Of a stretch of 64,000 nucleotides of DNA, positions 1 through 64,000 are shown one piece after another (position 1 is the stretch's first letter; each line of letters starts with the position of its first letter). The position numbers and the translations under genes are program-made. The notes under the pieces are model-generated. The model worked only from the letters and a program-made list of their open reading frames with translations. It did not search any database and was not told where the DNA came from. Origin of the DNA: Methylocystis sp. B8 (GTDB lineage Bacteria > Pseudomonadota > Alphaproteobacteria > Rhizobiales > Beijerinckiaceae); assembly GCF_005771425.1 (NCBI RefSeq), contig NZ_VBTZ01000003.1, positions 186,001-250,000 of the forward strand, in the 5' to 3' direction.

Positions 1-376
1 CAGTTTTTTCGCCCCCCGCAGCAAGAGTTTTGAAATCGTTCTCCAGCGCCGCCTTGAAGGGCTGTTCCTTGCGCCATTCGGGATGTTTGGGCGCAAGCGC
101 CTTTACGCGATCCAGCGCGAAGAAGAGTTGAGAATAGGCTGGCCACTCGGTCCAGAGCGTTCCGTCATTGTCGAAAACCGCGATGCGATCCTCGGGCTTT
201 ACAAATTCTGGTCCGTCCTGGGCGGTCACCCGAGCGACAAAGGCGATGATCGCCTGTTTGGCGGCGCCGTCGTTCCAAGATGGAAGAGCGTCGAGCGCCA
301 GCGCCGGCCGTATGAAAAGGACCGCCCATGTGAACGCGACCAAGACGAACAGCCTCGCTGTTCTCATTCCGGTCAT
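1..376 (-). CDS. HAD-family hydrolase, secreted (partial, C-terminus outside window)
   Basis: The frame is open from an ATG at 376 to the left edge, so only the first ~125 residues are here. An N-terminal hydrophobic signal peptide (ARLFVLVAFTWAVLF, then an Ala-rich cleavage region) predicts export. At about residue 65 comes FDNDGTLWTE, the HAD motif I, whose first Asp is the phosphoryl-acceptor nucleophile. The exact substrate cannot be told; a phosphatase is the simplest reading. A second ATG at 367 is an alternative start. The gene is divergent from the sulfatase at 520, so the two could share a 140-base control region and act together in the periplasm, which is inference. Confidence 0.8.
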   Translation of the reverse strand, partial: MTGMRTARLFVLVAFTWAVLFIRPALALDALPSWNDGAAKQAIIAFVARVTAQDGPEFVKPEDRIAVFDNDGTLWTEWPAYSQLFFALDRVKALAPKHPEWRKEQPFKAALENDFKTLAAGGEKT

Positions 377-519
377 TCGATCGGCAAGCCTGCAATTGAT
401 GCGGCGATTGGCGTTCAAGGAGTGGCGCTCACAGGTTCGATTTCAGGCTTGTCGAAGCCGAAGAGGAGGCTATCTGCGTGCGTATATAAGGAATTTATCT
501 GATGGGAGGGAAGGCGCTG

Positions 520-2094
520 ATGCGACTGACTGCGGTCTTAACGCTCGCGGGCGCGTTAGCAAGCGCTATCGCTGCTGCACAAGCCGAGACGACAAAAAAA
601 CCGCATATCGTGGTGATTTGGGGCGACGATATCGGACAGTCGAACATCAGCGCCTATACAAATGGACTCATGGGCTATCGCACGCCCAATATCGACTCGA
701 TCGCCCAGCAGGGAATGATCTTTACGGATTATTATGGCGAACAAAGCTGCACCGCAGGACGCGCCTCTTTCATTACAGGGCAGAGCGGATTGCGCACGGG
801 TCTTACCAAGGTCGGCCTGCCAGGCGCAGACCTCGGATTGCGTAAGGAAGACCCGACCATCGCCGAACTTCTCAAGGCGCAAGGTTATGCGACAGGCCAA
901 TTCGGCAAAAACCATCTTGGCGACAAGGATGAGTTTCTGCCCACGGCGCATGGCTTCGATGAATTCTACGGAAACCTTTATCATTTAAATGCTGAGGAAG
1001 AGCCCGAACTGCCGGATTATCCAAAAGCCAACGATCCTGAATTTCCAAATTTTCGAAAAAACTACGGTCCGCGCGGCGTCATTCATAGCTTCGTGACCGC
1101 GAATGGCGGTCAGAAAGTCGAAGACACGGGGCCGCTAACCAGTGAGCGAATGGAAACCATCGATGACGACGTCGCCGCCAGGGTCGTCGATTTCCTCGAA
1201 AAGCAGGTGAAAGCCGGTAAACCTGTTTTTCTGTGGCTGAACTTCACCCACATGCATTTTCGCACGCATGCAAAACCGAAAAGCGTCGGCCAAGCAGGAC
1301 GCTGGAACGGACCATATGCGGATGTGATGATTGATCACGACAAAAATGTCGGGACCGTTCTTCAAAAGATCAAAGATCTCGGGATTGAGGATGAGACGAT
1401 CGTCTTCTATTCGACCGACAATGGTCCCCATATGAATTCCTGGCCGGATGCGGCGATGACGCCCTTCCGCAACGAGAAGAATTCCAACTGGGAAGGCGCT
1501 TATCGCGTGCCAGCGATGGTTCGTTGGCCTGGCAAGATCAAGTCAGGTTCGGTTTCCAACGAGATCATCTCGCATCTCGACTGGATGCCGACGCTTCTCG
1601 CAGCCGCAGGCGTGCCGGATATCAAGGAAAAATTGCTGAAAGGATACAAGATCGGAAAATCGAATTACAAAGTCCATTTGGACGGCTACAATCTATTGCC
1701 ATATCTGACAGGTCAGGAAGAAAAGAGCCCGCGCAGGGAGTTCTTTTATATCTCCGACGATGGCGATCTGACGGGACTTCGGTTTGATAATTGGAAGTTT
1801 GTCTTTTCGGAACAAAGAGCGCCGGGCACTTTGCGAGTTTGGGCCGAGCCGTTGACCAGTCTTCGCGTGCCGCTGATCTTCAACCTCCGCATGGACCCCT
1901 ATGAACGCGCCAACATCACGTCAAACACCTATTACGACTGGCTGTTGGATCATGCATTCATGCTGATCCCCGCGCAGACCTATGTCGGACAATATCTGGC
2001 GACGTTTAAAGACTACCCGCCTCGGCAAAAGGCCGCGACTTTCTCGATCGACCAGGCCTTGGAAAAGCTGAAACGACCGCTGCATCGTGATTGA
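520..2094 (+). CDS. Periplasmic arylsulfatase-type sulfatase
   Basis: Sulfate-ester hydrolase of the alkaline-phosphatase fold. After a signal peptide (LTLAGALASAIAAAQA) come the metal-binding WGDDIG near residue 36, the modification motif CTAGRASFITGQ with Cys77, and FYSTDNGPH in mid-protein. Cys77 would become the catalytic formylglycine. The motif is C-x-A-x-R rather than the commoner C-x-P-x-R; both are known to be accepted by maturases, and no maturase gene is in the window. An ATG at 502 is also in frame, but a GGGAGGGAAGG ribosome site lies at 504-514, so 520 is the better start. At 524 residues the length is normal. The substrate is unknown. Confidence 0.9.
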   Translation: MRLTAVLTLAGALASAIAAAQAETTKKPHIVVIWGDDIGQSNISAYTNGLMGYRTPNIDSIAQQGMIFTDYYGEQSCTAGRASFITGQSGLRTGLTKVGLPGADLGLRKEDPTIAELLKAQGYATGQFGKNHLGDKDEFLPTAHGFDEFYGNLYHLNAEEEPELPDYPKANDPEFPNFRKNYGPRGVIHSFVTANGGQKVEDTGPLTSERMETIDDDVAARVVDFLEKQVKAGKPVFLWLNFTHMHFRTHAKPKSVGQAGRWNGPYADVMIDHDKNVGTVLQKIKDLGIEDETIVFYSTDNGPHMNSWPDAAMTPFRNEKNSNWEGAYRVPAMVRWPGKIKSGSVSNEIISHLDWMPTLLAAAGVPDIKEKLLKGYKIGKSNYKVHLDGYNLLPYLTGQEEKSPRREFFYISDDGDLTGLRFDNWKFVFSEQRAPGTLRVWAEPLTSLRVPLIFNLRMDPYERANITSNTYYDWLLDHAFMLIPAQTYVGQYLATFKDYPPRQKAATFSIDQALEKLKRPLHRD

Positions 2095-2215
2095 TATGAA
2101 TCTGGTTGGTTCTCTCTCGTCCATTCCCACGGCCGTCCACAGGCTGTCGTTGCGACCCGAACCGCAATGCGGTTGCTCTCGATCCCGCTACTTTGGTCGG
2201 AGAATGCGGCGGAGC

Positions 2216-2512
2216 TTAAATGCGTCCCAGCGCTCGTTCCAACACGAACACTCTAAGGGCTGAGGACAGGTTCGCTTCGCCGCGCTCGGCGTCGACGCGG
2301 GCGATGAGCGCCGCGAGCGAGACACTCTCCTGCGTGGCGATCTCTTTCAGCGCCCGCCAGAAGGCGTCTTCAAGAGAGACGCTGGTGCGATGGCCGGCGA
2401 TGACGACTGAATGTTTGACGATCCGGCGGGAACTGGCGTCTAGAGCGCGCTGCGAAAAAGTGGACGCCGGGTCTTCGTGCAAAGCGCGCTCTATGCTTTT
2501 GGAATCGATCAT
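2216..2512 (-). CDS. Ribbon-helix-helix domain protein
   Basis: Small protein (98 residues from the ATG at 2512) whose C-terminal half, from HRTSVSLEDAFWRALKEIA to NLSSALRVFVL, matches the RHH_4-type ribbon-helix-helix domain common in alphaproteobacteria. Such domains bind DNA as dimers, but targets of this family are mostly unknown. It is the third gene of a minus-strand run sspB - DUF4169 - RHH, 60 bases after DUF4169. A TTG at 2539 would add nine residues. A regulatory role is inferred from the fold only. Confidence 0.8.
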   Translation of the reverse strand: MIDSKSIERALHEDPASTFSQRALDASSRRIVKHSVVIAGHRTSVSLEDAFWRALKEIATQESVSLAALIARVDAERGEANLSSALRVFVLERALGRI

Positions 2513-2572
2513 GTCATCTGCATGGGGCGATCCGCCCAAATGCAGCGTGACCTATTGGCGCTTGCGCCTTTC

Positions 2573-2767
2573 TCACGCTTGATCTTCCGCGTCGATCTCG
2601 CGTCTATGGCCGTCGAATCTGGCGTTTTCCAGCCGCTTCTGCGCGGCGGTCAGTTCACGTTCGGATTTGCTGCGCCCATGCGCGACGCGGTTCGTCTGCG
2701 CCGTCTTTTCCTGCTCGCGGCGGTCGCGCTGTTTGCGGGCGCGACGCAGATTGACGATCTCGCCCAT
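2573..2767 (-). CDS. DUF4169 family protein
   Basis: A 64-residue, highly charged protein beginning MGEIVNLRRARKQRDRREQE, the hallmark opening of the DUF4169 family, which is almost confined to alphaproteobacteria. Its ATG overlaps the stop of sspB by one base, so translation is likely coupled. Most of the chain is Arg/Lys/Glu-rich and probably helical or disordered; nothing suggests an active site or membrane segment. The function is unknown. The constant neighbourhood of sspB and an RHH protein suggests one transcript. Confidence 0.8.
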   Translation of the reverse strand: MGEIVNLRRARKQRDRREQEKTAQTNRVAHGRSKSERELTAAQKRLENARFDGHRREIDAEDQA

Positions 2768-3381
2768 CAGGGCTTTTTACGGAAGGCGTCGATCGAGACG
2801 ATTTTCTCGTCACCTTCCTCCTTGGTTTCGACCGGCCTGAGTTTTCTCGGCTTGTCGGCCCCTGCCGTTTTGGAGGCATCCGACTTGGCCGGTTCAATTT
2901 TCGTAGGGGCGATCCTGGTGGGCTCGACTTTTGGCTTGAGCTCTTTCACAGGCTCCGGCTTCTTGGCGATGAGGCTTGGTCCTGCCGCAGGCGCTTCCTC
3001 CTCTGTCTCTTCAAGCGAGTCTTCGCCACTCTCGAAGCGCAGGCCGAATTCGACCGCAGGATCGAAGAAGCCGGTGACAGCGGAAAAGGGCACATAGAGA
3101 CGCTCCGGAACCGAGCGAAACGACAAAGTGACGCCGAAGCCTTCGTCGTCGACTTCCAAATTTGAATATTGATGTTGCAGGATGATCGTCAGCTCATGCG
3201 GCCACTGCTCGGCGAGGCGGCGCGAAATCATGACGCCTGGCGCATCAGTGTGGAAGCTGATGGTGAAGTGGTGATCGCCCGGCAGATAGCCGTTCCCGGC
3301 AACGTCGCCGAGCACCTTGCGCATGACGCCGCGCATGGCGTCCTGGACGAGAAGATCGTAACGAATAATGTCTTTGGCCAT
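2767..3381 (-). CDS. sspB: SspB-family ClpXP adaptor (alpha type)
   Basis: Adaptor that binds the ssrA tag on proteins released by trans-translation and hands them to the ClpXP protease. The folded domain spans about residues 1-120 (DIIRYDLLVQDAMRGVMRKVL, then ISFHTDAPGVMISRRL and VTLSFRSVPERLYVPFSAVTGFFDP). A long charged, Pro-rich linker follows, and the C-terminal segment EKIVSIDAFRKKP is the kind of short tail that docks on ClpX. The ATG at 3381 is chosen because the family starts close to this point; in-frame starts up to 3435 exist. The tmRNA gene that makes the tag lies directly upstream on the same strand. Confidence 0.92.
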   Translation of the reverse strand: MAKDIIRYDLLVQDAMRGVMRKVLGDVAGNGYLPGDHHFTISFHTDAPGVMISRRLAEQWPHELTIILQHQYSNLEVDDEGFGVTLSFRSVPERLYVPFSAVTGFFDPAVEFGLRFESGEDSLEETEEEAPAAGPSLIAKKPEPVKELKPKVEPTRIAPTKIEPAKSDASKTAGADKPRKLRPVETKEEGDEKIVSIDAFRKKP

Positions 3382-3484
3382 TGCGTCGCGCCAGACTGCC
3401 ATTTGCATGGTCGACCGGCTGCCGCTTCCGACCATTTGGTTGCCGCGCTTTGCATCACGGCGGCGCAGCGCGAAAAAGGTTAAG

Positions 3485-3800
3485 TGGAGGCTTCTGTTGC
3501 CAGGCGCCTCCGGACCCCGCCTAGAAGTGCAAACCCCTAGGACTTTGATCCCGGTATGGGCGCTGCATTACGCAGCGACGGCCACCGGAGCATAGTTGTC
3601 GTTGGCAACTATAAGGTTTGACCCGATAACGGCGGTATCATGCCGAGCGAAAAATCACCCTTTACGCCCTCGTCGATCCTATTTCGCCCCCGCCGAAGCC
3701 CGCCGCGCCGACGGGCTTTGGTGGAGGCGCCGGGTACCGCCCCCGGGTCCGAATGGTTTATTACGGTGTTCATTTATCGCCATAGCCGCCGCAAGCGACG
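3485..3800 (-). ncRNA. ssrA: Transfer-messenger RNA, two-piece permuted (alphaproteobacterial)
   Basis: The minus strand holds both pieces in permuted order. The acceptor piece comes first and ends in CGCCTCC-A-CCA, with the CCA at 3721-3719. A GC-rich intervening hairpin is followed by the coding piece, starting GGGGGCG at 3691-3685, which pairs with CGCCTCC to make the acceptor stem. GGATCGACGAGGG follows, matching the conserved tmRNA 5' region. The resume codon GCC is at 3606-3604 and the open frame reads ANDNYAPVAVAA, stop TAA at 3570-3568, a typical alphaproteobacterial tag ending in small hydrophobic residues. A hairpin with GGAGGC/GCCTCC arms near 3490-3515 marks the 3' region. Outer ends are approximate. 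Confidence 0.93.
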
Positions 3801-3808
3801 GCGAAGTG

Positions 3809-3836
3809 AATATAGGCGTTTGCGGGATTTTGTGAA
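3809..3836 (-). promoter_or_regulatory. Predicted sigma-70 promoter of ssrA
   Basis: On the minus strand, TTCACA (3836-3831), a 16-base spacer and TATATT (3814-3809) lie just upstream of the acceptor piece. This places the start of the tmRNA precursor at about 3802. The prediction uses the consensus only. Confidence 0.55.
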
Positions 3837-3925
3837 AGGGCGGACCTGTTACGCTGTGGAAAGGCCGCAGCGGCCTAATCTCGCCGCTGCGGCCATTTCT
3901 ACTGCAGCTTCGAAAACCGCTCCGC

Positions 3926-4147
3926 TCACGATGCCTTATGTTTCGCGGGATGATGAACGTTCCTGCCGTAGTGCTTGCCCTGCTGCTTCGCGTGATGCTT
4001 GTGATGCTTCATGCTCTTGTGCTTGGCGGGCGGCTTGGTCGTTTCCGTCGCGCTCGGCTCGTTCGCATCGGTGGCCGCGTAAGCGGATTGGGTCATGATC
4101 GGCGCACAAAGAAGAGCCGCGACGGCGAGCATTGTGGTGAGTTTCAT
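3926..4147 (-). CDS. Small secreted His/Lys-rich protein
   Basis: A 73-residue product. A clean signal peptide (KLTTMLAVAALLCAPIMTQSAYA) is followed by a short Thr/Glu-rich stretch and then a tail packed with His and Lys, such as KHKSMKHHKHHAKQQGKHYG. The mature peptide would be periplasmic and very basic. The histidines suggest binding of a transition metal or of an anionic surface, but no family is recognised. The ATG at 4147 is chosen because GGAGA lies at the right distance and the signal peptide starts there. It stands alone between pth and ssrA. Confidence 0.75.
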   Translation of the reverse strand: MKLTTMLAVAALLCAPIMTQSAYAATDANEPSATETTKPPAKHKSMKHHKHHAKQQGKHYGRNVHHPAKHKAS

Positions 4148-4279
4148 TGGTGAGTCTCCGTCTGGGGAAATGCGGAAATGCATCCCTTTGCCTTGCCCGT
4201 TCACCCCTACGACTCGTCCACTGAACAGGCGCTGAAGTCGCCGTTCATTCCGCCTTCATCAAATCAACGCAGCCCACCG

Positions 4280-4885
4280 CTATGGCTCGCCGACGCGCTT
4301 CACAGCGCCGAAGCCCTTTGCCTCCATGGCGAGATGCAGCCTGTTCTGCAGTCCGGCGTCGTCGCCCTTGACCAGCAAGGCGGCGTTGTCGGCGATCGCC
4401 TCGCAGAGCGCGCTCACCCAGGGCTCCTCGATTTTGGCGAAATCGCTCAGCACATAGGAATGAACGAGCGCCTTATCGCCGGGATGGCCGATGCCGAGCC
4501 GCAGCCGCTTATAGTCGTTGCCGATATGAGCGGTGATCGAGCGCAGCCCATTGTGTCCTGCGCCGCCGCCGCCGGTCTTAATCCGGCATTTGGCGGGCGC
4601 GAGATCGAGTTCGTCGTGAATGACGACGATCTCGTCGAGCCCAATTTTGTGAAAACGCGCGGCTTCGCCGACTGAACGGCCGCTGTCGTTCATATAGGTT
4701 TGCGGCTCCAGCAGCATGACGCGTTCGCCGCCTATGGTTCCTTCGCTGATGAGGCCCTGAAAGCGCGCCCGGGCCTGCGGAAAGCCTTGTCGCTTAGCGA
4801 TCGCTTCGAGCGCCATGAAGCCGATATTGTGCCGGTTTTTGGCGTAGGCGCGTCCGGGATTGCCGAGTCCGACAAGGAGCAGCAT
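4280..4885 (-). CDS. pth: Peptidyl-tRNA hydrolase
   Basis: Releases tRNA from peptidyl-tRNAs dropped by the ribosome. All expected motifs are present: VGLGNPG at residues 4-10, the catalytic His in [16 protein letters not shown], the Asp in HDELDL, and [13 protein letters not shown]. At 201 residues the length is standard. The ATG at 4885 begins the conserved [11 protein letters not shown] with AGAGG upstream; an earlier in-frame start would only add a non-conserved leader. It follows rplY on the same strand, the usual alphaproteobacterial pair, although a hairpin with a T-tract lies between them. Confidence 0.96.
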
Positions 4886-4899
4886 GTGAGCCTCTGCAT

Positions 4900-4928
4900 A
4901 TAAAAATGGCCGGGCGAACCCGGCCATT
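4900..4928 (-). terminator. Intrinsic terminator or attenuator between rplY and pth
   Basis: A perfect 10-bp stem (arms 4905-4914 and 4919-4928) with a 4-base loop is followed on the minus strand by TTTTTATA. The hairpin ends only about 20 bases before the pth start, so it may set the ratio of rplY to pth transcript. Its inner stem ATGGCCGGG/CCCGGCCAT is identical to that of the REP-like element at 11230. Confidence 0.65.
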
Positions 4929-4950
4929 ATCACGGTAAGCTTAACCGCGC

Positions 4951-5604
4951 TTACTTCTTCTTTTCTTCCTTGGCCGGAGCGGCCGCAGGCGCAGGCGCCG
5001 CCGCTGCCGCCGCGGGAGCCTCTTCCTCGGCGCCGCCGCCAGCGGGCGGCGACAGGCTCGCCACAGTGAAATTCTTGTCCGGATTCGTCGGTCTGCAGCC
5101 CTCCGGCAGCGGGATCGCCGAAATATGCAGGGAGTCGTTGAAATCCATGCCCGTCAGGTCGGCGGTGATCGCTTCCGGGATATTATCGGCTGGCACCCAC
5201 ATCTCCACCGTGTGGTAGACGATGTTGAGCGCGCCGCCCCGCTTCAGGCCAGGCGCCACCTCGTGATTGGTGAAGTGCACCGGCACTTGCACGCGGAGCC
5301 GCGAACCTGGCTTCAGGCGCAGAAAGTCGACATGGATCGGCGTGTCCTTGACGACATCAAGCTGGTAGTCGCGCGGGATCGCGCGCTCCTTCTTGCCGTC
5401 GACGTCGAGTTCGAAGATCGTCGTGAGAAAGTGCCCTGCGAAGATGAGCTGGGTAACGCTCTTTTTATCGAGCGAGAGCGGCTGCGGCGCTTCGCCGCCT
5501 CCATAGAGCACTGCTGGAATGCGGCCTTCACGGCGAACGCTGCGGGCGGCCCCCTTGCCTGTCCCGCTGCGCACCGTGGCCGCGAGCTTCTTAGTCTCGG
5601 CCAT
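4951..5604 (-). CDS. rplY: 50S ribosomal protein L25/general stress protein Ctc
   Basis: Binds 5S rRNA in the large ribosomal subunit. This is the long (TL5/Ctc) form, 217 residues. The L25 beta-barrel covers about 1-95 ([53 protein letters not shown]). The Ctc-type C-terminal domain covers about 100-185 ([18 protein letters not shown]). The chain ends in a low-complexity Ala/Pro/Glu tail closing in KEEKKK, common in alphaproteobacteria. It is followed by pth on the same strand with a hairpin between. Confidence 0.96.
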
Positions 5605-5840
5605 GTCGGTGTCCTTAAGTCAAAAGAAAAGGCGCTGCTTCGCCTCCAGGGGTGTCGGAAACGCAAGCGCCGCGGCGCTTATAGGCGACTAGGCCACGCG
5701 AGGCAAGGCGAGGGGCGGAATCATTCGCAAGACCCCCTTTACGTTTGCGGCTGGCGCCTCATATGGCCGCAGTCGCTCGATTTTTGGGCGTCATGGCGCA
5801 GCCGCTGCTTCGTTCCGGCTGCAAGAGAAAGGGTTGCAAC

Positions 5841-6155
5841 ATGCGTACTCTGGCGACTTGCGTAGCGCTTCTCGGACTCGTCGGCTTGGCGGCGACTCCG
5901 GCTCAAGCTGATCGTCTTACCCGTCAGGAGAAATCAAGCCTTCGTACAGCGATGAAGGACGCGCAGTGCTCCGGCGGCAGAATGGAATCCCGAAAAGGGA
6001 ACTTCGAAATTGATAATGCGCGCTGTCAAAACGGCAGGCGCTATGACCTCACGTTCGATCAGAACTTCAAGCTGATGAACAAGGAGCCGGAAGGCAGGTC
6101 CAGCCGGTTTTATGGCCGTCACAACAAGCGCGAAAACAGGCGCGGCATGGACTGA
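5841..6155 (+). CDS. Small secreted protein, PepSY-like, uncharacterised
   Basis: A 104-residue product with a signal peptide (RTLATCVALLGLVGLAATPAQA) and a mature basic domain of about 80 residues. Two cysteines, in DAQCSGGRME and NARCQNGRRYD, could form a disulfide in the periplasm. The layout, an alpha-helix followed by a strand-rich FEIDNARC..YDLTFDQNFKL, recalls the small PepSY-type inhibitors, but the match is loose. The start at 5841 is preferred because the signal peptide begins there with GAGAAAGG upstream. No partner genes are adjacent. Confidence 0.65.
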   Translation: MRTLATCVALLGLVGLAATPAQADRLTRQEKSSLRTAMKDAQCSGGRMESRKGNFEIDNARCQNGRRYDLTFDQNFKLMNKEPEGRSSRFYGRHNKRENRRGMD

Positions 6156-6187
6156 CGCCGCCTCTGACAGCTAGAAACTGCGAACCG

Positions 6188-6219
6188 CGCCGCTCACCAA
6201 AGATCAATGGTGGGCGGCG
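6188..6219. terminator. Hairpin between convergent genes
   Basis: A 12-bp stem with one G-T pair (arms 6188-6199 and 6208-6219, 8-base loop) lies between the small secreted protein gene and aspS, which converge. The following T-tract is weak, so termination is plausible but not certain. Confidence 0.4.
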
Positions 6220-6262
6220 TTATCCTGTTAGAGCGTCTATGGGAAGCGACGATGCCGCGCTC

Positions 6263-8056
6263 TTACGCCTTGGCCTCGGGCAAATTCAGCCTGATGTGCA
6301 ATTCACGCAGATGCTTCATCGTGGGTTCCGACGGCGCGCCCATCAATAGATCCTCGGCGCGTTGATTCATCGGGAAGAGCGTCACCTCGCGTAAGTTTTC
6401 CTCTTCCGCGAGCAACATCACGATGCGGTCGACGCCCGGCGCGATGCCGCCATGCGGCGGCGCGCCATATTGGAAGGCCCGATACATGCCGCCAAATTTC
6501 TCGATGAGCACATCCTCGCCATAGCCGGCGATCTCGAAAGCGCGGCGCATTATGTCAGGGCGGTGGTTTCTGATCGCGCCGGACGAGAGCTCCACCCCAT
6601 TGCAGACGATGTCGTATTGGAAGGCGAGAATGTCGAGCGGGTCCATGGTGTCGAGCGCGTCAAGCCCGCCCTGTGGCATGGAGAAGGGATTGTGCGAGAA
6701 ATCGATCTTCTTCTCGTCCTCGTTCCATTCATACATCGGGAAGTCGACGATCCAGCAGAATTCGAACACGTCCTTCTTCGTTAGACCGAGTTCGTCGCCG
6801 ATGCGCAGCCTCGCCATGCCGGCAAGTTTCGCGGCGGCGGTCTCTTCTCCAGCTGAGAAGAACACAGCGTCGCCCGCCTTGACGCCCGCCTTGGCGGCGA
6901 TCGCGGCCTGTGCGTCCGCAGGAATGAATTTGGCGATTGGGCCTTTGCCGGCGAGCGCGCCGTCTTCTTCTTCGAAGATCACATAGCCGAGGCCGGGCGC
7001 GCCCTCGCTGCGCGCCCAGTCGTTCAGCTTGTCGAAAAAGCTTCTCGGTTGTGCTGCCGCGCCCAGTGCCGGAATGGCGCGCACCGTCTTGCCCTTAAAC
7101 GCTTTAAAGCTCACGTCCTCGCGGCCGAATTCGTCGGACACGTCCGCGATGATCAGCGGATTGCGCAAATCCGGCTTGTCCGCGCCATATTTCAGCATCG
7201 CCTCTCGGAAGGAAATGCGCGGGAACTTCTGGGTGACGGTCTTTCCGTTGGCGAACTCTTCGAACAGTCCGCGCAGCACCGGCTCCATCGCCTCGAACAC
7301 GTCGTCCTGCGTGACGAAGCTCATTTCGACGTCGAGCTGATAGAACTCGCCCGGCGAACGGTCGGCGCGCGCGTCTTCGTCGCGAAAGCAGGGCGCGATC
7401 TGGAAATAGCGGTCGAAGCCCGCGACCATGATGAGCTGCTTGAACTGCTGCGGCGCCTGAGGCAGCGCGTAGAATTTCCCTGGATGGAGGCGCGAGGGCA
7501 CGAGAAAGTCGCGCGCGCCTTCGGGCGAGGAGGCGGTCAGGATCGGCGTCTGGAATTCGAAGAAGCCCGCCTGTTTCATGCGCGTGCGGATCGAGTCGAC
7601 GATGCGGCCACGCAGCATGATGTTTCGATGCAGCTTCTCGCGACGCAGATCGATGAAGCGATATTTGAGGCGCGTGTCTTCTGGATAGGGTTGGTCGCCG
7701 AAAACCGGCACCGGCAATTCGGCGGCTGGGCCGAGGACCTCGATCTCGCTGACGTAAACCTCGACCTGTCCCGTCGGCATGTCGGGATTTTCGGTGCCGG
7801 GAGGCCGCTTGCGAATTTCGCCGTCGAGCCGCACGACCCATTCCGAGCGCAATTTCTCCGCCTGTGCAAAGGCGGGCGAATCCGGATCGACGACGCATTG
7901 CGTCAGGCCATAATGGTCGCGCAGGTCGATGAACAGCACGCCGCCGTGGTCGCGAATGCGATGACACCAGCCGGAGAGCCGGATTTTCTCGCCGACGAGC
8001 GTTTCGTTGGGTTCTCCACAATTATGCGAACGGTAGCGATGCAAGGGCCGGCTCAT
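6263..8056 (-). CDS. aspS: Aspartyl-tRNA synthetase (bacterial type)
   Basis: Class II synthetase charging tRNA-Asp. The anticodon-binding OB domain spans about 1-110 ([32 protein letters not shown]). The catalytic core has motif 2 in [20 protein letters not shown] and motif 3 in [14 protein letters not shown], with the bacterial insertion (GAD) domain between, around residues 290-420. At 597 residues it is full length. The ATG at 8056 is preferred to a GTG eight codons upstream because the family starts close to HRYR. Many alphaproteobacterial enzymes of this type also charge tRNA-Asn; that cannot be decided here. Confidence 0.97.
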
Positions 8057-8161
8057 CAGAATTTGGGTTGGAGGGGACACTGCCCACGAATATCGGGCGT
8101 TTTCGCGCGCAGAAAGGGCATGGGCCGTCGCCGGCTGTCAAGTTGAGCGGCGCGGGGCGAA

Positions 8162-8353
8162 CTATTTCTTGAAAAATGCGTCGGCGGCGGCGCTTGCCGC
8201 CTGTTTCGCCGCGCGGGCGGCTTCGAGCCGCGTGATCTCTTGCCGCAGCTTCTCGATGCGTTCCTCAAGTTCGGCGATCGAGAGTAGATCGAGCGGTTGG
8301 CCGATCTCGAAAGCCGCGGGGCGGCGCGGCGCCTCATCTTCCTCGCTTTTCAT
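8162..8353 (-). CDS. DUF1192 family protein
   Basis: A 63-residue protein with the DUF1192 layout: an acidic N-terminus, the conserved FEIGQPLDLLSIAELEERI, then a predicted coiled-coil helix (EKLRQEITRLEAARAAK) and a short tail. The family is small, cytoplasmic and of unknown function, found mainly in alphaproteobacteria. The ATG at 8353 has GAGG about ten bases upstream. It is divergent from ppdK and lies upstream of aspS on the same strand. Confidence 0.8.
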   Translation of the reverse strand: MKSEEDEAPRRPAAFEIGQPLDLLSIAELEERIEKLRQEITRLEAARAAKQAASAAADAFFKK

Positions 8354-8519
8354 CGACGCGCGACCTCGGCTCGATTTCTTCAATCGACGACAAAAATAGC
8401 GCTGGAGGCATGGAGCGCCAACTTGTCGACGCGCGTCATTTGAGCGTAATTTCCGGCGCGCTTGATGGTCCGCGTAGGGCGGGGCGTCGGCGGCCGCTCG
8501 AGCGCCGGACGAAATACAT

Positions 8520-11198
8520 ATGACCAAGTGGGTTTACAGCTTCAGCGCCGGTCGCTCCGAAGGGTCGGCGTCGATGAAAGACCTTTTGGGCGGCAAGGGC
8601 GCCAATCTCGCTGAAATGGCGGCGCTCGGCCTGCCGGTGCCGCCGGGCTTCACCATCACCACCGAGGTTTGCGCCTATTTTTTCGCCAACGGCAAGAGCT
8701 TTCCCGCCGATCTCGCTCCCCAGGTTGACGAAGCGCTCGCAGAAATCGGCCGCGTCGCCGGACATGCTTTCGAGGACCCTCAGTGGCCGCTGCTCGTCTC
8801 CGTGCGTTCGGGCGCTCGCGCCTCGATGCCCGGAATGATGGACACCGTTCTCAATTTGGGCCTTAACGACGAGACGGTCGAAGCTGTCGCGCGCAACTCC
8901 GGCGACGAACGCTTCGCATGGGACTGTTACCGGCGCTTTATCGAAATGTATTCCTCCGTCGTGCTCGGCGTTGAACATCATGAGTTCGAGGAAGCGCTGG
9001 AGCACATGAAGGAAAGCAAGGGTTTCGCGCTCGACACGCAGCTCTCGGCCGACGATTGGCGCAAGGTCGCGGCGCAATATAAGGCGATCGTCGAAAATTT
9101 TGCAGGCAAGAGTTTCCCGCAAGATCCCCGCGAGCAATTGTGGGGCGCGATCAAGGCGGTGTTTTCGTCCTGGATGAACAATCGCGCTATCGTCTATCGC
9201 AGCCTGCACAACATTCCCGAGAATTGGGGCACCGCGGTCAATATCCAGGCGATGGTGTTTGGCAATATGGGCGCGCAGTCGGCGACCGGCGTCGCCTTCA
9301 CGCGCAATCCTTCGACCGGCGTGCGCGAGCTCTATGGCGAATACCTCATCAACGCGCAGGGCGAAGACGTCGTCGCCGGCATTCGCACGCCGCAGCCCAT
9401 CACCCAGTCCGCAAGCCACGCCTCCGGCTTCGAGAAAGTTTCGCTCGAAGCGGCGATGCCGGCGATCTTCGCCGAATTCAAGGGATATGCCGATAAGCTC
9501 GAACGCCACTTCCGCGACATGCAGGACATGGAGTTCACGGTCGAGCGCGGCAAATTATGGATGCTGCAGACGCGCGCGGGCAAACGAACCGCGCGCGCGG
9601 CGCTGAAACTCGCCGTCGACATGGCGCGCGAAGGTTTGATCGGCAAGGATGAGGCGATTGTGCGAGTCGAGCCGCAGTCGCTCGAACAATTGCTTCATCC
9701 GACGATCGATCCCACCGCGAAGCGCAATATTCTCGCGACAGGTTTGCCCGCTTCGCCTGGCGCGGCGGTCGGCGAAATTGTCTTCGATCCGGAAGAAGCC
9801 GCGAAGCTCGCATCGAACGGCCGCAAGATCATTCTCGTGCGCATCGAGACGAGTCCCGAAGACATCGGCGGCATGCATGCGGCGGAAGGCATTCTCACCG
9901 CGCGCGGCGGCATGACCTCGCACGCCGCCGTCGTGGCGCGCGGCATGGGCAAGCCCTGCGTCACCGGCGCCGGCGCGCTGCGCATCGACTATGAGGATCA
10001 GAGCTTTACCGTCGCCGGCAAGCGCTTCGCCAAGGGCGAGCGCATCACCATCGACGGATCGGCGGGCCAGGTCATCGCCGGCGAGGTGAAGATGCAGCGG
10101 CCGGAGCTCACTGGCGAATTCGCCGTGCTGATGTCCTGGGCGGATCAGAAACGGCGTCTGAAAATCCGCGCCAACGCCGAAACGCCCGCAGACGCGCGCG
10201 CCGCCCGCCGCTTCGGCGCCGAAGGCATCGGCCTCGCGCGCACCGAACATATGTTTTTCGAAGGCGAGCGCATCGTCGCGGTGCGCGAAATGATTCTCGC
10301 CGACGATATTGAGGGACGCCGCCACGCGCTGGCGAAGCTCCTGCCGATGCAGCGCGAGGATTTCAAGCAGCTCTTCGAGATCATGTCGGGCCTGCCGGTC
10401 ACCATCCGTCTGCTCGATCCGCCGCTGCATGAGTTCCTGCCGCATTCGGATTCGGAAATCGCCGCCGTGGCGAAGGCGATGGGCGCCGATCCGGTGAAGC
10501 TGCGCCGCCGCGCCGCGCAGCTTTCCGAATTCAATCCGATGCTCGGCTTTCGCGGCGTGCGCCTCGCGGTGATTTTTCCCGAAATCGTCGACATGCAGGC
10601 GCGGGCGATTTTCGAGGCGGCGATCGAAGCCTCGCTCTCGACCGGCGAACCGGTCGACATCGAAATCATGGCGCCGCTCGTCTTCACCGGCGCCGAGCTC
10701 GATCTCGTCAAGTCGCGCGTCGCCGAGATGGCGAAGCTCGTTGAAGATGAAACCGGCATCAGGCCGAACTACCACGTCGGCACGATGATCGAACTGCCGC
10801 GCGCGGCGCTGCGCGCCGGCGACATCGCCGCTTCGGCGGATTTCTTCTCCTTCGGCACCAACGATCTGACGCAGACGACGCTCGGCATTTCGCGCGACGA
10901 TTCAGGCTCTTTCCTCAACGCCTATGTCGAAAAGGGATTGCTGCCGGCCGACCCTTTCGTGACGATCGATCAGGAAGGCGTCGGCGAGCTTGTCGCGCTC
11001 GGCTGCAAACGCGCCCGCGCCGCGAATCCGACGATTACGCTCGGGGTCTGCGGCGAACATGGCGGCGACCCGGCTTCTGTCGCCTTCTTCGACAAGATCG
11101 GCTTCGACTATGTGTCCTGTTCGCCATTCCGCGTGCCGATCGCGCGGCTCGCGGCCGCTCAAGCGGCGCTCGGCGAAAAGGCGGTCAGCACCGCCTGA
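8520..11198 (+). CDS. ppdK: Pyruvate, phosphate dikinase
   Basis: Reversible interconversion of pyruvate + ATP + Pi and phosphoenolpyruvate + AMP + PPi in the cytosol; in methylotrophs it can feed PEP to the serine cycle or gluconeogenesis. At 892 residues it is full length. The nucleotide-binding domain opens with SMKDLLGGKGANLAEM. The swivelling domain carries the phospho-accepting His468 in GGMTSHAAVVARGMGKPCV. The C-terminal PEP/pyruvate barrel has the catalytic Cys844 in GVCGEHGGDP and the FSFGTNDLTQ motif. It is transcribed alone; a REP-like pair follows. Confidence 0.97.
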   Translation: MTKWVYSFSAGRSEGSASMKDLLGGKGANLAEMAALGLPVPPGFTITTEVCAYFFANGKSFPADLAPQVDEALAEIGRVAGHAFEDPQWPLLVSVRSGARASMPGMMDTVLNLGLNDETVEAVARNSGDERFAWDCYRRFIEMYSSVVLGVEHHEFEEALEHMKESKGFALDTQLSADDWRKVAAQYKAIVENFAGKSFPQDPREQLWGAIKAVFSSWMNNRAIVYRSLHNIPENWGTAVNIQAMVFGNMGAQSATGVAFTRNPSTGVRELYGEYLINAQGEDVVAGIRTPQPITQSASHASGFEKVSLEAAMPAIFAEFKGYADKLERHFRDMQDMEFTVERGKLWMLQTRAGKRTARAALKLAVDMAREGLIGKDEAIVRVEPQSLEQLLHPTIDPTAKRNILATGLPASPGAAVGEIVFDPEEAAKLASNGRKIILVRIETSPEDIGGMHAAEGILTARGGMTSHAAVVARGMGKPCVTGAGALRIDYEDQSFTVAGKRFAKGERITIDGSAGQVIAGEVKMQRPELTGEFAVLMSWADQKRRLKIRANAETPADARAARRFGAEGIGLARTEHMFFEGERIVAVREMILADDIEGRRHALAKLLPMQREDFKQLFEIMSGLPVTIRLLDPPLHEFLPHSDSEIAAVAKAMGADPVKLRRRAAQLSEFNPMLGFRGVRLAVIFPEIVDMQARAIFEAAIEASLSTGEPVDIEIMAPLVFTGAELDLVKSRVAEMAKLVEDETGIRPNYHVGTMIELPRAALRAGDIAASADFFSFGTNDLTQTTLGISRDDSGSFLNAYVEKGLLPADPFVTIDQEGVGELVALGCKRARAANPTITLGVCGEHGGDPASVAFFDKIGFDYVSCSPFRVPIARLAAAQAALGEKAVSTA

Positions 11199-11225
11199 TC
11201 TCGTCTAGAAATTCTCAAGCAGAAA

Positions 11226-11310
11226 CGTCATGGCCGGGCTTGTCCCGGCCATCGATGCCGTCGTGCGCGGCAGCCTTACGTGGATGCCCGGCGCAAGGCC
11301 GGGCATGAAG
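11226..11310. repeat. REP-like pair of imperfectly related palindromes
   Basis: Two GC-rich palindromes lie side by side in the ppdK - cNMP gap: 11230-11252 (ATGGCCGGG arms, 5-base loop) and 11284-11306 (ATGCCCGGC arms). GTCATGGCCGGGCTTGTCCC is a word I know from dispersed intergenic repeats of Bradyrhizobium-like and Methylocystis-like genomes. The genes converge here, so the element may also end transcripts. Copy number cannot be judged from one window. Confidence 0.6.
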
Positions 11311-11355
11311 CTTAGGGAGAGGCGTCGAGCGCTTTCCGTAGACGCAGCCGCGGCG

Positions 11356-12027
11356 CTAAGCGCTCTCCAGCTCTTCGTCGCGATGGTTCATCTCGAAGCG
11401 GCGCACGATCAGGCGCACGAGATAAAGGCCGAACTCGGGATTCTGAAAATAGAGCTGCTCGAACTGCTCATAGGTGATGACGAGCAGTCGTACGTCGCTC
11501 ATGCAGCGCGCCGTCGCCGTGCGCTTGCCCGCATGTGTAAAAAGCGCCATCTCGCCGAAAATGTCGCCCGGCGAGAGAATTGCGCCGCGTTCGACGATTT
11601 CCACGCGTCCCTCGACGACGACGAAGGCTTCGTCGGCTTCGTCGCCCTTCCAGAAGATCCTTTCGCCAGCGCTGAGCGCGCGTGGATGCATGAAGGGCTT
11701 CAGCCATTCGATATTCAGATCGCCGTCATTGGCTTCGCGCACGCTGGCGATCAGCCGGTTCATTTCGCGCATTCGCGTGAAGTTGAGCGGCAGATTGATC
11801 GCATGTTTGGCGATCGTCGGCGGACTGGCGATGAGGAGTCCATAAGTCACGCCGAGCACATTGCCGAGCATCGCTGTGATGCGCAGCGGAATCATCCGCT
11901 TCATGTAAGCCGCGCCGACCACCGTCGACGCCTCGGCCCAGGCGAGCGCCGTCAGCGCCACGGCGCCGACCGTCTTTCCCGCGTCGGACGTGGCCCAGTT
12001 CGTTATCGCATCGATCAATTCGGACAT
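11356..12027 (-). CDS. Membrane-anchored cyclic-nucleotide-binding domain protein
   Basis: 223 residues. Two hydrophobic segments near residues 20-40 (TVGAVALTALAWAEASTVVG) and 48-70 (RITAMLGNVLGVTYGLLIA) are followed by a Crp/Fnr-type cNMP-binding beta-roll of about 110 residues. This includes the phosphate-binding cassette region ILSPGDIFGEMALFTHAGKRTATARC. There is no helix-turn-helix, so it is a sensor rather than a transcription factor. The ATG at 12027 has GGAAG upstream. The ligand is not known. It converges on ppdK and diverges from yjbQ. Confidence 0.8.
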   Translation of the reverse strand: MSELIDAITNWATSDAGKTVGAVALTALAWAEASTVVGAAYMKRMIPLRITAMLGNVLGVTYGLLIASPPTIAKHAINLPLNFTRMREMNRLIASVREANDGDLNIEWLKPFMHPRALSAGERIFWKGDEADEAFVVVEGRVEIVERGAILSPGDIFGEMALFTHAGKRTATARCMSDVRLLVITYEQFEQLYFQNPEFGLYLVRLIVRRFEMNHRDEELESA

Positions 12028-12136
12028 TGCGGCTTCCACGGTTGCGCGCTGCGCTTAACCTTTGCGCCGCGCCCACACAAGCGCTCAAAGAGCTTGTGGG
12101 ACTGGACTTTCCAATGCGCTTTCGCACATTCGCCCT

Positions 12137-12553
12137 ATGCGACAAACGAGCCGGATGCTGCGGATCGAAACTTCGGGACGCGGATTTTACGAATTAACCG
12201 AGAATATTCGCGACTTTGCGCGCAGCGCGGGCATGACTCAGGGTTTGCTGACAGTTTTTTGCCGACACACCTCCGCCTCGCTGCTCATTCAGGAGAACGC
12301 CGACCCGACGGTGCTGCGCGATCTCGAAGCCGTCTTCGCGCGGCTCGCGCCCGAGGGCGCGGATTACGCGCATGACACGGAAGGCCCTGATGATATGCCG
12401 GCGCATATCCGCGTCGCGCTCACCCAGACGCAGCTCTCGATCCCGCTCATCGGCGGCGTTCTGTCGCTTGGGACCTGGCAGGGCGTTTTTCTCTTCGAGC
12501 ACCGTCGGCGCGCCCACCGCCGCGAGATCGCGCTCCATCTGATCGGCGAATAG
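12137..12553 (+). CDS. yjbQ: YjbQ family protein (UPF0047)
   Basis: A 138-residue member of the YjbQ/UPF0047 family, trimeric proteins reported to have weak thiamine-phosphate-synthase activity. The family signature TVFCRHTSASLLIQENADP carries the conserved His/Ser. HDTEGPDDMPAHIRVALTQ and LGTWQGVFLFEHR complete the active-site region. Two ATGs, 12137 and 12155, are possible; the first is used. The physiological role of the family remains open. It is divergent from the cNMP-binding protein. Confidence 0.88.
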   Translation: MRQTSRMLRIETSGRGFYELTENIRDFARSAGMTQGLLTVFCRHTSASLLIQENADPTVLRDLEAVFARLAPEGADYAHDTEGPDDMPAHIRVALTQTQLSIPLIGGVLSLGTWQGVFLFEHRRRAHRREIALHLIGE

Positions 12554-12700
12554 CTCCAACAGTTGCGTCATTCTGGCACGTCGCCTCAGGGCCGCCGGCA
12601 ACGGTTCTGCAAGGCTAATGAACGATAAGATTTCTCGAAAGTTCGCATTCGGGGCGGGGCGGCGGAAGATCGCGGCGCCTTGCGGGATTCGCCGTCGCAA

Positions 12701-13975
12701 ATGGGCCAGTCTATGCGTCGTCAGTCGAGAACGCGTTTTGCCCGCAGAGGCGTTGCTCCCTGGGTTTTTAGCGTAACTGCGCCATGGGCGCTCGGCGTCG
12801 GCATGTTGGTTTCCTTTACCGCCGCCGCGGGACAGGATCCGACCGCCGATTGGAAAGTTTCTCCGCTCGCGGCGCGCGCCCCCCGGGGCTTGACGGTGGG
12901 CTTTAGCGAGGCGGCCAGCGGCGACTACGGGTTATACGGCGAGACGCGCGCCCTAATCCAGCAGGCCAGGCTGATTGTTGGCGCAGCGGAGGAGAATGTG
13001 GCGGGCGCCGATGAGCGTGAGCCGCATGTCGATCTCAAGCCCGACGTGAAGCATTTTCCCCAGGTCGATCGGCGGCACAAAGGCGATCCGGTCGTCGCCA
13101 TGCGGCCGGGGTTTGAGACGCGCCGTTCGCAGCCCGCGAATATTAGCCTGAACCACGCTCCGCCGCTTTCCTTCGGCGTCGACGGCAAATCGACGCCGCT
13201 CGCTCCGCGTGGCAGGACTCCGGGCGACGATGCGCTCGAAGAGGCGGACGCCAATTTACCGCCCGAGCCGGCGACGACACAAAAGTCGACGGCGGTAGCC
13301 TCGCCCTCTCAAAGCTCATCGATTGCGACGCCGATCGGCGCCGAGCCTTCGCGAGAGTCCGGAAAGGAGGCGCTGACCGAACGCGCCCTCCACGGCGCCA
13401 CGCCGCAGACGCCGCGCGCCGTGGCGCTGGGATCATCGACGCCGGCGCAGCCGGACGCCGTGCCGATCGAAGTCTCGTCATTCCAAGGCGCGACGCTGGC
13501 GCTTTCTGTTCCCGGCAAGGATGACGCGGCGCGGCCGGATTATGCCGCCTCAATCGACCCAGAGAAGCTTGGGCGCGAAACTCGCTGTCTGGCGGAAGCG
13601 GTCTATTTCGAGGCGCGCAGCGAACCCGAGACCGGGCAGGCGGCCGTCGCGCAGGTCGTGCTCAATCGCGTCCAAAGCGGACTCTATCCTGCAAGCGTCT
13701 GCGGCGTCGTTTATCAGAACCGGCATCGCTATCGTGGATGCCAGTTCTCCTTCGCCTGCGAAGGCCGCTCGCTCCGCATCACCGAAGGCGACGCCTGGGA
13801 GCAAGCGGTGCGAATCGCGAATGAAGTGATGAATGGGCGGACCTATATTTCAGACGTCGGCCGTTCGACGCATTATCACGCCACTTATGTGCGGCCTCGC
13901 TGGTCGCGCGCGCTCACCAAAATGGACGCGATCGGACGCCATATTTTCTATCGCTTGAAGCCGGGCCAGACGTGA
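12701..13975 (+). CDS. SleB-type cell-wall hydrolase with long disordered N-terminus
   Basis: 424 residues. The last ~140 are a Hydrolase_2/SleB domain (CLAEAVYFEARSEPETGQAA, VAQVVLNRVQSGLYP, CQFSFACEGR), a lytic-transglycosylase-like fold acting on peptidoglycan; the Glu in AEAVYFEAR is the likely catalytic acid. The N-terminus has a basic stretch and a hydrophobic segment (TAPWALGVGMLVSFTAAAG), giving export or inner-membrane anchoring. About 250 Pro/Ala/Ser-rich residues without recognisable domains lie between and could span periplasm. Starts at 12701 or 12713 are both possible. Confidence 0.88.
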   Translation: MGQSMRRQSRTRFARRGVAPWVFSVTAPWALGVGMLVSFTAAAGQDPTADWKVSPLAARAPRGLTVGFSEAASGDYGLYGETRALIQQARLIVGAAEENVAGADEREPHVDLKPDVKHFPQVDRRHKGDPVVAMRPGFETRRSQPANISLNHAPPLSFGVDGKSTPLAPRGRTPGDDALEEADANLPPEPATTQKSTAVASPSQSSSIATPIGAEPSRESGKEALTERALHGATPQTPRAVALGSSTPAQPDAVPIEVSSFQGATLALSVPGKDDAARPDYAASIDPEKLGRETRCLAEAVYFEARSEPETGQAAVAQVVLNRVQSGLYPASVCGVVYQNRHRYRGCQFSFACEGRSLRITEGDAWEQAVRIANEVMNGRTYISDVGRSTHYHATYVRPRWSRALTKMDAIGRHIFYRLKPGQT

Positions 13976-14167
13976 TTTTTTATAGCGCGACAAATTGAAT
14001 AGCGCTTGGCGACAGATCAAATCGCAACCAATTCCTCTTCACGCCTCGCTCGCGAGCCTCGCATATGGGGGCAAAACAGCTTGACGACGAGCTAGAAAAG
14101 TGCCCGGCCTTCCAGGCCAGACGCTCCCAAAGGGCCCAAAATGCCAAGGAGCCGAAAACTAGCTGCC

Positions 14168-14794
14168 TTATTTCACAAAGCGCTCAATTTCCAGCAGATA
14201 GCATAGCCCGCCGCGCGAACGGCGGTCCCTTGCATCCTTTGCAGCTTGCGTCTCCCTCGAAATTGTATCGAAAATCTTCCCAATTCCTTGCGCGAGGGCG
14301 TTCCCGAGGCCCCCGGTTACATACGCCGCTGTCAAGTATCCTCCGATCGCAACAGCGTCAGCTCCACGAACACTCCATGGACGGTTCGATTTCCTAAAAT
14401 CCTCGCGCAACTCATTGAGTGCCGGTCTGATCTCCGTGTTAACAAAAAACTCGGTTTTCCGCTCGATTTCTTCGGTGTCCCCTTCACTTATCATGCCCGC
14501 GAGCTTCCCCGCATACTTCAGCATGCCGGCCCGAAACGTCTTGAGCTTTTCTCTGTTCTGTTCGCGAAAATCAATTAATTGTCCTGGTGTCATAGCTGAC
14601 ACCTCAGGTAGCACGAGCCTTGCACATTGGATCGCGAGCAACGACGAGAGAATTCCAACATCATCTTTCAACATCGCTCCGCCAGTCCCAGGAATTGGTA
14701 GTTCCTTCGCATCGTTGACCAGGGGGATGCCTGTTTTCACGGACTTTAGAATGGCGCCCCCAAATAATGATAATCTCCTGGATAAAGGATACAC
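14168..14794 (-). pseudogene. Hypothetical protein, C-terminal part of a frame-split gene
   Basis: This frame encodes about 190 residues that make sense from GAILKSVKTGIPLVNDAKEL onwards: a predicted helical region (LLAIQCARLVLP, LIDFREQNREKLKTFRAGML, KYAGKLAGMI) and a small hydrophobic stretch GGYLTAAYVTGGLGNALAQG near the C-terminus. It overlaps the N-terminal part by 49 bases in the -1 frame, and its own GTG start has no ribosome site. I read it as the continuation of the gene at 15228. Base composition is AT-richer than the neighbours, suggesting acquired DNA. No family function is recognised. Confidence 0.6.
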
Positions 14795-15228
14795 TCTTCA
14801 CACCCAGGCAATGCTTTGGAGAAGTTGGAACGAATGTCGGGCACGAAGCCTTCTCGCGGCGGACCGTGTATTGAGTCGTAAATCCGACGGACCATGTCTT
14901 CAGGCGGGTTAATACGCTCTCTGAATGACCCATCCTTGTTTTTTTCAACAACACAAAATTCGCCTAGCGTCTTGGCGACCGGAACAAATCGTAACATTCC
15001 TATAATTTCGTAGGTATGCGCATCCTTGCGGTCCAGAGCTTCAAGGCGTCGTATCTCTTTATCCAGTTCAATGTCATCATAGTCGCCGATTGGCATGTAG
15101 ACGCCTGGGAAATGAATTTGGTCGAAGACAACGCCTAGCATCGTCAGGACGTGACTGTTGCGCGGAATAGGCGCAGAGTAATAAATCGCCTCGAATGCCA
15201 TCTGATTTTCGTTCAAAGAACGCTCCAC
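14746..15228 (-). pseudogene. Hypothetical protein, N-terminal part of a frame-split gene
   Basis: 160 residues from a GTG at 15228, or about 150 from the ATG at 15201. Recognisable features are RNSHVLTMLGVVFDQIHFPG and VYMPIGDYDDIELDKEIRRL; I recall similar hypothetical proteins of about 350 residues, but no named function. The frame stops at 14746 right after the heptamer T TTG GGG (0-frame codons TTG, GGG). A -1 shift there would continue directly into the frame ending at 14168, giving about 350 residues. The cause may be mutation, sequencing error or programmed shift. Confidence 0.6.
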
Positions 15229-15420
15229 CTTGTGGCGAGCACATCCCGCCGGATCGTTAGGGCCATTTCAGACCAGGGCTTACAAAATTACCTCTTATGG
15301 TCCGGCCCTTCTTTCGCGCCGGGCACGCGCCTCGCACAGTTCCCCCGCGTCCGTCCCTGTGTCGAATGGCCCCGACCGCAGGCACTGGCCATCCGGCCAA
15401 ACCAATCGGGCGTCGGGCAG

Positions 15421-16086
15421 TCATTCGATAAGTCGGGCGCGGATGATGCCGCGCACCGAATTGCCGAGGAAAAATTCGGACTGCGAAATATCTTCAAGGC
15501 GCAGGATCGACTCGCGGGCGCGCCCCTGCGCGATGAGCGCGGCGCGCAGCGTGCCCGGCAGTAGTCCGCAGGAGAGCGGCGGAGTCAGCAAAATTTCGCC
15601 CTGTGGAACGAAGAGGTTGCAGCGCGCCGCTTCGCAAAGCTCGCCGCGCTCGTTTTGAAAGAGAACCTCGTCTGCACCGCAGCGCTGCGCAGCCTCAGTG
15701 AGCGAATCTTCATAAAGCGCGCGCCGCGTCGTCTTGTGCTGCAACAGCGGATCGGCCGAAGAAAAGCGCTGCCCGGCCATGGCGACGCGCCAGACAGTAT
15801 CGCTCGGAATCGGTTCGATCGGCGTGACGCTTGTTTCGATCGCCCCGTCGCGCGAAAGAACCAGTCGCGCGCGCAGGCGCTCGCTCGCGGCATTCGCTAC
15901 GGCCGCGTTCAGCGCATTGCGCACGCGCGCCTCGTCATAGGCGAAGCCGAGCGCGGCGCTCGAAGCGGCCAGCCGCGCGAGATGTTCAGTGAAGAGATGA
16001 AAGCCTTCGTCACGCGTCCATAACAGCGTTTCGATCAGGCCGAAGTCGTTCTCGCGCCCGTCAGAAAGCGCGCCTTGATCAGACAT
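15421..16086 (-). CDS. pabC: Aminodeoxychorismate lyase, class IV aminotransferase fold
   Basis: PLP enzyme that splits 4-amino-4-deoxychorismate into p-aminobenzoate and pyruvate for folate synthesis. It opens with the conserved NDFGLIETLLW. The PLP-binding Lys is in QHKTTRRALYE, and DEVLFQNERGELCEAARCN and LPGTLRAALI fit the fold. At 221 residues it is slightly short for the family, but both ends are intact. Its ATG at 16086 lies 52 bases inside the end of pabB, so the pair is translated from overlapping frames and must be co-transcribed. Branched-chain aminotransferase relatives are less likely given the pabB neighbour. Confidence 0.9.
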   Translation of the reverse strand: MSDQGALSDGRENDFGLIETLLWTRDEGFHLFTEHLARLAASSAALGFAYDEARVRNALNAAVANAASERLRARLVLSRDGAIETSVTPIEPIPSDTVWRVAMAGQRFSSADPLLQHKTTRRALYEDSLTEAAQRCGADEVLFQNERGELCEAARCNLFVPQGEILLTPPLSCGLLPGTLRAALIAQGRARESILRLEDISQSEFFLGNSVRGIIRARLIE

Positions 16087-17219
16087 TCCTCATACTCTTC
16101 GCGCGCGCGTGAGTCGGCGACGACGGCGGAGCCGACATTGCAGATGAGCTCGCCATCTGGAAAAATGGTCAGGGTACGGATCGCGACATTAAAGCGGATG
16201 TCGCCATCGGGCGCGATGACGCCGAGCGATCCGCAATAGACGCCGCGCGCGGCGCATTCGAGATCGCGGATAATCTCCATCGCCCGGATCTTCGGGGCGC
16301 CGGTCACGGAGCCGCAAGGGAAAAGCCCAGTGAAGAGATCCTTCAAGGTCACGTCGTCGCGCAGCCGCGCCTCGATGCCAGACGTCATCTGATGCAACGT
16401 CGGATAGGTCTGGATGGTGAAGAGATCGGTCACTTTCACCGTGCCGACGATGGCGAGACGGGAGAGATCGTTTCTTAAGAGATCGACGATCATCAAATTC
16501 TCGGCGCGCGATTTTTCGTCTTCGACGAGATATTGTGCGCGCGCCATGTCTTCGGTCGGCAATACGCCACGCTGCGCCGTGCCCTTCATCGGGCGCGCGC
16601 GAATGGCGCGGCCCTGCGCCTCGAAGAACACTTCCGGCGAGAGCGAAACGACAGTCTCGTCCTCAAGCGCCACGACGCCGCCATAGGCGACAGGCTGTCG
16701 CTTGCGCAGACCGCGATAGAGCGCAAGCGGATCGCCGTCATAGCGCCCGCAAAGCGGGAAGGTCAGATTGATCTGATAGACGTCGCCAGCGAAAATATAT
16801 TCGCGGCATTTATTAAATCGCGCTGTGTAGTCTTCCTGCGTCCAGGAGGGCGAAAGCGGAATATCGGGCGCCGCGACTTCCGCCGGCGGCAGCGACCATG
16901 GCCGCGGCGCGCGAAACGCGCCGAAGAGGAGCAGCGGAGTCCGCGCGGTAGGCGTAGCTTGCGTCGCGAATTTTGGCTCTAGCGCATATCCAAGCTCGTA
17001 GCCGGCGTAGCCGGCGAGATAGAGGCCGCGTTTCGTCGCCGCCTCCATGCGTTCGAAGGCGTCCGCGACATCATCGGGTGCGCGCGCGACGATGATCTCT
17101 TCCGGCTCGTCGAACAAAAGCGCCTGTCCGCCGCTGCGGCCGTCTTCGAAGACGACGTAAGGCCGCGCCAGCGCGTCGTTTTGCGTCAGGGCGACAGGGC
17201 GTTCGGCGGCGTCTTGCAT
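16035..17219 (-). CDS. pabB: Aminodeoxychorismate synthase component I
   Basis: Converts chorismate to 4-amino-4-deoxychorismate with ammonia from a PabA glutaminase, which is not in the window. The chorismate-binding signatures are intact: AGDVYQINLTFPL, SLSPEVFFEAQG, RPMKGTAQRG, DLLRNDLSRLA, and GSVTGAPKIRAMEII near the C-terminus. At 394 residues it is the short stand-alone form. The ATG at 17219 is used; a TTG six codons earlier is possible. It is the first gene of a two-gene operon with pabC. Confidence 0.94.
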   Translation of the reverse strand: MQDAAERPVALTQNDALARPYVVFEDGRSGGQALLFDEPEEIIVARAPDDVADAFERMEAATKRGLYLAGYAGYELGYALEPKFATQATPTARTPLLLFGAFRAPRPWSLPPAEVAAPDIPLSPSWTQEDYTARFNKCREYIFAGDVYQINLTFPLCGRYDGDPLALYRGLRKRQPVAYGGVVALEDETVVSLSPEVFFEAQGRAIRARPMKGTAQRGVLPTEDMARAQYLVEDEKSRAENLMIVDLLRNDLSRLAIVGTVKVTDLFTIQTYPTLHQMTSGIEARLRDDVTLKDLFTGLFPCGSVTGAPKIRAMEIIRDLECAARGVYCGSLGVIAPDGDIRFNVAIRTLTIFPDGELICNVGSAVVADSRAREEYEECLIKARFLTGARTTSA

Positions 17220-17341
17220 TTCTGGCGGAGTTTCCAACGGAAGGGGATGTTATATCAGCCGGCTTCAGTTATGAAACGCCGCGCCCCCACGCAACTTCCG
17301 CTCCGCTTTGCTCTCGCTGCCTGCGCGGGCTATGACGGCCC

Positions 17342-18184
17342 ATGTCGAAATCCGCGCCGCTCCGCCTTCTCTTCATCGGCGACGTGCTGGGCCGCTCAGG
17401 ACGGGCGGCTTTATCGCGCTTCGTGCCGCGACTGCGCGAAAAATGGTCGCTCGACTTCATCGTCGCCAATGGCGAGAACGCCGCTGGCGGCTTCGGCATC
17501 ACGGAAGCGATTTGCGACGAGATGCTCGGCCTTGGCGTCGATTGCGTCACACTTGGCAATCACGCCTTCGATCAGCGCGAGGCGCTCGTCTTCATAGAGC
17601 GCCAGCCGCGGCTATTGCGCCCGATCAATTATCCGCCGGGGACGCCAGGGCGCGGCGCTGGCCTCTACACGGCGGCGCGCGGGCAGCAAGTGCTCGTCCT
17701 CAACCCGATCGGCCGAGTCTTCATGGAGGCGCTCGATGATCCCTTCGCCGCGATCGAGCGTGAACTTGGCGCCTGTCAGCTTGGCTCGGGATGCGACGCC
17801 ATCGTCATCGACATGCACGCCGAGGCGTCGAGCGAGAAAATGGCGATGGCGCATTTCGTCGACGGGCGCGCGTCTGTGGTGGTTGGGTCGCATACGCATA
17901 CGCCGACCGCCGACGCGCAGATCCTGCCGGCGGGCACGGGCTATCAGACCGACGCCGGCATGACGGGCGACTATGATTCGGTCGTTGGAATGGACAAAGA
18001 GGAGCCGCTGCGTCGTTTCCTGCGCAAGACGCCTGGCGCGCGCTACGAGCCGGCAAACGGCGAAGCTACCTTCTGCGGCGTGGCGGCCGAGATCGGCGCC
18101 GACGGACTCGCGGCCATGATCGCGCCTGTGCGGCTTGGCGGTCGGCTGCGAGAAGAGTGGCCGAAAGAGTGGGGCGCGCCCTGA
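17342..18184 (+). CDS. YmdB-type metallophosphoesterase (TIGR00282 family)
   Basis: A 280-residue dinuclear-metal phosphoesterase. Ligand motifs are easily seen: FIGDVLGRSGR at the N-terminus, VANGENAAGGFG, LGNHAFDQ and VVGSHTHTPTADAQI, with the family-specific TDAGMTGDYDSVVGM. Bacillus YmdB degrades cyclic nucleotides, and relatives are active on 2',3'-cAMP, so a cyclic-nucleotide or RNA-end phosphodiesterase role is likely but unproven here. It is cytoplasmic, with no signal. It is divergent from pabB. Confidence 0.92.
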   Translation: MSKSAPLRLLFIGDVLGRSGRAALSRFVPRLREKWSLDFIVANGENAAGGFGITEAICDEMLGLGVDCVTLGNHAFDQREALVFIERQPRLLRPINYPPGTPGRGAGLYTAARGQQVLVLNPIGRVFMEALDDPFAAIERELGACQLGSGCDAIVIDMHAEASSEKMAMAHFVDGRASVVVGSHTHTPTADAQILPAGTGYQTDAGMTGDYDSVVGMDKEEPLRRFLRKTPGARYEPANGEATFCGVAAEIGADGLAAMIAPVRLGGRLREEWPKEWGAP

Positions 18185-18278
18185 GCGGTATGCCGGCGGG
18201 CCGCTCTACTCAGAGCTCGTAAGCTTGCTTAAATAGCAGTCGCAGCGCCCTCAGGGCGCCGGTCGGAGCGCGTGAACT

Positions 18279-19175
18279 ATGAAATGGGAAGATCTCCAGT
18301 CGTCCGAAAATATTGAGGATCGCCGCGGCGACGGCCCGATGATCGCGGGCGGACCGCGCATGGGCGCAGGGGGAATCGGGCTTGGCACGATCGTGATCCT
18401 TGGGCTCATCGGCTGGGCGCTTGGCATCAACCCAGCGATCCTCATCGGCGGCGCCGAGATGATCAGCAATATGCGCCAAGAGCGCGAGGCGGCTTTGCCT
18501 CGTCAGGAGGCGCCGCGCCAAAGCGCGCCGCCGACGGATCAGCTGGGGCGTTTCGTCGCAAAGGTGGTGGGCTCCAACGAGCAGGTCTGGTCGCAGGTGC
18601 TTCCGGAGCAAAAGGGCGTGCGCTTTCAGGCGCCGCGGCTCGTTCTCTATAGCGGATACACTCAGTCGCGCTGCGGCATGGCGCAGTCGGCGATGGGCCC
18701 GTTCTACTGTCCGCTGGACCAGCGCGTCTATCTCGACACCTCCTTCTTCCGCGACATGCAGAGGCGGTTCGGCGGCGGCGGCGATTTCGCTTACGCTTAT
18801 GTGATCTCGCATGAGATGGGCCATCATATTCAGAACCTGCTCGGCATTCTGCCGAAGGTGCAGCGCGCGCAGCAGATGGCGGGCAGCCGCTCCGAAGCCA
18901 ATGCGCTTTCAGTCCGGGCGGAGTTGATGGCGGATTGTCTCGCCGGCGTCTGGGCCAACAACGCCAACAAGCGAGAGCCTATTCTCGAAGAGGGCGACGT
19001 TGAGCAGGCGGTCGCCGCCGCGCAGGCAATCGGCGACGATCGCCAGCAAAGAGCCACCCGCGGCTATGTGGTGCCGGATAGTTTCACCCATGGCTCCTCG
19101 GCGCAGCGCACCCAATGGCTCCTGAAGGGCTTGCGCACGGGCAGCATCGACGCCTGCAACACTTTCGCTTACTGA
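18279..19175 (+). CDS. ypfJ: YpfJ-type neutral zinc metallopeptidase, membrane anchored
   Basis: 298 residues. A short charged N-terminus is followed by one transmembrane segment (IGLGTIVILGLIGWALGI, about 33-50). The catalytic domain carries the zinc motif HEMGHH near residue 183 and the downstream SVRAELMADCLAGVWAN, whose Glu/Asp act as the third ligand region. The family is the 'neutral zinc metallopeptidase' DUF2342-like YpfJ group, and substrates are unknown. It ends two bases from the stop of the convergent glycosyltransferase-like gene. Confidence 0.93.
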   Translation: MKWEDLQSSENIEDRRGDGPMIAGGPRMGAGGIGLGTIVILGLIGWALGINPAILIGGAEMISNMRQEREAALPRQEAPRQSAPPTDQLGRFVAKVVGSNEQVWSQVLPEQKGVRFQAPRLVLYSGYTQSRCGMAQSAMGPFYCPLDQRVYLDTSFFRDMQRRFGGGGDFAYAYVISHEMGHHIQNLLGILPKVQRAQQMAGSRSEANALSVRAELMADCLAGVWANNANKREPILEEGDVEQAVAAAQAIGDDRQQRATRGYVVPDSFTHGSSAQRTQWLLKGLRTGSIDACNTFAY

Positions 19176-19177
19176 AG

Positions 19178-19693
19178 CTAGAAGACTCGGCGAGCGCGGG
19201 TGATCAGATCAACGGCCCGCAATTCGCGCGCGAGCCGCGGCAAATCGGCGCTCCCGGCGGCTGCGAGCGCGCTCTTTGGCGCAATAAGTCCGACCGGACG
19301 CGTCAGGCCAGGCGCAAGTCGGGTCAATAAGGACTCGGGAGCCAGACGCAGCGTACGGGCGCGGCTCCTGTCGCCATAGGCAAAAAAATCCCGCGCCTCG
19401 TCGGAGAAGCCCCGCTCCACCGCAAATCCAGCAAGGAGAAGGAGGATGTGCTCGCGGCGTGTGGCTTTAATCGCCTGCGCCATGCCGTCGGCGTCGCGCG
19501 GCGTTTCAATCAGCGCGCAGCCGGCTTCATCAGCGACCCCTTCCATGCCTTGCGCCGCTTCGGCGACGATTACGGCGTCGGCGACGAGCCCCTGCACGCA
19601 TGACTCGATGAGCGAGCCGAGGCTGCGCGCCACAGCCTCATGACGTAACGGCGCGCCAGGGGAATCGAAGGCGATGAGAACCGCGCTAAGCAT
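19178..19693 (-). CDS. Degenerate glycosyltransferase-like protein, uncharacterised
   Basis: 171 residues. The alternation of strands and helices at the start (LSAVLIAFDSPG, VADAVIVAEAA, GCALIETPRDADGMAQAIKA, EHILLLLAGFAVERGF) resembles the nucleotide-binding half of a GT-A glycosyltransferase. The catalytic DXD is missing, and the expected Asp-rich acceptor region is replaced by Ala/Leu. Similar short proteins occur beside moaB- or nnr-type genes in Rhizobiales. It may be a vestigial enzyme or a binding protein; I would not assign activity. It converges on ypfJ and diverges from nnr. Confidence 0.6.
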   Translation of the reverse strand: MLSAVLIAFDSPGAPLRHEAVARSLGSLIESCVQGLVADAVIVAEAAQGMEGVADEAGCALIETPRDADGMAQAIKATRREHILLLLAGFAVERGFSDEARDFFAYGDRSRARTLRLAPESLLTRLAPGLTRPVGLIAPKSALAAAGSADLPRLARELRAVDLITRARRVF

Positions 19694-19812
19694 TCCGCTG
19701 ACATAGCGGAAGTGGACGCGCGGCGGAATGCGGCGCCATTTTTACGAGCGTTGCGATCATCTTATGAGCGGCGCCCATTGCGCGGGCGACGCCCTTCGGT
19801 CACCATCGCGCC

Positions 19813-21351
19813 ATGCCCTCCACGTTCCCGCTCGAAATTCTCACGACGGATCAAATGGCTCGCGCCGATCGCCTGACGATCGAGAGCGGCGTGCCGGCCA
19901 TGACGCTGATGGAGAGCGCCGCCGCTGCGATCGCGCGAACCACGAGCCAGATCCTGCAGCGCACCAGCGGGCGGCGGGTCTTGGTGCTCTGCGGCCCCGG
20001 CAACAACGGCGGCGACGGCTTTGTGGCGGCGCGGCTGCTCCGCGCGCAGCGCTACAAGGTGCGCGTCGCCTCCCTCACGCCGCTGGATCAATTACGCGGC
20101 GACGCGGCGCGGGCCGCCGCGGCCTGGCCCTGTCCGGTCGCTTCCGCGCTCAAGTGCAGCTTCGATGGAATCGATCTCGTCATCGACGCCCTGTTCGGCA
20201 CGGGGCTGGCGCGCGACCTCGACGCCAATGCGTGCGACCTCGTTCGCCGCCTCAACCGCTGGCGTCGCGAAAGCGGGCAGAATGTCGTCGCCGTCGATAT
20301 TCCGAGCGGCGTCGACGGCACGACGGGCGCAATCCGTGGCGCGGCGGTGGAGGCGGACGCGACGGTCACCTTCTTTCGCGTTAAAACCGGCCATCTTCTA
20401 CTGCCCGGCCGTCTGCACTGTGGTCAGCTCACTTGCGCCCACATTGGCATTCGGCCTTCCGCGCTTGAGGCGCTCAAGGTCGCGACATTTGTGAATATGC
20501 CGCAACTCTGGCGCGCCGCGCTGCCGCTGCCGGCGGTCCACGGCCACAAATATTCGCGCGGCCATGCGCTGGTCGTCTCGGGCGGCGCTTCGTTTACGGG
20601 CGCCGCCCGGCTTTCGGCCGCCGCGGCGCTGCGCGCCGGCGCAGGCCTCGTGACGCTGGCGAGCCCAACGGAAGCGCTCGCCGTCAACGCCAGCGCGCTA
20701 ACCTCGGTCATGGTTCGACCGGCGGACGGCGCAAAAGGACTCGCCAAAGTGCTCACGGATGAGCGCAAGAACGCGGTCGCCCTCGGTCCGGGGCTCGGCG
20801 TGAACCAGGAAAGCTGCGCACAAGTCGAAACCGCGCTCGCGCCCCAGGCTTACCGCCGCGCCGCGGTGCTCGACGCGGATGCGCTCTCGAGTTTCGCTGA
20901 CGATCCCGAGCGTCTGTGGCGCGCGACGCGCGCGGCGCCGGGGCCCGTGGTGATGACGCCGCACGCGGGCGAATTCGCGCGGCTCTTTTCGGCTTGTATG
21001 AGCAACGGCGCCTATCCCTCCAAACTCGACAAGGCGCGCGCAGCTGCGAAGGCAAGCGGCGCGATCGTGCTGTTTAAAGGGCCGGATACGGTCGTCGCCG
21101 CGCCGGACGGTCGAGCGTCGATCCTTCCTTACGCGACGCCCTGGCTCGCTACCGCCGGCTCAGGCGACGTCTTGACGGGAATGGTCGCCGGCTTGCTCGC
21201 GCAGCAGATGGAAGGGTTTCTCGCCGCATCCTGCGCCGCCTGGATGCATGCGCGCGCAGCTGAGATTGTTGGACCCGGCCTGATCGCTGACGACATCATC
21301 GCCGCTCTGCCGGAAGTGTGGCGGGAGCTGTGCGCCGTCCAGCCCAAGTAG
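19813..21351 (+). CDS. nnr: Bifunctional NAD(P)H-hydrate epimerase/dehydratase
   Basis: Repairs hydrated NADH and NADPH. The N-terminal epimerase domain (about 1-215) has VLCGPGNNGGDGFVAARLL and VDIPSGVDGTTGAIRG. The C-terminal ADP-dependent dehydratase domain (about 230-505) has HKYSRGHALVVSGG, the ribokinase-like ALGPGLGVN, VMTPHAGEF and the ATP/ADP-binding TAGSGDVLTGMVAGLLAQ. At 512 residues both halves are complete. It is cytoplasmic and stands alone, divergent from the glycosyltransferase-like gene. Confidence 0.95.
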   Translation: MPSTFPLEILTTDQMARADRLTIESGVPAMTLMESAAAAIARTTSQILQRTSGRRVLVLCGPGNNGGDGFVAARLLRAQRYKVRVASLTPLDQLRGDAARAAAAWPCPVASALKCSFDGIDLVIDALFGTGLARDLDANACDLVRRLNRWRRESGQNVVAVDIPSGVDGTTGAIRGAAVEADATVTFFRVKTGHLLLPGRLHCGQLTCAHIGIRPSALEALKVATFVNMPQLWRAALPLPAVHGHKYSRGHALVVSGGASFTGAARLSAAAALRAGAGLVTLASPTEALAVNASALTSVMVRPADGAKGLAKVLTDERKNAVALGPGLGVNQESCAQVETALAPQAYRRAAVLDADALSSFADDPERLWRATRAAPGPVVMTPHAGEFARLFSACMSNGAYPSKLDKARAAAKASGAIVLFKGPDTVVAAPDGRASILPYATPWLATAGSGDVLTGMVAGLLAQQMEGFLAASCAAWMHARAAEIVGPGLIADDIIAALPEVWRELCAVQPK

Positions 21352-21601
21352 TCTCTTAAGAAGCCGCATTCGTGCAACATGGGCCAAAAAATCCCGGCTC
21401 GTGGCGCCATGTGAAGGCGCCCCAGCGGACTTGTCGTGGCCCAGAGACATCCCTAGAGTTTGCCTCGCTTGAGCGCGGGCGCCCTTGATAGGGATGCGAA
21501 ATCGCTGTGGTTCGCGCTTCTGTTTCAAGCGGCTACCGTCGCTGTCATATTGCTGCCGCGGTCAGAACGCTTCTGAGCGCCGCTAGAGAAACGGGCGCCG
21601 G

Positions 21602-22243
21602 ATGGAATCCTTCGAAAAACTGTTGCTTGAGAACAAAGCCTGGGCCGAGGAAGTCAAGGATCGCGACCCGACCTATTTCGATCGTCTTGCAGCGGCTCAG
21701 AAGCCGGAGTTCCTATGGATTGGCTGTTCGGATAGTCGCGTGCCGGCCGACATCATCGTCAATGCCCGACCAGGCGCCATCTTCGCGCATCGCAATATCG
21801 CCAATCAGGTGATCGCCACGGATTTTAACTGTCTTAGCGTGATCCAATACGCCGTGCAGGTGCTCAAAGTTCCGCATATCATCGTCTGCGGCCATTACAA
21901 CTGCGGCGGCGTGCACGCCGCGCTCGACCGGCAGCGTCCCGATCTTGCGCTGCTCAATAAATGGCTCATGCATATTAAAGACACCTATCGGCTACATAGA
22001 GAAGAGATTGACGCGCTGAACTCTCAAACGGATAGAGCCAATCGGCTCGTGGAGCTCAACGTCATCGAGCAGGTGATCCGCTTATCGCAGTTCTCGATCG
22101 TGCAGACCGCCTGGAAAGAGGACCGGCGGCCGACGCTGCACGGCTGGGTGTTTGGGCTCGACGATGGAATATTGCATCAGCTGATCACGTTGCCGCCAGG
22201 CAGCGACGTCGACGTCATCTATCAGCAGCACGAGGACTTTTAG
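21602..22243 (+). CDS. can: Beta-class carbonic anhydrase
   Basis: Interconverts CO2 and bicarbonate in the cytosol. The zinc site is visible: Cys42 and Asp44 in GCSDSRVPADI, and His98 and Cys101 in GHYNCGGVHAAL. At 213 residues it is a standard Can-type enzyme. Only 44 bases separate it from a SulP-type anion transporter on the same strand, which suggests an operon for bicarbonate uptake or recycling. In a serine-cycle methylotroph, bicarbonate is a substrate of PEP carboxylase; that link is inference. Confidence 0.96.
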   Translation: MESFEKLLLENKAWAEEVKDRDPTYFDRLAAAQKPEFLWIGCSDSRVPADIIVNARPGAIFAHRNIANQVIATDFNCLSVIQYAVQVLKVPHIIVCGHYNCGGVHAALDRQRPDLALLNKWLMHIKDTYRLHREEIDALNSQTDRANRLVELNVIEQVIRLSQFSIVQTAWKEDRRPTLHGWVFGLDDGILHQLITLPPGSDVDVIYQQHEDF

Positions 22244-22287
22244 CCGGACGCTGACGAGGCAAACCGCCGACAAAGGAGTATTCAGGC

Positions 22288-23853
22288 GTGCTCAAGAGGC
22301 ATCTCGACTACTATTACAGCTACCTCGATCACGACATTCCAGCGAGCGTGGTGGTGTTTCTGGTCGCGGTGCCGCTGTGCCTTGGCATTGCTGTCGCTTC
22401 CGGCGCGCCGCCCTTCTCCGGGGTTATTGCTGGGATCGTCGGCGGACTCGTCGTTTCCCTTCTTAGCGGTTCGCAGTTGAGCGTTTCGGGTCCGGCCGCG
22501 GGCTTAACGGTCATTGTCGCAACTGCAGTTGAAAAACTCGGCTTCGACGCCATGCTGCTTGCCGTGGCGCTGTCGGGGCTGATGCAATTAGGGATGGGCT
22601 TTCTGCGCGCGGGCGTCATCGGCGCGTTTTTTCCGTCGGCCGTCATCAAGGGCATGCTTGCGGCGATCGGCTTGATCCTGATCATGAAGCAGTTGCCGCA
22701 CGCCATTGGCTACGACGCGGATGCGGAGGCCGATTTGTCGTTCCTCGAGGATGACAGCCACACGCGCCTCTCGTTTCTCTGGGACGCGTTTAGCTCCGTT
22801 TCGACGGGAGCGGTGATCGTCAGCCTTGTGTCGCTTGCGATTATGCTCCTTTGGGATACGTCCTATATCAAGAAGCATCGCGTCCTGTCGCTGGCGCCGG
22901 GTCCGCTCGTTGCGGTGCTGTTTGGCGTCGCCTACAACACAGTGGCGCAGGCTCTGTTTCCCTTCATTGCGATCGCTCCGCAGCACCTTGTCAACCTTCC
23001 AGCGATTTTCGGGCCGATGGATTTCGCGCGGGAGCTAAGCTTTCCGGATTTTGCTCGGCTGATCGATGTCCAGATCTATGTGACGGCCGCGACTTTGGCG
23101 CTCGTCGGCAGCCTTGAAACTTTGTTGAGTCTCGAAGCGGTCGATAAGCTCGATCCGCTCAAGCGCACCGCGCCGACGAATCGGGAATTAAAAGCTCAGG
23201 GCGTCGGCAATTTCTTGAGCGGCATGTTGGGCGGACTGCCGATCACGGCGGTGATCGTGCGCAGCTCCGCCAGTATCGACGCGGGCGCCCATACCAAGGC
23301 GGCGTCCTTTGTGCACGGCCTGTTGCTGTTGCTGAGCGCGATGTTTCTATCGAGCCTGCTCAATATGATTCCGCTCGCCTGCCTCGCGGCGGTGCTGATC
23401 TTGACCGGCTACAAGCTTGCGAAGCCGAAGCTCTTCATTCAGCAATACGAAAAGGGCTTCAACCAATTTGCGCCCTTCGCCGTGACGATCGGCGCGATAC
23501 TTTCGACCGATCTCCTCAAGGGCATGGCCATCGGCATGGCCGTGGGCCTCTTCTTCGTATTGCGCACGAACTATCACTCGGCTTTTACGCTGACGCGCGA
23601 CGGCCGAAACTACCTGCTGCGTCTGCAAAAAGACGTCTCGTTCCTTAATAAGGCGCAGCTGCGCAACCTTCTCGAGGACGTGGAAGAGAATAGCTGTCTC
23701 GTGATCGACGGCACGCGCGCCAGCTTTATCGATCAGGACATCATGGAAACGATCCAGGATTTCATAAAGGCCGCGAGCGATTACAACATCCGCGTCGAAC
23801 TCAAGGAGATGCGCGGGCTGGAACCGGTCAACGGATTGGTTCCCGCAGAATAG
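22288..23853 (+). CDS. SulP-family inorganic anion transporter with STAS domain
   Basis: 521 residues: ten to twelve transmembrane segments (for example SVVVFLVAVPLCLGIAVASG at the start) followed by a C-terminal STAS domain from about residue 440 (SFLNKAQLRNLLEDVEENS, VIDGTRASFIDQDIMETIQ). SGPAAGLTVIVATAVEKLG is the family signature. Pairing with carbonic anhydrase points to bicarbonate rather than sulfate as the cargo, but the sequence cannot prove it. It starts with GTG at 22288, nine bases after AAAGGAG. Confidence 0.93.
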   Translation: MLKRHLDYYYSYLDHDIPASVVVFLVAVPLCLGIAVASGAPPFSGVIAGIVGGLVVSLLSGSQLSVSGPAAGLTVIVATAVEKLGFDAMLLAVALSGLMQLGMGFLRAGVIGAFFPSAVIKGMLAAIGLILIMKQLPHAIGYDADAEADLSFLEDDSHTRLSFLWDAFSSVSTGAVIVSLVSLAIMLLWDTSYIKKHRVLSLAPGPLVAVLFGVAYNTVAQALFPFIAIAPQHLVNLPAIFGPMDFARELSFPDFARLIDVQIYVTAATLALVGSLETLLSLEAVDKLDPLKRTAPTNRELKAQGVGNFLSGMLGGLPITAVIVRSSASIDAGAHTKAASFVHGLLLLLSAMFLSSLLNMIPLACLAAVLILTGYKLAKPKLFIQQYEKGFNQFAPFAVTIGAILSTDLLKGMAIGMAVGLFFVLRTNYHSAFTLTRDGRNYLLRLQKDVSFLNKAQLRNLLEDVEENSCLVIDGTRASFIDQDIMETIQDFIKAASDYNIRVELKEMRGLEPVNGLVPAE

Positions 23854-23881
23854 AGCCTCAGTGATCGCCGTGCGCGGGTTT

Positions 23882-24649
23882 TTATGGCGTAAAGCCTTCA
23901 AAGACGATTTGATCGGTCCATTCTCGCGCCCGCGCCGCCATCTCAGGCGAGCGCACGGTCCAGGCCGTGACCGGAATTCTGAGCGCGTCGCGCATAAGCA
24001 AGGGAATCGCGTGCGGAAGATCGCCCACGCGCCAAGACAGGAAATCCGGCAGCGTGCGCTTATAGTGCAGGAAGTTGGTCAGCTCAGCCCGCTGCGCCGC
24101 GGACAATTGTGGCCAATCCTCTTCGCTGTAATGCGCTTCGCCGACTATGCCGAGCGGTCGATGCGCGATTCCGAGGGCGGCTGCTCGCGCGCGCAGAAAG
24201 GCGATCTGATCGGGATCAAAGCTTTCGACGGCGACAAGTCCCTCATAGCGCGCCAGCGCCAACGCCGTGCGATGGGAGACCGTCGTGTCGCTGTTGAAGG
24301 CGCTCTTGATCTCGACGACAATCGGCGTTCGCCCGTCGATCGCGCCGAGAAATTCGGAAAAGCTCGGAATGGAGTCATTCGCGCCGCGCAATTTCAGGCG
24401 ACGCAACTCAGCCGCGCTGCGCCTGGCGACCACGCCGGAGCCGTCAGTCAATCGTTCGAGCGTCTCGTCGTGAAAAACGACAAGTTCGCCATCAGCTGTG
24501 AGCTGCACGTCGCATTCAACGCCAAAACCGGCGGCGACCGCGGCGCGGGCGGCCGAAATCGAATTTTCGATCACGCCCTTTGACGCGTCATGCAATCCGC
24601 GGTGCGCGATCGGCCGCGCCGTCAACCACGAAAAATCGCGTCCGTTCAC
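23882..24649 (-). CDS. Glycerophosphodiester phosphodiesterase
   Basis: Hydrolyses glycerophosphodiesters to glycerol-3-phosphate and an alcohol. TIM-barrel signature residues are present: AHRGLHDASKGVIENSISA near residue 15, ECDVQLTADGELVVFHDETL with the Glu/Asp/His set, and VEIKSAFN. The 255-residue length fits the cytoplasmic GDPD family, and no signal peptide is seen. Its start overlaps the end of the RidA gene by four bases, so the two are translationally coupled. It converges on the SulP gene. Confidence 0.93.
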   Translation of the reverse strand: MNGRDFSWLTARPIAHRGLHDASKGVIENSISAARAAVAAGFGVECDVQLTADGELVVFHDETLERLTDGSGVVARRSAAELRRLKLRGANDSIPSFSEFLGAIDGRTPIVVEIKSAFNSDTTVSHRTALALARYEGLVAVESFDPDQIAFLRARAAALGIAHRPLGIVGEAHYSEEDWPQLSAAQRAELTNFLHYKRTLPDFLSWRVGDLPHAIPLLMRDALRIPVTAWTVRSPEMAARAREWTDQIVFEGFTP

Positions 24650-25125
24650 GACAAAATCTCGAAGATTCCCTCGACTTCAACGGCGGCGTTAAGCGGCAGT
24701 TGCGCCACGCCGACGGCGAAACGCGCATGTTTGCCGTTCTCGCCCAAAACGGCGGCGACGAGATCGGAGGCGCCGTTGACAACTTGCGGGAGCGAGGCGA
24801 AGTCCGGCGCGCTGTTGACGTAGCCGCCAAGCCGAACGGCGCGCAGCTTGGAAAGGTCACCGACTGCGGCGTTGGCCTGGGCAAGAACATTGAGCGCCGC
24901 CTGGCGCGCCGCAGCTTGCCCGGCTTCGAGAGCAACCCCGACGCCGAGTTTGCCTTGATGCGCCGGATCGACGCCATTGGCGCCGATCGGCAGCTGTCCC
25001 GATATGAAGAGCAGTGCGCCCGCGCGCGCGAAAGGAACATAATTGGCGACAGGCGCCGCCGCAGGCGGCAGCGTCAGGCCCAGCTCCTTCAGCCGAGCAA
25101 GCGGGGTGTCGGACGATGCGGTCAT
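24646..25125 (-). CDS. RidA-family protein (YjgF-like, longer subgroup)
   Basis: 159 residues. The conserved frame is FISGQLPIGANG, HQGKLGVGVALEAGQAAARQ, VRLGGYVNSAPDFASLPQVV and the C-terminal HARFAVGVAQLPLNAAVEVE, with the Arg and Glu that bind ligand carboxylates. This belongs to the subgroup with the GENGKHARFAVG ending rather than classical RidA. Members hydrolyse reactive enamine/imine intermediates or act in uncharted pathways. It is coupled to the GDPD gene by a 4-base overlap; why they go together is not clear. Confidence 0.9.
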   Translation of the reverse strand: MTASSDTPLARLKELGLTLPPAAAPVANYVPFARAGALLFISGQLPIGANGVDPAHQGKLGVGVALEAGQAAARQAALNVLAQANAAVGDLSKLRAVRLGGYVNSAPDFASLPQVVNGASDLVAAVLGENGKHARFAVGVAQLPLNAAVEVEGIFEILS

Positions 25126-25231
25126 GGCGCCTCAATAGAGAAAGTCGTTGCTCCCAATCAAGCGCGACCCTAGTTTCCTACTTCACACGACGCAATGGCG
25201 TCGCTGATGCGCTCACACGGAAAGAGGTGCG

Positions 25232-26053
25232 ATGATTTGGTTACGCGTGCTGGCCGCCGCAATCAGCGTGGCGACGCCGATCGGTCAGGCGTTTGCCGAG
25301 CGCGCACTGCCGCTCGCGAACCATCGGGCCGTTTACGATTTGAGCCTCGCAAAAGCGAGCGGCGCAAAGGCGCCGGCGCAGGCTCGCGGCCGTATCGCCT
25401 TTGATTTCTCGGGTTCGGCATGCGACGGCTATGTGCAGAATTTCCGCCAGATCACCGAACTGCAGCCGTCCGAAGGCGCGGCCAAGCTCTCAGACATGCG
25501 CTCGGCGACCTTCGAGGGCGGCGACGGCGCCGATTTTCGATTCAAGGTGGAAACCAAGGTCGATAATTCTCGCACCGAGGAAGTCGACGGAAAGGCCAAG
25601 AAATCCAGCGAGGCCCTGCTTTCCATCGACCTTTCCAAGCCCAAGCGCGCGCGTCTGGAACTGACCGGCCCAATGCTGTTTCCGACCGAACATCTGCGCA
25701 AGATCGTGGCGTCGGCCGTCGCTGGCGAACGCCTGCTTGAAGCGCGGGTCTTTGACGGCACTGGGGACGGAGAAAAGGCCTTTGACACCTTAACGATCAT
25801 CGGTGAGCCGAAGACTGAGCCGCCGCAGGAAAAGGCCGCGCGCGTGAACGCGCTCGATAATATTCGGCGCTGGCCGGTGGCGATCTCCTATTTCGACCTC
25901 GGCAAAAAGGACGGCCAGCCGATTTATGTGCTTTCCTTCGATCTTTATGAGAACGGCGTCTCGCGCGCGCTGAAGCTCGACTACGGCGACTTCGTCTTGC
26001 GCGGCGATATGACGGATCTCGTCGTACAGCCGACGCCAGCCTGCAATAAGTGA
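25232..26053 (+). CDS. eipB: EipB-family cell-envelope protein (DUF1849)
   Basis: 273 residues with a signal peptide (LRVLAAAISVATPIGQAFA). The mature chain starts with LANHRAVYDLSLAKASGAKA, typical of EipB, the periplasmic beta-spiral protein needed for envelope integrity in Brucella. Two cysteines, in GSACDGYV and at the end in PTPACNK, match the pair that forms a structural disulfide in the family. DLYENGVSRALKLDYGDFVL is also conserved. It stands alone, between RidA (divergent) and the arginine decarboxylase gene. Confidence 0.9.
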   Translation: MIWLRVLAAAISVATPIGQAFAERALPLANHRAVYDLSLAKASGAKAPAQARGRIAFDFSGSACDGYVQNFRQITELQPSEGAAKLSDMRSATFEGGDGADFRFKVETKVDNSRTEEVDGKAKKSSEALLSIDLSKPKRARLELTGPMLFPTEHLRKIVASAVAGERLLEARVFDGTGDGEKAFDTLTIIGEPKTEPPQEKAARVNALDNIRRWPVAISYFDLGKKDGQPIYVLSFDLYENGVSRALKLDYGDFVLRGDMTDLVVQPTPACNK

Positions 26054-26107
26054 GAGGTCTTTTCACTATCCTGGACGGTCGCCACGAGTCGCCATGGAGG
26101 GCGTTGG

Positions 26108-26677
26108 ATGTTTCCCATTCCGCAATGCGTCTTTCTTACGCGCGGCGTCGGCGTCCATCGCCATCGTCTGACGGCGTTCGAATATGCGCTGCGCGACGCC
26201 GACATCGAACAACAGAATCTCGTGGCGGTTTCGTCCATTCTGCCCGCGGGATGCGACGTTGTTCCGGTGGAGAGAGGCGTCGCGACGCTTCAACCCGGCG
26301 AAATCACTTTTACGGTGCTTGCGCGCGCCGAGACTGACGAGCCCGGCCGACGTATCACGGCGAGCATCGGCCTTGCGCGGCCAAAGGAGCCCACGCTCTA
26401 CGGCTATATTTCGGAACATCACGGTCATGGCATGACGGAGCGCGAAAGCGGCGACTATGCTGAAGACCTCGCGGCAACGATGCTCGCTTCGACGCTCGGG
26501 ATTGAATTCGATCCCGATGCCGCATGGAACGAGCGCAAGAAGGTCTATGAAACCAGCGAGCTCATCGTCGAAAGCCTTTCTCTGACCGCTGCGGCGGAAG
26601 GCGCGCGAGGCGGCGAGTGGACCTGCACGATCGCGGCGGCGGTGTTCCGCTTTACAAAACTGGAAGGCGCGCCATGA
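26108..26677 (+). CDS. pdaD: Pyruvoyl-dependent arginine decarboxylase
   Basis: Converts arginine to agmatine and CO2. The proenzyme self-cleaves at a Ser-Ser bond; here VAVSSILPAG places it at Ser42-Ser43, so Ser43 would give the pyruvoyl group. Other marks are FPIPQCVFLTRGVGVHRH at the start and GYISEHHGHGMTERESGDYA in the middle. At 189 residues it matches the archaeal-type family. The stop overlaps the start of agmatinase by four bases. The pair makes putrescine and urea from arginine without a PLP decarboxylase. Confidence 0.92.
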   Translation: MFPIPQCVFLTRGVGVHRHRLTAFEYALRDADIEQQNLVAVSSILPAGCDVVPVERGVATLQPGEITFTVLARAETDEPGRRITASIGLARPKEPTLYGYISEHHGHGMTERESGDYAEDLAATMLASTLGIEFDPDAAWNERKKVYETSELIVESLSLTAAAEGARGGEWTCTIAAAVFRFTKLEGAP

Positions 26678-27582
26678 GCGGAACGCCGACCTTCTCCGCG
26701 AGGCCGACCTTTCTCGGCGCTGAGTCGCGCGCCGACGCGGCAGTTGCTGTCGCGGGCGTCCCTTTCGATATTGGAACGACCAACCGCAGCGGCGCGCGCT
26801 TCGGGCCGACGGCGATTCGTCATGCAAGCCGTATGCTGATCGACGGCGATCATCCCTCGCTGTGGACATCGCCGCTCAGTCTACCGCTCGCCGACATTGG
26901 GGATTTCGCCATAGCGCTCGGCGATATCGTCGCAACTTTGAAACTCATCGAGGAGCAGGCCTCATCCCATGCGCATCTCGTGACGCTTGGCGGCGATCAT
27001 GGAATCACGCTGCCCTTGTTGCGCGCTTGCGCAAAAAAGCGCGGACCTCTGGCGCTGATCCATTTCGACGCCCACGTCGACACATGGCCCGAGAATTTCG
27101 GCCAGCCTTATGCGCATGGCTCGATGTTCTATCATGCGATCAACGAAGGCGTTGTCGACGCGCATCGCATGATCCAGATCGGCATACGCTCGCCGGTTCA
27201 ACGCGAAGTCTACGACTGGACGCTTGGACGCGGCGTCACGGTGGTTGCTGCGCAGGACGTTCACGAGAGGGGCCCAGCGGCCGTCGCCGCGCGCATTATC
27301 GAGGTTGTCGGCGACGCCCCAGTCTATTTGACCTTCGACGTTGACGCGCTCGATCCGGCCTTTGCGCCTGGAACCGGCACGCCGGAAATCGGCGGCCTCG
27401 CGACTTGGCAGGCGCGGGCGATTATCCGCAAGCTTTCCGGTTTGAACTTCGTCGGAATGGATGTGGTTGAAGTCGCGCCTGCCTATGACGTCTCCGAGGT
27501 CACCGCGCTCGCCGGCGCGACGATGGCCTGGGAGTATCTTTGCCTTTTGGCGGCGTCCGCCACCGCCGCGCGGTCAGCCTAG
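26674..27582 (+). CDS. speB: Agmatinase (ureohydrolase family)
   Basis: Hydrolyses agmatine to putrescine and urea with a dinuclear manganese site. Metal ligands are seen in LGGDHGITLPLL (His), IHFDAHVDTW (Asp, His, Asp) and TFDVDALDPAFAPGTGTPE (two Asp). The N-terminal GVPFDIGTTNRSGARFGP is the substrate-binding loop. The length of 302 residues is normal. The ATG at 26674 overlaps the pdaD stop (ATGA). The assignment over arginase or formimidoylglutamase is supported by the upstream arginine decarboxylase. Confidence 0.94.
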   Translation: MSGTPTFSARPTFLGAESRADAAVAVAGVPFDIGTTNRSGARFGPTAIRHASRMLIDGDHPSLWTSPLSLPLADIGDFAIALGDIVATLKLIEEQASSHAHLVTLGGDHGITLPLLRACAKKRGPLALIHFDAHVDTWPENFGQPYAHGSMFYHAINEGVVDAHRMIQIGIRSPVQREVYDWTLGRGVTVVAAQDVHERGPAAVAARIIEVVGDAPVYLTFDVDALDPAFAPGTGTPEIGGLATWQARAIIRKLSGLNFVGMDVVEVAPAYDVSEVTALAGATMAWEYLCLLAASATAARSA

Positions 27583-27702
27583 CACGAGCTTCCCCGCCAC
27601 CCATACGGCACTTGCCAAGGCCGCCCTTCGGCAGCACTCTCCGCCCTGAACGGCCGCCAACGCGGCAGTCTGGTTCGGCGTTTTGCGGGTGGGGAGGGCG
27701 GG

Positions 27703-28269
27703 ATGACCAGGGTGGACGAATGGCGGGCGCGAGAAGTCGTCGGCGTTTTCGCGGACGGCTATGCGCTCGACAGCGCAATCGCTGAATTGCTGAATTCGGG
27801 CTTCGATCTCGGCGACGTCAGCCTGCTTGCGGGCGAAAAGGCCGTTGTCGCCAAACTTGGCCATAAATATGAGAAAGTCGAGGACATCGAAGATGATGGT
27901 GACGCGCCTCGTGTTGCTTATGTGCCGAAAGAATCTCGTAGCACGAAAAGCGGCGCCATCATCGGCGCCCTTGTCTATGTCGGCGCGGCCGCGGCGGCTG
28001 GCGCTGTGCTCGCGTCAGGCGGAGCGCTCGCAATGCTTCTCGTCAGCGGCGTCGTCGGAGCGGAAGTCGGCGGTCTGATCGGCGCCGTCCTCGGCGAGTT
28101 CATGGATGACCGCCACGCAAAATATCTCCAGGAACAACTGGACCACGGCGGCCTGCTGCTCTGGGTCAGAACACGAAATTCGGCGCTGGAAGAAACGGCC
28201 AAGCGAATTCTCGCAAAGCACTCGGGCCGCGATGTGCATGCGCATGACATGCCCGTCGCGGCTGCGTAA
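27703..28269 (+). CDS. Glycine-zipper membrane protein, general-stress 17M-like, uncharacterised
   Basis: 188 residues. The first 45 (VVGVFADGYALDSAIAELL, SGFDLGDVSLLAG) resemble the small ferredoxin-like domain of the YflT/17M stress proteins. The middle has two glycine/alanine-rich hydrophobic helices (GAIIGALVYVGAAAAAGAVL; VGAEVGGLIGAVLGEFM) with glycine-zipper spacing, suggesting insertion or assembly in membranes. The C-terminus is soluble. No EcfG-type promoter match was found upstream. The role is unknown. Confidence 0.75.
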   Translation: MTRVDEWRAREVVGVFADGYALDSAIAELLNSGFDLGDVSLLAGEKAVVAKLGHKYEKVEDIEDDGDAPRVAYVPKESRSTKSGAIIGALVYVGAAAAAGAVLASGGALAMLLVSGVVGAEVGGLIGAVLGEFMDDRHAKYLQEQLDHGGLLLWVRTRNSALEETAKRILAKHSGRDVHAHDMPVAAA

Positions 28270-28547
28270 TCGGGACTATTGTGATGCCGGGTCATTTATG
28301 CGGGCGAAGCGTCGAGGTCGACCCTTAGCTCCCTTGGCCAATGCCGCAGGTCCGGGCAGGCTGCGAGCGATGCGTTGACAGCAACATTTCAGAAACAAAT
28401 CATTCACAGCTAAGATATCTGCATTCAGTTCGCTGTCACTATTCAGTCGCACTTCACAGTGCTTGGAGTAACCTCTTGATTATCCCGCCGCGCTCGTGAG
28501 AGTAAGCGTCGGATTTTGGCTTTCGTCCGCTAGGCGGCAATCTGGAC

Positions 28548-29738
28548 GTGAAACAGGCGTTGGGTCTCGCGAGCCGCATCTCTTTGAGCCGACGCCAAAT
28601 TGTCATTGCGGCGACGGTTTTTGGCGCTTTGGCCCTGGTCGGAGCTCTCGTTTATCGGTTGAGCCCGCAAGGGAGCTTTTTCCGAGACGAGACTGGGAGA
28701 GCGGCGGACGGGCGGCGCATGCCCCCGGTCGTGCGCAAGGGCAAGGCGATATTCATCCCTGATGGGTCGCCCTATCGCGCCCATATTGCCGTGGCCCCTG
28801 TCGAAACCCGGAACGTCAGCCTCAGTCGCGTCGTGCCCGGCACAGTCGAGGCCGATCCGGCCAGGACGGTTCGCGTGTTGGCGCCCGTCAATGGGCGCGT
28901 CAGCGAACTAAACGTCGAGCTTGGCGACAACGTCACGAAGGGCCAGCCGCTCGCGACTATTGATTCGGGCGATCTGGCGCAGGCCGTGGCCGACGCCGAA
29001 AAGGCCCGCGCTTCCGCAAAGCTTACCAAGAGCGCCTTGGATCGCGCCACTGGATTGAACAAGGCCGGCGGTCTTGCGCTTAGAGAACTTGAGCAAGCGC
29101 AGAACGACTTTCTGCAGGCGACGTCGGAATTGAAGCGCGCCGAAGCCCGGCTCGACGTGATTGGCGACAACAGCAAGGTCACCGGCCAGCGTAAGATCAC
29201 CCTTAACGCGCCGATCGATGGCACGATCACGGCGCTCGATACCGCGCCCGGCGACTTTATCGACAACACAACATCGCCGATGATGACCATCTCCAACCTC
29301 GATCGCGTATGGGTCACCGCCAACGTGCAGGAGAAGGATCTCGCCTTTGTTCAAAAGGGCGAGCGGGTAGAAGTTTCGCTTGTCGCCTATCCACGGGAAG
29401 TATTTCCTGGCAAGGTCGAAATCATCAGCCAATTGCTTGAAGCGGATACGCGCCGCAACAAGGTGCGCATCGCTTTCGACAACCCGCACGGCATGTTCAA
29501 GCTGAACATGTTCGCGACGGTGCGCTTCTTCTCACCGCCGTCGCAACGCGTGGTGGTTCCAGCGTCAGCGCTTATGATGGTCAACGACGCATCCAGCGTT
29601 TTCGTCGAAGTCGCCCCTTGGACCTTCGAGCGAAGGCCGGTCCAGCCCGAAGCCGACATCGATAGCGTCACGGTCGTTTTGGGGGTGAACGCCGGCCAGC
29701 GGATCGTCGTGCGCGGCGGGATCCTCCTGAATGATTGA
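28548..29738 (+). CDS. RND efflux periplasmic adaptor subunit (CzcB/CusB-like)
   Basis: 396 residues from a GTG. An N-terminal membrane anchor (QIVIAATVFGALALVGALVY) is followed by the membrane-fusion architecture. The lipoyl half-motif VRVLAPVNGRVSELNVELGD comes first, then a coiled-coil hairpin of about 70 residues with LKRAEARLDVIGD, the second half-motif ITLNAPIDGTITALDTAPGD, and a beta-barrel (VWVTANVQEKDLAFVQKGE). It links the inner-membrane pump to the outer-membrane channel. Its end overlaps the pump gene by eight bases. It is the first gene of the efflux operon. Confidence 0.94.
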   Translation: MKQALGLASRISLSRRQIVIAATVFGALALVGALVYRLSPQGSFFRDETGRAADGRRMPPVVRKGKAIFIPDGSPYRAHIAVAPVETRNVSLSRVVPGTVEADPARTVRVLAPVNGRVSELNVELGDNVTKGQPLATIDSGDLAQAVADAEKARASAKLTKSALDRATGLNKAGGLALRELEQAQNDFLQATSELKRAEARLDVIGDNSKVTGQRKITLNAPIDGTITALDTAPGDFIDNTTSPMMTISNLDRVWVTANVQEKDLAFVQKGERVEVSLVAYPREVFPGKVEIISQLLEADTRRNKVRIAFDNPHGMFKLNMFATVRFFSPPSQRVVVPASALMMVNDASSVFVEVAPWTFERRPVQPEADIDSVTVVLGVNAGQRIVVRGGILLND

Positions 29739-32700
29739 GCGCATCGTCGAGTTCTGCCTCAAGCACCGCGCCGGCGTAATTCTGGCCACAGCGCTCATCT
29801 TTGCGTTTGGCGTCTATTCGTGGACGCAACTCAAGATCGAAGCCTATCCAGAAATCGGCGATGTCACAGTTATTGTGACTACTCGGGCGATTGGCTTGGC
29901 CGCCGAGGAAGTCGAGCAGCAGATAACAGTCCCGCTTGAACGCGCGCTCGCGAGCACGCCGGGCCTCCTCACCATTCGCTCGACGAGCACTTTCGCGCTG
30001 TCGCTCATCACCATGGTGTTCAAGGACGGCGTCGAGGACTATTGGGCCCGCCAACGCGTGTTGGAACGCCTCGCGCTTGTCTCGCTGCCTGCCAATATTC
30101 AACCTGGGCTCGGTCCGCTTACCGGGCCGACAGGCGAAATTCTCAGATACACTCTGGAGTCCGACACCAAAAACATCGAAGACCTGTCGGAAATTCAGCG
30201 TTGGATCGTCATTCCGGCGCTTAATCAGGTCCCAGGCGTTGCAAGCGTCGCCAATTTTGGCGGCGTCACGCGTCAGTTCCAGCTCCAACTCGATCCAGTC
30301 GCGATGCAGCGCTACGGGCTTGGATTGACAGACGTCACCAACTCCATCGTCGCAAACAGCGCCAGCGCCGGCGGCAGCCGCATCACGCGGGGAGAGCAAT
30401 CCTACGTCATTCGCAGCATCGGCCTTGTCCGCACCAAGGAGGATCTTGGAAATATCGTCATCGCTGAACATGGCGGCGTCCCCGTGCTGACCAAAGACGT
30501 CGGCACGCCGCGCTACAGCGCACAAGAGCGCGAAGGCATGCTCGGCAAGGATTACAATTCGAACGCCATTCAGGGCGTCGTGCAAATGCTAAAGGGCGAC
30601 AACGCCACGGTCGTTTTGAAGGCGGTGCATGACAGAATTGATGAGCTGAATGCGCAACTCGCGCCGCAAGAGGTGAAAATCGTCCCCTACATGGACCGCA
30701 ACGAACTCGTTCAACTCACGGTCTCGAAGGTGGCGCATACCGTCACGGAGGGCATTGTCCTCGTCGTCGTCGTCTTGATGCTTTTTCTCGGCAGCCCGCG
30801 CAGCTCGCTCGTCGTCGCGGCGACGATTCCGCTGTCTCTGGCCTTCGCCTTTATCCTGATGAATTTCACCAAGCTGCCGGCGAATCTTCTGTCCCTTGGG
30901 TCGATCGACTTCGGCATTATCGTCGATGGCGCGATCATCGTAACGGAATCGATTCTCAGACTGCGAGAGCACAACCCTGACCGCGAGCTTCAAGTCGTTG
31001 ACGTTCAATTCGTCGTCGGCCAAGTGGTGCGGCCGATCTTCTTCGCCACCGTTATCATCATCGCCGGTTATGTGCCGCTCTTGGGATTGGAGCGCGTCGA
31101 GGCCAGACTCTTTGCGCCGGTCGCCTACACGATCGCCTACGCGCTCATCGGCGCCCTGCTGTGCACGCTGATGCTCGTGCCCGGCCTCGCCTATATGGCG
31201 CTACGCTATCCATCGAAGCCCTTTCACAATCGCGTGCTCGAATGGATGGAAAAGCGCTACAAGGAAGCGCTCTATCGCTGCCTTGAGCAGCCGGCGATCA
31301 TCTACGTTACGACGGCGCTCGCGATTTGGGGCGTCGTCGTGGCCGGCGGAACGGTGGGCCGCGACTTTCTGCCAAATCTCGATGAAGGCTCGCTCTGGCT
31401 GCAGGTGCAGATGCCGAGCGGCATATCGTTCGAGAAAGCGTCCGATATGGCGAGCGATTTGCGCAAAGCCGTAATGGAGTTTCCAGAAGTCTCCTACGTC
31501 ATCACCCAGATCGGCCGGAACGATGATCGCACGGATCCATGGACGACGAGTCATATCGAAGCGCCCATAGGCCTCAACCGCTACGATTCGTGGCCCGATC
31601 GTGAGACGAAGGAACAATTCATCACAAAGCTGACCAAGCGCCTCAGTCAGCTTCCAGGAATGGATATCGGCGTAAGCCAGCCGATCATCGACAACGTCAA
31701 TGATCTCGTCAGCGGCGCTCATAGCGCGATGGTGGTCAAGATTTTTGGCGAGGACCTCAAGGAGACCCGTCGTATTGGCAATGAGGTCGTCGCCGCTCTG
31801 AAGACGGTGAAAGGCACGACTCAGACATCGATCGTACAGGAGCCGCCGATACCGCAGATTGCGTTCCATATCGATCGCGCTGCGGCAGCGCGTTACGGCA
31901 TCAATGTTTCCGATGTTTCGAATATGATCCAGGTTGGCGTCGGAGGCGCCTCGATCGGCCAGATTTACGTGAACGATCGCAGCTACGACATGACGGTGCG
32001 CTTTCCTCTTCAATCGCGCAACAGTCCCGAAGAGCTCAGCGATCTTCTTGTGAAATCCTCCTCGGGGGCGCAAATTCCCTTATCGGCGATATCAAAAATC
32101 ACGTTGCAGAATGGAGAAAGCGCCATTTCGCACGAAAAAACGAAACGCGTGCTTACCGTTCGCCTCGACTATGCCGACCGTGACCTCAGCTCATATCTCG
32201 CCGAGGCCCAAAAGAAGGTCGCCGAGACAGTTTCGTATGACAAGCAGGCCAACAGCATCGTCTGGAGCGGAAAATTTGAAAATCAGCAGCGCGCGCAGGC
32301 GCGGCTGACGATCATCGTCGGCGTCGTGCTGCTGCTGATGCTGCTGATCCTTTACATTGGCTTCGCCAAGCTAAGAAACGCGCTGCTGATCCTCGGCGTG
32401 GTGCCGCTCTCTGCGCTCGGCGGCCTGATCTTGCTGATCGTGACGCGCGAGACGCTCAATGTTGCGACAGGCGTGGGATTCTTGGCGCTTTTTGGCGTCG
32501 CCGTGCAAAATGGAATTATCATGGTGTCGCATCTCAATCGCGTTACTGCGGTGCATGTCGCCTCGGCGCGCGCGCGACGACCGGACATGGAGGCGGGCGA
32601 TGAGATTGACGGCCATGAGCGCGCGAACTTTCGCGATCAAGTTCTTGAAGGCGCAGCGGAGCGCTTCCGCTCTGTGTTGATGACGTCCGCGGTGCCGATG

Positions 32701-32895
32701 GTGGGCATGCTGCCTGCGGCGCTCGCGACAGGCGTCGGCAGCGACGTTCAGCGCGGCCTCGGCACGGTGATCGTCGGGGGACTGTTAGCGGCGACCGGGT
32801 TGATCCTCTTCATTATTCCGACGCTGCATTTTGTCATAGAACGTTTTATGGAAAGGCGCATGAGCGGCAGCGCCAATGAGATCCTCCGAGTCTGA
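29731..32895 (+). CDS. HME-type RND efflux pump, inner-membrane subunit (CzcA-like)
   Basis: A 1054-residue proton-driven antiporter with 12 transmembrane segments and two large periplasmic loops. The heavy-metal (HME) signature is SIDFGIIVDGAIIVTE, with Asp399 and the following Glu in TM4, as distinct from the DDAIVVVE of drug pumps. It opens with the conserved IVEFCLKHRAGVI and EAYPEIGDVTV. The cargo is most likely a divalent metal cation, but the sequence does not fix which. No metal-responsive regulator gene lies adjacent. Confidence 0.95.
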   Translation: MIERIVEFCLKHRAGVILATALIFAFGVYSWTQLKIEAYPEIGDVTVIVTTRAIGLAAEEVEQQITVPLERALASTPGLLTIRSTSTFALSLITMVFKDGVEDYWARQRVLERLALVSLPANIQPGLGPLTGPTGEILRYTLESDTKNIEDLSEIQRWIVIPALNQVPGVASVANFGGVTRQFQLQLDPVAMQRYGLGLTDVTNSIVANSASAGGSRITRGEQSYVIRSIGLVRTKEDLGNIVIAEHGGVPVLTKDVGTPRYSAQEREGMLGKDYNSNAIQGVVQMLKGDNATVVLKAVHDRIDELNAQLAPQEVKIVPYMDRNELVQLTVSKVAHTVTEGIVLVVVVLMLFLGSPRSSLVVAATIPLSLAFAFILMNFTKLPANLLSLGSIDFGIIVDGAIIVTESILRLREHNPDRELQVVDVQFVVGQVVRPIFFATVIIIAGYVPLLGLERVEARLFAPVAYTIAYALIGALLCTLMLVPGLAYMALRYPSKPFHNRVLEWMEKRYKEALYRCLEQPAIIYVTTALAIWGVVVAGGTVGRDFLPNLDEGSLWLQVQMPSGISFEKASDMASDLRKAVMEFPEVSYVITQIGRNDDRTDPWTTSHIEAPIGLNRYDSWPDRETKEQFITKLTKRLSQLPGMDIGVSQPIIDNVNDLVSGAHSAMVVKIFGEDLKETRRIGNEVVAALKTVKGTTQTSIVQEPPIPQIAFHIDRAAAARYGINVSDVSNMIQVGVGGASIGQIYVNDRSYDMTVRFPLQSRNSPEELSDLLVKSSSGAQIPLSAISKITLQNGESAISHEKTKRVLTVRLDYADRDLSSYLAEAQKKVAETVSYDKQANSIVWSGKFENQQRAQARLTIIVGVVLLLMLLILYIGFAKLRNALLILGVVPLSALGGLILLIVTRETLNVATGVGFLALFGVAVQNGIIMVSHLNRVTAVHVASARARRPDMEAGDEIDGHERANFRDQVLEGAAERFRSVLMTSAVPMVGMLPAALATGVGSDVQRGLGTVIVGGLLAATGLILFIIPTLHFVIERFMERRMSGSANEILRV

Positions 32896-32905
32896 CAGTT
32901 AGCTT

Positions 32906-34459
32906 ATGAGCGAGAAGAGCCATAGATGCAGGCAAAAAGCCGGCGCCGCGCCAGTTTTGCGCGCGGCGGCGCTTGCAGGGCTCGCGGCGGCGCTCTCGGG
33001 CTGTTTGGTCGGTCCCGATTTTGTTCAACCGCCGGCGCCGGAGGCGCCGCATTTTACTCCGGAAAAAACAGCCTCCCCTGGTCTGGGCCAGCATTTTGCC
33101 GAGGGACGCGACATCCCGGAGGATTGGTGGACGCTCTTTCGGTCAAAGCCCCTCGACACGCTGGTTCGCGAGGCGCTCGATCGCAATCCTTCGCTCGAGG
33201 CGGCAGAGGGGGGGATTCGCATCGCCTATTTCACCGCCGAAGCGCAGAGGGGCGTGCTCCTGCCCCAGGTCGGGATCCTTGCCAACGAAAGCCAGAACCT
33301 GCAGTCGAACAATCGGGCGCTTGGCGCGATCAACCAGTCGCTTTTCAACCAGTTTTTCCCGAGTCCCTACAACATCGTCACTGGTCAAGCGACGCCAAGC
33401 CCGGCGACGGTTAATCCAAACGCGCCTTACGGCCTTTTCTTGAAACAGCTTTCGATCAGCTATGCGCCGGACATTTGGGGGCTGAACCGGCGGAATATCG
33501 AGTCGCTCGAGGCGCAAACCGAGCAGGCGGCGTTCCAGATGGAGGCGGCGCGGCTGGCGCTCACGTCCAATGTCGTCGTCGCGGCCATTCAGGAAGCTTC
33601 GATCCGCGGGCAGATCGAGGCGACAAAAAACATCATTGCGATCCTGAAGGACTCCCTTGAAATCCTGAGGCGACAATATTCCTTCGGCTCCATCGCCAAG
33701 GCGGATGTCGTCGCGCAGGAGGCGGCGCTCGCGCAGGCCGAGCAGGCCCTGCCGCCGCTCGAAAAGCAGCTCGCGCTGCAGCGCGACCTTCTGACCGCTC
33801 TGGCCGGCCGTCTTTCCTTCGAAGAGATCGAGCAGAAATTCAACCTCACGCAACTGAAGCTGCCGGTGACAGTTCCGGTGAGCGTGCCCTCGATGCTTGT
33901 CGAGCAACGTCCCGACATTCGCGCGGCTGAAGCCAATCTGCATGCCGCGACCGCCGCTGTCGGCGTCGCCCGCGCCGCTCGGCTGCCGAACATCACGCTC
34001 TCCGCCAATCTGGGCGTGAGCGCCTTTCATGTCGCGCAGCTCTTCGCCCCGGGAACAGGTTTGTACACGCTCGCCGCGAACGCCGCGCAGCCGCTTTTCG
34101 ATGGCATGACGCTATTGAACAAGGAACGTTCGGCCGTCGCGGCTCTGGAGCAGGCTGATGCGCAATATCGCAGCACGGTCGTTAATGCGTTCCAGAATGT
34201 CACTGACGCGCTACGTTCCTTGCAGTCGGACGCCAAGGCGGTCGAAACCGCGCGTAAGAGCGAAGACGCCGCCAAACGCAGCCTTGATATCGTGCGCATG
34301 CAATTGAAGTATGGACAGGTCTCTCAGATCGCCGTCTTCACTGCGCAGCGACTCTATTTCTCAGCCTCGCTATTGCGCGTGCAGGCTGAAGCGACGCGTC
34401 TCGCCGACACGGCGGCGCTTTTCATGGCGCTTGGCGGCGGCTGGTGGAACCGCGAGTAA
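32906..34459 (+). CDS. RND efflux outer-membrane lipoprotein (NodT/CusC-type)
   Basis: The outer-membrane channel of the same efflux system, 517 residues. The N-terminus carries a lipoprotein signal with the lipobox LSGC at about residue 32, then GPDFVQPPAPEAP typical of NodT-family proteins. Two repeated helical OEP domains follow, marked by LSISYAPDIWGLNRRNIESL and, in the second, LVEQRPDIRAAEANLHAATA. It starts 10 bases after the pump gene. The three genes plus the following kinase-like gene read as one transcript. Confidence 0.94.
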   Translation: MSEKSHRCRQKAGAAPVLRAAALAGLAAALSGCLVGPDFVQPPAPEAPHFTPEKTASPGLGQHFAEGRDIPEDWWTLFRSKPLDTLVREALDRNPSLEAAEGGIRIAYFTAEAQRGVLLPQVGILANESQNLQSNNRALGAINQSLFNQFFPSPYNIVTGQATPSPATVNPNAPYGLFLKQLSISYAPDIWGLNRRNIESLEAQTEQAAFQMEAARLALTSNVVVAAIQEASIRGQIEATKNIIAILKDSLEILRRQYSFGSIAKADVVAQEAALAQAEQALPPLEKQLALQRDLLTALAGRLSFEEIEQKFNLTQLKLPVTVPVSVPSMLVEQRPDIRAAEANLHAATAAVGVARAARLPNITLSANLGVSAFHVAQLFAPGTGLYTLAANAAQPLFDGMTLLNKERSAVAALEQADAQYRSTVVNAFQNVTDALRSLQSDAKAVETARKSEDAAKRSLDIVRMQLKYGQVSQIAVFTAQRLYFSASLLRVQAEATRLADTAALFMALGGGWWNRE

Positions 34460-34465
34460 GACTTC

Positions 34466-35950
34466 GTGGCGGGATGCGCAACAAGAGCCGGTGATGAATT
34501 GAAAACCGAAGACGCGATAGTCGAGCTCCGCGAACTTCGAGATGACGTCGCGTCGCTGCGTGACGCTGTGTTGCGCCAAGGCGAGGCGCGCCTCCTGGAG
34601 TGGGGCGCGACAGGGGAGGGGGCGTCCAATCTGGCCTATTATCTCGCTCTCCGGAGCCACGATTTGTTGGCGCTTCAATTGCGCCTCGCCGCCTATGGCC
34701 TTTCCTCGCTCGGCCGCAGCGAAGCGGATGTCATGCCCGCTCTCGACGCGCTGCTGGCGACCCTTTGCAGACTGTGCGGCGAACAAGCTGAATATCCACC
34801 CCTCGCTGCGATGCGCGCCGGCGAGGATGCGCTGAATCGCTCCTGCGATCGGATGTTCGGTGAAAGCACAGCGGCGCGCCGGACTCGCATTATGGTGACA
34901 TTGCCCAGCGAAGCCGCCGCGGATTTGGGCCTCGTCTCGGCCCTCCTTGATGCCGGTATGGATTGCGCCCGCATCAACTGTGCACATGATGACGCTGTCG
35001 CCTGGAGCCAGATGGTCGACAATGTCCGCGCCGCCTCGCGGCGTCTTGGCCGAACTTGTAAGGTCATGATGGATATTGCGGGGCCGAAGCTGCGAATAGA
35101 GGCCGTACACGCGCCGGAGAAATATCGCTTACATCTAGGAGAGCGCCTGCGTCTTGCTCCTCGTCTCGACCAGCGCAGCGGGCCCTTGGCTTTCTCGCTC
35201 AATTTTCCGCAGGTCATTGCGCAACTGCGTTGCGGCTCGGAGGTCTCTTTCGACGACGGCAAGGCCACCGGTCGGGTCGTCGCTGTTGATAAAGAGGGCG
35301 CGGAGCTCGAAATCATCGCGGCTCGGGCGAAGGGGCTGCGGCTGAAGCCTGCTAAAGGCGTGAATTTCCCTTCGATCGACCTTGAGCTCTCGTCGCTGAC
35401 GTCCAAGGATTTGGGCGACCTCGACTTTGTCGCGCGTTCGGCGGATCTGGTCGGCTTTTCATTCGTTCAACGTGTTGAAGACGTCATGCAGCTGCAAGCG
35501 GAACTCGCCGCGCGGCGCGGGGAGAAACCTGCACAAACGCTTGTCCTCAAGATCGAAACGCCGCTTGCAATCCGTAACCTTCCACGCCTGATCGTCCAGT
35601 CTGCGGCCCGGCATCCGACAGCCGTGATGATCGCGCGTGGCGATCTTGCGGTCGAGGTCGGTTTCGCGCGCCTCTCTGAGATGCAGGAGGAAATTCTGTG
35701 GCTATGCGAGGCCGCGCATGCGCCCGTGATCTGGGCGACCCAGGTTCTTGACCAACTCGTGCATGAAGGCGTCGCCAGTCGAGCCGAGACCACCGACGCG
35801 GCGATGGCGCAGCGCGCAGATTGCGTCATGCTCAACAAAGGCGACTATCTGCCACAAGGCGTGCGATTCCTGCAGGACGTGCTCGTCCGTATGGAACGCC
35901 ACCACTCCAAGAAATTCGCCCGGCTCGCAAAGCTTCATGCGTGGTCGTGA
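34466..35950 (+). CDS. Atypical pyruvate-kinase-like protein with N-terminal extension
   Basis: 494 residues from a GTG six bases after the efflux operon. The first ~140 form an extra helical domain (LAYYLALRSHDLLALQLRL, AYGLSSLGRSEADVMPALDA). The rest is a pyruvate-kinase barrel: RIMVTLPSEAAADLG, CARINCAHDD, VMMDIAGPKLRI, KGVNFPSIDL, MIARGDLAVEVG, WATQVLDQL. The effector-binding C-terminal domain is missing and the usual MLSGETA is changed to MLNKGDY, with GVASRAET in place of PTRAE. It belongs to a poorly known PK-like family; whether it makes pyruvate and ATP is uncertain. A TTG at 34499 is an alternative start. Confidence 0.8.
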   Translation: MAGCATRAGDELKTEDAIVELRELRDDVASLRDAVLRQGEARLLEWGATGEGASNLAYYLALRSHDLLALQLRLAAYGLSSLGRSEADVMPALDALLATLCRLCGEQAEYPPLAAMRAGEDALNRSCDRMFGESTAARRTRIMVTLPSEAAADLGLVSALLDAGMDCARINCAHDDAVAWSQMVDNVRAASRRLGRTCKVMMDIAGPKLRIEAVHAPEKYRLHLGERLRLAPRLDQRSGPLAFSLNFPQVIAQLRCGSEVSFDDGKATGRVVAVDKEGAELEIIAARAKGLRLKPAKGVNFPSIDLELSSLTSKDLGDLDFVARSADLVGFSFVQRVEDVMQLQAELAARRGEKPAQTLVLKIETPLAIRNLPRLIVQSAARHPTAVMIARGDLAVEVGFARLSEMQEEILWLCEAAHAPVIWATQVLDQLVHEGVASRAETTDAAMAQRADCVMLNKGDYLPQGVRFLQDVLVRMERHHSKKFARLAKLHAWS

Positions 35951-36039
35951 GGCCCCTATGTTTTCGTTCATCGTCACAAAGTCGCGGCAGCCTTAAAGAT
36001 GCTTTCGTAAAGATTTGGAACCTGCGAGAGCGGTTTGAA

Positions 36040-36519
36040 ATGACTAAGCGAAGCGCAGGCATTCTGCTATTCCGCCGTGTCCATGGTTTGGCGCAGGTTC
36101 TCCTGATCCATCCGGGCGGCCCCTATTGGCGGCGCAAGGACGAGGGCGCCTGGTCGATTCCGAAAGGACTATTTGAGGAGGGCGAGGAGCCTCTGTCGGC
36201 CGCCAAGCGCGAATTTCTGGAGGAAACTGGAACGACGCCCCAAGGCGTCTTCATCGAGCTCGGCGAATTTCGTCAGCCGAGCGGCAAGCTGCTGATCGTA
36301 TGGGCGCTCGAGGGCGATTTCGATCTCGCGTCGTTCAAGAGCGACACATTCCGAATGGAGTGGCCGCCGAAGTCGGCGCGTTTCGAAGATTTCCCGGAGG
36401 CGGACTGCGCGGAATGGTTCGATGCTGATAAGGCTGCGCGTAAAATCACCAAAGGTCAGCGACCGATTCTCGACGCTCTGTTCCGGCAGCTCAGTTCAAC
36501 GCCACGCGCGACGGTTTAA
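36040..36519 (+). CDS. Nudix hydrolase
   Basis: 159 residues. The Nudix box GLFEEGEEPLSAAKREFLEE followed by TGT matches G-x5-E-x7-REUxEExGU exactly. The conserved N-terminal TKRSAGILLFRR and HPGGPYWRRKDEGAWSIPKG are typical of the small diadenosine-polyphosphate or (d)NTP-hydrolysing group with bacterial NTP pyrophosphohydrolases. The substrate is not predictable from this. The ATG at 36040 is chosen because it starts the conserved strand and is preceded by GAGAG. It is 90 bases downstream of the kinase-like gene on the same strand. Confidence 0.92.
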   Translation: MTKRSAGILLFRRVHGLAQVLLIHPGGPYWRRKDEGAWSIPKGLFEEGEEPLSAAKREFLEETGTTPQGVFIELGEFRQPSGKLLIVWALEGDFDLASFKSDTFRMEWPPKSARFEDFPEADCAEWFDADKAARKITKGQRPILDALFRQLSSTPRATV

Positions 36520-36551
36520 TCGGCTGCCGCGAGCGGCGGCGTCTCTCATGC

Positions 36552-36576
36552 GCTCGCGGTTGATGGAACCGCGAGC
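36552..36576. terminator. Hairpin downstream of the Nudix gene
   Basis: A perfect 10-bp inverted repeat (GCTCGCGGTT / AACCGCGAGC) with a 5-base loop lies 32 bases after the Nudix stop. There is no T-run, so it may be a Rho-type or transcript-stabilising hairpin. I see no gene in 36577-36810. Confidence 0.4.
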
Positions 36577-36810
36577 CGGCTCAAGCGCCGCCAGCGCGTG
36601 ATGGGCTCGACGATTATGTCTCCCTTCTCAATATGAAGGCTTTGTCAATTGCGAGGACGCGTAATTCGCGAGCGTTTGTCACCTATGCGGCATGGACGGT
36701 TAAGGGGCTGGGTCACTGCTCCACATCATCGTTGGCGCGTTCAGGCAATAGCCCCACTTGCCCTTGAACCTTTGATACGTGTTATCCGCAAAAGTGAGAG
36801 TAAAGCTGCC

Positions 36811-37236
36811 CTAATACCAGTATTCCTTGGCGGGAGTTTCGGGGCCAACCTCGTCTTTGTACGAGTGCTCGCATTTAAGGTTTGCGCGGGCTTCAAACCA
36901 CGTGCCCGTAAGGATTAATGGATTATAGTGGCCCATTGGATCCATACCGACAGTTCCAACGACCTCGCCTGGGCCGGCAGGATCCGGAAATTTGTACTCC
37001 CCTCGAACGGGCTCAGGAGCGCCCAGCGGATTTAGAAAATGCAATGTCAGCGGTCCATTATAACTTTTCTTACTCGGGCCGACCAATATGGTATTGATCG
37101 TGGTATCGATCCTCGGCGTCGGCGCGCGCTGCTGCTCCTCTCCAAAAGCTCCTGCGGTGCCGAAGATTAAACAATAGGCCAGTGATACCTTCGCAATTAA
37201 CGCTATTGCTATGACCTCTCTCGCTGCGGTGCGCAT
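36811..37236 (-). CDS. Hypothetical secreted protein
   Basis: 141 residues with a signal peptide (REVIAIALIAKVSLAYCLIFGTAGAFG). The mature part begins with a Pro/Thr-rich stretch and then short beta-prone segments (TINTILVGPSKKSYNGPLTL, VRGEYKFPDPAGPGEV, YNPLILTGTWFEARANLKCE). The single cysteine of the mature chain could cap a disulfide only in a dimer. No family is recognised. The ATG at 37236 has AGAGGA upstream and starts the signal peptide. Base use is AT-richer than its neighbours. It lies just downstream of tRNA-Ser on the same strand, a common site for acquired genes. Confidence 0.65.
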   Translation of the reverse strand: MRTAAREVIAIALIAKVSLAYCLIFGTAGAFGEEQQRAPTPRIDTTINTILVGPSKKSYNGPLTLHFLNPLGAPEPVRGEYKFPDPAGPGEVVGTVGMDPMGHYNPLILTGTWFEARANLKCEHSYKDEVGPETPAKEYWY

Positions 37237-37363
37237 CTGCAATCCTCTAAGTCTTGCGATCAGATCTCGACTTTGGCAACCAACGGCGGATCGCGATCGC
37301 TCATCCACAATCAAAAATATGCCCGGTGTAGAAATGGCGGCCGAGCACCGTATATCGTCGAAC

Positions 37364-37453
37364 TGGCGGAAGGGGTGGGATTCGAACCCACGGTGGAGTT
37401 GCCCCCACGCCGGTTTTCAAGACCGGTGCCTTAAACCGCTCGGCCACCCTTCC
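37364..37453 (-). tRNA. tRNA-Ser (anticodon TGA)
   Basis: A 90-base class II tRNA with encoded CCA (37366-37364). Acceptor arms are GGAAGGG (37453-37447) and CCCTTCC. The anticodon stem-loop CCGGT-CTTGAAA-ACCGG gives anticodon TGA. The long variable arm (GTGGGGGC..ACTCCAC) and T-loop GGTTCGAATCC are typical of serine. TATATC about 20 bases upstream on the minus strand is a likely -10 element. Confidence 0.97.
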
Positions 37454-37499
37454 GCGTCGGACGTGATATAGCACGCGTCGCACTTTTCGCGACCGGGAT

Positions 37500-37952
37500 T
37501 TGCGCGTGCCGCTCTATTTCGCCTATGGCTCAAACATGGACGCCTCTGCAATGGCGGCGCGCTGCCCGCGCTCTCGCCTCATCGGGCGCGGACGGCTTGC
37601 GGGTTATAGGACGATTCTCATGGCTTCGGGCTTTGTCAGCGTAGCGCCGGACCGGCGCATGAGCGTTCATGGCGTGCTGTGGGACGTCGCGGTCGGCGAT
37701 GTCGCGGCGCTCGATCGCTACGAAGATGTCGCTCGCGGACTTTACGCCAAGAAAAACTTTGCCATCCTGCGCGAACCCGTCGGCTCGGTCCATGCGCTGA
37801 CCTATGTCGGCGGGAGGCCGGATCTCGGGGCGGCGCCCCGCGGCTATTTCGATGGCGTCATCGCCGCGGCGCGCGCGCAGGCGCTGCCCGGCGATTATAT
37901 TGACTATCTCTCCGGTCTGCCCTCCATCCACCAATCAGGGCGCCGTCCATGA
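37500..37952 (+). CDS. Gamma-glutamylcyclotransferase-fold protein
   Basis: 150 residues from a TTG; a GTG two codons on is the alternative. The fold is marked by YFAYGSNMDASAMAARCP (the substrate loop YGSN) and DRYEDVARGLYAKK, where the Glu is the catalytic acid/base of the GGCT family. YTYVGG-like ALTYVGGRPDLG is also present. It may cyclise gamma-glutamyl amino acids to 5-oxoproline; pxpABC, which opens 5-oxoproline, lies 6 kb away. Its stop overlaps the panC start (ATGA), so it is cotranscribed with panC-acyP-aroE. Confidence 0.88.
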   Translation: MRVPLYFAYGSNMDASAMAARCPRSRLIGRGRLAGYRTILMASGFVSVAPDRRMSVHGVLWDVAVGDVAALDRYEDVARGLYAKKNFAILREPVGSVHALTYVGGRPDLGAAPRGYFDGVIAAARAQALPGDYIDYLSGLPSIHQSGRRP

Positions 37953-38806
37953 ATGTGCAAGTTCCTGTCATCGGCGCGATCGACGAACTGCGCCGTTACG
38001 TTCGCGCGCATCGCGTTGCCGGCGAGCGTATCGGACTTGTGCCGACGATGGGCGCGCTCCATGCAGGTCATTTGTCGCTTGTGGAGGCGGCGCGTCGCGT
38101 GGCTGACCGCGTCATCGTCACCATCTTTGTCAACCCGGCGCAGTTCGGCCCGAATGAAGATTTCGCGCGCTATCCCCGCACGCTTGCGGCCGATGTCGAG
38201 AAGCTTTCGAGCGTTGTCGCTGATCTCGTCTTCGCGCCTTCGGTCGAAGAAATCTATCCGCCGGGATTTGCGACGAAGGTTGTGTTGGACGGGCCTGCGC
38301 GCGCCGACCTCGAAGACCGATTTCGGCCGACGCATTTTTCTGGCGTCGCGACGGTGGTGACGAAACTGCTCAACCAAGCGCAGGCCGACGTCGCGGTCTT
38401 TGGCGAGAAGGACTATCAGCAGCTCCTAGTGATCAAGCGGCTCGCGCGCGATCTCGACATCGCGACTGAAATTCTCGGCGCGCCGACGTTGCGCGAGGCG
38501 GACGGCCTCGCGATGTCTTCGCGCAACATCTACCTCTCGCCCGAGGAGCGCGAGCGCGCAAAGGAACTTTGCGCCGCGTTGAGAGAAGCGGCGCGTCGCA
38601 TCCTTAACGGCGACGACATGGGCGCGGCGACGGGCGCGGCGCGCGCCGCGCTTGCCGGAGCGGGTTTTGATGTCGACTATCTCGAAGCGCGCAATGCGGA
38701 GACGCTCGCCCCCGTCGAAACTCTCGACGACGGTCCAATTCGTCTGCTCGCGGCGGCGACGCTCGGCGCCACGCGGCTTATCGATAACATTGCGGTTGAA
38801 CCATGA
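37949..38806 (+). CDS. panC: Pantothenate synthetase
   Basis: Joins pantoate and beta-alanine using ATP in the last step of vitamin B5 synthesis. The motifs are PTMGALHAGHLSLVEAAR (the HIGH-like nucleotide site), IFVNPAQFGPNEDFARYPR, FGEKDYQQLLVIKRL and AMSSRNIYLSPEER (the KMSKS-like loop). At 285 residues it is full length. It starts within the stop of the GGCT gene, and its own stop overlaps acyP by four bases, making a tightly packed operon. Confidence 0.97.
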   Translation: MNVQVPVIGAIDELRRYVRAHRVAGERIGLVPTMGALHAGHLSLVEAARRVADRVIVTIFVNPAQFGPNEDFARYPRTLAADVEKLSSVVADLVFAPSVEEIYPPGFATKVVLDGPARADLEDRFRPTHFSGVATVVTKLLNQAQADVAVFGEKDYQQLLVIKRLARDLDIATEILGAPTLREADGLAMSSRNIYLSPEERERAKELCAALREAARRILNGDDMGAATGAARAALAGAGFDVDYLEARNAETLAPVETLDDGPIRLLAAATLGATRLIDNIAVEP

Positions 38807-39102
38807 GCGATCGGGAAATCATCCGACTCTTCATTGAAGGCCGCGTGCAGGGCGTCGGCTATCGCGCCTTTCTTGTTCGCGAGGCCCTTTTACTCGATCT
38901 CACGGGCTGGGCGCGCAACAGGCGTGACGGCGCCGTGGAGGCGGTCGCCTCAGGTCCGCGTCCGGCGCTCGAAGCGTTGATCTCGGCGGCGCGGCGTGGT
39001 CCAAGGCTTGCGCGAGTCGACGCAGTGCGAGAAGAGCTGGCTGACGAAGCGGCGCTCGTCGAATTCTGCGGCGCCGGATTTTCCGTCGCTCCTGACGCGT
39101 GA
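38803..39102 (+). CDS. acyP: Acylphosphatase
   Basis: A 99-residue enzyme that hydrolyses acyl phosphates. The signature IEGRVQGVGYRAFLV contains the phosphate-binding Arg, and GWARNRRDGAVEAVASG contains the catalytic Asn. The ATG overlaps the panC stop (ATGA). It is the third gene of a four-gene operon ending in aroE, 15 bases further on. The physiological substrate is unknown, as for most acylphosphatases. Confidence 0.95.
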   Translation: MSDREIIRLFIEGRVQGVGYRAFLVREALLLDLTGWARNRRDGAVEAVASGPRPALEALISAARRGPRLARVDAVREELADEAALVEFCGAGFSVAPDA

Positions 39103-39117
39103 TCGGGAGATGATGAC

Positions 39118-39960
39118 GTGACCAACAGCCGCCGCTTTGTTCTCGCCGGAGTTATGGGCTGGCCGATCGCGCATTCGCGCTCGCCGAAGATTCATAATTA
39201 CTGGTTCGCGCAATATGGCGTCGAAGGCTGCTATGCGCCGCTGCCGGTCGAACCCGGACGGCTCGAGGCGGCGTTGCGCGCTATGCCAGCGCTCGGTTTC
39301 GCCGGCTGCAATCTCACGATTCCGCACAAGGAGACGGCGCTTCAGTTTCTCGATCGTGTGGACGAGTCGGCGGCGCGAATCGGCGCCGTCAATTGCGTCG
39401 TTGTCGAAAAGAACGGCGCCCTGATCGGCCGTAACTACGACGGCTATGGCTTCGTCGCTTCTTTACGCGAGGCTGCGCCATTTTGGCGGGTCGAAAGCGC
39501 GCCTTGCGTCATCATTGGGGCTGGCGGCGGCGCGCGCGCGATCGTCGACGGGTTGCTCGAGGCGGGCGCGCGAGAGATTCGTTTGTTCAACCGCACTTTG
39601 GCGCGGGCCGAAATTCTTGCCGCCGACTTCGGGCCGCGCGTGGCGGCGCTTCCGTGGGACGAACGTGAAGCGGGACTCGCGGGGGCAGGACTTGTCGTCA
39701 ACGCGACCAGTCAGGGAATGGTCGGCCAGCCGCCGCTCGATCTATCTCTCGCCGAATTGCCGACATCGGCGCTCGTCGCCGATATTGTTTATGCGCCTTT
39801 GGAGACGCCGTTATTGGCGGCCGCCCGTAAACATGGCGCAACGCCCGTCGACGGGCTTGGCATGCTGCTTCATCAGGCGCGCCCGGCGTTTCGGGATTGG
39901 ACCGGCGTCATGCCGGAAGTCACGCCGGAGTTGCGCGCCATGATCGTAGAGACGCTGTAA
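39118..39960 (+). CDS. aroE: Shikimate dehydrogenase
   Basis: NADPH-dependent reduction of 3-dehydroshikimate in aromatic amino acid and folate biosynthesis. Substrate residues are in GWPIAHSRSPKIHNYWF and TIPHKE (catalytic Lys). The partner Asp is in GRNYDGYGF, and the nucleotide fold in IIGAGGGARAIVDGLLE. The length of 280 residues is standard. It starts with GTG at 39118, with GGGAG about ten bases upstream. It is the last gene of the GGCT-panC-acyP-aroE run; a strong bidirectional hairpin follows. Confidence 0.97.
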   Translation: MTNSRRFVLAGVMGWPIAHSRSPKIHNYWFAQYGVEGCYAPLPVEPGRLEAALRAMPALGFAGCNLTIPHKETALQFLDRVDESAARIGAVNCVVVEKNGALIGRNYDGYGFVASLREAAPFWRVESAPCVIIGAGGGARAIVDGLLEAGAREIRLFNRTLARAEILAADFGPRVAALPWDEREAGLAGAGLVVNATSQGMVGQPPLDLSLAELPTSALVADIVYAPLETPLLAAARKHGATPVDGLGMLLHQARPAFRDWTGVMPEVTPELRAMIVETL

Positions 39961-39966
39961 AAGGAT

Positions 39967-39996
39967 AGAGCGTCGCGGTTCTCGCCGCGACGCTCT
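39967..39996. terminator. Bidirectional hairpin between aroE and the phasin genes
   Basis: A perfect 12-bp stem (39967-39978 with 39985-39996, 6-base loop) sits exactly between the convergent aroE and phasin genes and is flanked by short A- and T-rich stretches. It can serve both strands. Confidence 0.65.
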
Positions 39997-40014
39997 TCAC
40001 GTGACTATTAACGC

Positions 40015-40470
40015 TTACGCAGCACGCGCGCCGTAGAGCGGCGCGAGGGAGACAGTGAACATACGTTGCGTGAGCGAGAGTAGTTCGTTCGAATGACGCA
40101 GCAGCGTATCGAACCGTTCGCTCATGAAATGCGACTGAAGATTTGTAACTTCGTCGAGCGTTTTGGCCTTGGCGAGCCGTTCCGCGAAGTCGAGAACTGC
40201 GGTGGCGTTCTCGGCCCAAAGGTCGATGGACTTCTGCGACCAGAGCGCCGGGTCGAATTCCTCGGCTCCCGCCGACTTTATTTCTACGGCGACCGCAAGG
40301 GCCGTTGACGGCGCCGACGCAATCGACGGCTTCTGCGCTTCGATTATAACCGGCGCGGGCTCGGCGCTGACAGCTCCGCTCGCCTGGGGGGCCGCGTCCG
40401 TCTCCACAGAAGCCACGCGTTTGGTTTCCGGAAGCTTGGACTTGGGGGGACTGTTCTGCGGATTGGCCAT
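40015..40470 (-). CDS. Phasin-family protein
   Basis: 151 residues. The N-terminal ~70 are Pro/Ala-rich and disordered. The C-terminal half is a single helical phasin domain (PALWSQKSIDLWAENATAVL, FAERLAKAKTLDEVTNLQSH, MSERFDTLLRHSNELLSLTQ). Phasins coat polyhydroxyalkanoate granules; the pattern 'TLDEV..LQS.F' is typical. It lies 14 bases after the second phasin on the same strand. The longer disordered head may carry another interaction role, which is inference. Confidence 0.88.
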   Translation of the reverse strand: MANPQNSPPKSKLPETKRVASVETDAAPQASGAVSAEPAPVIIEAQKPSIASAPSTALAVAVEIKSAGAEEFDPALWSQKSIDLWAENATAVLDFAERLAKAKTLDEVTNLQSHFMSERFDTLLRHSNELLSLTQRMFTVSLAPLYGARAA

Positions 40471-40484
40471 TGAACTTCTCCCAG

Positions 40485-40838
40485 TTAGGACTTCGTCGAG
40501 CGCTGGAAGGACGCGCCAAGCTCCTTGGTCTGCTCTTGGATCGTCTTTAGCTGCGCCTGCACGAACTCCGACTGAAGCTTGAAGACTTCCTGCGGATCCT
40601 TGGCGTGGACGAGTTTCTGAGCGAGATCGAAGGCCGCGTTGACGTTGGCTTCGGCGAAGGACAGGGCCTTTACGCTGACGTCCTTAGCGCTCTGCAGCCC
40701 AAACGGAACATCAGCTGAAGTGTCGAGCGCCTTCTGCGCCGCTCCGGCGAAACCTTCAAAAGCCTTGCGCGCCTGTTCGACGCTTTTTTCAGCGAAATCG
40801 CGGACTTCAGTAGGAATTTGGTAGATCGATTCGACCAT
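40485..40838 (-). CDS. phaP: Phasin
   Basis: A 117-residue Phasin_2 protein: EVRDFAEKSVEQARKAFEGF, then AKALSFAEANVNAAF-like helix and KLVHAKDPQEVFKLQSEFVQ, all one amphipathic helix bundle. It binds the surface of polyhydroxybutyrate granules. A strong ribosome site (GGAGGTG) precedes the ATG, fitting an abundant protein. It is the first gene of a two-phasin operon; a candidate PhaR operator overlaps its predicted promoter about 110 bases upstream. Confidence 0.92.
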   Translation of the reverse strand: MVESIYQIPTEVRDFAEKSVEQARKAFEGFAGAAQKALDTSADVPFGLQSAKDVSVKALSFAEANVNAAFDLAQKLVHAKDPQEVFKLQSEFVQAQLKTIQEQTKELGASFQRSTKS

Positions 40839-40947
40839 GGCGCACCTCCGTGCCGTGAAAAAGAAACTGTCGCCGCACTAAACCACATCACCACTCGCGG
40901 AGCGCCCAGCCCAAACGACGATCCGGCGAGTCGAGCCATCCTGCCTC

Positions 40948-40976
40948 ATTTTATGCTGCAATGCAACAAATTTGTG
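40948..40976 (-). promoter_or_regulatory. Predicted phaP promoter with candidate PhaR operator
   Basis: CTGC-N3-GCAA at 40956-40966 closely matches the CTGC-N3-GCAG site described for PhaR of Paracoccus and Rhodobacter. On the minus strand a TAAAAT -10 (40953-40948) abuts it, so a bound repressor would block the promoter. Apart from this I see no gene in 40839-41150. Confidence 0.4.
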
Positions 40977-41150
40977 CGCCGCAGCAGGAGCAATTCACCC
41001 TTTATCGGAGAAATGCGTCGAAATCCGTTCAACGCTCATAGACCTCGTGTAAGGCCGCGATTAACTTGATGGCGTTTCCGTGAGCGTTGAGCCGACGAGA
41101 CGCCTAACGGCGCGCCGCGAGCGAGACCGTCAGGCAGAGGCGGTAGGCAA

Positions 41151-43403
41151 ATGGGCGATTCGCAGCAGGAGCTCGAAGAGGGGGCGCGCGCAGCTGCTTG
41201 CGTCGCTGCGGACCCCGTATTTTCCGCCCTCGACGCCTCCGGCGCGCCCGTCATCGTCGCTGATGGCGATCCGCGCCGCGTCGCTTTTATGAACGATCAG
41301 GCTCGCGTCCTCTTTGGCGAAGACGCTGCACGGATGAGCGATCTCCTGTTTCGCGGCGATGATCCGGGCTCTCGGCGACTGGTCGAGGTTATCTCTGCGC
41401 TGAGTGAGAGCTCCGCCCTACGCCTTGAGCGTTTGCGCATGCGCTTTTTGGGGCAGGCGCAGATAGTCACCGTTCTTTGCCGGACCCTCGGGGAAGAAAG
41501 CGGCGGCTGTTTTCTCATCGCCGCGCTGGGAGTGCGGCCGGATGCGCCTGCGGATGATCAGCGCCCGAGTGCGGTCACGGGCGCCATCAGCGAAGAAACG
41601 GCGGACCTTCGGCGTCGTCTTGCGGCCCGACACGGCGCCCGTGCGCCGCGATTTCTTTGGAGGACTGATGCGGAGGGGCGCTTCATCGACGTGAGCCACG
41701 CGCTCGCCGACGCGCTCGGCGAAGCCGCCGCCGACATCTTAGGCCGCTCAGTGAAGGATGCGTCTCAGGCGCTCGCTCTCGATCCAGCGTTTGCGCGCGC
41801 TGTCGCCTCGCACCGAGCATGGAGCGGGGTAGAGGTCGAGTGGCCGTTAGAAGGTGGAAGCGTGCCGACGACTCTCGGCGCTCTGCCGCTGAGGGATTCG
41901 GCGCAACGGTTTTTCGGTTATCAGGGATATGGCGTCCTGCATCTCGACCGCGCTCGCGTGGCGGCGCCAGCGGCGGTAGCCGGGTCTCAGCGCGAGAACC
42001 CCCGGGGCTCACTGGCTGATAACGTCATTATGTTGCGCGCGCCTTCGCCCACGCGCGTCGCTTCCGATGCGGCGGAAGCCCTCAGCTCAAGCGAACGCCT
42101 GGCTTTCGATGAAATCGCGCGTGCGCTCAAGGAAGGCAGTTCTGTCCTTTCCCAAGCGGACGCCGCCGGGAATTCAACGCCGGTTCCTGCCGACGGCCAA
42201 CCGGCGACGACGTTCGGGAGCAACCACGAACTTATCGCGCGGGGTCCGGAGCAAAGCGCTTTGGCGCTCGCCCGAGCGCTTGAAGAAAAACTTGCGCGAA
42301 CGAAATCGGAGAATGCGCTGCTTAGCGGGGCCTTCGATCTTTCTCGCGCGCCGCTGGCGATTATGGCCGTGGATGCGACGATCATCAGGGCCAACGCTCA
42401 GTTCGCGGCCTGCTTTGGCGCCGATGCAAGAACGCTTGCGAACCGCAACCTCGTGTCTGTTCTTAGCCCGTCCGACGCGCAAACCTTGGCGCAGCATCTT
42501 ACCGCTTTTCGCCAGGACGCGAGCGCGCGGCTTCCGCTAATAATGTCGCCGCGGGGCGGCGGCTTTCCCGTCGACCTCACGCTGCGCCAGCTTCCGGTTG
42601 AAGGAAAGCCGACGCTTCTTATTTCCGTCGAGCCCCGAGAGGACGCTTCTTCAGACGAGCGCGCGATTGAAGCGGCGCGGCTCGCCGCCGAAAGCGCGAA
42701 TGCGGCGAAATCAGATTTTCTCACCCGCGTCTCGCACGAGATTCGCACGCCGCTGAACGCAATCATCGGCTTTGCCGAAGTAATGATCGAGGAACGTCTC
42801 GGGCCGCTCGGCTCTCCGCGTTACAAGGAATATTTGAAGGACATGCACGCCTCTGGCGCGCATGTCCTGTCGCTCGTTAACGATCTTCTAGATCTTTCCA
42901 AGATCGAAGCGGGGAAGATGGAGCTTTCCTTCGCGCGCGTCGACGCCAATGCAGTCATCGCCGAATGCGCATCGATTATGCAGGCGCAGGCCAATCAGGG
43001 GCGCGTCGTCATACGGCTCGCGCTTGCGCCGGGACTGCCGTCGCTGTGCGCCGACGCGCGCTCACTGAAGCAGATCCTTCTCAATCTTTTGTCGAACGCA
43101 GTAAAGTTCAACGAGCCGGGCGGGCAGGTCATCGTTTCAAGCGCGCTGAACGACGCCGGCTCTGTCATCATTCGGGTCAAGGACACCGGCATCGGCATGT
43201 CGGAGGAGGATGTCGCAACCGCCTTGGAGCCATTCCGACAGGTGGACGCTTCGCGCGGGGCGAGCGGCACGGGGCTTGGATTGCCGCTAACGAAGGCTCT
43301 TATCGAGGCGAACCACGCCTCCTTCAGCATCAAGAGCCGTCACAATGAAGGCACGCTGATCGAAATCGCTTTCCCGCCGCCGCAGGTTCTCGCGGCGGAG
43401 TAA
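41151..43403 (+). CDS. Soluble PAS-domain sensor histidine kinase (PdhS/DivJ-like)
   Basis: 750 residues without transmembrane segments. PAS-like regions fall at about 20-120, 175-270 and 395-500; the last is marked by APLAIMAVDATIIRANAQFA. Then comes a HisKA domain with phospho-acceptor His529 in SHEIRTPLNAIIGFAEVM, and a HATPase with LLNLLSNAVKFNEPGG, DTGIGMSEED and GTGLGLPLTKALIEAN. The long PAS head and the HisKA sequence resemble PdhS/PleC/DivJ kinases that act on DivK/CtrA in Rhizobiales; that link is by similarity only. No response regulator is adjacent. Confidence 0.9.
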   Translation: MGDSQQELEEGARAAACVAADPVFSALDASGAPVIVADGDPRRVAFMNDQARVLFGEDAARMSDLLFRGDDPGSRRLVEVISALSESSALRLERLRMRFLGQAQIVTVLCRTLGEESGGCFLIAALGVRPDAPADDQRPSAVTGAISEETADLRRRLAARHGARAPRFLWRTDAEGRFIDVSHALADALGEAAADILGRSVKDASQALALDPAFARAVASHRAWSGVEVEWPLEGGSVPTTLGALPLRDSAQRFFGYQGYGVLHLDRARVAAPAAVAGSQRENPRGSLADNVIMLRAPSPTRVASDAAEALSSSERLAFDEIARALKEGSSVLSQADAAGNSTPVPADGQPATTFGSNHELIARGPEQSALALARALEEKLARTKSENALLSGAFDLSRAPLAIMAVDATIIRANAQFAACFGADARTLANRNLVSVLSPSDAQTLAQHLTAFRQDASARLPLIMSPRGGGFPVDLTLRQLPVEGKPTLLISVEPREDASSDERAIEAARLAAESANAAKSDFLTRVSHEIRTPLNAIIGFAEVMIEERLGPLGSPRYKEYLKDMHASGAHVLSLVNDLLDLSKIEAGKMELSFARVDANAVIAECASIMQAQANQGRVVIRLALAPGLPSLCADARSLKQILLNLLSNAVKFNEPGGQVIVSSALNDAGSVIIRVKDTGIGMSEEDVATALEPFRQVDASRGASGTGLGLPLTKALIEANHASFSIKSRHNEGTLIEIAFPPPQVLAAE

Positions 43404-43561
43404 GCCGACCGTTCTATGGATCAGGAAATATTGTCGCCGCTCGGCGAAAGAAGAGCTGAAGCTGATCAGCTCAGTCCGTTGGCGCAATAACGCCAGCGTT
43501 TACGCTAGGCTGCTGCCCGCCAACGGACCGTATTGGACGTAAATGTCCTGATTTCTTGAAC

Positions 43562-43636
43562 TTACTTCATCCGCATCGCGACGAGAGCGCCGCCGATGAC
43601 GATAGCGAGCATGAGTCCCGGGATCAGATACTGCAT
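43562..43636 (-). CDS. Putative 24-residue membrane peptide
   Basis: An ATG at 43636 opens a frame of 24 codons encoding MQYLIPGLMLAIVIGGALV followed by a basic AMRMK end. The hydrophobic core fits one transmembrane helix with a positive cytoplasmic tail. The ribosome site GGGAGGA, six bases ahead, is among the best in the window, and a TTGACA -35 lies at 43723-43718. No gene follows it, so it is not a leader peptide. The function is unknown; the call rests on the ribosome site and composition. Confidence 0.5.
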   Translation of the reverse strand: MQYLIPGLMLAIVIGGALVAMRMK

Positions 43637-43856
43637 ATTTTCCTCCCACATTGCGCCAGCCAGTGGCTCTTTTTTCCGGCTTCGCCGCGATACAGCTTCA
43701 CCAAAGGGGACAGTCTTTGTCAAGCGCCGCTACGCCCTATTTGTGCGGGTTTGCGCCGATATTGGCTGGGCCGGATCGGTTGAGCGCCGCGCATTGCCGA
43801 CACGGCGCAGTTGCTCCAATCTGACGGGCCACGATGAGAGGCGACTCGCATTCTGT

Positions 43857-44633
43857 ATGACCCCCGTGTCCCGCGCCATCGATCTTAACGCCGATCTCGG
43901 GGAAGGCTTCGGCCATTGGCGCATGGGCGATGATGACGCCATGCTCGATATTGTGACGAGCGCGAATGTCGCCTGCGGTTTCCACGCCGGCGACCCCGAC
44001 ATCATGGCGACGACATTTGCACGCGCCAAGGAAAAGCGAGTCGCCGTCGGCGCCCATGTCGCCTTTCCTGATCTCGCGGGGTTTGGCCGGCGCGCATTGC
44101 CGATGAATGCACGGGAGATCGAGCGCGCCGTCGCCTATCAGCTCGGGGCGGCGCAGGCGCTCGCCGTTCTGAGCGGACATCGGATCACGCATGTGAAGGC
44201 GCATGGGGCGCTCGCCAATATCGCCGAGCGCGACGCTGATGTGGCGAACGCCATCGCCCGGGCCGTCGGCGGCGTCGACTCGTCGCTCGCATTGTTGGCG
44301 ATCGCGCTGTCCGAGCAGACGCGCGCCGGCGAGCGCGCAGGCTTGCGCGTCGTCAACGAAATCTTCGCCGACCGCGCCTATATGGATGACGGACGCCTCC
44401 AGCCGAGATCGCAGGAGGGCGCGATTATCGAGGACATCGAAAGAGCCTGCGCGCGCGTCGGCGACATGCTCGCGAATGGCGGTCTGAGGACTGTCAGCGG
44501 CAAGCTCCTGCCGACGGCGATCGATTCGATCTGCGTCCATGGCGACGCGCCGCTCGCCGTTGAAATGGCGCGGCGTTTGCGGGGGTCGCTTGAACGCGAG
44601 GGCTGGAAGTTGCGCGCCTTCGCCGGAGCCTAA
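43857..44633 (+). CDS. pxpA: 5-oxoprolinase subunit A (LamB/YcsF family)
   Basis: Component of the ATP-dependent PxpABC 5-oxoprolinase, which opens 5-oxoproline to glutamate. The family opening IDLNADLGEGFGHWRMGDD is followed by SANVACGFHAGDPDIM and THVKAHGALAN, which hold the metal-site residues. The length of 258 residues is normal. It starts at the ATG at 43857, where the conserved region begins; the frame stays open upstream, but that part is not conserved. pxpB and pxpC follow directly. Confidence 0.95.
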   Translation: MTPVSRAIDLNADLGEGFGHWRMGDDDAMLDIVTSANVACGFHAGDPDIMATTFARAKEKRVAVGAHVAFPDLAGFGRRALPMNAREIERAVAYQLGAAQALAVLSGHRITHVKAHGALANIAERDADVANAIARAVGGVDSSLALLAIALSEQTRAGERAGLRVVNEIFADRAYMDDGRLQPRSQEGAIIEDIERACARVGDMLANGGLRTVSGKLLPTAIDSICVHGDAPLAVEMARRLRGSLEREGWKLRAFAGA

Positions 44634-44638
44634 CCACA

Positions 44639-45376
44639 ATGGAATATGAGGCGCCGCGCTTTCTCGACTGCGGCGAGGCGGCGCTGTCAGTCGAATTTGG
44701 CGACAGTGTCGATCCCGCAATCAATGCGCGCGTGTTGGCGCTCGACGAATGTCTTCGCGCCGCTATGCCGGCGGGCCTGCGCGAAACGACGCCTACCTAT
44801 CGCGCACTTTTCCTGCTCTACGAACCGCTCGAGATTTCGCGGGACGCGCTGATCGCGGCGATCGAAGGTCTTCTCGGGCCTGCGCGCATCGAGGCGCGGG
44901 CGTCGCAGCCGGCCGTGCGCTGGACCATTCCCTGCTGCTACGATGCTGAATTCGCAGAGGATATCGGCGAGGCTGCGGGGCTGCTCGGGCGCTCCGCGCA
45001 ATCGCTCGCGCAGTTGCACGCCGGCGCAGACTATCGCGCTTACATGTATGGGTTCGCGCCGGGCTGGTGTTATCTCGGCGGACTGCCCGACGCGCTCGCG
45101 ATTCCGCGGCGCACGAGCCCGCGTGGATTGACTCCGCAGGGCGCGACGCTGATCGGCGGCGCGCTTTCCCTGATCGCCGCCAATCCCATGCCTACCGGCT
45201 GGTATGTCATCGGGCGCACCCCCGAACGCATGTTCGCGTTGGACCGCGACCCGCCTTTTCTTATTGCGCCGGGCGACGCTGTGCGCTTCGAGCTGATCGA
45301 CGCCGAGACATTCCGGACGCTCGATGCGAGGGCCTTGGCAGGCGAGACGGTGGCGCGCCGCGAGACTCTAAAATGA
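44639..45376 (+). CDS. pxpB: 5-oxoprolinase subunit B (KipI-like)
   Basis: 245 residues. The allophanate-hydrolase subunit 1 fold is identified by FLDCGEAALSVEFGDSVDPA at the start and YMYGFAPGWCYLGGLPDALA with IPRRTSPR in the second half, the residues that contact the partner subunit. It partners PxpC; related KipI proteins inhibit a Bacillus kinase, but in this operon the metabolic role is the better reading. It begins five bases after pxpA and overlaps pxpC by four. Confidence 0.94.
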   Translation: MEYEAPRFLDCGEAALSVEFGDSVDPAINARVLALDECLRAAMPAGLRETTPTYRALFLLYEPLEISRDALIAAIEGLLGPARIEARASQPAVRWTIPCCYDAEFAEDIGEAAGLLGRSAQSLAQLHAGADYRAYMYGFAPGWCYLGGLPDALAIPRRTSPRGLTPQGATLIGGALSLIAANPMPTGWYVIGRTPERMFALDRDPPFLIAPGDAVRFELIDAETFRTLDARALAGETVARRETLK

Positions 45377-46371
45377 GCGCGCGGCTTCTTGTTGAAGCCG
45401 CCGGACCCGGCGTCACCATTCAGGACGAGGGTCGCTTCGGACTGTCGCGTTACGGCGTTACGCCTGCGGGGCCGATGGATATTGGCGCTTATCTCGCTGC
45501 GACGCGCGCCGCGGGCGCCGACAGCGCGATCGAAATTTCGCTCGGCGGCGCGGCGTTTCGGGCGGAAGGCGCGACGCTTTGCGTGGCGGTCGCTGGAGGC
45601 GATTTCGACATCCGTCTCGACGGAAGACCGCTGCCGTCGGCTTGCCTGTTGCCGCTTGCCGAGGGCGCGCGGCTCACGCTACGCGCAGGTTCATCGGGGG
45701 CGTGGTGCTATGTCGCCGTCGGCGGAAGGCTCGACTTGGCCCCAACGCTCGGCTCGCGCGCTACGCATGCCCGTTCAGGGCTTGGCCCAAAGCCGCTCGC
45801 CGTCGGCGACGCCTTGCCGCTCGCCGAGGCCGCCCCGCCGCCTCTTGAGCCGTCGGCGCTTGCGGCGCCTTGGCTCGCTTCGAGCGACGCGCCGATCCGG
45901 CTGCTTCTCGGGCCTCAGGACGATTATTTCGCGCTGGAGGAGATTGAGGTCTTTCTGAACGCGCGCTGGCGCATCGGCGCGCGCAGCGACCGCATGGCCT
46001 ATCGGCTCGAAGGTCCGGCGATCCGTCATCGACAGGGACACGACATTGTCTCGGACGGCGTCGCCATGGGCGCGATCCAAATTCCAGGCGATGGCGCGCC
46101 GCTGGCGCTCATGGCCGACCGTCAGCCAACCGGCGGCTATCCGAAAATTGCGACGGTGATCGGCGCCGATCTTGGCCGGCTGGCGCAACTACGTCCCGGC
46201 GAAAATCCGTCCTTTCGCGCCGTGAGTTGGGACGAGGCGGTCGCCACCCGTCGCGCTTATTTCGCAGCGATCCAAGCCGGCGTAAAACGCGAGCCTCTCT
46301 CCGCCGAGCCGACCACCGAGTCGTTGCTCGCCGAAAATCTCGTCGGCGGCGTCGTCAACGCAAAAGATTGA
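45373..46371 (+). CDS. pxpC: 5-oxoprolinase subunit C (KipA/allophanate-hydrolase subunit 2-like)
   Basis: 332 residues with the typical LLVEAAGPGVTIQDEGRFGL, SRYGVTPAGPMDIGAYLAA, and SDGVAMGAIQIPGDGAPLAL plus MADRQPTGGYPKIATVIGAD. Together with PxpB it forms the catalytic part of the 5-oxoprolinase complex. The ATG at 45373 overlaps the pxpB stop. The open frame extends upstream to 45067, but that part lies within pxpB. The stop is directly next to that of the convergent DUF5765 gene. Confidence 0.94.
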   Translation: MSARLLVEAAGPGVTIQDEGRFGLSRYGVTPAGPMDIGAYLAATRAAGADSAIEISLGGAAFRAEGATLCVAVAGGDFDIRLDGRPLPSACLLPLAEGARLTLRAGSSGAWCYVAVGGRLDLAPTLGSRATHARSGLGPKPLAVGDALPLAEAAPPPLEPSALAAPWLASSDAPIRLLLGPQDDYFALEEIEVFLNARWRIGARSDRMAYRLEGPAIRHRQGHDIVSDGVAMGAIQIPGDGAPLALMADRQPTGGYPKIATVIGADLGRLAQLRPGENPSFRAVSWDEAVATRRAYFAAIQAGVKREPLSAEPTTESLLAENLVGGVVNAKD

Positions 46372-47211
46372 CTATTCCGCGGGCTCTTTGATCTCGGCGA
46401 TGAGCGCAGCCGGTTTCGCGGTCAGGGCGGGCGCTGCGGCGACGGCCGTCTTTGCGGCCGCTTTTCTTCGCTTCCACCACTTATAGAGCATCATCCACCA
46501 GGGGTCGCCGACATGCAGGTGATAACGCAGCGGCGTCTTGATGATGGCCAACACTAGTCCGATCGAGAACAGGCACCAGACCGCGGGCCATTCATTGATG
46601 TTGCCTGTCGTCAGGCTCGCGAGAAACGGCCCCGCGACCCATGAGAAGAGGATGAAGCGCCAGCTGCCGTAAAGCGAAGGGATGTAGAAGGCCATCAGCG
46701 GATATTCGATGTAGCCGCGCCCGAGATAGGCATTGTTCGCCATCGAGTTGCCGAGTCCGTTCGTCGGCAGCAGCCAGGCGATGTGCCATTCGCCGCGCAC
46801 CGTGCAGAGCACGTCGCCGCAGAGCGGCCTTCCCAAGGCGCAGTGACCCGCCCAGGAGAAGGGATAGAGCTGGAGCAGCATGGCGATGGCCGCGACGAAA
46901 CAGCCGAAATAGGCCCAGGGCGCGATGATGCGGGCGCTGTCCTTGGGCATGAAATAAAGCGCGACGGCGTTAATGAAGAAAGGCTGGAACGTTATGTGGA
47001 GATAACCAAACATGGTCATCAACTGATTTAGCGGCGAGTCGCATTGGTTTAAGACGGAATAGGCGACCGCCTGAAGCGATTCCATGCTGGCGAAATAGAG
47101 AAGGCAGACCCAGAGGGCGAGCGGTTCCGGGTCCTTCTTCAGCGCCGAATAGGCTGCGCCGGCGATCCCCGTCGCCGCCAACACCGTCGACGCCTCTCCA
47201 CTCCAGCACAT
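46372..47211 (-). CDS. DUF5765 multi-pass membrane protein
   Basis: 279 residues opening with MCWSGEASTVLAATG, the hallmark of this family, then six to eight predicted membrane helices (ALWVCLLYFASMESLQAVAY, AYFGCFVAAIAMLLQLYPFS). Aromatic- and His-rich loops follow, such as RGEWHIAWLLPTNG, and a basic, Ala/Lys-rich cytoplasmic tail. The function is unknown. I know the family from methanotrophs and other bacteria, often near energy or metal genes. The ATG at 47211 fits the conserved start, with GAGGAAA upstream. Confidence 0.85.
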   Translation of the reverse strand: MCWSGEASTVLAATGIAGAAYSALKKDPEPLALWVCLLYFASMESLQAVAYSVLNQCDSPLNQLMTMFGYLHITFQPFFINAVALYFMPKDSARIIAPWAYFGCFVAAIAMLLQLYPFSWAGHCALGRPLCGDVLCTVRGEWHIAWLLPTNGLGNSMANNAYLGRGYIEYPLMAFYIPSLYGSWRFILFSWVAGPFLASLTTGNINEWPAVWCLFSIGLVLAIIKTPLRYHLHVGDPWWMMLYKWWKRRKAAAKTAVAAAPALTAKPAALIAEIKEPAE

Positions 47212-47296
47212 TCGGGCATTTCCTCTTTTCTTGTCTGCGACCCGATACACTATCCGCCGGGCGGGTCAAAGCCCCAAAGGCCGAAAGCCTTTGCGT

Positions 47297-47734
47297 TCAA
47301 GCCGAAGCGTCAGGCGAAAAATCCGCCGGCGCCAGCTCGAAGCCGGAGAATTCGAAGCCTGGCGCGACGGTGCAGCCGACGAGGCTCCATTCATGCGGTC
47401 CTCGACCGAGGCTTTTCGCCGACTGCCACACGCCTGAAGCAACCACGGCTTGCGGCCGCTCGCCGGCCGCGAGCGCCGGGCCGAGGCGCACGACCTCAGT
47501 TCCAATCTTAAGCTCCAGCGGAGCCCCGGCGTAGAAGTGCCAGACTTCGGCGGCGTCGACGCGATGCCAGTGAGACACGCCGCCGCCCGGAAGCAAATAG
47601 TAGATCGCCGTCGAGGCGGCGCGGCCGCCGGTCGACGAGGAATCGCGAAAGGTCTGCCGATAGAAGCCGCCCTCGGGATGCGGTGCGAGATCGAGAACCC
47701 GCACGATCTCCTCAGTCGAAAGCGCACCTGTCAT
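47297..47734 (-). CDS. Cupin-fold protein, DUF985 family
   Basis: A 145-residue single-domain cupin. LAPHPEGGFYRQTFRDS at the start, TAIYYLLPGGGVSHWHRVDA in the middle (the His residues suit a metal site) and VWHFYAGAPLEL are the DUF985 signature, known from plant and bacterial proteins of unknown activity. It overlaps the gloB gene by four bases and so is cotranslated with the glyoxalase. A role in handling small carbonyl or sugar compounds would fit but is not shown. Confidence 0.9.
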   Translation of the reverse strand: MTGALSTEEIVRVLDLAPHPEGGFYRQTFRDSSSTGGRAASTAIYYLLPGGGVSHWHRVDAAEVWHFYAGAPLELKIGTEVVRLGPALAAGERPQAVVASGVWQSAKSLGRGPHEWSLVGCTVAPGFEFSGFELAPADFSPDASA

Positions 47735-48507
47735 GCGGTGAAATTGTTCTTGCGCTCGCGCATCGTCGCGAAGACGGCGGAAGGATCAGCGCCCCGCATG
47801 CCCATCCTAGCCATTACGCTTGGGTCCTCGACCCGCAGAAACGGATTTGTGGCGTTCTCGAGCGCGATCGTCGTCGGCAGGGTAAACTTTCCTGCCTTGC
47901 GTAGGTCGGCGACGGTTTGCGCCCGCGCGCGCAGCACCGAATTGTCCGGGTCGACGGTGAGCGCGAATTTGGCGTTGGCCTGCGTATATTCATGGCCGCA
48001 ATAGACCTGCGTTTCGCCTGGCAGGTCGGCGAGCATTTCGAGAGTGAGATGCATCATCTCCATGGTGCCCTCAAAAACGCGGCCGCAGCCGAGCGAAAAC
48101 AGCGTGTCGCCAACAAACAGGATTTCATCGTCTTCAAAGTAATAGGCGATGTGTCCGAGCGTGTGGCCGGGCGTCTCGATAACTCGAGCGCGCGCTTCGC
48201 CAACCTCCACCACGTCGCCTTCTGAAACCGCGCGATCGAGCGGGGGAAGACGATACGCATCCTTGGCGGCGCCGATGACCTTCATATGCGGATAGCGCGC
48301 CTTGAGCGTCTGCGTTCCTTGCACATGATCCGTGTGATGATGCGTCAGCAGCAGATGCGTCAGGGGCCAGCCCCGCCGATCGGCTTCGTTGGCGATCGCT
48401 TCGCCGTCCGGCGCGTCGACGCTCGCGGTCGCGCCGAGCTCCGGCTCATGCCCGAGCAGGCCGAAATTGTCGTTAAGGCAAATGAACTGCGCGACCTCCA
48501 AAGCCAT
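47731..48507 (-). CDS. gloB: Hydroxyacylglutathione hydrolase (glyoxalase II)
   Basis: Hydrolyses S-lactoylglutathione to lactate and glutathione. Zinc ligands of the metallo-beta-lactamase fold are intact: THHHTDHVQGT, HTLGHIAYYF, GDTLFSLGCGRVFEGT and GHEYTQANAKFA. At 258 residues the length is normal, and the C-terminal helical domain ends with MRERKNNF. The ATG at 48507 is chosen because AAGGAGA precedes it; the frame runs open to 48630. It is the first gene of a pair with the DUF985 cupin. Confidence 0.96.
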   Translation of the reverse strand: MALEVAQFICLNDNFGLLGHEPELGATASVDAPDGEAIANEADRRGWPLTHLLLTHHHTDHVQGTQTLKARYPHMKVIGAAKDAYRLPPLDRAVSEGDVVEVGEARARVIETPGHTLGHIAYYFEDDEILFVGDTLFSLGCGRVFEGTMEMMHLTLEMLADLPGETQVYCGHEYTQANAKFALTVDPDNSVLRARAQTVADLRKAGKFTLPTTIALENATNPFLRVEDPSVMARMGMRGADPSAVFATMRERKNNFTA

Positions 48508-48616
48508 GTGGCGTCGTCTCCTTATGGGGTCGCTATCATAAACGCTCTTCGTCGAAAAATGCGACAGCCGAGACTGAACCGATCGTTCCGCCTTGCGTGG
48601 TCGATCGATTGCCCCG

Positions 48617-49372
48617 ATGATTAAATTCATGCTCGACGTCGTCGATTTGCGCGCCTTTTACGATACCGCGCTGGGTGGGGTCGCCCGCCGCCTCGTGTCG
48701 CGGCTGGTGCGCGCGCGCTGGCAGGACCATGCGGGGCTGCGCGTGCTCGGCCTTGGCTACGCCACGCCCTATCTCGACGATTTTCGCGAGAAGGCGCAGC
48801 GCGTTCTCGCCTTCATGCCGGCCACGCAGGGCGTCGTTCACTGGCCGCTCGATGGGCGCTCCGCCTCAGCTCTCGTGGAGCCGTCGATGACGCCGCTACC
48901 CGACGCGAGCATGGATCGCATCCTGATTGTGCATGCGCTCGAGACGGACGATCATCCGCATGATCTGCTTGAGGAGATCTGGCGCATTCTGGCGCCCGGC
49001 GGCCGCGTGCTGATCGTCGCGCCGAGCCGCACCGGACTTTGGGCGCGCGTCGACACGACGCCCTTCGGACAGGGCCATCCTTATTCGCGCGGCCAGCTGC
49101 AGCAATTGTTGCAGGAGGCGCAGTTCCTGCCGCTCTATTGGGACGAGGCGCTTTACGTGCCGCCGTTCCAGCGCGCGTCGCTGCTGCGCTCGGCGCCCGC
49201 TTTTGAGCGCATCGCCGGCCGCTTCTCGCTGCCAGGCGGCGGGGTGCATATCGTCGAGGCGACAAAGCAACTCTATCGGCCGATCACGCGCCGCGCCGTG
49301 CGCCGCGCCCCGCTCGAACTCGAACCGGCGATGGAGCCTGCTGGCGCCGAGCCGGGGCTCGAAGGAGTATAA
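48617..49372 (+). CDS. Class I SAM-dependent methyltransferase
   Basis: 251 residues. VLGLGYATPYLD is the glycine-rich SAM-binding loop, followed by DASMDRILIVHALETDDHP and LEEIWRILAPGGRVLIVAPS, the Rossmann strands of methyltransferase type 11. The opening LDVVDLRAFYDTALGG is conserved in alphaproteobacterial homologues, so a start at 48629 is also possible. The substrate is unknown; the C-terminal 40 residues are Pro/Arg-rich. It is divergent from gloB and converges on the SRPBCC gene. Confidence 0.88.
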   Translation: MIKFMLDVVDLRAFYDTALGGVARRLVSRLVRARWQDHAGLRVLGLGYATPYLDDFREKAQRVLAFMPATQGVVHWPLDGRSASALVEPSMTPLPDASMDRILIVHALETDDHPHDLLEEIWRILAPGGRVLIVAPSRTGLWARVDTTPFGQGHPYSRGQLQQLLQEAQFLPLYWDEALYVPPFQRASLLRSAPAFERIAGRFSLPGGGVHIVEATKQLYRPITRRAVRRAPLELEPAMEPAGAEPGLEGV

Positions 49373-49374
49373 GT

Positions 49375-49944
49375 TTAGAGCGTTGTACTACTCGCGGAGC
49401 TATTTTCGGATGCGTCGCGAAACGGCATAGTGACAGGCGTCGCCTGCGCGCGCGATCGGCCCTTGGAAGCGATCCACCGCAAAAATCTCACCCACAAGGA
49501 CCATTTTCGGATCGAGGGCGCTTGACCGAGCGAGGCTTGCGCCTGAGCGAGCGAATCCTCAAGCAACGCATCGTGCAAGGGACGATAGAAGACCGGCCAA
49601 GACAACAGGGCCGGGCCATGCGCAAGCATCTCCAGAGTGTGTCGAAGGACGCACCTCTGCGCGTCAATGCCGATGACTTCGTAACCGTGATGGCCATCGA
49701 ACCCTGTTGGTCCGGTGAATTGAAATCTGATGCTCCGCCCTGGGGCATACGCCTGCACGACATAGCGAATTGGCCCGTGTCCGCCGACTGCGCCGACTTG
49801 CAGGGGGCGATCAAACTCCATGCGAGGCCAGTTTTCGCCCGGCCAGAGAGCGTCTTCCTGCAAGGATAATGTATTGATGAGCGCGCCTGCCTGCTCTGAG
49901 GGCGCCAACAGTTCTCGCTCGTGTATGTTGAGAACCTTCACCAC
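49375..49944 (-). CDS. SRPBCC-fold protein
   Basis: 189 residues from a GTG. A START/SRPBCC helix-grip fold is suggested by the N-terminal strand (KVLNIHERELLAPSEQAGAL), WPRMEFDRPLQVGAVGGHGP, and VVQAYAPGRSIRFQFTGPTG with a final long helix. Such proteins bind hydrophobic ligands or stand in for cyclases. A tail of about 35 polar residues follows the fold. There is no operon partner. It is AT-richer and less typical in codon use than the flanking genes, which hints at recent gain, though weakly. Confidence 0.75.
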   Translation of the reverse strand: MVKVLNIHERELLAPSEQAGALINTLSLQEDALWPGENWPRMEFDRPLQVGAVGGHGPIRYVVQAYAPGRSIRFQFTGPTGFDGHHGYEVIGIDAQRCVLRHTLEMLAHGPALLSWPVFYRPLHDALLEDSLAQAQASLGQAPSIRKWSLWVRFLRWIASKGRSRAQATPVTMPFRDASENSSASSTTL

Positions 49945-50016
49945 CCAGATCCTGCTTGTACGAGACGCAGACCGTGAGCTGATTAAACTCGGCGGCTTTT
50001 TCCATAGCTTCGCGTG

Positions 50017-50700
50017 TCACCGCCGACCGAATTCGACCCTCACGCCGAACGACTGCGCCAGGAACAAGGCGCCGTGGATCAGTCCAGTTTCGTCGATGCC
50101 GTGGCCGAGCCGCGCCGAGAGATGCCATTGGGTCGGCACGCCTGAGTCCGCGAGCGCATTGGCGGACATGAGCAGCGCCTCGACGGGGATCATTTCGTCT
50201 TCTTCGCCATGCGCCAAGAGAACCGCCGGCGGTTTCTCGTAAGCTGTCGGCTCTTCGCCGGCCTCCGCCGGCCCAAGCACATAGACCCCCGAATAGCCAA
50301 GGATCGCCCGCGGCGCGCGCACCCTGCGCAATCCTGTATGCAGCGCCATCATCGTGCCCTGGCTGAATCCGACAAGGGCGAGCGCTCTGTCATCAAATCC
50401 GCGCTTGGCGAGCTCTTGGTCGAGAAACGCGTCGAGAGTCGAACGCGCAGCGACGCAGCCGCGCCAGCGTTCTTCCGGATCGCGCATGGTCAGCGGAAAC
50501 CATTGTCGGCCGGTCGGCGATGCGGCGCATCGCTCAGGCGCATTCGGCGCGACAAAATCAGCGTCGGGAAGGAAGGCGCGCCATTGACGGCCGATCTCGA
50601 TAAGATCGGCGCCGTCTGCGCCATAGCCATGAAGGAAGATGACAAGCTGCTTCGGCTTGCCGGAACGCGCCTGTACCCTTGGACCGTCAATCGCCGCCAT
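50017..50700 (-). CDS. Alpha/beta-hydrolase carboxylesterase (phospholipase/carboxylesterase family)
   Basis: 227 residues. The oxyanion region FLHGYGADGADLIEIGRQW is followed by the nucleophile elbow GFSQGTM with the catalytic Ser. The Asp in HGEEDEMIPVEA and the His in RLGHGID complete the triad. It belongs to the short-chain carboxylesterase group (YpfH-like), which acts on small esters. It is cytoplasmic and has no close neighbours on its strand. Confidence 0.92.
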   Translation of the reverse strand: MAAIDGPRVQARSGKPKQLVIFLHGYGADGADLIEIGRQWRAFLPDADFVAPNAPERCAASPTGRQWFPLTMRDPEERWRGCVAARSTLDAFLDQELAKRGFDDRALALVGFSQGTMMALHTGLRRVRAPRAILGYSGVYVLGPAEAGEEPTAYEKPPAVLLAHGEEDEMIPVEALLMSANALADSGVPTQWHLSARLGHGIDETGLIHGALFLAQSFGVRVEFGRR

Positions 50701-50779
50701 ATGCCCGCGCCCTTCCGTCGCTTCGATGCGCTGGAAGGTTTATGCGCGAAGGGCGGCGCCGGCGCAACGGCGTGCAATG

Positions 50780-50890
50780 TTAGTAGGTTTTTACCAGAAA
50801 CGAGACGATCTTGAACGCGTAAATGCAAGCGACTGCGAGCGTGCTGTGCTTTACCATGGTCATGGCGAGATAGATGTGATCAGGCCTCAT
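50780..50890 (-). CDS. Putative 36-residue membrane peptide
   Basis: The ATG at 50890 has GAGGA about six bases ahead and opens 36 codons: a short polar head (RPDHIYLAMTMVKHS) and one hydrophobic helix (TLAVACIYAFKIVSFLV) ending KTY. The frame extends further upstream, but the ribosome site favours this start. The remaining 50891-51277 contains no convincing gene; a perfect GTTCGATCGAAC palindrome lies near 51072. The function is unknown. Confidence 0.45.
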   Translation of the reverse strand: MRPDHIYLAMTMVKHSTLAVACIYAFKIVSFLVKTY

Positions 50891-51277
50891 CAAAATCCTC
50901 ATAGTCGCACGCAACCGCTGCGCGCCGGCGATCGCATCAGGAGCGACATTCAATCGAGACGGTTGCTTTGCGAAACGTCGCGCGGCCTGCGTCTCCAACA
51001 GGCTCCCGCAAGAGGCGCGCCACGCGCCGTCGGCTCGATTGCGTCGGTTCGCCGCAGGCAAACCCGAATGTGTTCGATCGAACCCTTCGCGGGCAGGTAA
51101 CGTTCGACGAGGCGCTGGGTCAAGCAAACCGAACTGAGAATTGCCGCTTCGCGACAATATGTCACCGAAGCGACATCGTTGAACGACAGGCAAAAAAACG
51201 GCTGGCGAATTTGCCAAAATGCGCCAGATGGCAATGACTAAACCCATCGACCACGGGGGCAAAAGGAAGCTTACGCT

Positions 51278-51478
51278 ATGGCCAAGTTTCTCATCATCGC
51301 GGGGCTCGTGATGATCGGCGTTGGCGTCCTGTGGATGGTGGGCGAGCGGTTTGGCCTCGGGCGTCTGCCCGGCGACATCATGGTCGAACGCGGCAATTTC
51401 CGTTTTTATTTTCCGCTTGCGACGTCGCTCATTTTGAGCGTCGTCATCAGCCTGCTTTTGTGGCTGTTCAACCGGTGA
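51278..51478 (+). CDS. DUF2905 small membrane protein
   Basis: 66 residues with two membrane helices (FLIIAGLVMIGVGVLWMVGE; LATSLILSVVISLLLWLF) linked by the conserved loop FGLGRLPGDIMVERGNFRFY, which defines DUF2905. The family is widespread and of unknown function. The ATG at 51278 is preceded by a purine-rich AAAAGGAAG stretch. It is 57 bases upstream of the DUF4239 gene on the same strand and probably cotranscribed. Confidence 0.93.
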   Translation: MAKFLIIAGLVMIGVGVLWMVGERFGLGRLPGDIMVERGNFRFYFPLATSLILSVVISLLLWLFNR

Positions 51479-51535
51479 CGGCCTTTGACAATTTGACGCA
51501 GTCGCCTCCTAATGCCGACGCGAAAGGAGGCGCCC

Positions 51536-52324
51536 GTGCCCGAATTGTTCAAGCATCTGTCGGTAGGCCAAATGGCCGCGCTGTTCTGCCTCGGCTCACT
51601 TGGCGTGACCTGGCTGGGCGTCCTTCTTTTTCAACGGCTCGTGCACAGATGGATACATGGACGCCGCAACGCCAACGAAATGATTGGGCTAATATTGGCG
51701 TCGTTCTCGACGCTATACGGCATCCTACTCGGACTGATTGCGGTCGAGGCTTATCAAGACTTCTCCGCTGTCGGCGATGTCGTCTCCAAGGAGGCGCTAG
51801 CGATCGCCGCGCTTCACCAAGATTTCGAAGGCTTTCCGCAACCGACGCGCGGCGAGCTTCAGGAGAAACTGCGCGCCTATGCCCGCGAGGCGATCGACGC
51901 TGTGCACCCGCCGCCCGACGTTGCGCAAAATCCTCATTCGTCCTCGCCCGCATTGACCGGACTATTCGCACAGGTGATGAGTTTTCAAGCCAAGCTCAAG
52001 AGCGAGGAGATTGTCCAGGCGGAGACGTTCACTCGTCTGAACACGCTTGTCGAGCATCGCCGCTATCTTATCGCCGCCGGCGACGGCGGCATTCCGAAAG
52101 AGCTCTGGTGGGTGGTCTGTCTGGGCGGCTTTCTATTGATTGGACTTCTGTGCATCTTCGACATGGAGCTCCATGTCCATCTGATCCTCAGCAGCGCGAT
52201 GGCGCTGTTCATGGGCTCGGTGGTGTTTCTCATCGCCGCGCTCGACAATCCCTTCAACGGCGGATTGACGGTCGATTCGGCGCCGATCGAAGCGGTGTTG
52301 CAGACCTTTCCGATGGTCCGTTGA
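51536..52324 (+). CDS. DUF4239 (bestrophin-like) membrane protein
   Basis: 262 residues. Two N-terminal membrane helices (MAALFCLGSLGVTWLGVLLF; IGLILASFSTLYGILLGLIA) are followed by a soluble helical middle and two C-terminal helices (LWWVVCLGGFLLIGLLCIFD; ILSSAMALFMGSVVFLIAAL). This is the DUF4239 layout. It is predicted to form channel-like oligomers, but the activity is unproven. GTG at 51536 is chosen because AAAGGAGG at 51523-51530 precedes it; an ATG at 51512 lies before that site. Confidence 0.88.
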   Translation: MPELFKHLSVGQMAALFCLGSLGVTWLGVLLFQRLVHRWIHGRRNANEMIGLILASFSTLYGILLGLIAVEAYQDFSAVGDVVSKEALAIAALHQDFEGFPQPTRGELQEKLRAYAREAIDAVHPPPDVAQNPHSSSPALTGLFAQVMSFQAKLKSEEIVQAETFTRLNTLVEHRRYLIAAGDGGIPKELWWVVCLGGFLLIGLLCIFDMELHVHLILSSAMALFMGSVVFLIAALDNPFNGGLTVDSAPIEAVLQTFPMVR

Positions 52325-52330
52325 GAGGCG

Positions 52331-52407
52331 TGGCGGTCCCGAAGGGATTCGAACCCCTGACCTTCGGTTTAGGAAACCGCTGCTCTATCCTGCTGAGCTA
52401 CGGGACC
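52331..52407 (-). tRNA. tRNA-Arg (anticodon CCT)
   Basis: 77 bases with encoded CCA. Acceptor arms GGTCCCG/CGGGACC, D-arm GCTCAGCAGGATAGAGC, and anticodon loop TTCCTAA give anticodon CCT. The T-arm is AGGGGTTCGAATCCCTT. It ends six bases past the DUF4239 stop, on the other strand. Confidence 0.96.
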
Positions 52408-52824
52408 GCGCGCGCATCTGTTTAGCACAGCGCGCTTCTTAAAAAAATTCCGTTGCGCGCTGTTCGGCGGCGAACTCGCGCGACGTCGTCGCTGATGGAG
52501 AGACTTCCGGCAATGCGGCGATACGTTCGCGGACGCCGACAATGCCGTGGCGATGTCGCCCCTTATGTTTCGATGGCGCGATGCGTCGATCATCACCCTC
52601 CCGTTGTGAGCGTGAGACATGGGAGTTGGAAGAAGCGTTAATGAGCGCTGCGCCTTCCAGGGATAGACCGGGCAAGTCGCCCGGCTTCGCCAGCAGGTTT
52701 GAAATCCTTGAAATATTCGGCGCGCCCGGAGCGGATATGCTAATGTGAAGCCCGTGCGGGGTCGCTGATTTTGTGGGCTAGGGTATGCGGCTCTAGCAGT
52801 TCCGTACGCCTATGGACCCGGCTC
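52408..52824. other. Intergenic stretch before fdsR
   Basis: I see no supported gene in 416 bases. A 35-codon frame at 52641-52748 has GGAAGAAG upstream but unconvincing composition. An A7 run at 52441-52447 and GC-rich sequence around it probably hold the tRNA-Arg promoter on the minus strand. Confidence 0.5.
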
Positions 52825-53724
52825 GTGATCGAAAAGCTCGAATTCCTGATCGCCGTCGCAAAAGAGAAGAGCTTCTCGCGCGCGGCGGAGATTTGCGGCG
52901 TCACTCAGCCCACGCTTTCGGCCGGCATAAAACACCTTGAAGACTCGCTTGGCGTATTGCTCGTCAATCGTTCGTCGCGCTTTCACGGCCTTACGGCCGA
53001 AGGCGAGCGCGTGCTCGACTGGGCGAAGAGGATCGTCGGCGACGCGCGGGCGATGAGGCAGGAAGTCCGAACCCTCAAGGAAGGCCTTACCGGCCAGTTG
53101 AAGATTGCGGTGATACCGACGGCGCTGGGCATCGTCTCGGCGCTGACCACGCCCTATCGCGAGAAACATCCAGGCGTTCGTTTTTCCGTGATTTCCGCCT
53201 CGTCGAGCGAAGTGCTGACGATGCTCGACAATCTTGAGATCGACGCCGGGATTACTTATCTCGACAACGAGCCGCTCGGGCGCGTGCGCACGGTGCCGCT
53301 GTGCTCGGAGCGCTATCGGCTCTTGACCTTCGCAGACAATCCGCTTGGCGACAGGGAGCGGGTGACCTGGGCCGACGTTGGCCGCATCGATCTCTGTCTG
53401 CTCACGCCGGATATGCAAAACCGTCGCATCATCGAACGGCTCATCCGCAAGGGCGGCACAGAGCCCGCGCCGATCCTGGAATCGAACGACGTGATCTTGC
53501 TTTTCGATCATGTGAAATCCGGCCGCTGGGCGACTGTGCTGCCGGAAAAGCTTGTGAAGACGTTGAACGTGACGGCCCCGCTGCGATCAATCCCCATCGT
53601 CGAGCCGGAGGAGGTTCATGAAATCGGCCTTGTGGCGCCGCAGCGCGAGCCGGTGATCCCTCTGGTGGCCGCCCTGGTCTCCGAGGCGAAGAAGCTCGCG
53701 GAAAGGCAAGCGCTTGGAGATTAA
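52825..53724 (+). CDS. fdsR: LysR-type regulator of formate dehydrogenase
   Basis: 299 residues from a GTG. The helix-turn-helix is in KEKSFSRAAEICGVTQPTLS, followed by GIKHLEDSLGVLLVNRSS. The C-terminal half is the periplasmic-binding-like effector domain (LKIAVIPTALGIVSALTTPY). It lies directly upstream of and in line with fdsG, as does the known FdsR of Cupriavidus, so regulation of the operon by formate or a related signal is likely. The frame extends to 52771, but the conserved IEKLEFLIAVAKEK begins at 52825. Confidence 0.9.
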   Translation: MIEKLEFLIAVAKEKSFSRAAEICGVTQPTLSAGIKHLEDSLGVLLVNRSSRFHGLTAEGERVLDWAKRIVGDARAMRQEVRTLKEGLTGQLKIAVIPTALGIVSALTTPYREKHPGVRFSVISASSSEVLTMLDNLEIDAGITYLDNEPLGRVRTVPLCSERYRLLTFADNPLGDRERVTWADVGRIDLCLLTPDMQNRRIIERLIRKGGTEPAPILESNDVILLFDHVKSGRWATVLPEKLVKTLNVTAPLRSIPIVEPEEVHEIGLVAPQREPVIPLVAALVSEAKKLAERQALGD

Positions 53725-53730
53725 TAGATT

Positions 53731-53822
53731 CGACCTATCGCGTCACGAAGGGTCGCTATTGATCACGCCCTGGATTTCCGGCACTGTTCTCGGAATTAAT
53801 CTAAAAAGGGCGGTCGTATAAG
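53731..53822 (+). promoter_or_regulatory. Candidate fds control region
   Basis: CGACC (53731-53735) and GGTCG (53751-53755) form an inverted repeat that could be a LysR site. A TATAAG -10 lies at 53817-53822, with no good -35 at the right distance. That pattern fits a promoter needing an activator. It is a weak, motif-only call. Confidence 0.35.
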
Positions 53823-53850
53823 CGTAACGCCCGGGACTGAAAGGGAAGAA

Positions 53851-54324
53851 ATGGCTGGCGCTGCTCAGTATAGCGACGAGCGTGCGCGGGAGATCATCGC
53901 CGCCCATATGGGTCTTCAAGGACCCGCGATGCCTATTCTGCACGCGCTTCAAAAAGAATTCGGCTATGTGCCGGACGCCGCCGTTAAGCAAATGGCCGAG
54001 GCGCTTAATATCTCGCGCGCCGAAATGCATGGCGTGGTCACCTTTTATCACGATTTCCATCGCGCCCCGCATGGTCGCCACACGTTGAAGATCTGCCGCG
54101 CCGAATCCTGCCAGTCGATGGGCGCCGAACGACAGGCGCGGGCGTTTCTCGACAAGTTGAAGCTCGACTGGGGCGGCACGACGCCGGACGGCGCGTTGAC
54201 CGTCGAGCCGGTCTATTGTCTGGGCCTGTGCGCGCACAGCCCTTCTGCGCTTTACGACGGAGAGCCGATCGGCTGCGTCGATTCTGAAAAGCTCGACGAA
54301 ATCGCCGCGGAGGCGCGCGACTGA
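53851..54324 (+). CDS. fdsG: NAD-dependent formate dehydrogenase gamma subunit
   Basis: 157 residues, homologous to NuoE of complex I. The thioredoxin-like fold carries a 2Fe-2S cluster held by four Cys, two in KICRAESCQSMGAE and two in VYCLGLCAHSP. The N-terminal helical part reads QYSDERAREIIAAHMGLQGP. It passes electrons toward the flavin subunit. Its stop overlaps the fdsB start by one base. AGGGAAG precedes the ATG. It is the first gene of fdsGBA-fdhD-fdsD. Confidence 0.96.
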   Translation: MAGAAQYSDERAREIIAAHMGLQGPAMPILHALQKEFGYVPDAAVKQMAEALNISRAEMHGVVTFYHDFHRAPHGRHTLKICRAESCQSMGAERQARAFLDKLKLDWGGTTPDGALTVEPVYCLGLCAHSPSALYDGEPIGCVDSEKLDEIAAEARD

Positions 54325-55874
54325 TGGCCAAGGTATACATCCCGCTGGATATGGCCGCCGTCGCGATGGGCGCCGACAAACTGGCCGCCGCCGTCACAAA
54401 AGAGGCCGCGGCCCGCGGCGAAAACATCGAGATCGTCAGAAACGGCTCGCGTGGAATGCTCTGGCTCGAACCCCTGATCGAGGTGGAGACTCCCGCGGGC
54501 CGTGTCGGTTATGGGCCGGCGAAGGTCAAGGACGTCGCGTCGCTGTTCGATGCCGGCTTCCTCGCCGGCGGCGCGCATGCGCTGAACATCGGGATCGTTG
54601 ACGAACATCCCTGGATGAAGAAGCAGAACCGCGTCACCTTCGTGCGCTGCGGCGTGATCGATCCGCTGTCGGTCGCCGAATATGAGGCGCATGACGGGTT
54701 CAAGGGCCTCAAACGCGCCTTCGAGGTCGGGCCCGCGGCCGTCGTGGAGGAAGTCGCCAAGTCGGGCCTGCGCGGCCGCGGCGGCGCGGGCTTTCCGACC
54801 GGCATCAAATGGAAGACGGTGGCGGAGTGCCCGCCCGGCGAGAAATATGTGGTGGTCAACGCCGACGAAGGCGATTCCGGCACTTTCGCCGACCGCATGA
54901 TCATGGAGGGCGATCCGCTCTCGCTGATCGAAGGCATGCTGATTTGTGGATACGCCGTTGGCGCTTCCAAGGGCTATGTCTATCTGCGCTCGGAATATCC
55001 CATCGTCGCCAAGGTCTTCCAGGCGGCGATCGAGACGGCGCAAGAGTCGGGCTGGCTCGGCAAGAACATCAGGGGTTCGGGCTTCGACTTCGACGTCGAA
55101 TTGCGCATTGGGGCGGGGGCCTATGTCTGCGGCGAAGAGACCTCGCTGCTCGAATCTCTCGAAGGCAAGCGCGGCATCGTCCGCGCCAAACCGCCGCTGC
55201 CGGCTCATGTCGGCCTCTTCGGCAAGCCGACGGTCATCAACAATGTGCTCTCCATGGCCACGATACCGATGATCATGGAGAAGGGCGCCAAGCATTACGC
55301 CGATCTCGGCGTCGGCCGCTCGCGCGGCACCATGCCGCTGCAGATCGCCGGCAACGTCAAATATGGCGGTCTCTTCGAGACGGACTTCGGGATTCCGCTT
55401 GGCGTGGTCGTCAACGAGATCGCCGGCGGCACCCGCTCTGGTCGTCCGGTCCGCGCGGTCCAGGTCGGCGGCCCGCTGGGCGCCTATGTTCCGGTGTCGC
55501 TTTTCGACCTTCCGATCGACTACGAGGCGTTCGCCGCCAAGGACAGCCTGATCGGCCATGGCGGCCTCGTGGTTTTCGACGACACCGTCGACATGTCCTG
55601 GATGGCGCGCTTCGGCATGGAGTTCTGCGCCATTGAAAGCTGCGGCAAATGCACGCCCTGCAGGCTCGGCTCGACGCGCGGCGTCGAGACGATCGACAAA
55701 ATTCGCGATGGCCTGAACGTCGACGCGAACATCGAGCTCCTAAAGGATCTCTGCCACACGATGAGGTTTGGCTCGCTCTGTGCATTGGGCGGCTTTGCGC
55801 CCTATCCGGTCGAGAGTGCGCTTCGCCATTTTCCTGAGGACTTCCGCAAGCCGGCCCTTGAAGCCGCTGAGTGA
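54324..55874 (+). CDS. fdsB: NAD-dependent formate dehydrogenase beta subunit
   Basis: 516 residues, NuoF-like. After an N-terminal thioredoxin-like region of ~110 residues come the FMN/NAD motifs GLRGRGGAGFPTGIKWK, NADEGDSGTFADR and GAYVCGEETSLLESLEGK. The C-terminal cluster motif ESCGKCTPCRLGSTRG, with a fourth Cys in GSLCALGG, binds 4Fe-4S. This subunit gives the electrons from formate to NAD. It lies between fdsG and fdsA in the operon. Confidence 0.97.
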   Translation: MAKVYIPLDMAAVAMGADKLAAAVTKEAAARGENIEIVRNGSRGMLWLEPLIEVETPAGRVGYGPAKVKDVASLFDAGFLAGGAHALNIGIVDEHPWMKKQNRVTFVRCGVIDPLSVAEYEAHDGFKGLKRAFEVGPAAVVEEVAKSGLRGRGGAGFPTGIKWKTVAECPPGEKYVVVNADEGDSGTFADRMIMEGDPLSLIEGMLICGYAVGASKGYVYLRSEYPIVAKVFQAAIETAQESGWLGKNIRGSGFDFDVELRIGAGAYVCGEETSLLESLEGKRGIVRAKPPLPAHVGLFGKPTVINNVLSMATIPMIMEKGAKHYADLGVGRSRGTMPLQIAGNVKYGGLFETDFGIPLGVVVNEIAGGTRSGRPVRAVQVGGPLGAYVPVSLFDLPIDYEAFAAKDSLIGHGGLVVFDDTVDMSWMARFGMEFCAIESCGKCTPCRLGSTRGVETIDKIRDGLNVDANIELLKDLCHTMRFGSLCALGGFAPYPVESALRHFPEDFRKPALEAAE

Positions 55875-55884
55875 GGTAGCCGCC

Positions 55885-58764
55885 ATGACGCTCATTAAGG
55901 AAATCGATTACGGCACGCCCGAATCAAAATCCGAGAAACTTGTCACGCTGACCATCGACGGGAAGAGCGTCACCGTGCCCGAGGGCACGTCGATCATGCG
56001 CGCGGCGATGGAGATCGGCACGGAGATCCCCAAGCTCTGCGCGACCGACAGCATCCAAGCCTTCGGCTCTTGCCGACTCTGCGTCATCGAGATCGAGGGC
56101 CGTAACGGCACGCCGGCCTCCTGCACCACGCCGGTCGCGCCGGGCATTTCCGTCAAGACGCAGACGCCGCGACTCGCCGCCATCCGTCGCGGCGTGATGG
56201 AGCTTTATATTTCCGACCATCCGCTCGACTGTCTGACCTGCGCCGCCAATGGCGACTGCGAGCTGCAGGACATGGCCGGCGCGGTCGGTCTGCGGGACGT
56301 CCGCTACGGCTATGACGGCGCCAATCACGTTTTCGCGCGCAATAGTGGCGAAGCGAATTTCAACTGGAAGCCAAAGGACGAGTCGAACCCCTATTTCAGT
56401 TACGATCCGTCCAAGTGCATCGTTTGTAATCGTTGCGTGCGCGCCTGCGAAGAAGTGCAGGGCACCTTCGCGCTGACGATTTCCGGCCGCGGTTTCGACT
56501 CGCGCGTTTCGCCGGGCATGGACGAAGCCTTCATGGAATCGGAATGCGTGTCCTGCGGCGCCTGCGTGCAGGCCTGTCCGACAGCGACGCTGATCGAGAA
56601 GTCGGTCATCTCCGTCGGTCAGCCCGAGCATTCCGAAGTGACGACTTGCGCCTATTGCGGCGTTGGCTGCACCTTCAAAGCCGAAATGCGCGGCGAGGAA
56701 GTCGTCCGCATGATTCCTTGGAAGGACGGCAAGGCGAATCACGGCCACAGCTGCATTAAAGGCCGCTTCGCCTATGGCTACGCCCATCACGGCGAGCGCG
56801 TCCTCAACCCGATGATCCGCGAGTCGATCAATGAGCCGTGGCGTGTTGTCTCGTGGGACGAAGCGATCAGCTTCGCCGCCGACCGGCTGAAAGCCGCGCA
56901 AGAGAAATACGGAAAGAATTCTGTCGGCGTGATCACCTCGTCGCGCTGCACGAATGAGGAGAGTTACCTCGTCCAGAAGCTCGCGCGCCAAGGCTTTAAG
57001 AACAACAACACCGACACCTGCGCGCGCGTCTGCCATTCGCCGACGGGCTATGGCCTAGCGCAGGCGTTTGGCACGTCAGCCGGCACGCAGGATTTCGACT
57101 CGGTTGATGACGCCGACGTTATTCTCGTCATGGGCGCCAATCCGACTGACGCGCATCCGGTGTTCGGCTCGCGTATGAAGAAGCGTTTGCGCGAGGGCGC
57201 TAAGCTGATCGTCATCGATCCGCGCCGCATTGACCTCGTGAAGTCTCCGCATGTCGAGGCGGACTATCACCTGCCGCTCAAGCCCGGCACCAATGTCGCG
57301 ATGATCACGGCGCTGGCGCATGTCATCGTGACCGAAAATCTCGTCAATCTCGATTTCGTGAAGTCGCGTTGCGACTGGGACGAATATCAGGACTGGGCCG
57401 CCTTCGTCGCGCAGCCGCAATATAGCCCGGAATCGCTCGAAAGCGTGCTGGGCGTGCCGGCCGCCGACATTCGCGGGGCCGCGCGTCTCTACGCGACGGG
57501 CGGCAATGGCGCGATCTACTATGGCCTCGGCGTGACGGAGCATTCGCAAGGCTCCACCACCGTTATGGGCATCGCCAATCTCGCCATGGCGACCGGCAAT
57601 CTCGGCCGGCGCGGCGTCGGCGTAAATCCGTTGCGCGGCCAGAACAATGTGCAGGGCTCCTGCGATATGGGCTCGTTCCCGCATGAGCTGCCGGGCTATC
57701 GCCACATCTCTAACGATGCGGCGCGTCAGGCGTTCGAAAAGGATTGGGGCGTTTCGCTCGATCCGGAGCCCGGTCTGCGCATCCCGAACATGTTCGACGC
57801 GGCGATCGAAGGCACGTTCAAAGGACTCTATGTCCAGGGCGAGGACATTCTGCAGTCCGACCCCGATACGAGCCATGTGTCGCGCGCGCTCGCGAATATG
57901 GACATCGTCATCGTGCAGGATCTCTTCCTGGTCGAGACGGCGAATTACGCGCATGTCTTCCTGCCGGGCGCGACATTCCTCGAGAAGGACGGCACCTTCA
58001 CCAATGCCGAGCGTCGCATTCAGCGCGTCACCAAAGTAATGTCGCCGAAGAATGGCTACGCCGATTGGGAAGTGACCCAGCTTCTCGCCAATAAGCTCGG
58101 GCTCAATTGGAACTACGCCAACGCCAGCCAGATCATGGACGAAATCGCGCGCCTGACGCCGTCCTTCGCCGGGGTGTCGTTCAAGCGACTCGAAGAAGTC
58201 GGTTCGCTACAATGGCCGGTCAACGCCGACTCGCCGGACGGCATGCCGATCATGCACATCAACGGCTTCGCGCGCGGCAAGGGCAAATTCGTCATCACCG
58301 AATATGTCCCGACCGATGAGAAAGTGGGGCCGCGTTTCCCGCTGCTGCTCACGACCGGGCGTATCCTGTCGCAGTACAATGTCGGCGCGCAGACAAGGCG
58401 AACCGAGAACACCCAGTGGCATCCTGAGGACGTTCTCGAAATTCATCCGCATGACGCGGAAGATCGCGGCGTGCGTGACGGCGACTGGGTGAAGATCGCG
58501 AGCCGCGCCGGCGAGACGACGCTGCGCGCCAAGATCACGGATCGCGTCGCGCCGGGCGTCGTCTATACGACGTTCCATCATCCGACCACTCAGGCCAATG
58601 TTGTCACGACCGATAATTCCGACTGGGCGACCAATTGTCCGGAATATAAGGTCACGGCCGTTCAGGTCTCGACCACGAATGGGCCGACCGATTGGCAGCA
58701 TCAGTATCGCGAGCTGACGGAGCAGAGCCGTCGCATCGCGAGCGCGATCGACGCGGCGGAATGA
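55885..58764 (+). CDS. fdsA: NAD-dependent formate dehydrogenase alpha (Mo/W) subunit
   Basis: 959 residues, oxidising formate to CO2 at a bis-MGD molybdenum or tungsten centre. The N-terminal 2Fe-2S ferredoxin domain (FGSCRLCVIEIEG) and HPLDCLTCAANGDCELQ lead into two 4Fe-4S motifs, CIVCNRCVRACEEVQ and CVSCGACVQACPTATL. The catalytic part follows with CAYCGVGCTFKAEMR and GHSCIKGRF. The metal-ligand Cys383 is in DTCARVCHSPTGYGLAQA. The ATG at 55885 has GAGGT upstream; the frame runs open into fdsB. Its stop overlaps fdhD. Confidence 0.97.
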   Translation: MTLIKEIDYGTPESKSEKLVTLTIDGKSVTVPEGTSIMRAAMEIGTEIPKLCATDSIQAFGSCRLCVIEIEGRNGTPASCTTPVAPGISVKTQTPRLAAIRRGVMELYISDHPLDCLTCAANGDCELQDMAGAVGLRDVRYGYDGANHVFARNSGEANFNWKPKDESNPYFSYDPSKCIVCNRCVRACEEVQGTFALTISGRGFDSRVSPGMDEAFMESECVSCGACVQACPTATLIEKSVISVGQPEHSEVTTCAYCGVGCTFKAEMRGEEVVRMIPWKDGKANHGHSCIKGRFAYGYAHHGERVLNPMIRESINEPWRVVSWDEAISFAADRLKAAQEKYGKNSVGVITSSRCTNEESYLVQKLARQGFKNNNTDTCARVCHSPTGYGLAQAFGTSAGTQDFDSVDDADVILVMGANPTDAHPVFGSRMKKRLREGAKLIVIDPRRIDLVKSPHVEADYHLPLKPGTNVAMITALAHVIVTENLVNLDFVKSRCDWDEYQDWAAFVAQPQYSPESLESVLGVPAADIRGAARLYATGGNGAIYYGLGVTEHSQGSTTVMGIANLAMATGNLGRRGVGVNPLRGQNNVQGSCDMGSFPHELPGYRHISNDAARQAFEKDWGVSLDPEPGLRIPNMFDAAIEGTFKGLYVQGEDILQSDPDTSHVSRALANMDIVIVQDLFLVETANYAHVFLPGATFLEKDGTFTNAERRIQRVTKVMSPKNGYADWEVTQLLANKLGLNWNYANASQIMDEIARLTPSFAGVSFKRLEEVGSLQWPVNADSPDGMPIMHINGFARGKGKFVITEYVPTDEKVGPRFPLLLTTGRILSQYNVGAQTRRTENTQWHPEDVLEIHPHDAEDRGVRDGDWVKIASRAGETTLRAKITDRVAPGVVYTTFHHPTTQANVVTTDNSDWATNCPEYKVTAVQVSTTNGPTDWQHQYRELTEQSRRIASAIDAAE

Positions 58765-59588
58765 CAGAAACGCCATCGCCGACCCTTCGAGTGGAATGCC
58801 TGGCGCGCCGTCACGATGTGACGGCGCGTTCTTCTCGCGTGATCCCCGAGGAGACGCCGATCGCCTTCACCTATGGCGGCGCCACGCATGCGGTGATGAT
58901 GGCGACGCCGGCGGACTTGGAGGATTTTGCGATCGGCTTCGCGCTGACCGAGGGGCTGATTGATTCGCCGGAGCAGGCCGGCGACGTCGAGATTATCGTC
59001 TCCGACGCCGGCATTGAGCTGCGCGCCTGGCTCAAGGGCGGACGGCAGGAAGCCTATGCCGAACGTCGCCGTTCGATGGCGGGACCGACAGGGTGCGGTC
59101 TCTGCGGCATAGAGAGTCTGGAGGCGGCGACCCGCGTTCTGCCTATGCTTGACAATGCTTTAGAAGTGCGCGCCGACGCTTTGATCGAGGCGATGGAGCG
59201 TCTTCCCTCAGCTCAGAAATACAATCAGGACACTCGCGCCATCCACGCCGCGGCCTTCTGGAACCCGGCTTCCGGCGCGCTGATCGCACGCGAGGACGTT
59301 GGCCGACACAATGCTCTCGACAAGCTCGCCGGCGCCTTGACGCGTCAAGCGATCGCCGCGACGCAGGGCGTCGTGTTGATGACAAGCCGCGTTTCTGTTG
59401 AACTCGTGCAGAAGGCCGCGCGTATGGGCGCGCCAATCATCGCCGCCGTCTCCGCGCCGACCGCGCTCGCCGTACGCAACGCGCAACACTGCGGCATGAC
59501 GCTCGTCGCGGTCATGCGCGGCCGAGACTTCGAAATCTTCACCCATCCGGGACGCATCCTCGAACAGGTTTCCGCACATGTCGCATGA
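58761..59588 (+). CDS. fdhD: Formate dehydrogenase sulfurtransferase FdhD (FdsC)
   Basis: 275 residues. It delivers sulfur to the molybdenum cofactor of the alpha subunit. The catalytic pair lies in GPTGCGLCGIESLE, Cys112 and Cys115. EDFAIGFALTEGLI, NQDTRAIHAAAFW, AREDVGRHNALDKLAGAL and VLMTSRVSVELVQKAARMG are the conserved family blocks. It overlaps fdsA by four bases and fdsD by eleven, so stoichiometry is set by coupled translation. It is placed in the same operon as its target, as in other fds clusters. Confidence 0.95.
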   Translation: MTETPSPTLRVECLARRHDVTARSSRVIPEETPIAFTYGGATHAVMMATPADLEDFAIGFALTEGLIDSPEQAGDVEIIVSDAGIELRAWLKGGRQEAYAERRRSMAGPTGCGLCGIESLEAATRVLPMLDNALEVRADALIEAMERLPSAQKYNQDTRAIHAAAFWNPASGALIAREDVGRHNALDKLAGALTRQAIAATQGVVLMTSRVSVELVQKAARMGAPIIAAVSAPTALAVRNAQHCGMTLVAVMRGRDFEIFTHPGRILEQVSAHVA

Positions 59589-59850
59589 TTCGGTCGATAA
59601 GCTCGTCAAAATGGCTAACCAGATTGGCAAGTTCTTCGTGGCGCAGAAGCACCCCGAAGGCGTTGCGAGCATGACGGATCATTTGAAGAAATTCTGGGAC
59701 CCGCGCATGCGCGACGCGATTATCGCTCATGTCGATCACGGCGGCGTTGGGCTTGATCCGATCGCGATCGAGGCGGTGAAGCGCCTCAGACATCGAGCGG
59801 GCGCCGCCGCTTCGGGATTGCGCCCCGGCGAGGGCGGCGCCGACGGCTGA
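59578..59850 (+). CDS. fdsD: Formate dehydrogenase delta subunit
   Basis: 90 residues, the small FdsD protein: DKLVKMANQIGKFFVAQKHP, followed by VASMTDHLKKFWDPRMRDAI, and a short Gly/Ala tail. In known FdsABG enzymes it is needed for formate dehydrogenase maturation and activity in complex with FdsC. It overlaps fdhD by eleven bases and is the last gene of the operon. It is cytoplasmic and has no cofactor residues of its own. Confidence 0.94.
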   Translation: MSHDSVDKLVKMANQIGKFFVAQKHPEGVASMTDHLKKFWDPRMRDAIIAHVDHGGVGLDPIAIEAVKRLRHRAGAAASGLRPGEGGADG

Positions 59851-59877
59851 ACAAATCATTCTTACGCTGATTGACCA

Positions 59878-60393
59878 ATGACCGATCAAATCTGTCCCTG
59901 CCGCGCAATGGACGCGCAACAGCTCTCCTATTCAGTCTGTTGCGCCCCTTATATCGAGCAAGGAGCGCCGCCGCCCACCGCCGAAGCGGTGATGCGCTCG
60001 CGCTACACCGCCTTCGTTGTCGGCGACATCGATTATCTTATCGATACCTTGGCGCCGGAGTCGCGTCACGACTTCGATCGCAAGGCGATCACCCATTGGT
60101 CGCGCAGCTCGCAGTGGCTCGGACTTGAAATTCTCTCAACAGAGCAAGGACAGCCGGGCGATGAAACCGGCTATGTCGAGTTCGTCGCGCATTTCACTAG
60201 CGAAGGCGAACGCTATGCGCATCGCGAGCGATCTTTGTTCCGACACGATGCGCAGGATGGCCGCTGGTATTTTCTTGAAGAGGCTAATCGGAAGAATGCG
60301 CCGATCGTTAAGGGAAAACAGACAGGGCGCAACGATCCTTGTCCTTGCGGCTCCGGCAAAAAATTTAAGAAATGCTGCGCCGCCGCCGCGTGA
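59878..60393 (+). CDS. ychJ: YchJ-family protein with two SEC-C-type zinc motifs
   Basis: 171 residues. The N-terminal segment [20 protein letters not shown] and the C-terminal [15 protein letters not shown] are two SEC-C-like zinc fingers. Between them is the NTF2-like DUF (UPF0225) core marked by [13 protein letters not shown]-like [17 protein letters not shown]. The function is unknown; SEC-C motifs bind zinc and often dock on SecB or ribosomes. It starts 27 bases after fdsD and may be read through from the fds operon. Confidence 0.92.
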
Positions 60394-60449
60394 AGCCACG
60401 ACCGCATTTCCTTCGATGTAGCCCATCAAATCCCCCATCCCCAAGGCCT

Positions 60450-60474
60450 GGAACAAAGCGGCTCCGCCCGCGTT
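60450..60474 (+). promoter_or_regulatory. EcfG-type promoter match upstream of csbD
   Basis: GGAAC (60450-60454), a 16-base spacer and CGTT (60471-60474) fit the alphaproteobacterial EcfG consensus exactly. The expected start site is about 30 bases before the csbD ATG. Confidence 0.7.
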
Positions 60475-60513
60475 TTGTCGGCGTGAAACATTCCTAACCT
60501 CGGAGAATGGGCG

Positions 60514-60714
60514 ATGGATTGGAATCGCGTCGAAGGCAATTGGAAACAGTTCAGGGGCAAGGTGCGGGAGAAGTGGGCTGAGTTGACCGACGACGATCTC
60601 GCTCGCATGGACGGCAAGCGCGAGCAATTCGAAGGCATTCTTCAGGAGCGTTATGGCGAGGGGCGGGATCGCATCCGCGAAGAAGTCAATACTTGGCTCA
60701 AGACCCTCAACTAA
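60514..60714 (+). CDS. csbD: CsbD-family stress protein
   Basis: 66 residues, with the family opening MDWNRVEGNWKQFRGKVREK and a helix-rich remainder (WAELTDDDLARMDGKREQFE; RIREEVNTWLKTL). CsbD proteins are small, hydrophilic and stress-induced in many bacteria; the molecular role is unknown. A perfect EcfG-type promoter match lies upstream and a hairpin with T-run downstream, so it is probably a single-gene transcript under the general stress response. Confidence 0.93.
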   Translation: MDWNRVEGNWKQFRGKVREKWAELTDDDLARMDGKREQFEGILQERYGEGRDRIREEVNTWLKTLN

Positions 60715-60776
60715 GCGCCAACTTTCAAAGCGTCGCGGGCTTAGGCGCGTGATGCTTCTCCGCCGACCTCTCGACT

Positions 60777-60802
60777 GCCCGAACCTCAGGTTCGGGCTTT
60801 TT
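60777..60802 (+). terminator. Rho-independent terminator of csbD
   Basis: A perfect 9-bp stem (60777-60785 with 60789-60797; arms GCCCGAACC and GGTTCGGGC) with a 3-base loop is followed by five T. It ends the csbD transcript before the next predicted promoter. Confidence 0.8.
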
Positions 60803-60894
60803 GCGCACGCTCGGATCTTTGCTTGGGTTTCTCATGCGCCCAAGCGCTTTATCCTTCCCGGAGAAGCAACAAAACGCCGAGCTATCTGGAAGTC

Positions 60895-60919
60895 GGAACA
60901 TTCTCGGAGAGGGAGAGTT
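60895..60919 (+). promoter_or_regulatory. EcfG-type promoter match upstream of the 56-residue ORF
   Basis: GGAAC (60895-60899), 16 bases and AGTT (60916-60919) match the consensus except for the first, less conserved base of the -10. The predicted start site would give a leader of about 30 bases. Confidence 0.55.
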
Positions 60920-60954
60920 GTTTTCCTGTCCGTCTCCGATGAAAGGAGAGCGAA

Positions 60955-61125
60955 ATGAGTTGGAAGCCTAAACTTGGAGTGAACTGGCGACAGTTTGTCG
61001 TTGGAGCAGCCGGCGCGATCGTCCGGGCGTTGTTCATTGGCCCCGAGTTTCTGCGCGAGCGTCGCATTCTTGTTCGTGAACCGGGTCGAGCGGAGATCGA
61101 ATATTGGCTACGCAATCGAAATTGA
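60955..61125 (+). CDS. Small uncharacterised protein of 56 residues, likely stress-induced
   Basis: The ATG at 60955 has AAAGGAGAG seven bases upstream, one of the strongest ribosome sites here. The product opens SWKPKLGVNWRQFVVGAAGA, continues with a mildly hydrophobic helix (AIVRALFIGPEF) and ends charged (RERRILVREPGRAEIEYWLR). No family is recognised. It sits alone between an EcfG-type promoter match and a strong terminator, so it forms a complete one-gene transcription unit. That arrangement is the main support for its being real. Confidence 0.7.
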   Translation: MSWKPKLGVNWRQFVVGAAGAIVRALFIGPEFLRERRILVREPGRAEIEYWLRNRN

Positions 61126-61134
61126 ACCGCTAGC

Positions 61135-61168
61135 GATTGCCTGTTGTTCGACAGGCAATCTTTTTTTT
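61135..61168 (+). terminator. Rho-independent terminator
   Basis: A perfect 10-bp stem (61135-61144 with 61151-61160), 6-base loop and eight T in a row. It lies ten bases after the stop of the 56-residue ORF. Confidence 0.9.
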
Positions 61169-61225
61169 GCCGCGGTTTAGATTTTTTTAGCTACTATCCG
61201 CCCACGCGCTTAATCAGTAGGCGTC

Positions 61226-61438
61226 CTACTCGGCTGGCCGAGATAGTCGCGGCGCAAGCAGGTCCTGCACCTTATCCGGTATGGGTTCGCAGAGACTGTC
61301 CTCATACAGCTGGCGCAGTTCCACCATCAATTGGGCGGTGAATCCGAGCAGCGACAGATGGGACGCTGTGTCCTTTCTCTGCTCGGTTAGCGTTCGCCGT
61401 CGCCGTCCCGGCGTGTCATGTTCAACCTTCTTTTCCAT
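61226..61438 (-). CDS. NepR-like anti-sigma factor candidate
   Basis: 70 residues from the ATG at 61438, with AGGA seven bases upstream. After a charged head (EKKVEHDTPGRRRR) comes LGFTAQLMVELRQLYEDSL followed by CEPIPDKVQDLLAPRL. NepR proteins have the same pattern: helix one with L-x2-LY-x2-V/L, the EPVPD turn, and the LLxxL second helix. NepR holds the EcfG sigma factor until PhyR binds it. Here no phyR, ecfG or kinase is adjacent, so it would be an orphan copy. The start agrees with the predicted EcfG promoter at 61524-61499; a longer reading to 61600 would start upstream of it. Confidence 0.6.
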   Translation of the reverse strand: MEKKVEHDTPGRRRRTLTEQRKDTASHLSLLGFTAQLMVELRQLYEDSLCEPIPDKVQDLLAPRLSRPAE

Positions 61439-61498
61439 TTCGAAGTCCTGGCGGGGGGCGGATGTGGGAGTCGGCAATTCAACAGGAGGTGAAGGTTC

Positions 61499-61524
61499 AA
61501 CAATATGAGCGGCCAAAATGTTCC
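61499..61524 (-). promoter_or_regulatory. EcfG-type promoter match upstream of the NepR-like gene
   Basis: On the minus strand, GGAAC (61524-61520), a 17-base spacer and TGTT (61502-61499). The first -10 base departs from consensus. It is divergent from the ku promoter match 37 bases away. Confidence 0.5.
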
Positions 61525-61560
61525 CGCCACGGCCAAACTTGTTCTTTATTCGGCGGAAGC

Positions 61561-61585
61561 GGAACGAGGCGCTCAAACAGACGTT
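61561..61585 (+). promoter_or_regulatory. EcfG-type promoter match upstream of ku
   Basis: GGAAC (61561-61565), 16 bases and CGTT (61582-61585), a perfect consensus match, 31 bases before the ku ATG. NHEJ genes under the EcfG sigma factor are known from Sinorhizobium. Confidence 0.7.
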
Positions 61586-61616
61586 ATTCCAGACGTCCAC
61601 GTTTTAGGGGGTCGGG

Positions 61617-62423
61617 ATGGCGCCGCGGTCCTTCTGGAAGGGCTATTTGAAGCTTTCGCTGGTGACCTGCCCGGTCGCGATGACGCCGGCCACTACGGAA
61701 GGCGAAAAGGTCCGCTTCCATATCCTTAATCGAAACACGGGCAATCGAGTCGTCAGCCAATATGTCGACTCGGTGAGCGGCGCGCCGATCGGCGAAGACG
61801 ACGCCGTGAAAGGCTATCCGCGCAGCGAAAACGATTACGTGCTGCTTGAAGATGAAGAGCTCGACGCCCTCAGTCTGGAGAGCACGCGGACGATCGACAT
61901 CGACACCTTTGCTCCAGCGTCAAGCATCGACTGGATCTGGTTCGACAAGCCGCATTATCTCATCCCCGATGATCCGATTGGCGTCGAGGCCTTTTCCGTC
62001 ATTCGCGATGCGATGAAGGCGACTGGCACGGTCGGCGTCTCTCGGCTCGTAATGTATCGGCGCGAGCGCGCCGTGATGGTCGAACCGCGCGACAAGGGTC
62101 TGGTCTTATGGACGCTGCGCTTCGCCGATGAAGTGCGTGATCCTAAGGACTATCTTGACAAAATCCGCGCTGAGACGCCGAACGCGAAAGCGCTTGGTCT
62201 GATTTCGAAATTGATCGAGGAACGCAAGAGTCATTGGGACCCCGCGATGGTTCAGGATCCCGTTCAAGCTCAGTTGCTCGACATCATTTCCGGAAAGAAG
62301 AAGGAGCACAGCCCGGCTCGCGCCAAGAAGCAGGCGCCCGCGACGCCGAGCAACGTCGTCAACATCATGGATGCGCTTCGCAAGAGCATCGACGCGGAAA
62401 AGCGTAGCTCGAAGCGCCGTTAG
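61617..62423 (+). CDS. ku: Non-homologous end joining protein Ku
   Basis: 268 residues. Ku homodimers ring DNA ends and recruit LigD. The fold is shown by PRSFWKGYLKLSLVTCPVAM at the start, the conserved KVRFHILNRNTGNRV, VKGYPRSENDYVLLEDEELD, and TIDIDTFAPASSIDWIWFDK. The C-terminal ~45 residues are basic (PARAKKQAPATPSNVVNIMD), as in other bacterial Ku where they contact DNA. The ATG is at 61617. Its stop overlaps the stop of the convergent ligD. Confidence 0.96.
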   Translation: MAPRSFWKGYLKLSLVTCPVAMTPATTEGEKVRFHILNRNTGNRVVSQYVDSVSGAPIGEDDAVKGYPRSENDYVLLEDEELDALSLESTRTIDIDTFAPASSIDWIWFDKPHYLIPDDPIGVEAFSVIRDAMKATGTVGVSRLVMYRRERAVMVEPRDKGLVLWTLRFADEVRDPKDYLDKIRAETPNAKALGLISKLIEERKSHWDPAMVQDPVQAQLLDIISGKKKEHSPARAKKQAPATPSNVVNIMDALRKSIDAEKRSSKRR

Positions 62424-64000
62424 ACTTTCTTTTTGCGCGGCTTAGGCGTTTCGATTGGCGCCGCCGCCTGTCGAAAGTCGGCCCAGGGATCGCTCTTCAG
62501 AGAATCAAGGCGCGCCAGAGTCTTGGCGATCGTGAAATAGGCAGGTCCAATCGCCGGACTGAGTTCGTCCCAGGCGAGCGGAACCGATACGGCCGCGCCG
62601 GGCCGCGCGCGCGTGGAGTAGGGGGCCACCGCCGTCGCGCCGCGCTGATTGCGCAGATAATCGACCAGTATCTTTCCCTGGCGCTTCGACTTCGTGATTG
62701 TTGAGACAAATTTGCCGGGGCTGTCATTCGCCATTGCGTCGGCGATGCTTTTGGTGAACGATTTCACCTGCGGCCATTCCGCTTTGGGCTTAACGGGCGC
62801 CATCACATGGAGGCCTTTTCCGCCCGATGTCTTTACGAAGGCGGCGAGTCCGAGGTCTTGAAGTCGGGCCTTCGTCTCTTCAGCCGCCGCAATGACGGCA
62901 TCCCATTCGACCTGCTCGCCGGGATCGAGATCCATGATGATGACGTCGGGACGCTCCCAGTCCGACGCCGTCGATCCCCAGGGGTGAATTTCCAAAGTAG
63001 CAGACTGAACCAGCGCGATCAGACCGTTGAGATCCTTGATGCTGAGCAAGGGCTCTTCTTCGGACTCCTTCGGATCGTCGATGAGCACGATGTTGGGATC
63101 GATGCCTTTCCAGGCGTGTTTCTGGAAGAATTTCTCTCCGTCGACGCCGTTTGGGCAGCGCAGAAGCGCGAGCGGACGATTGACGATGAACGGCGCGATA
63201 TAGCGCCAGACTTCGGCGTAATAATCTGCGAGCCCCTGCTTGGTTATGCCCTGATCGGGCCAATAAAGCCGATCTGGATGGGTGAGCGTCACGGCGCTTT
63301 TCTCCACGCGCGCCGCCGCCGGCCGCTCGACTGGCGGCGCCTTCTCGCGGACAACGTCGCGCGCTTGCTTGTCTTCACGCAAACCGCGGAAAGAAGCGTG
63401 GCGAAGAACCTGATCCGCCGTCCAACCGCGAAATTCGACCTCAGCCACCAATTCGGGACGCACATAACGGACGTTGCGCGCGGCCTCCGTGCTGAGGCGC
63501 GCGCCAAAAGGGCTCGAGGGCGTGCACAGGGGATCGAGCTTCAAGAAAAGCTCATGCGCCATATCGGTCGTGAAACCCGTTCCGACACGGCCGACATGGC
63601 ATAAAACCCCATGCTGATAAACGCCGAGCACGAGCGCGCCGGTCGCCTTCCGCGACACTGTCGAAGGCGTATAGCCCGCAATCACAAATTCCTGCCGCCC
63701 AAAGCATTTGGCCTTCACCCAACTCTTCACGCGTCCGGAGCGATAAGGCGAGTCGCGCAGCTTCGACACCACGCCTTCAAGACCAAGTCGGCACGCATGC
63801 GACAACACGACCGCGCCGCTATCTTCGAAATGAGCGCTGAGGCGAACTTTATCGCCGTTCTCACCGCCAAGGAGCTTTTCCAGCAACGCCTTGCGTTCAA
63901 GCAAGGCGGCGGCGCGCAGATCGTAGCCGTCGAGATAGAGAAGATCGAAAATCCAGTAAACGAAACGGTCGCTGCGCCCTGCGCTGAGATCGGCTTGAAG
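62420..64000 (-). CDS. ligD: DNA ligase D (C-terminal part; N-terminus outside window)
   Basis: The frame is open through the right edge; 526 codons are here. First comes the end of the ATP-dependent ligase domain: FVYWIFDLLYLDGYD, LEGVVSKLRDSPYRSGRVKS (motifs IV/V) and VGVYQHG-like LVLGVYQHGVLCHVGRVG. The polymerase/primase domain follows (LTHPDRLYWPDQGITKQGLA, IIMDLDPGEQVEW with the metal Asp pair, GGKGLHVMAPVKPK). So the order is ligase then polymerase, the Pseudomonas-type layout. The nucleotidyl Lys and any phosphoesterase domain are upstream of the window. It works with Ku at 61617. Confidence 0.95.
   Translation of the reverse strand, partial: LQADLSAGRSDRFVYWIFDLLYLDGYDLRAAALLERKALLEKLLGGENGDKVRLSAHFEDSGAVVLSHACRLGLEGVVSKLRDSPYRSGRVKSWVKAKCFGRQEFVIAGYTPSTVSRKATGALVLGVYQHGVLCHVGRVGTGFTTDMAHELFLKLDPLCTPSSPFGARLSTEAARNVRYVRPELVAEVEFRGWTADQVLRHASFRGLREDKQARDVVREKAPPVERPAAARVEKSAVTLTHPDRLYWPDQGITKQGLADYYAEVWRYIAPFIVNRPLALLRCPNGVDGEKFFQKHAWKGIDPNIVLIDDPKESEEEPLLSIKDLNGLIALVQSATLEIHPWGSTASDWERPDVIIMDLDPGEQVEWDAVIAAAEETKARLQDLGLAAFVKTSGGKGLHVMAPVKPKAEWPQVKSFTKSIADAMANDSPGKFVSTITKSKRQGKILVDYLRNQRGATAVAPYSTRARPGAAVSVPLAWDELSPAIGPAYFTIAKTLARLDSLKSDPWADFRQAAAPIETPKPRKKKV

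What the first reader, a model, noticed from the sequence alone, without database searches (positions are those of the whole stretch)
60450..61585. Four EcfG-type promoter matches packed into 1.1 kb around csbD, a small ORF, a NepR-like gene and ku
GGAAC-N16-CGTT occurs perfectly before csbD and ku, and with one change in the least conserved -10 base before the 56-residue ORF and (N17, minus strand) the NepR-like gene. A perfect match to nine fixed bases is expected about once per such a window by chance; a cluster upstream of stress-type genes is not. In a partial scan I saw no others. This defines a compact general-stress island that includes DNA repair.
Basis: partly seen in the sequence, partly recalled or inferred. 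Interest (0 to 1): 0.75.

Follow-up and report, generated by a model that had tools for sequence, protein, structure and literature searches.

The report
Stress-sigma-controlled DNA-end-joining gene cluster
In a methane-eating Methylocystis-like bacterium, four neighbouring genes (a small stress protein, an unknown 56-residue protein, a NepR-like regulator and the DNA-break-binding protein Ku) each carry an evolutionarily conserved start signal of the general-stress type; the individual gene-to-regulator links are mostly known from relatives, while the compact arrangement and the unusual crowd of NepR-like regulators look new.

Summary
The window has five GGAAC-N16/17-NGTT sites, four of them in 60450-61585. 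None of 300 shuffles gave four sites in such a stretch. In 11 Methylocystis-type loci, site and gene come and go together: ku 11, nepR-like 10, csbD 9, ORF56 8. For csbD, ORF56 and ku the motif columns are invariant while most upstream columns are not. A ku-proximal site occurs in 59 of 80 similar ku loci, about 0.35 expected, but in only 13 of 46 ku genes of a broader class sample.

The island continues past the window: ligD, a second ku and two small genes form an apparent operon behind a fifth conserved site.

EcfG control of csbD, ku and a nepR is already measured in Sphingopyxis (PMC7083833), so the logic is known. What looks new is the arrangement, and that this NepR-like gene is one of about 12-13 in the genome, 9 of 13 behind EcfG-type sites, against 0-2 in 24 genomes of other families. 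I read them as stress-induced dampers of the PhyR-NepR-EcfG switch. No transcription or binding was tested.

The parts
60450..60474 (+). EcfG-type promoter of csbD (GGAAC-N16-CGTT); -10 ends 39 nt before the ATG
   Evidence: Exact match; present in the same 9 of 11 Methylocystis-type loci that have csbD; 8 of 8 motif columns invariant in 10 rows vs 5 of 50 upstream columns, though 12 of 16 spacer columns are invariant too
60514..60714 (+). csbD, 66 aa
   Evidence: PF05532 E 1.8e-17, above cut-off; 92-97% identical in 9 loci
60777..60797 (+). terminator-like hairpin + T run behind csbD
   Evidence: one of 5 terminator-like hits in 60380-62500, shuffle mean 2.8
60895..60919 (+). EcfG-type promoter of the 56-aa ORF, -10 AGTT; ends 35 nt before the ATG
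   Evidence: AGTT site in the same 8 of 11 loci that have the ORF; 8 of 8 motif columns invariant in 9 rows, spacer 10 of 16, upstream 6 of 50
60955..61125 (+). ORF56, small protein of unknown family
   Evidence: No Pfam match at E 1; orthologues in 8 of 11 loci; dN 0.26-0.40 vs dS 0.63-1.00 in 8 comparisons, so it looks like a real conserved protein
61135..61160 (+). terminator-like hairpin + T run behind ORF56
61226..61438 (-). nepR-like gene, 70 aa if it starts at ATG 61438 (inferred: the longer open frame starts upstream of the promoter, and this M is kept in all 11 aligned rows; 7 relatives also have an earlier in-frame ATG)
   Evidence: PF18557 E 4.2e-5, 23.5 bits, cut-off 25.7; own-genome profile E 5e-18, but this row was in the profile; dN/dS about 0.29-0.65 in 10 comparisons
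61499..61524 (-). EcfG-type promoter of the nepR-like gene (N17, TGTT)
   Evidence: site in 10 of 11 loci, the same 10 that have the gene (N16 or N17; -10 TGTT or CGTT); aligns poorly: 5 of 8 motif columns, spacer 2 of 17, upstream 11 of 50
61561..61585 (+). EcfG-type promoter of ku (N16, CGTT); -10 ends 31 nt before the ATG
   Evidence: 11 of 11 Methylocystis-type loci and 48 of 69 other ku loci; 8 of 8 motif columns invariant in 12 rows vs 4 of 16 spacer and 9 of 50 upstream columns
61617..62423 (+). ku (ku1), 268 aa
   Evidence: PF02735 E 4.1e-44
62420..64000 (-). ligD 3' part, convergent with ku1; the whole gene is contig C18:248420-250978 (852 aa: phosphoesterase, ligase, primase-polymerase), preceded outside the window by ku2, two small genes and an EcfG-type site at C18:252779-252754
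   Evidence: the fifth site stands before the first small gene in 9 of 9 Methylocystis-type loci where that gene is whole and the upstream is held

Best explanation
The four sites are real promoters for the alphaproteobacterial general-stress sigma factor (EcfG or its paralogue), each driving its own transcription unit: csbD, ORF56, the nepR-like gene and, divergently from nepR-like, ku1. A fifth such site outside the window drives a small-gene/membrane-gene/ku2/ligD operon facing ku1, so both Ku proteins and LigD fall under the stress response. On stress, phosphorylated PhyR pulls NepR off EcfG (established for the family, recalled), EcfG starts these promoters, and cells gain end-joining repair plus CsbD-type proteins. 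The co-induced NepR-like protein most likely feeds back on the switch, by binding PhyR (as one Methylobacterium paralogue does) or EcfG, and so limits the response. Shown here: sites, gene content, conservation, co-occurrence, presence of the switch genes. Inferred: transcription, the operon, EcfG dependence in this organism, and the NepR-like feedback role (this last step about 0.5).
For: Exact positions. Clustering beyond chance. Site and gene co-occur in 11 Methylocystis-type loci: ku 11/11, nepR-like 10/10, csbD 9/9, ORF56 8/8 of the loci that have the gene. Motif columns invariant for csbD, ORF56 and ku. ku site in 59 of 80 ku loci vs 0.0044 expected per locus. Fifth site before the first small gene of the ku2-ligD group in 9 of 9 testable loci. 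No sigma-70-like promoter found in 60380-62500 by a simple consensus scan, and two terminator-like hairpins separate the units. Two EcfG-like sigma factors, three PhyR, many NepR-like genes in the genome. csbD, ku and nepR2 transcripts fall to 0.00, 0.16 and 0.00 in the double ecfG mutant of Sphingopyxis by RT-qPCR (PMC7083833 passages); a ku gene is in the EcfG list of Sphingomonas melonis (PMC6599016 passages). A stress-induced NepR paralogue of M. extorquens binds PhyR and makes the strain more stress-sensitive when overexpressed (PMC4814048 passages).
Against: No transcription data for this organism. The motif is not enriched genome-wide. Two of the four -10 boxes deviate (AGTT, TGTT); changing CGTT to TGTT lowered transcription in vitro (PMC7083833). 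The alignment of the nepR promoter region did not line up all motif columns (5 of 8 invariant, with 11 of 50 upstream columns invariant), the spacer being N16 or N17. The csbD and ORF56 spacers are themselves fairly conserved, so only ku gives a sharp footprint. A few loci have extra matches without an evident gene (e.g. L038 at -998, and minus-strand matches across the csbD site in L032, L033, L039). In the broader class sample only 13 of 46 ku genes have the site. The NepR-like protein is below Pfam's cut-off, and M. extorquens homologues differ in what they bind.
Confidence: 0.85

Rival explanations
1. The sites are real ECF-type promoters but belong to another ECF sigma factor, or to the second EcfG paralogue only, so the genes answer a narrower signal than general stress.
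For: Two EcfG-like proteins (48% identical) and two more distant hits (34% and 26%) in the genome; GGAAC -35 boxes are shared by several ECF groups (recalled).
Against: The -10 CGTT and N16/17 spacing match the EcfG consensus (GGAAC-N16-CGTT in PMC7083833); the same gene types are EcfG-dependent in sphingomonads.
Confidence: 0.1
2. Chance: short degenerate motifs that happen to lie before four genes.
For: Genome-wide counts do not exceed reversed-pattern controls.
Against: 0 of 300 shuffles with four sites; conservation with gene co-occurrence; ku site in 59 of 80 loci.
Confidence: 0.02
3. The promoters are real, but the NepR-like protein is a normal anti-sigma factor for one EcfG, or a diverged protein with no role in the switch, rather than a PhyR-binding damper.
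For: S. meliloti's two NepR proteins both bind the sigma factor and the PhyRs; one of three M. extorquens homologues was found to bind neither (PMC4814048 passages). The Pfam score is under the cut-off.
Against: The core LRQLYEDSLCEPIPDK segment resembles canonical NepR of the same genome and solved NepR 3t0y_B (E 0.16, weak); purifying selection.
Confidence: 0.4

Closest known systems
EcfG regulon of Sphingopyxis granuli TFA (PMC7083833; passages seen)
   Same: csbD, ku-ligD and a nepR are given as direct EcfG targets; promoter GGAAC-N16-CGTT; other -10 boxes also occur and work less well
   Different: These genes have far-apart locus tags there (SGRAN_3063, 4136/4135, 1162), not one cluster; nepR2 is in an operon with ecfG1
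EcfG regulon of Sphingomonas melonis Fr1 (PMC6599016; passages seen)
   Same: ku (#1102) is EcfG-dependent with a GGAAC site
   Different: Its listed -10 is AATT; the passages seen name no nepR or csbD neighbour
NepR paralogues of Methylobacterium extorquens AM1 (PMC4814048; passages seen)
   Same: Extra nepR-like genes, two of three with putative EcfG-type promoters; one stress-induced, PhyR-binding negative regulator
   Different: Three homologues there; about 12-13 here, one next to ku
Stress-inducible NHEJ of Sinorhizobium meliloti (Dupuy et al. 2019, NAR; not held; title seen in a reference list; content recalled)
   Same: Ku-based end joining induced by the general stress sigma factor RpoE2 (recalled)
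   Different: Not checked here

Membership tests
EcfG-type (general stress) promoter | -35 GGAAC, spacer N16-17, -10 CGTT or variant | tested here: met
   Two exact, two with one change in the first -10 base
EcfG-type (general stress) promoter | Placed shortly before a gene, in the right orientation, and conserved with it | tested here: met
   -10 ends 31-60 nt before the starts (nepR-like start inferred); co-occurrence in 11 loci
EcfG-type (general stress) promoter | Genome encodes EcfG, NepR, PhyR | tested here: met
EcfG-type (general stress) promoter | Transcription start behind the -10, lost without EcfG | not testable with these tools
   needs RNA data
NepR anti-sigma family | Match to the NepR profile PF18557 | tested here: inconclusive
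   E 4.2e-5 but 23.5 bits under the 25.7 cut-off, positions 6-29 of 35; 25.3 bits in the genome search
NepR anti-sigma family | Small protein with the E/Q-P-x-P core segment | tested here: met
   70 aa by the inferred start, LRQLYEDSLCEPIPDK, aligned with canonical NepR of the same genome; helices not modelled
NepR anti-sigma family | Binds EcfG and/or PhyR | not testable with these tools
   none
Bacterial NHEJ (Ku + LigD) | Ku domain; LigD with ligase and primase-polymerase | tested here: met
   PF02735; PF13298, PF01068, PF04679, PF21686
CsbD-like | PF05532 above cut-off | tested here: met
   63.4 bits vs 40

The most novel reading that the evidence does not exclude
Methylocystis has turned the NepR anti-sigma factor into a family of up to a dozen stress-induced dampers, most with their own EcfG promoter, against only two EcfG and three PhyR in this genome. 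The copy in this window is wired back-to-back with ku, so end joining and part of the shut-off of the stress response are launched together: a distributed negative-feedback design that I have not seen described for the alphaproteobacterial general stress response.
Probability: 0.35. Interest if true: 0.6.

Novelty: new member of a known kind. Interest (0 to 1): 0.4.

Why it matters
If true, error-prone DNA end joining (both Ku proteins and LigD) of a methanotroph is under the general stress sigma factor, and ku of this orthologous group is a recurrent EcfG target in Alphaproteobacteria (59 of 80 loci). That would bear on stress-induced mutagenesis, desiccation survival and uptake of foreign DNA. 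The crowd of EcfG-promoted NepR paralogues gives a natural system for testing how anti-sigma duplication tunes a stress response.

Tried and rejected
Whole-genome motif counting as evidence was rejected: the exact and relaxed patterns are no commoner than their reversed controls. A uniquely dense island was rejected: contig C4 has nine relaxed sites in 8.65 kb around a phyR. 'ku universally EcfG-controlled' was rejected: 13 of 46 distinct ku genes in the class sample, the window's own two included (a first pass gave 14 of 47 with some genes counted twice and two missed; one of the 47 matches, G483's partial ku, was not fetched; the estimated start of L160 is unreliable). NepR next to ku outside Methylocystis: 0 of 69 other ku loci with a profile built from this genome's NepRs at E 0.5; divergent NepRs could be missed and some loci are short. 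A solved-structure match for the NepR-like protein was weak (E 0.16). The Rfam scan of the window at gathering thresholds found only tmRNA and tRNAs, nothing near the cluster. No structure was predicted and no viral, plasmid or phage collection was searched.

Full report
Where it is. The window is contig C18:186001-250000 of a 3.41 Mb genome. Its ku is 87-93% identical to those of Methylocystis species and related MAGs in the 11 nearest loci, so I treat it as Methylocystis-like.

The observation. All four sites are real and at the stated places. The exact pattern occurs twice in the window, both times here, against a shuffle mean of 1.06. With the first -10 base left free there are five in the window, four of them in 60450-61585. 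Of 300 dinucleotide shuffles 4 had three or more and none had four in 1136 bp; of 400 letter-permuted motifs, 2 did; at the genome-wide density 0.0045 such clusters are expected per genome. Against this, the motif is not over-represented in the genome: 65 exact hits vs 64 for the reversed pattern, 166 vs 196 relaxed. A single match is therefore worth little by itself, and contig C4 has another dense region, nine relaxed sites in 8.65 kb around a phyR.

Conservation. Of the 80 ku loci kept (325 relatives were found, the best 80 returned), 11 are Methylocystis-type (L031-L041). Site and gene (tblastn E 1e-3) are present together and absent together: ku 11 of 11; nepR-like 10 (both missing in L041); csbD 9 (both missing in L038 and L041); ORF56 8 (both missing in L031, L038 and L041). 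L038 has one further match at -998 without csbD, and three loci have a minus-strand match across the csbD site. In alignments including the window, the 8 tested motif columns are all invariant for csbD (10 rows), ORF56 (9) and ku (12), against 5, 6 and 9 of 50 upstream columns. The spacer is variable for ku (4 of 16 invariant) but fairly conserved for csbD (12 of 16) and ORF56 (10 of 16). The nepR-like site did not align cleanly (5 of 8 columns, upstream 11 of 50), the spacer being N16 or N17. The AGTT of ORF56 is unchanged in its rows, but that row set was chosen by AGTT, which allowed any first base, shows the same eight. Changing CGTT to TGTT lowered transcription in vitro in Sphingopyxis (PMC7083833, passages), so the deviating boxes may set lower strength (inference).

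ku beyond the genus. A plus-strand site starting 40-80 nt before the ku start occurs in 59 of 80 loci, 48 of 69 outside the Methylocystis type, against 0.0044 expected per locus from the same contigs. These 80 are the loci most similar to this ku, so the sample is biased. In a wider draw, 35 of 241 class genomes have Ku, with 47 matches. Of 46 distinct ku genes examined (this genome's two included), 13 have the site at -110 to -30: 4 of 5 close relatives by score (this ku1 included) and 9 of 41 others. Only perfect GGAAC and GTT were counted; the S. melonis ku has an AATT -10 (PMC6599016), so this count misses variants.

Genes. csbD and Ku are Pfam matches above cut-off. ORF56 has no Pfam match at E 1, but dN is well below dS in 8 of 8 comparisons. 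The nepR-like frame matches PF18557 at E 4.2e-5, just below the curated cut-off. Its promoter lies inside the longer frame, so I place the start at ATG 61438 (70 aa); this M is kept in all 11 aligned rows, though 7 relatives also have an earlier in-frame ATG a few bases after the expected start point. dN/dS is about 0.29-0.65 in 10 comparisons. Two strong terminator-like hairpins follow csbD and ORF56 (of five terminator-like hits, shuffle mean 2.8); no sigma-70-like promoter was found in 60380-62500.

Past the window. ligD (C18:248420-250978, minus; phosphoesterase, ligase and polymerase domains) is preceded on its strand by a second ku (250985-251842), a holin-family-like membrane protein (251885-252382; PF07332, 30.6 bits, cut-off 28.4) and a small protein (to ATG 252712), with GGAAC-N17-AGTT at 252779-252754. 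ku2 is in 11 of 11 Methylocystis-type loci. The site stands before the small gene in 9 of 9 loci where that gene is whole and its upstream is held; there it has spacer N16 and mostly AGTT. L036 ends too early; in L038 only pieces of the small and holin-like genes match, and its site lies before the CsbD-like gene instead. That CsbD-like gene (253044-253430; 30.2 bits, cut-off 40) has GGAAC-N17-GGTT at 253515-253490; a site also precedes it in 5 of 5 relatives whose upstream is held (L031, L032, L033, L038, L041). The operon is inferred from spacing alone.

The NepR crowd. PF18557 at E 0.001 finds 7 matches in this genome, the most among 297 genomes of the order; the next have 6 and 5 (same family), one other genome has 4 and the rest 0-3; in this genome and some others not all first-look candidates were scored. 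A profile from this genome's own sequences finds 13 at E 0.01 (14 at E 1; 12 at E 0.001). The same profile at E 0.001 finds 10-12 in 9 of 37 same-genus genomes (this one included), 0-9 in the other 28, and 0-2 in 24 genomes of other families. So the expansion is uneven within the genus; the profile favours its own genome, and the counts may hold a few false members. GGAAC-N16/17-NGTT lies within 350 nt upstream in 9 of 13 here and 18 of 30 loci from three other genomes (29 distinct: L219 and L225 gave the same hit), against 0.017 expected per gene. These three genomes were chosen by me among those with 8-12 copies. With two EcfG-like proteins and three PhyR over the cut-off, the NepR-like genes far outnumber their usual partners. 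In M. extorquens one such EcfG-promoted homologue is stress-induced, binds PhyR, is not seen to bind EcfG and raises stress sensitivity when overexpressed; the authors propose negative feedback (PMC4814048, passages). I carry that model over as inference, about 0.5.

Known or new. EcfG-dependence of csbD, ku and nepR2 is measured by RT-qPCR in Sphingopyxis granuli (PMC7083833, passages); ku in S. melonis (PMC6599016, passages); stress-inducible NHEJ in S. meliloti (Dupuy 2019, not held, recalled; title seen). So the regulatory links are known kinds. I found no paper on NepR in Methylocystis or on this cluster in one open-licence library: listings; the two papers that hold all three words have 'nepr' only in their reference lists. 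Verdict: a real, conserved, larger-than-described general-stress/NHEJ island, a new member of a known kind, with an unusual NepR expansion as the more original lead.

Noticed in passing
G000 whole genome (C1, C3, C8, C18, C21, C23); window copy 61226-61438: About 12-13 NepR-like genes in one genome, 9 of 13 with an EcfG-type site upstream; 10-12 copies in 9 of 37 same-genus genomes.
   Followed up: partly
L127 (G000:C4:7000-19000): Nine relaxed EcfG-type sites in 8.65 kb around a phyR that resembles the phyR near the end of contig C21; a second site-dense region, with a frame that looks like a transposase (that label is recalled, not searched).
   Followed up: partly
L136 (G000:C18:250985-253515): Second ku, a holin-family-like membrane protein, a small protein and a CsbD-like gene beyond the window, with two more EcfG-type sites.
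   Followed up: yes
L034, L035, L037, L039, L040, about 6.3 kb after the ku start, minus strand: A further GGAAC-N17-NGTT site, kept in five Methylocystis-type loci, between the small gene and the CsbD-like gene; the gene it serves was not identified.
   Followed up: no
window 55768-59850: Apparent formate dehydrogenase genes (alpha subunit, FdhD-like, small delta-like), followed by a ychJ/SEC-C gene; apart from YchJ and SEC-C the names are recalled from the look of the frames.
   Followed up: no
window 3483-3841 minus: alpha-tmRNA, with the permuted tmRNA family also matching.
   Followed up: no
window 33852-33876 minus: The only other relaxed EcfG-type site of the window (AGTT, N16); gene context not examined.
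   Followed up: no
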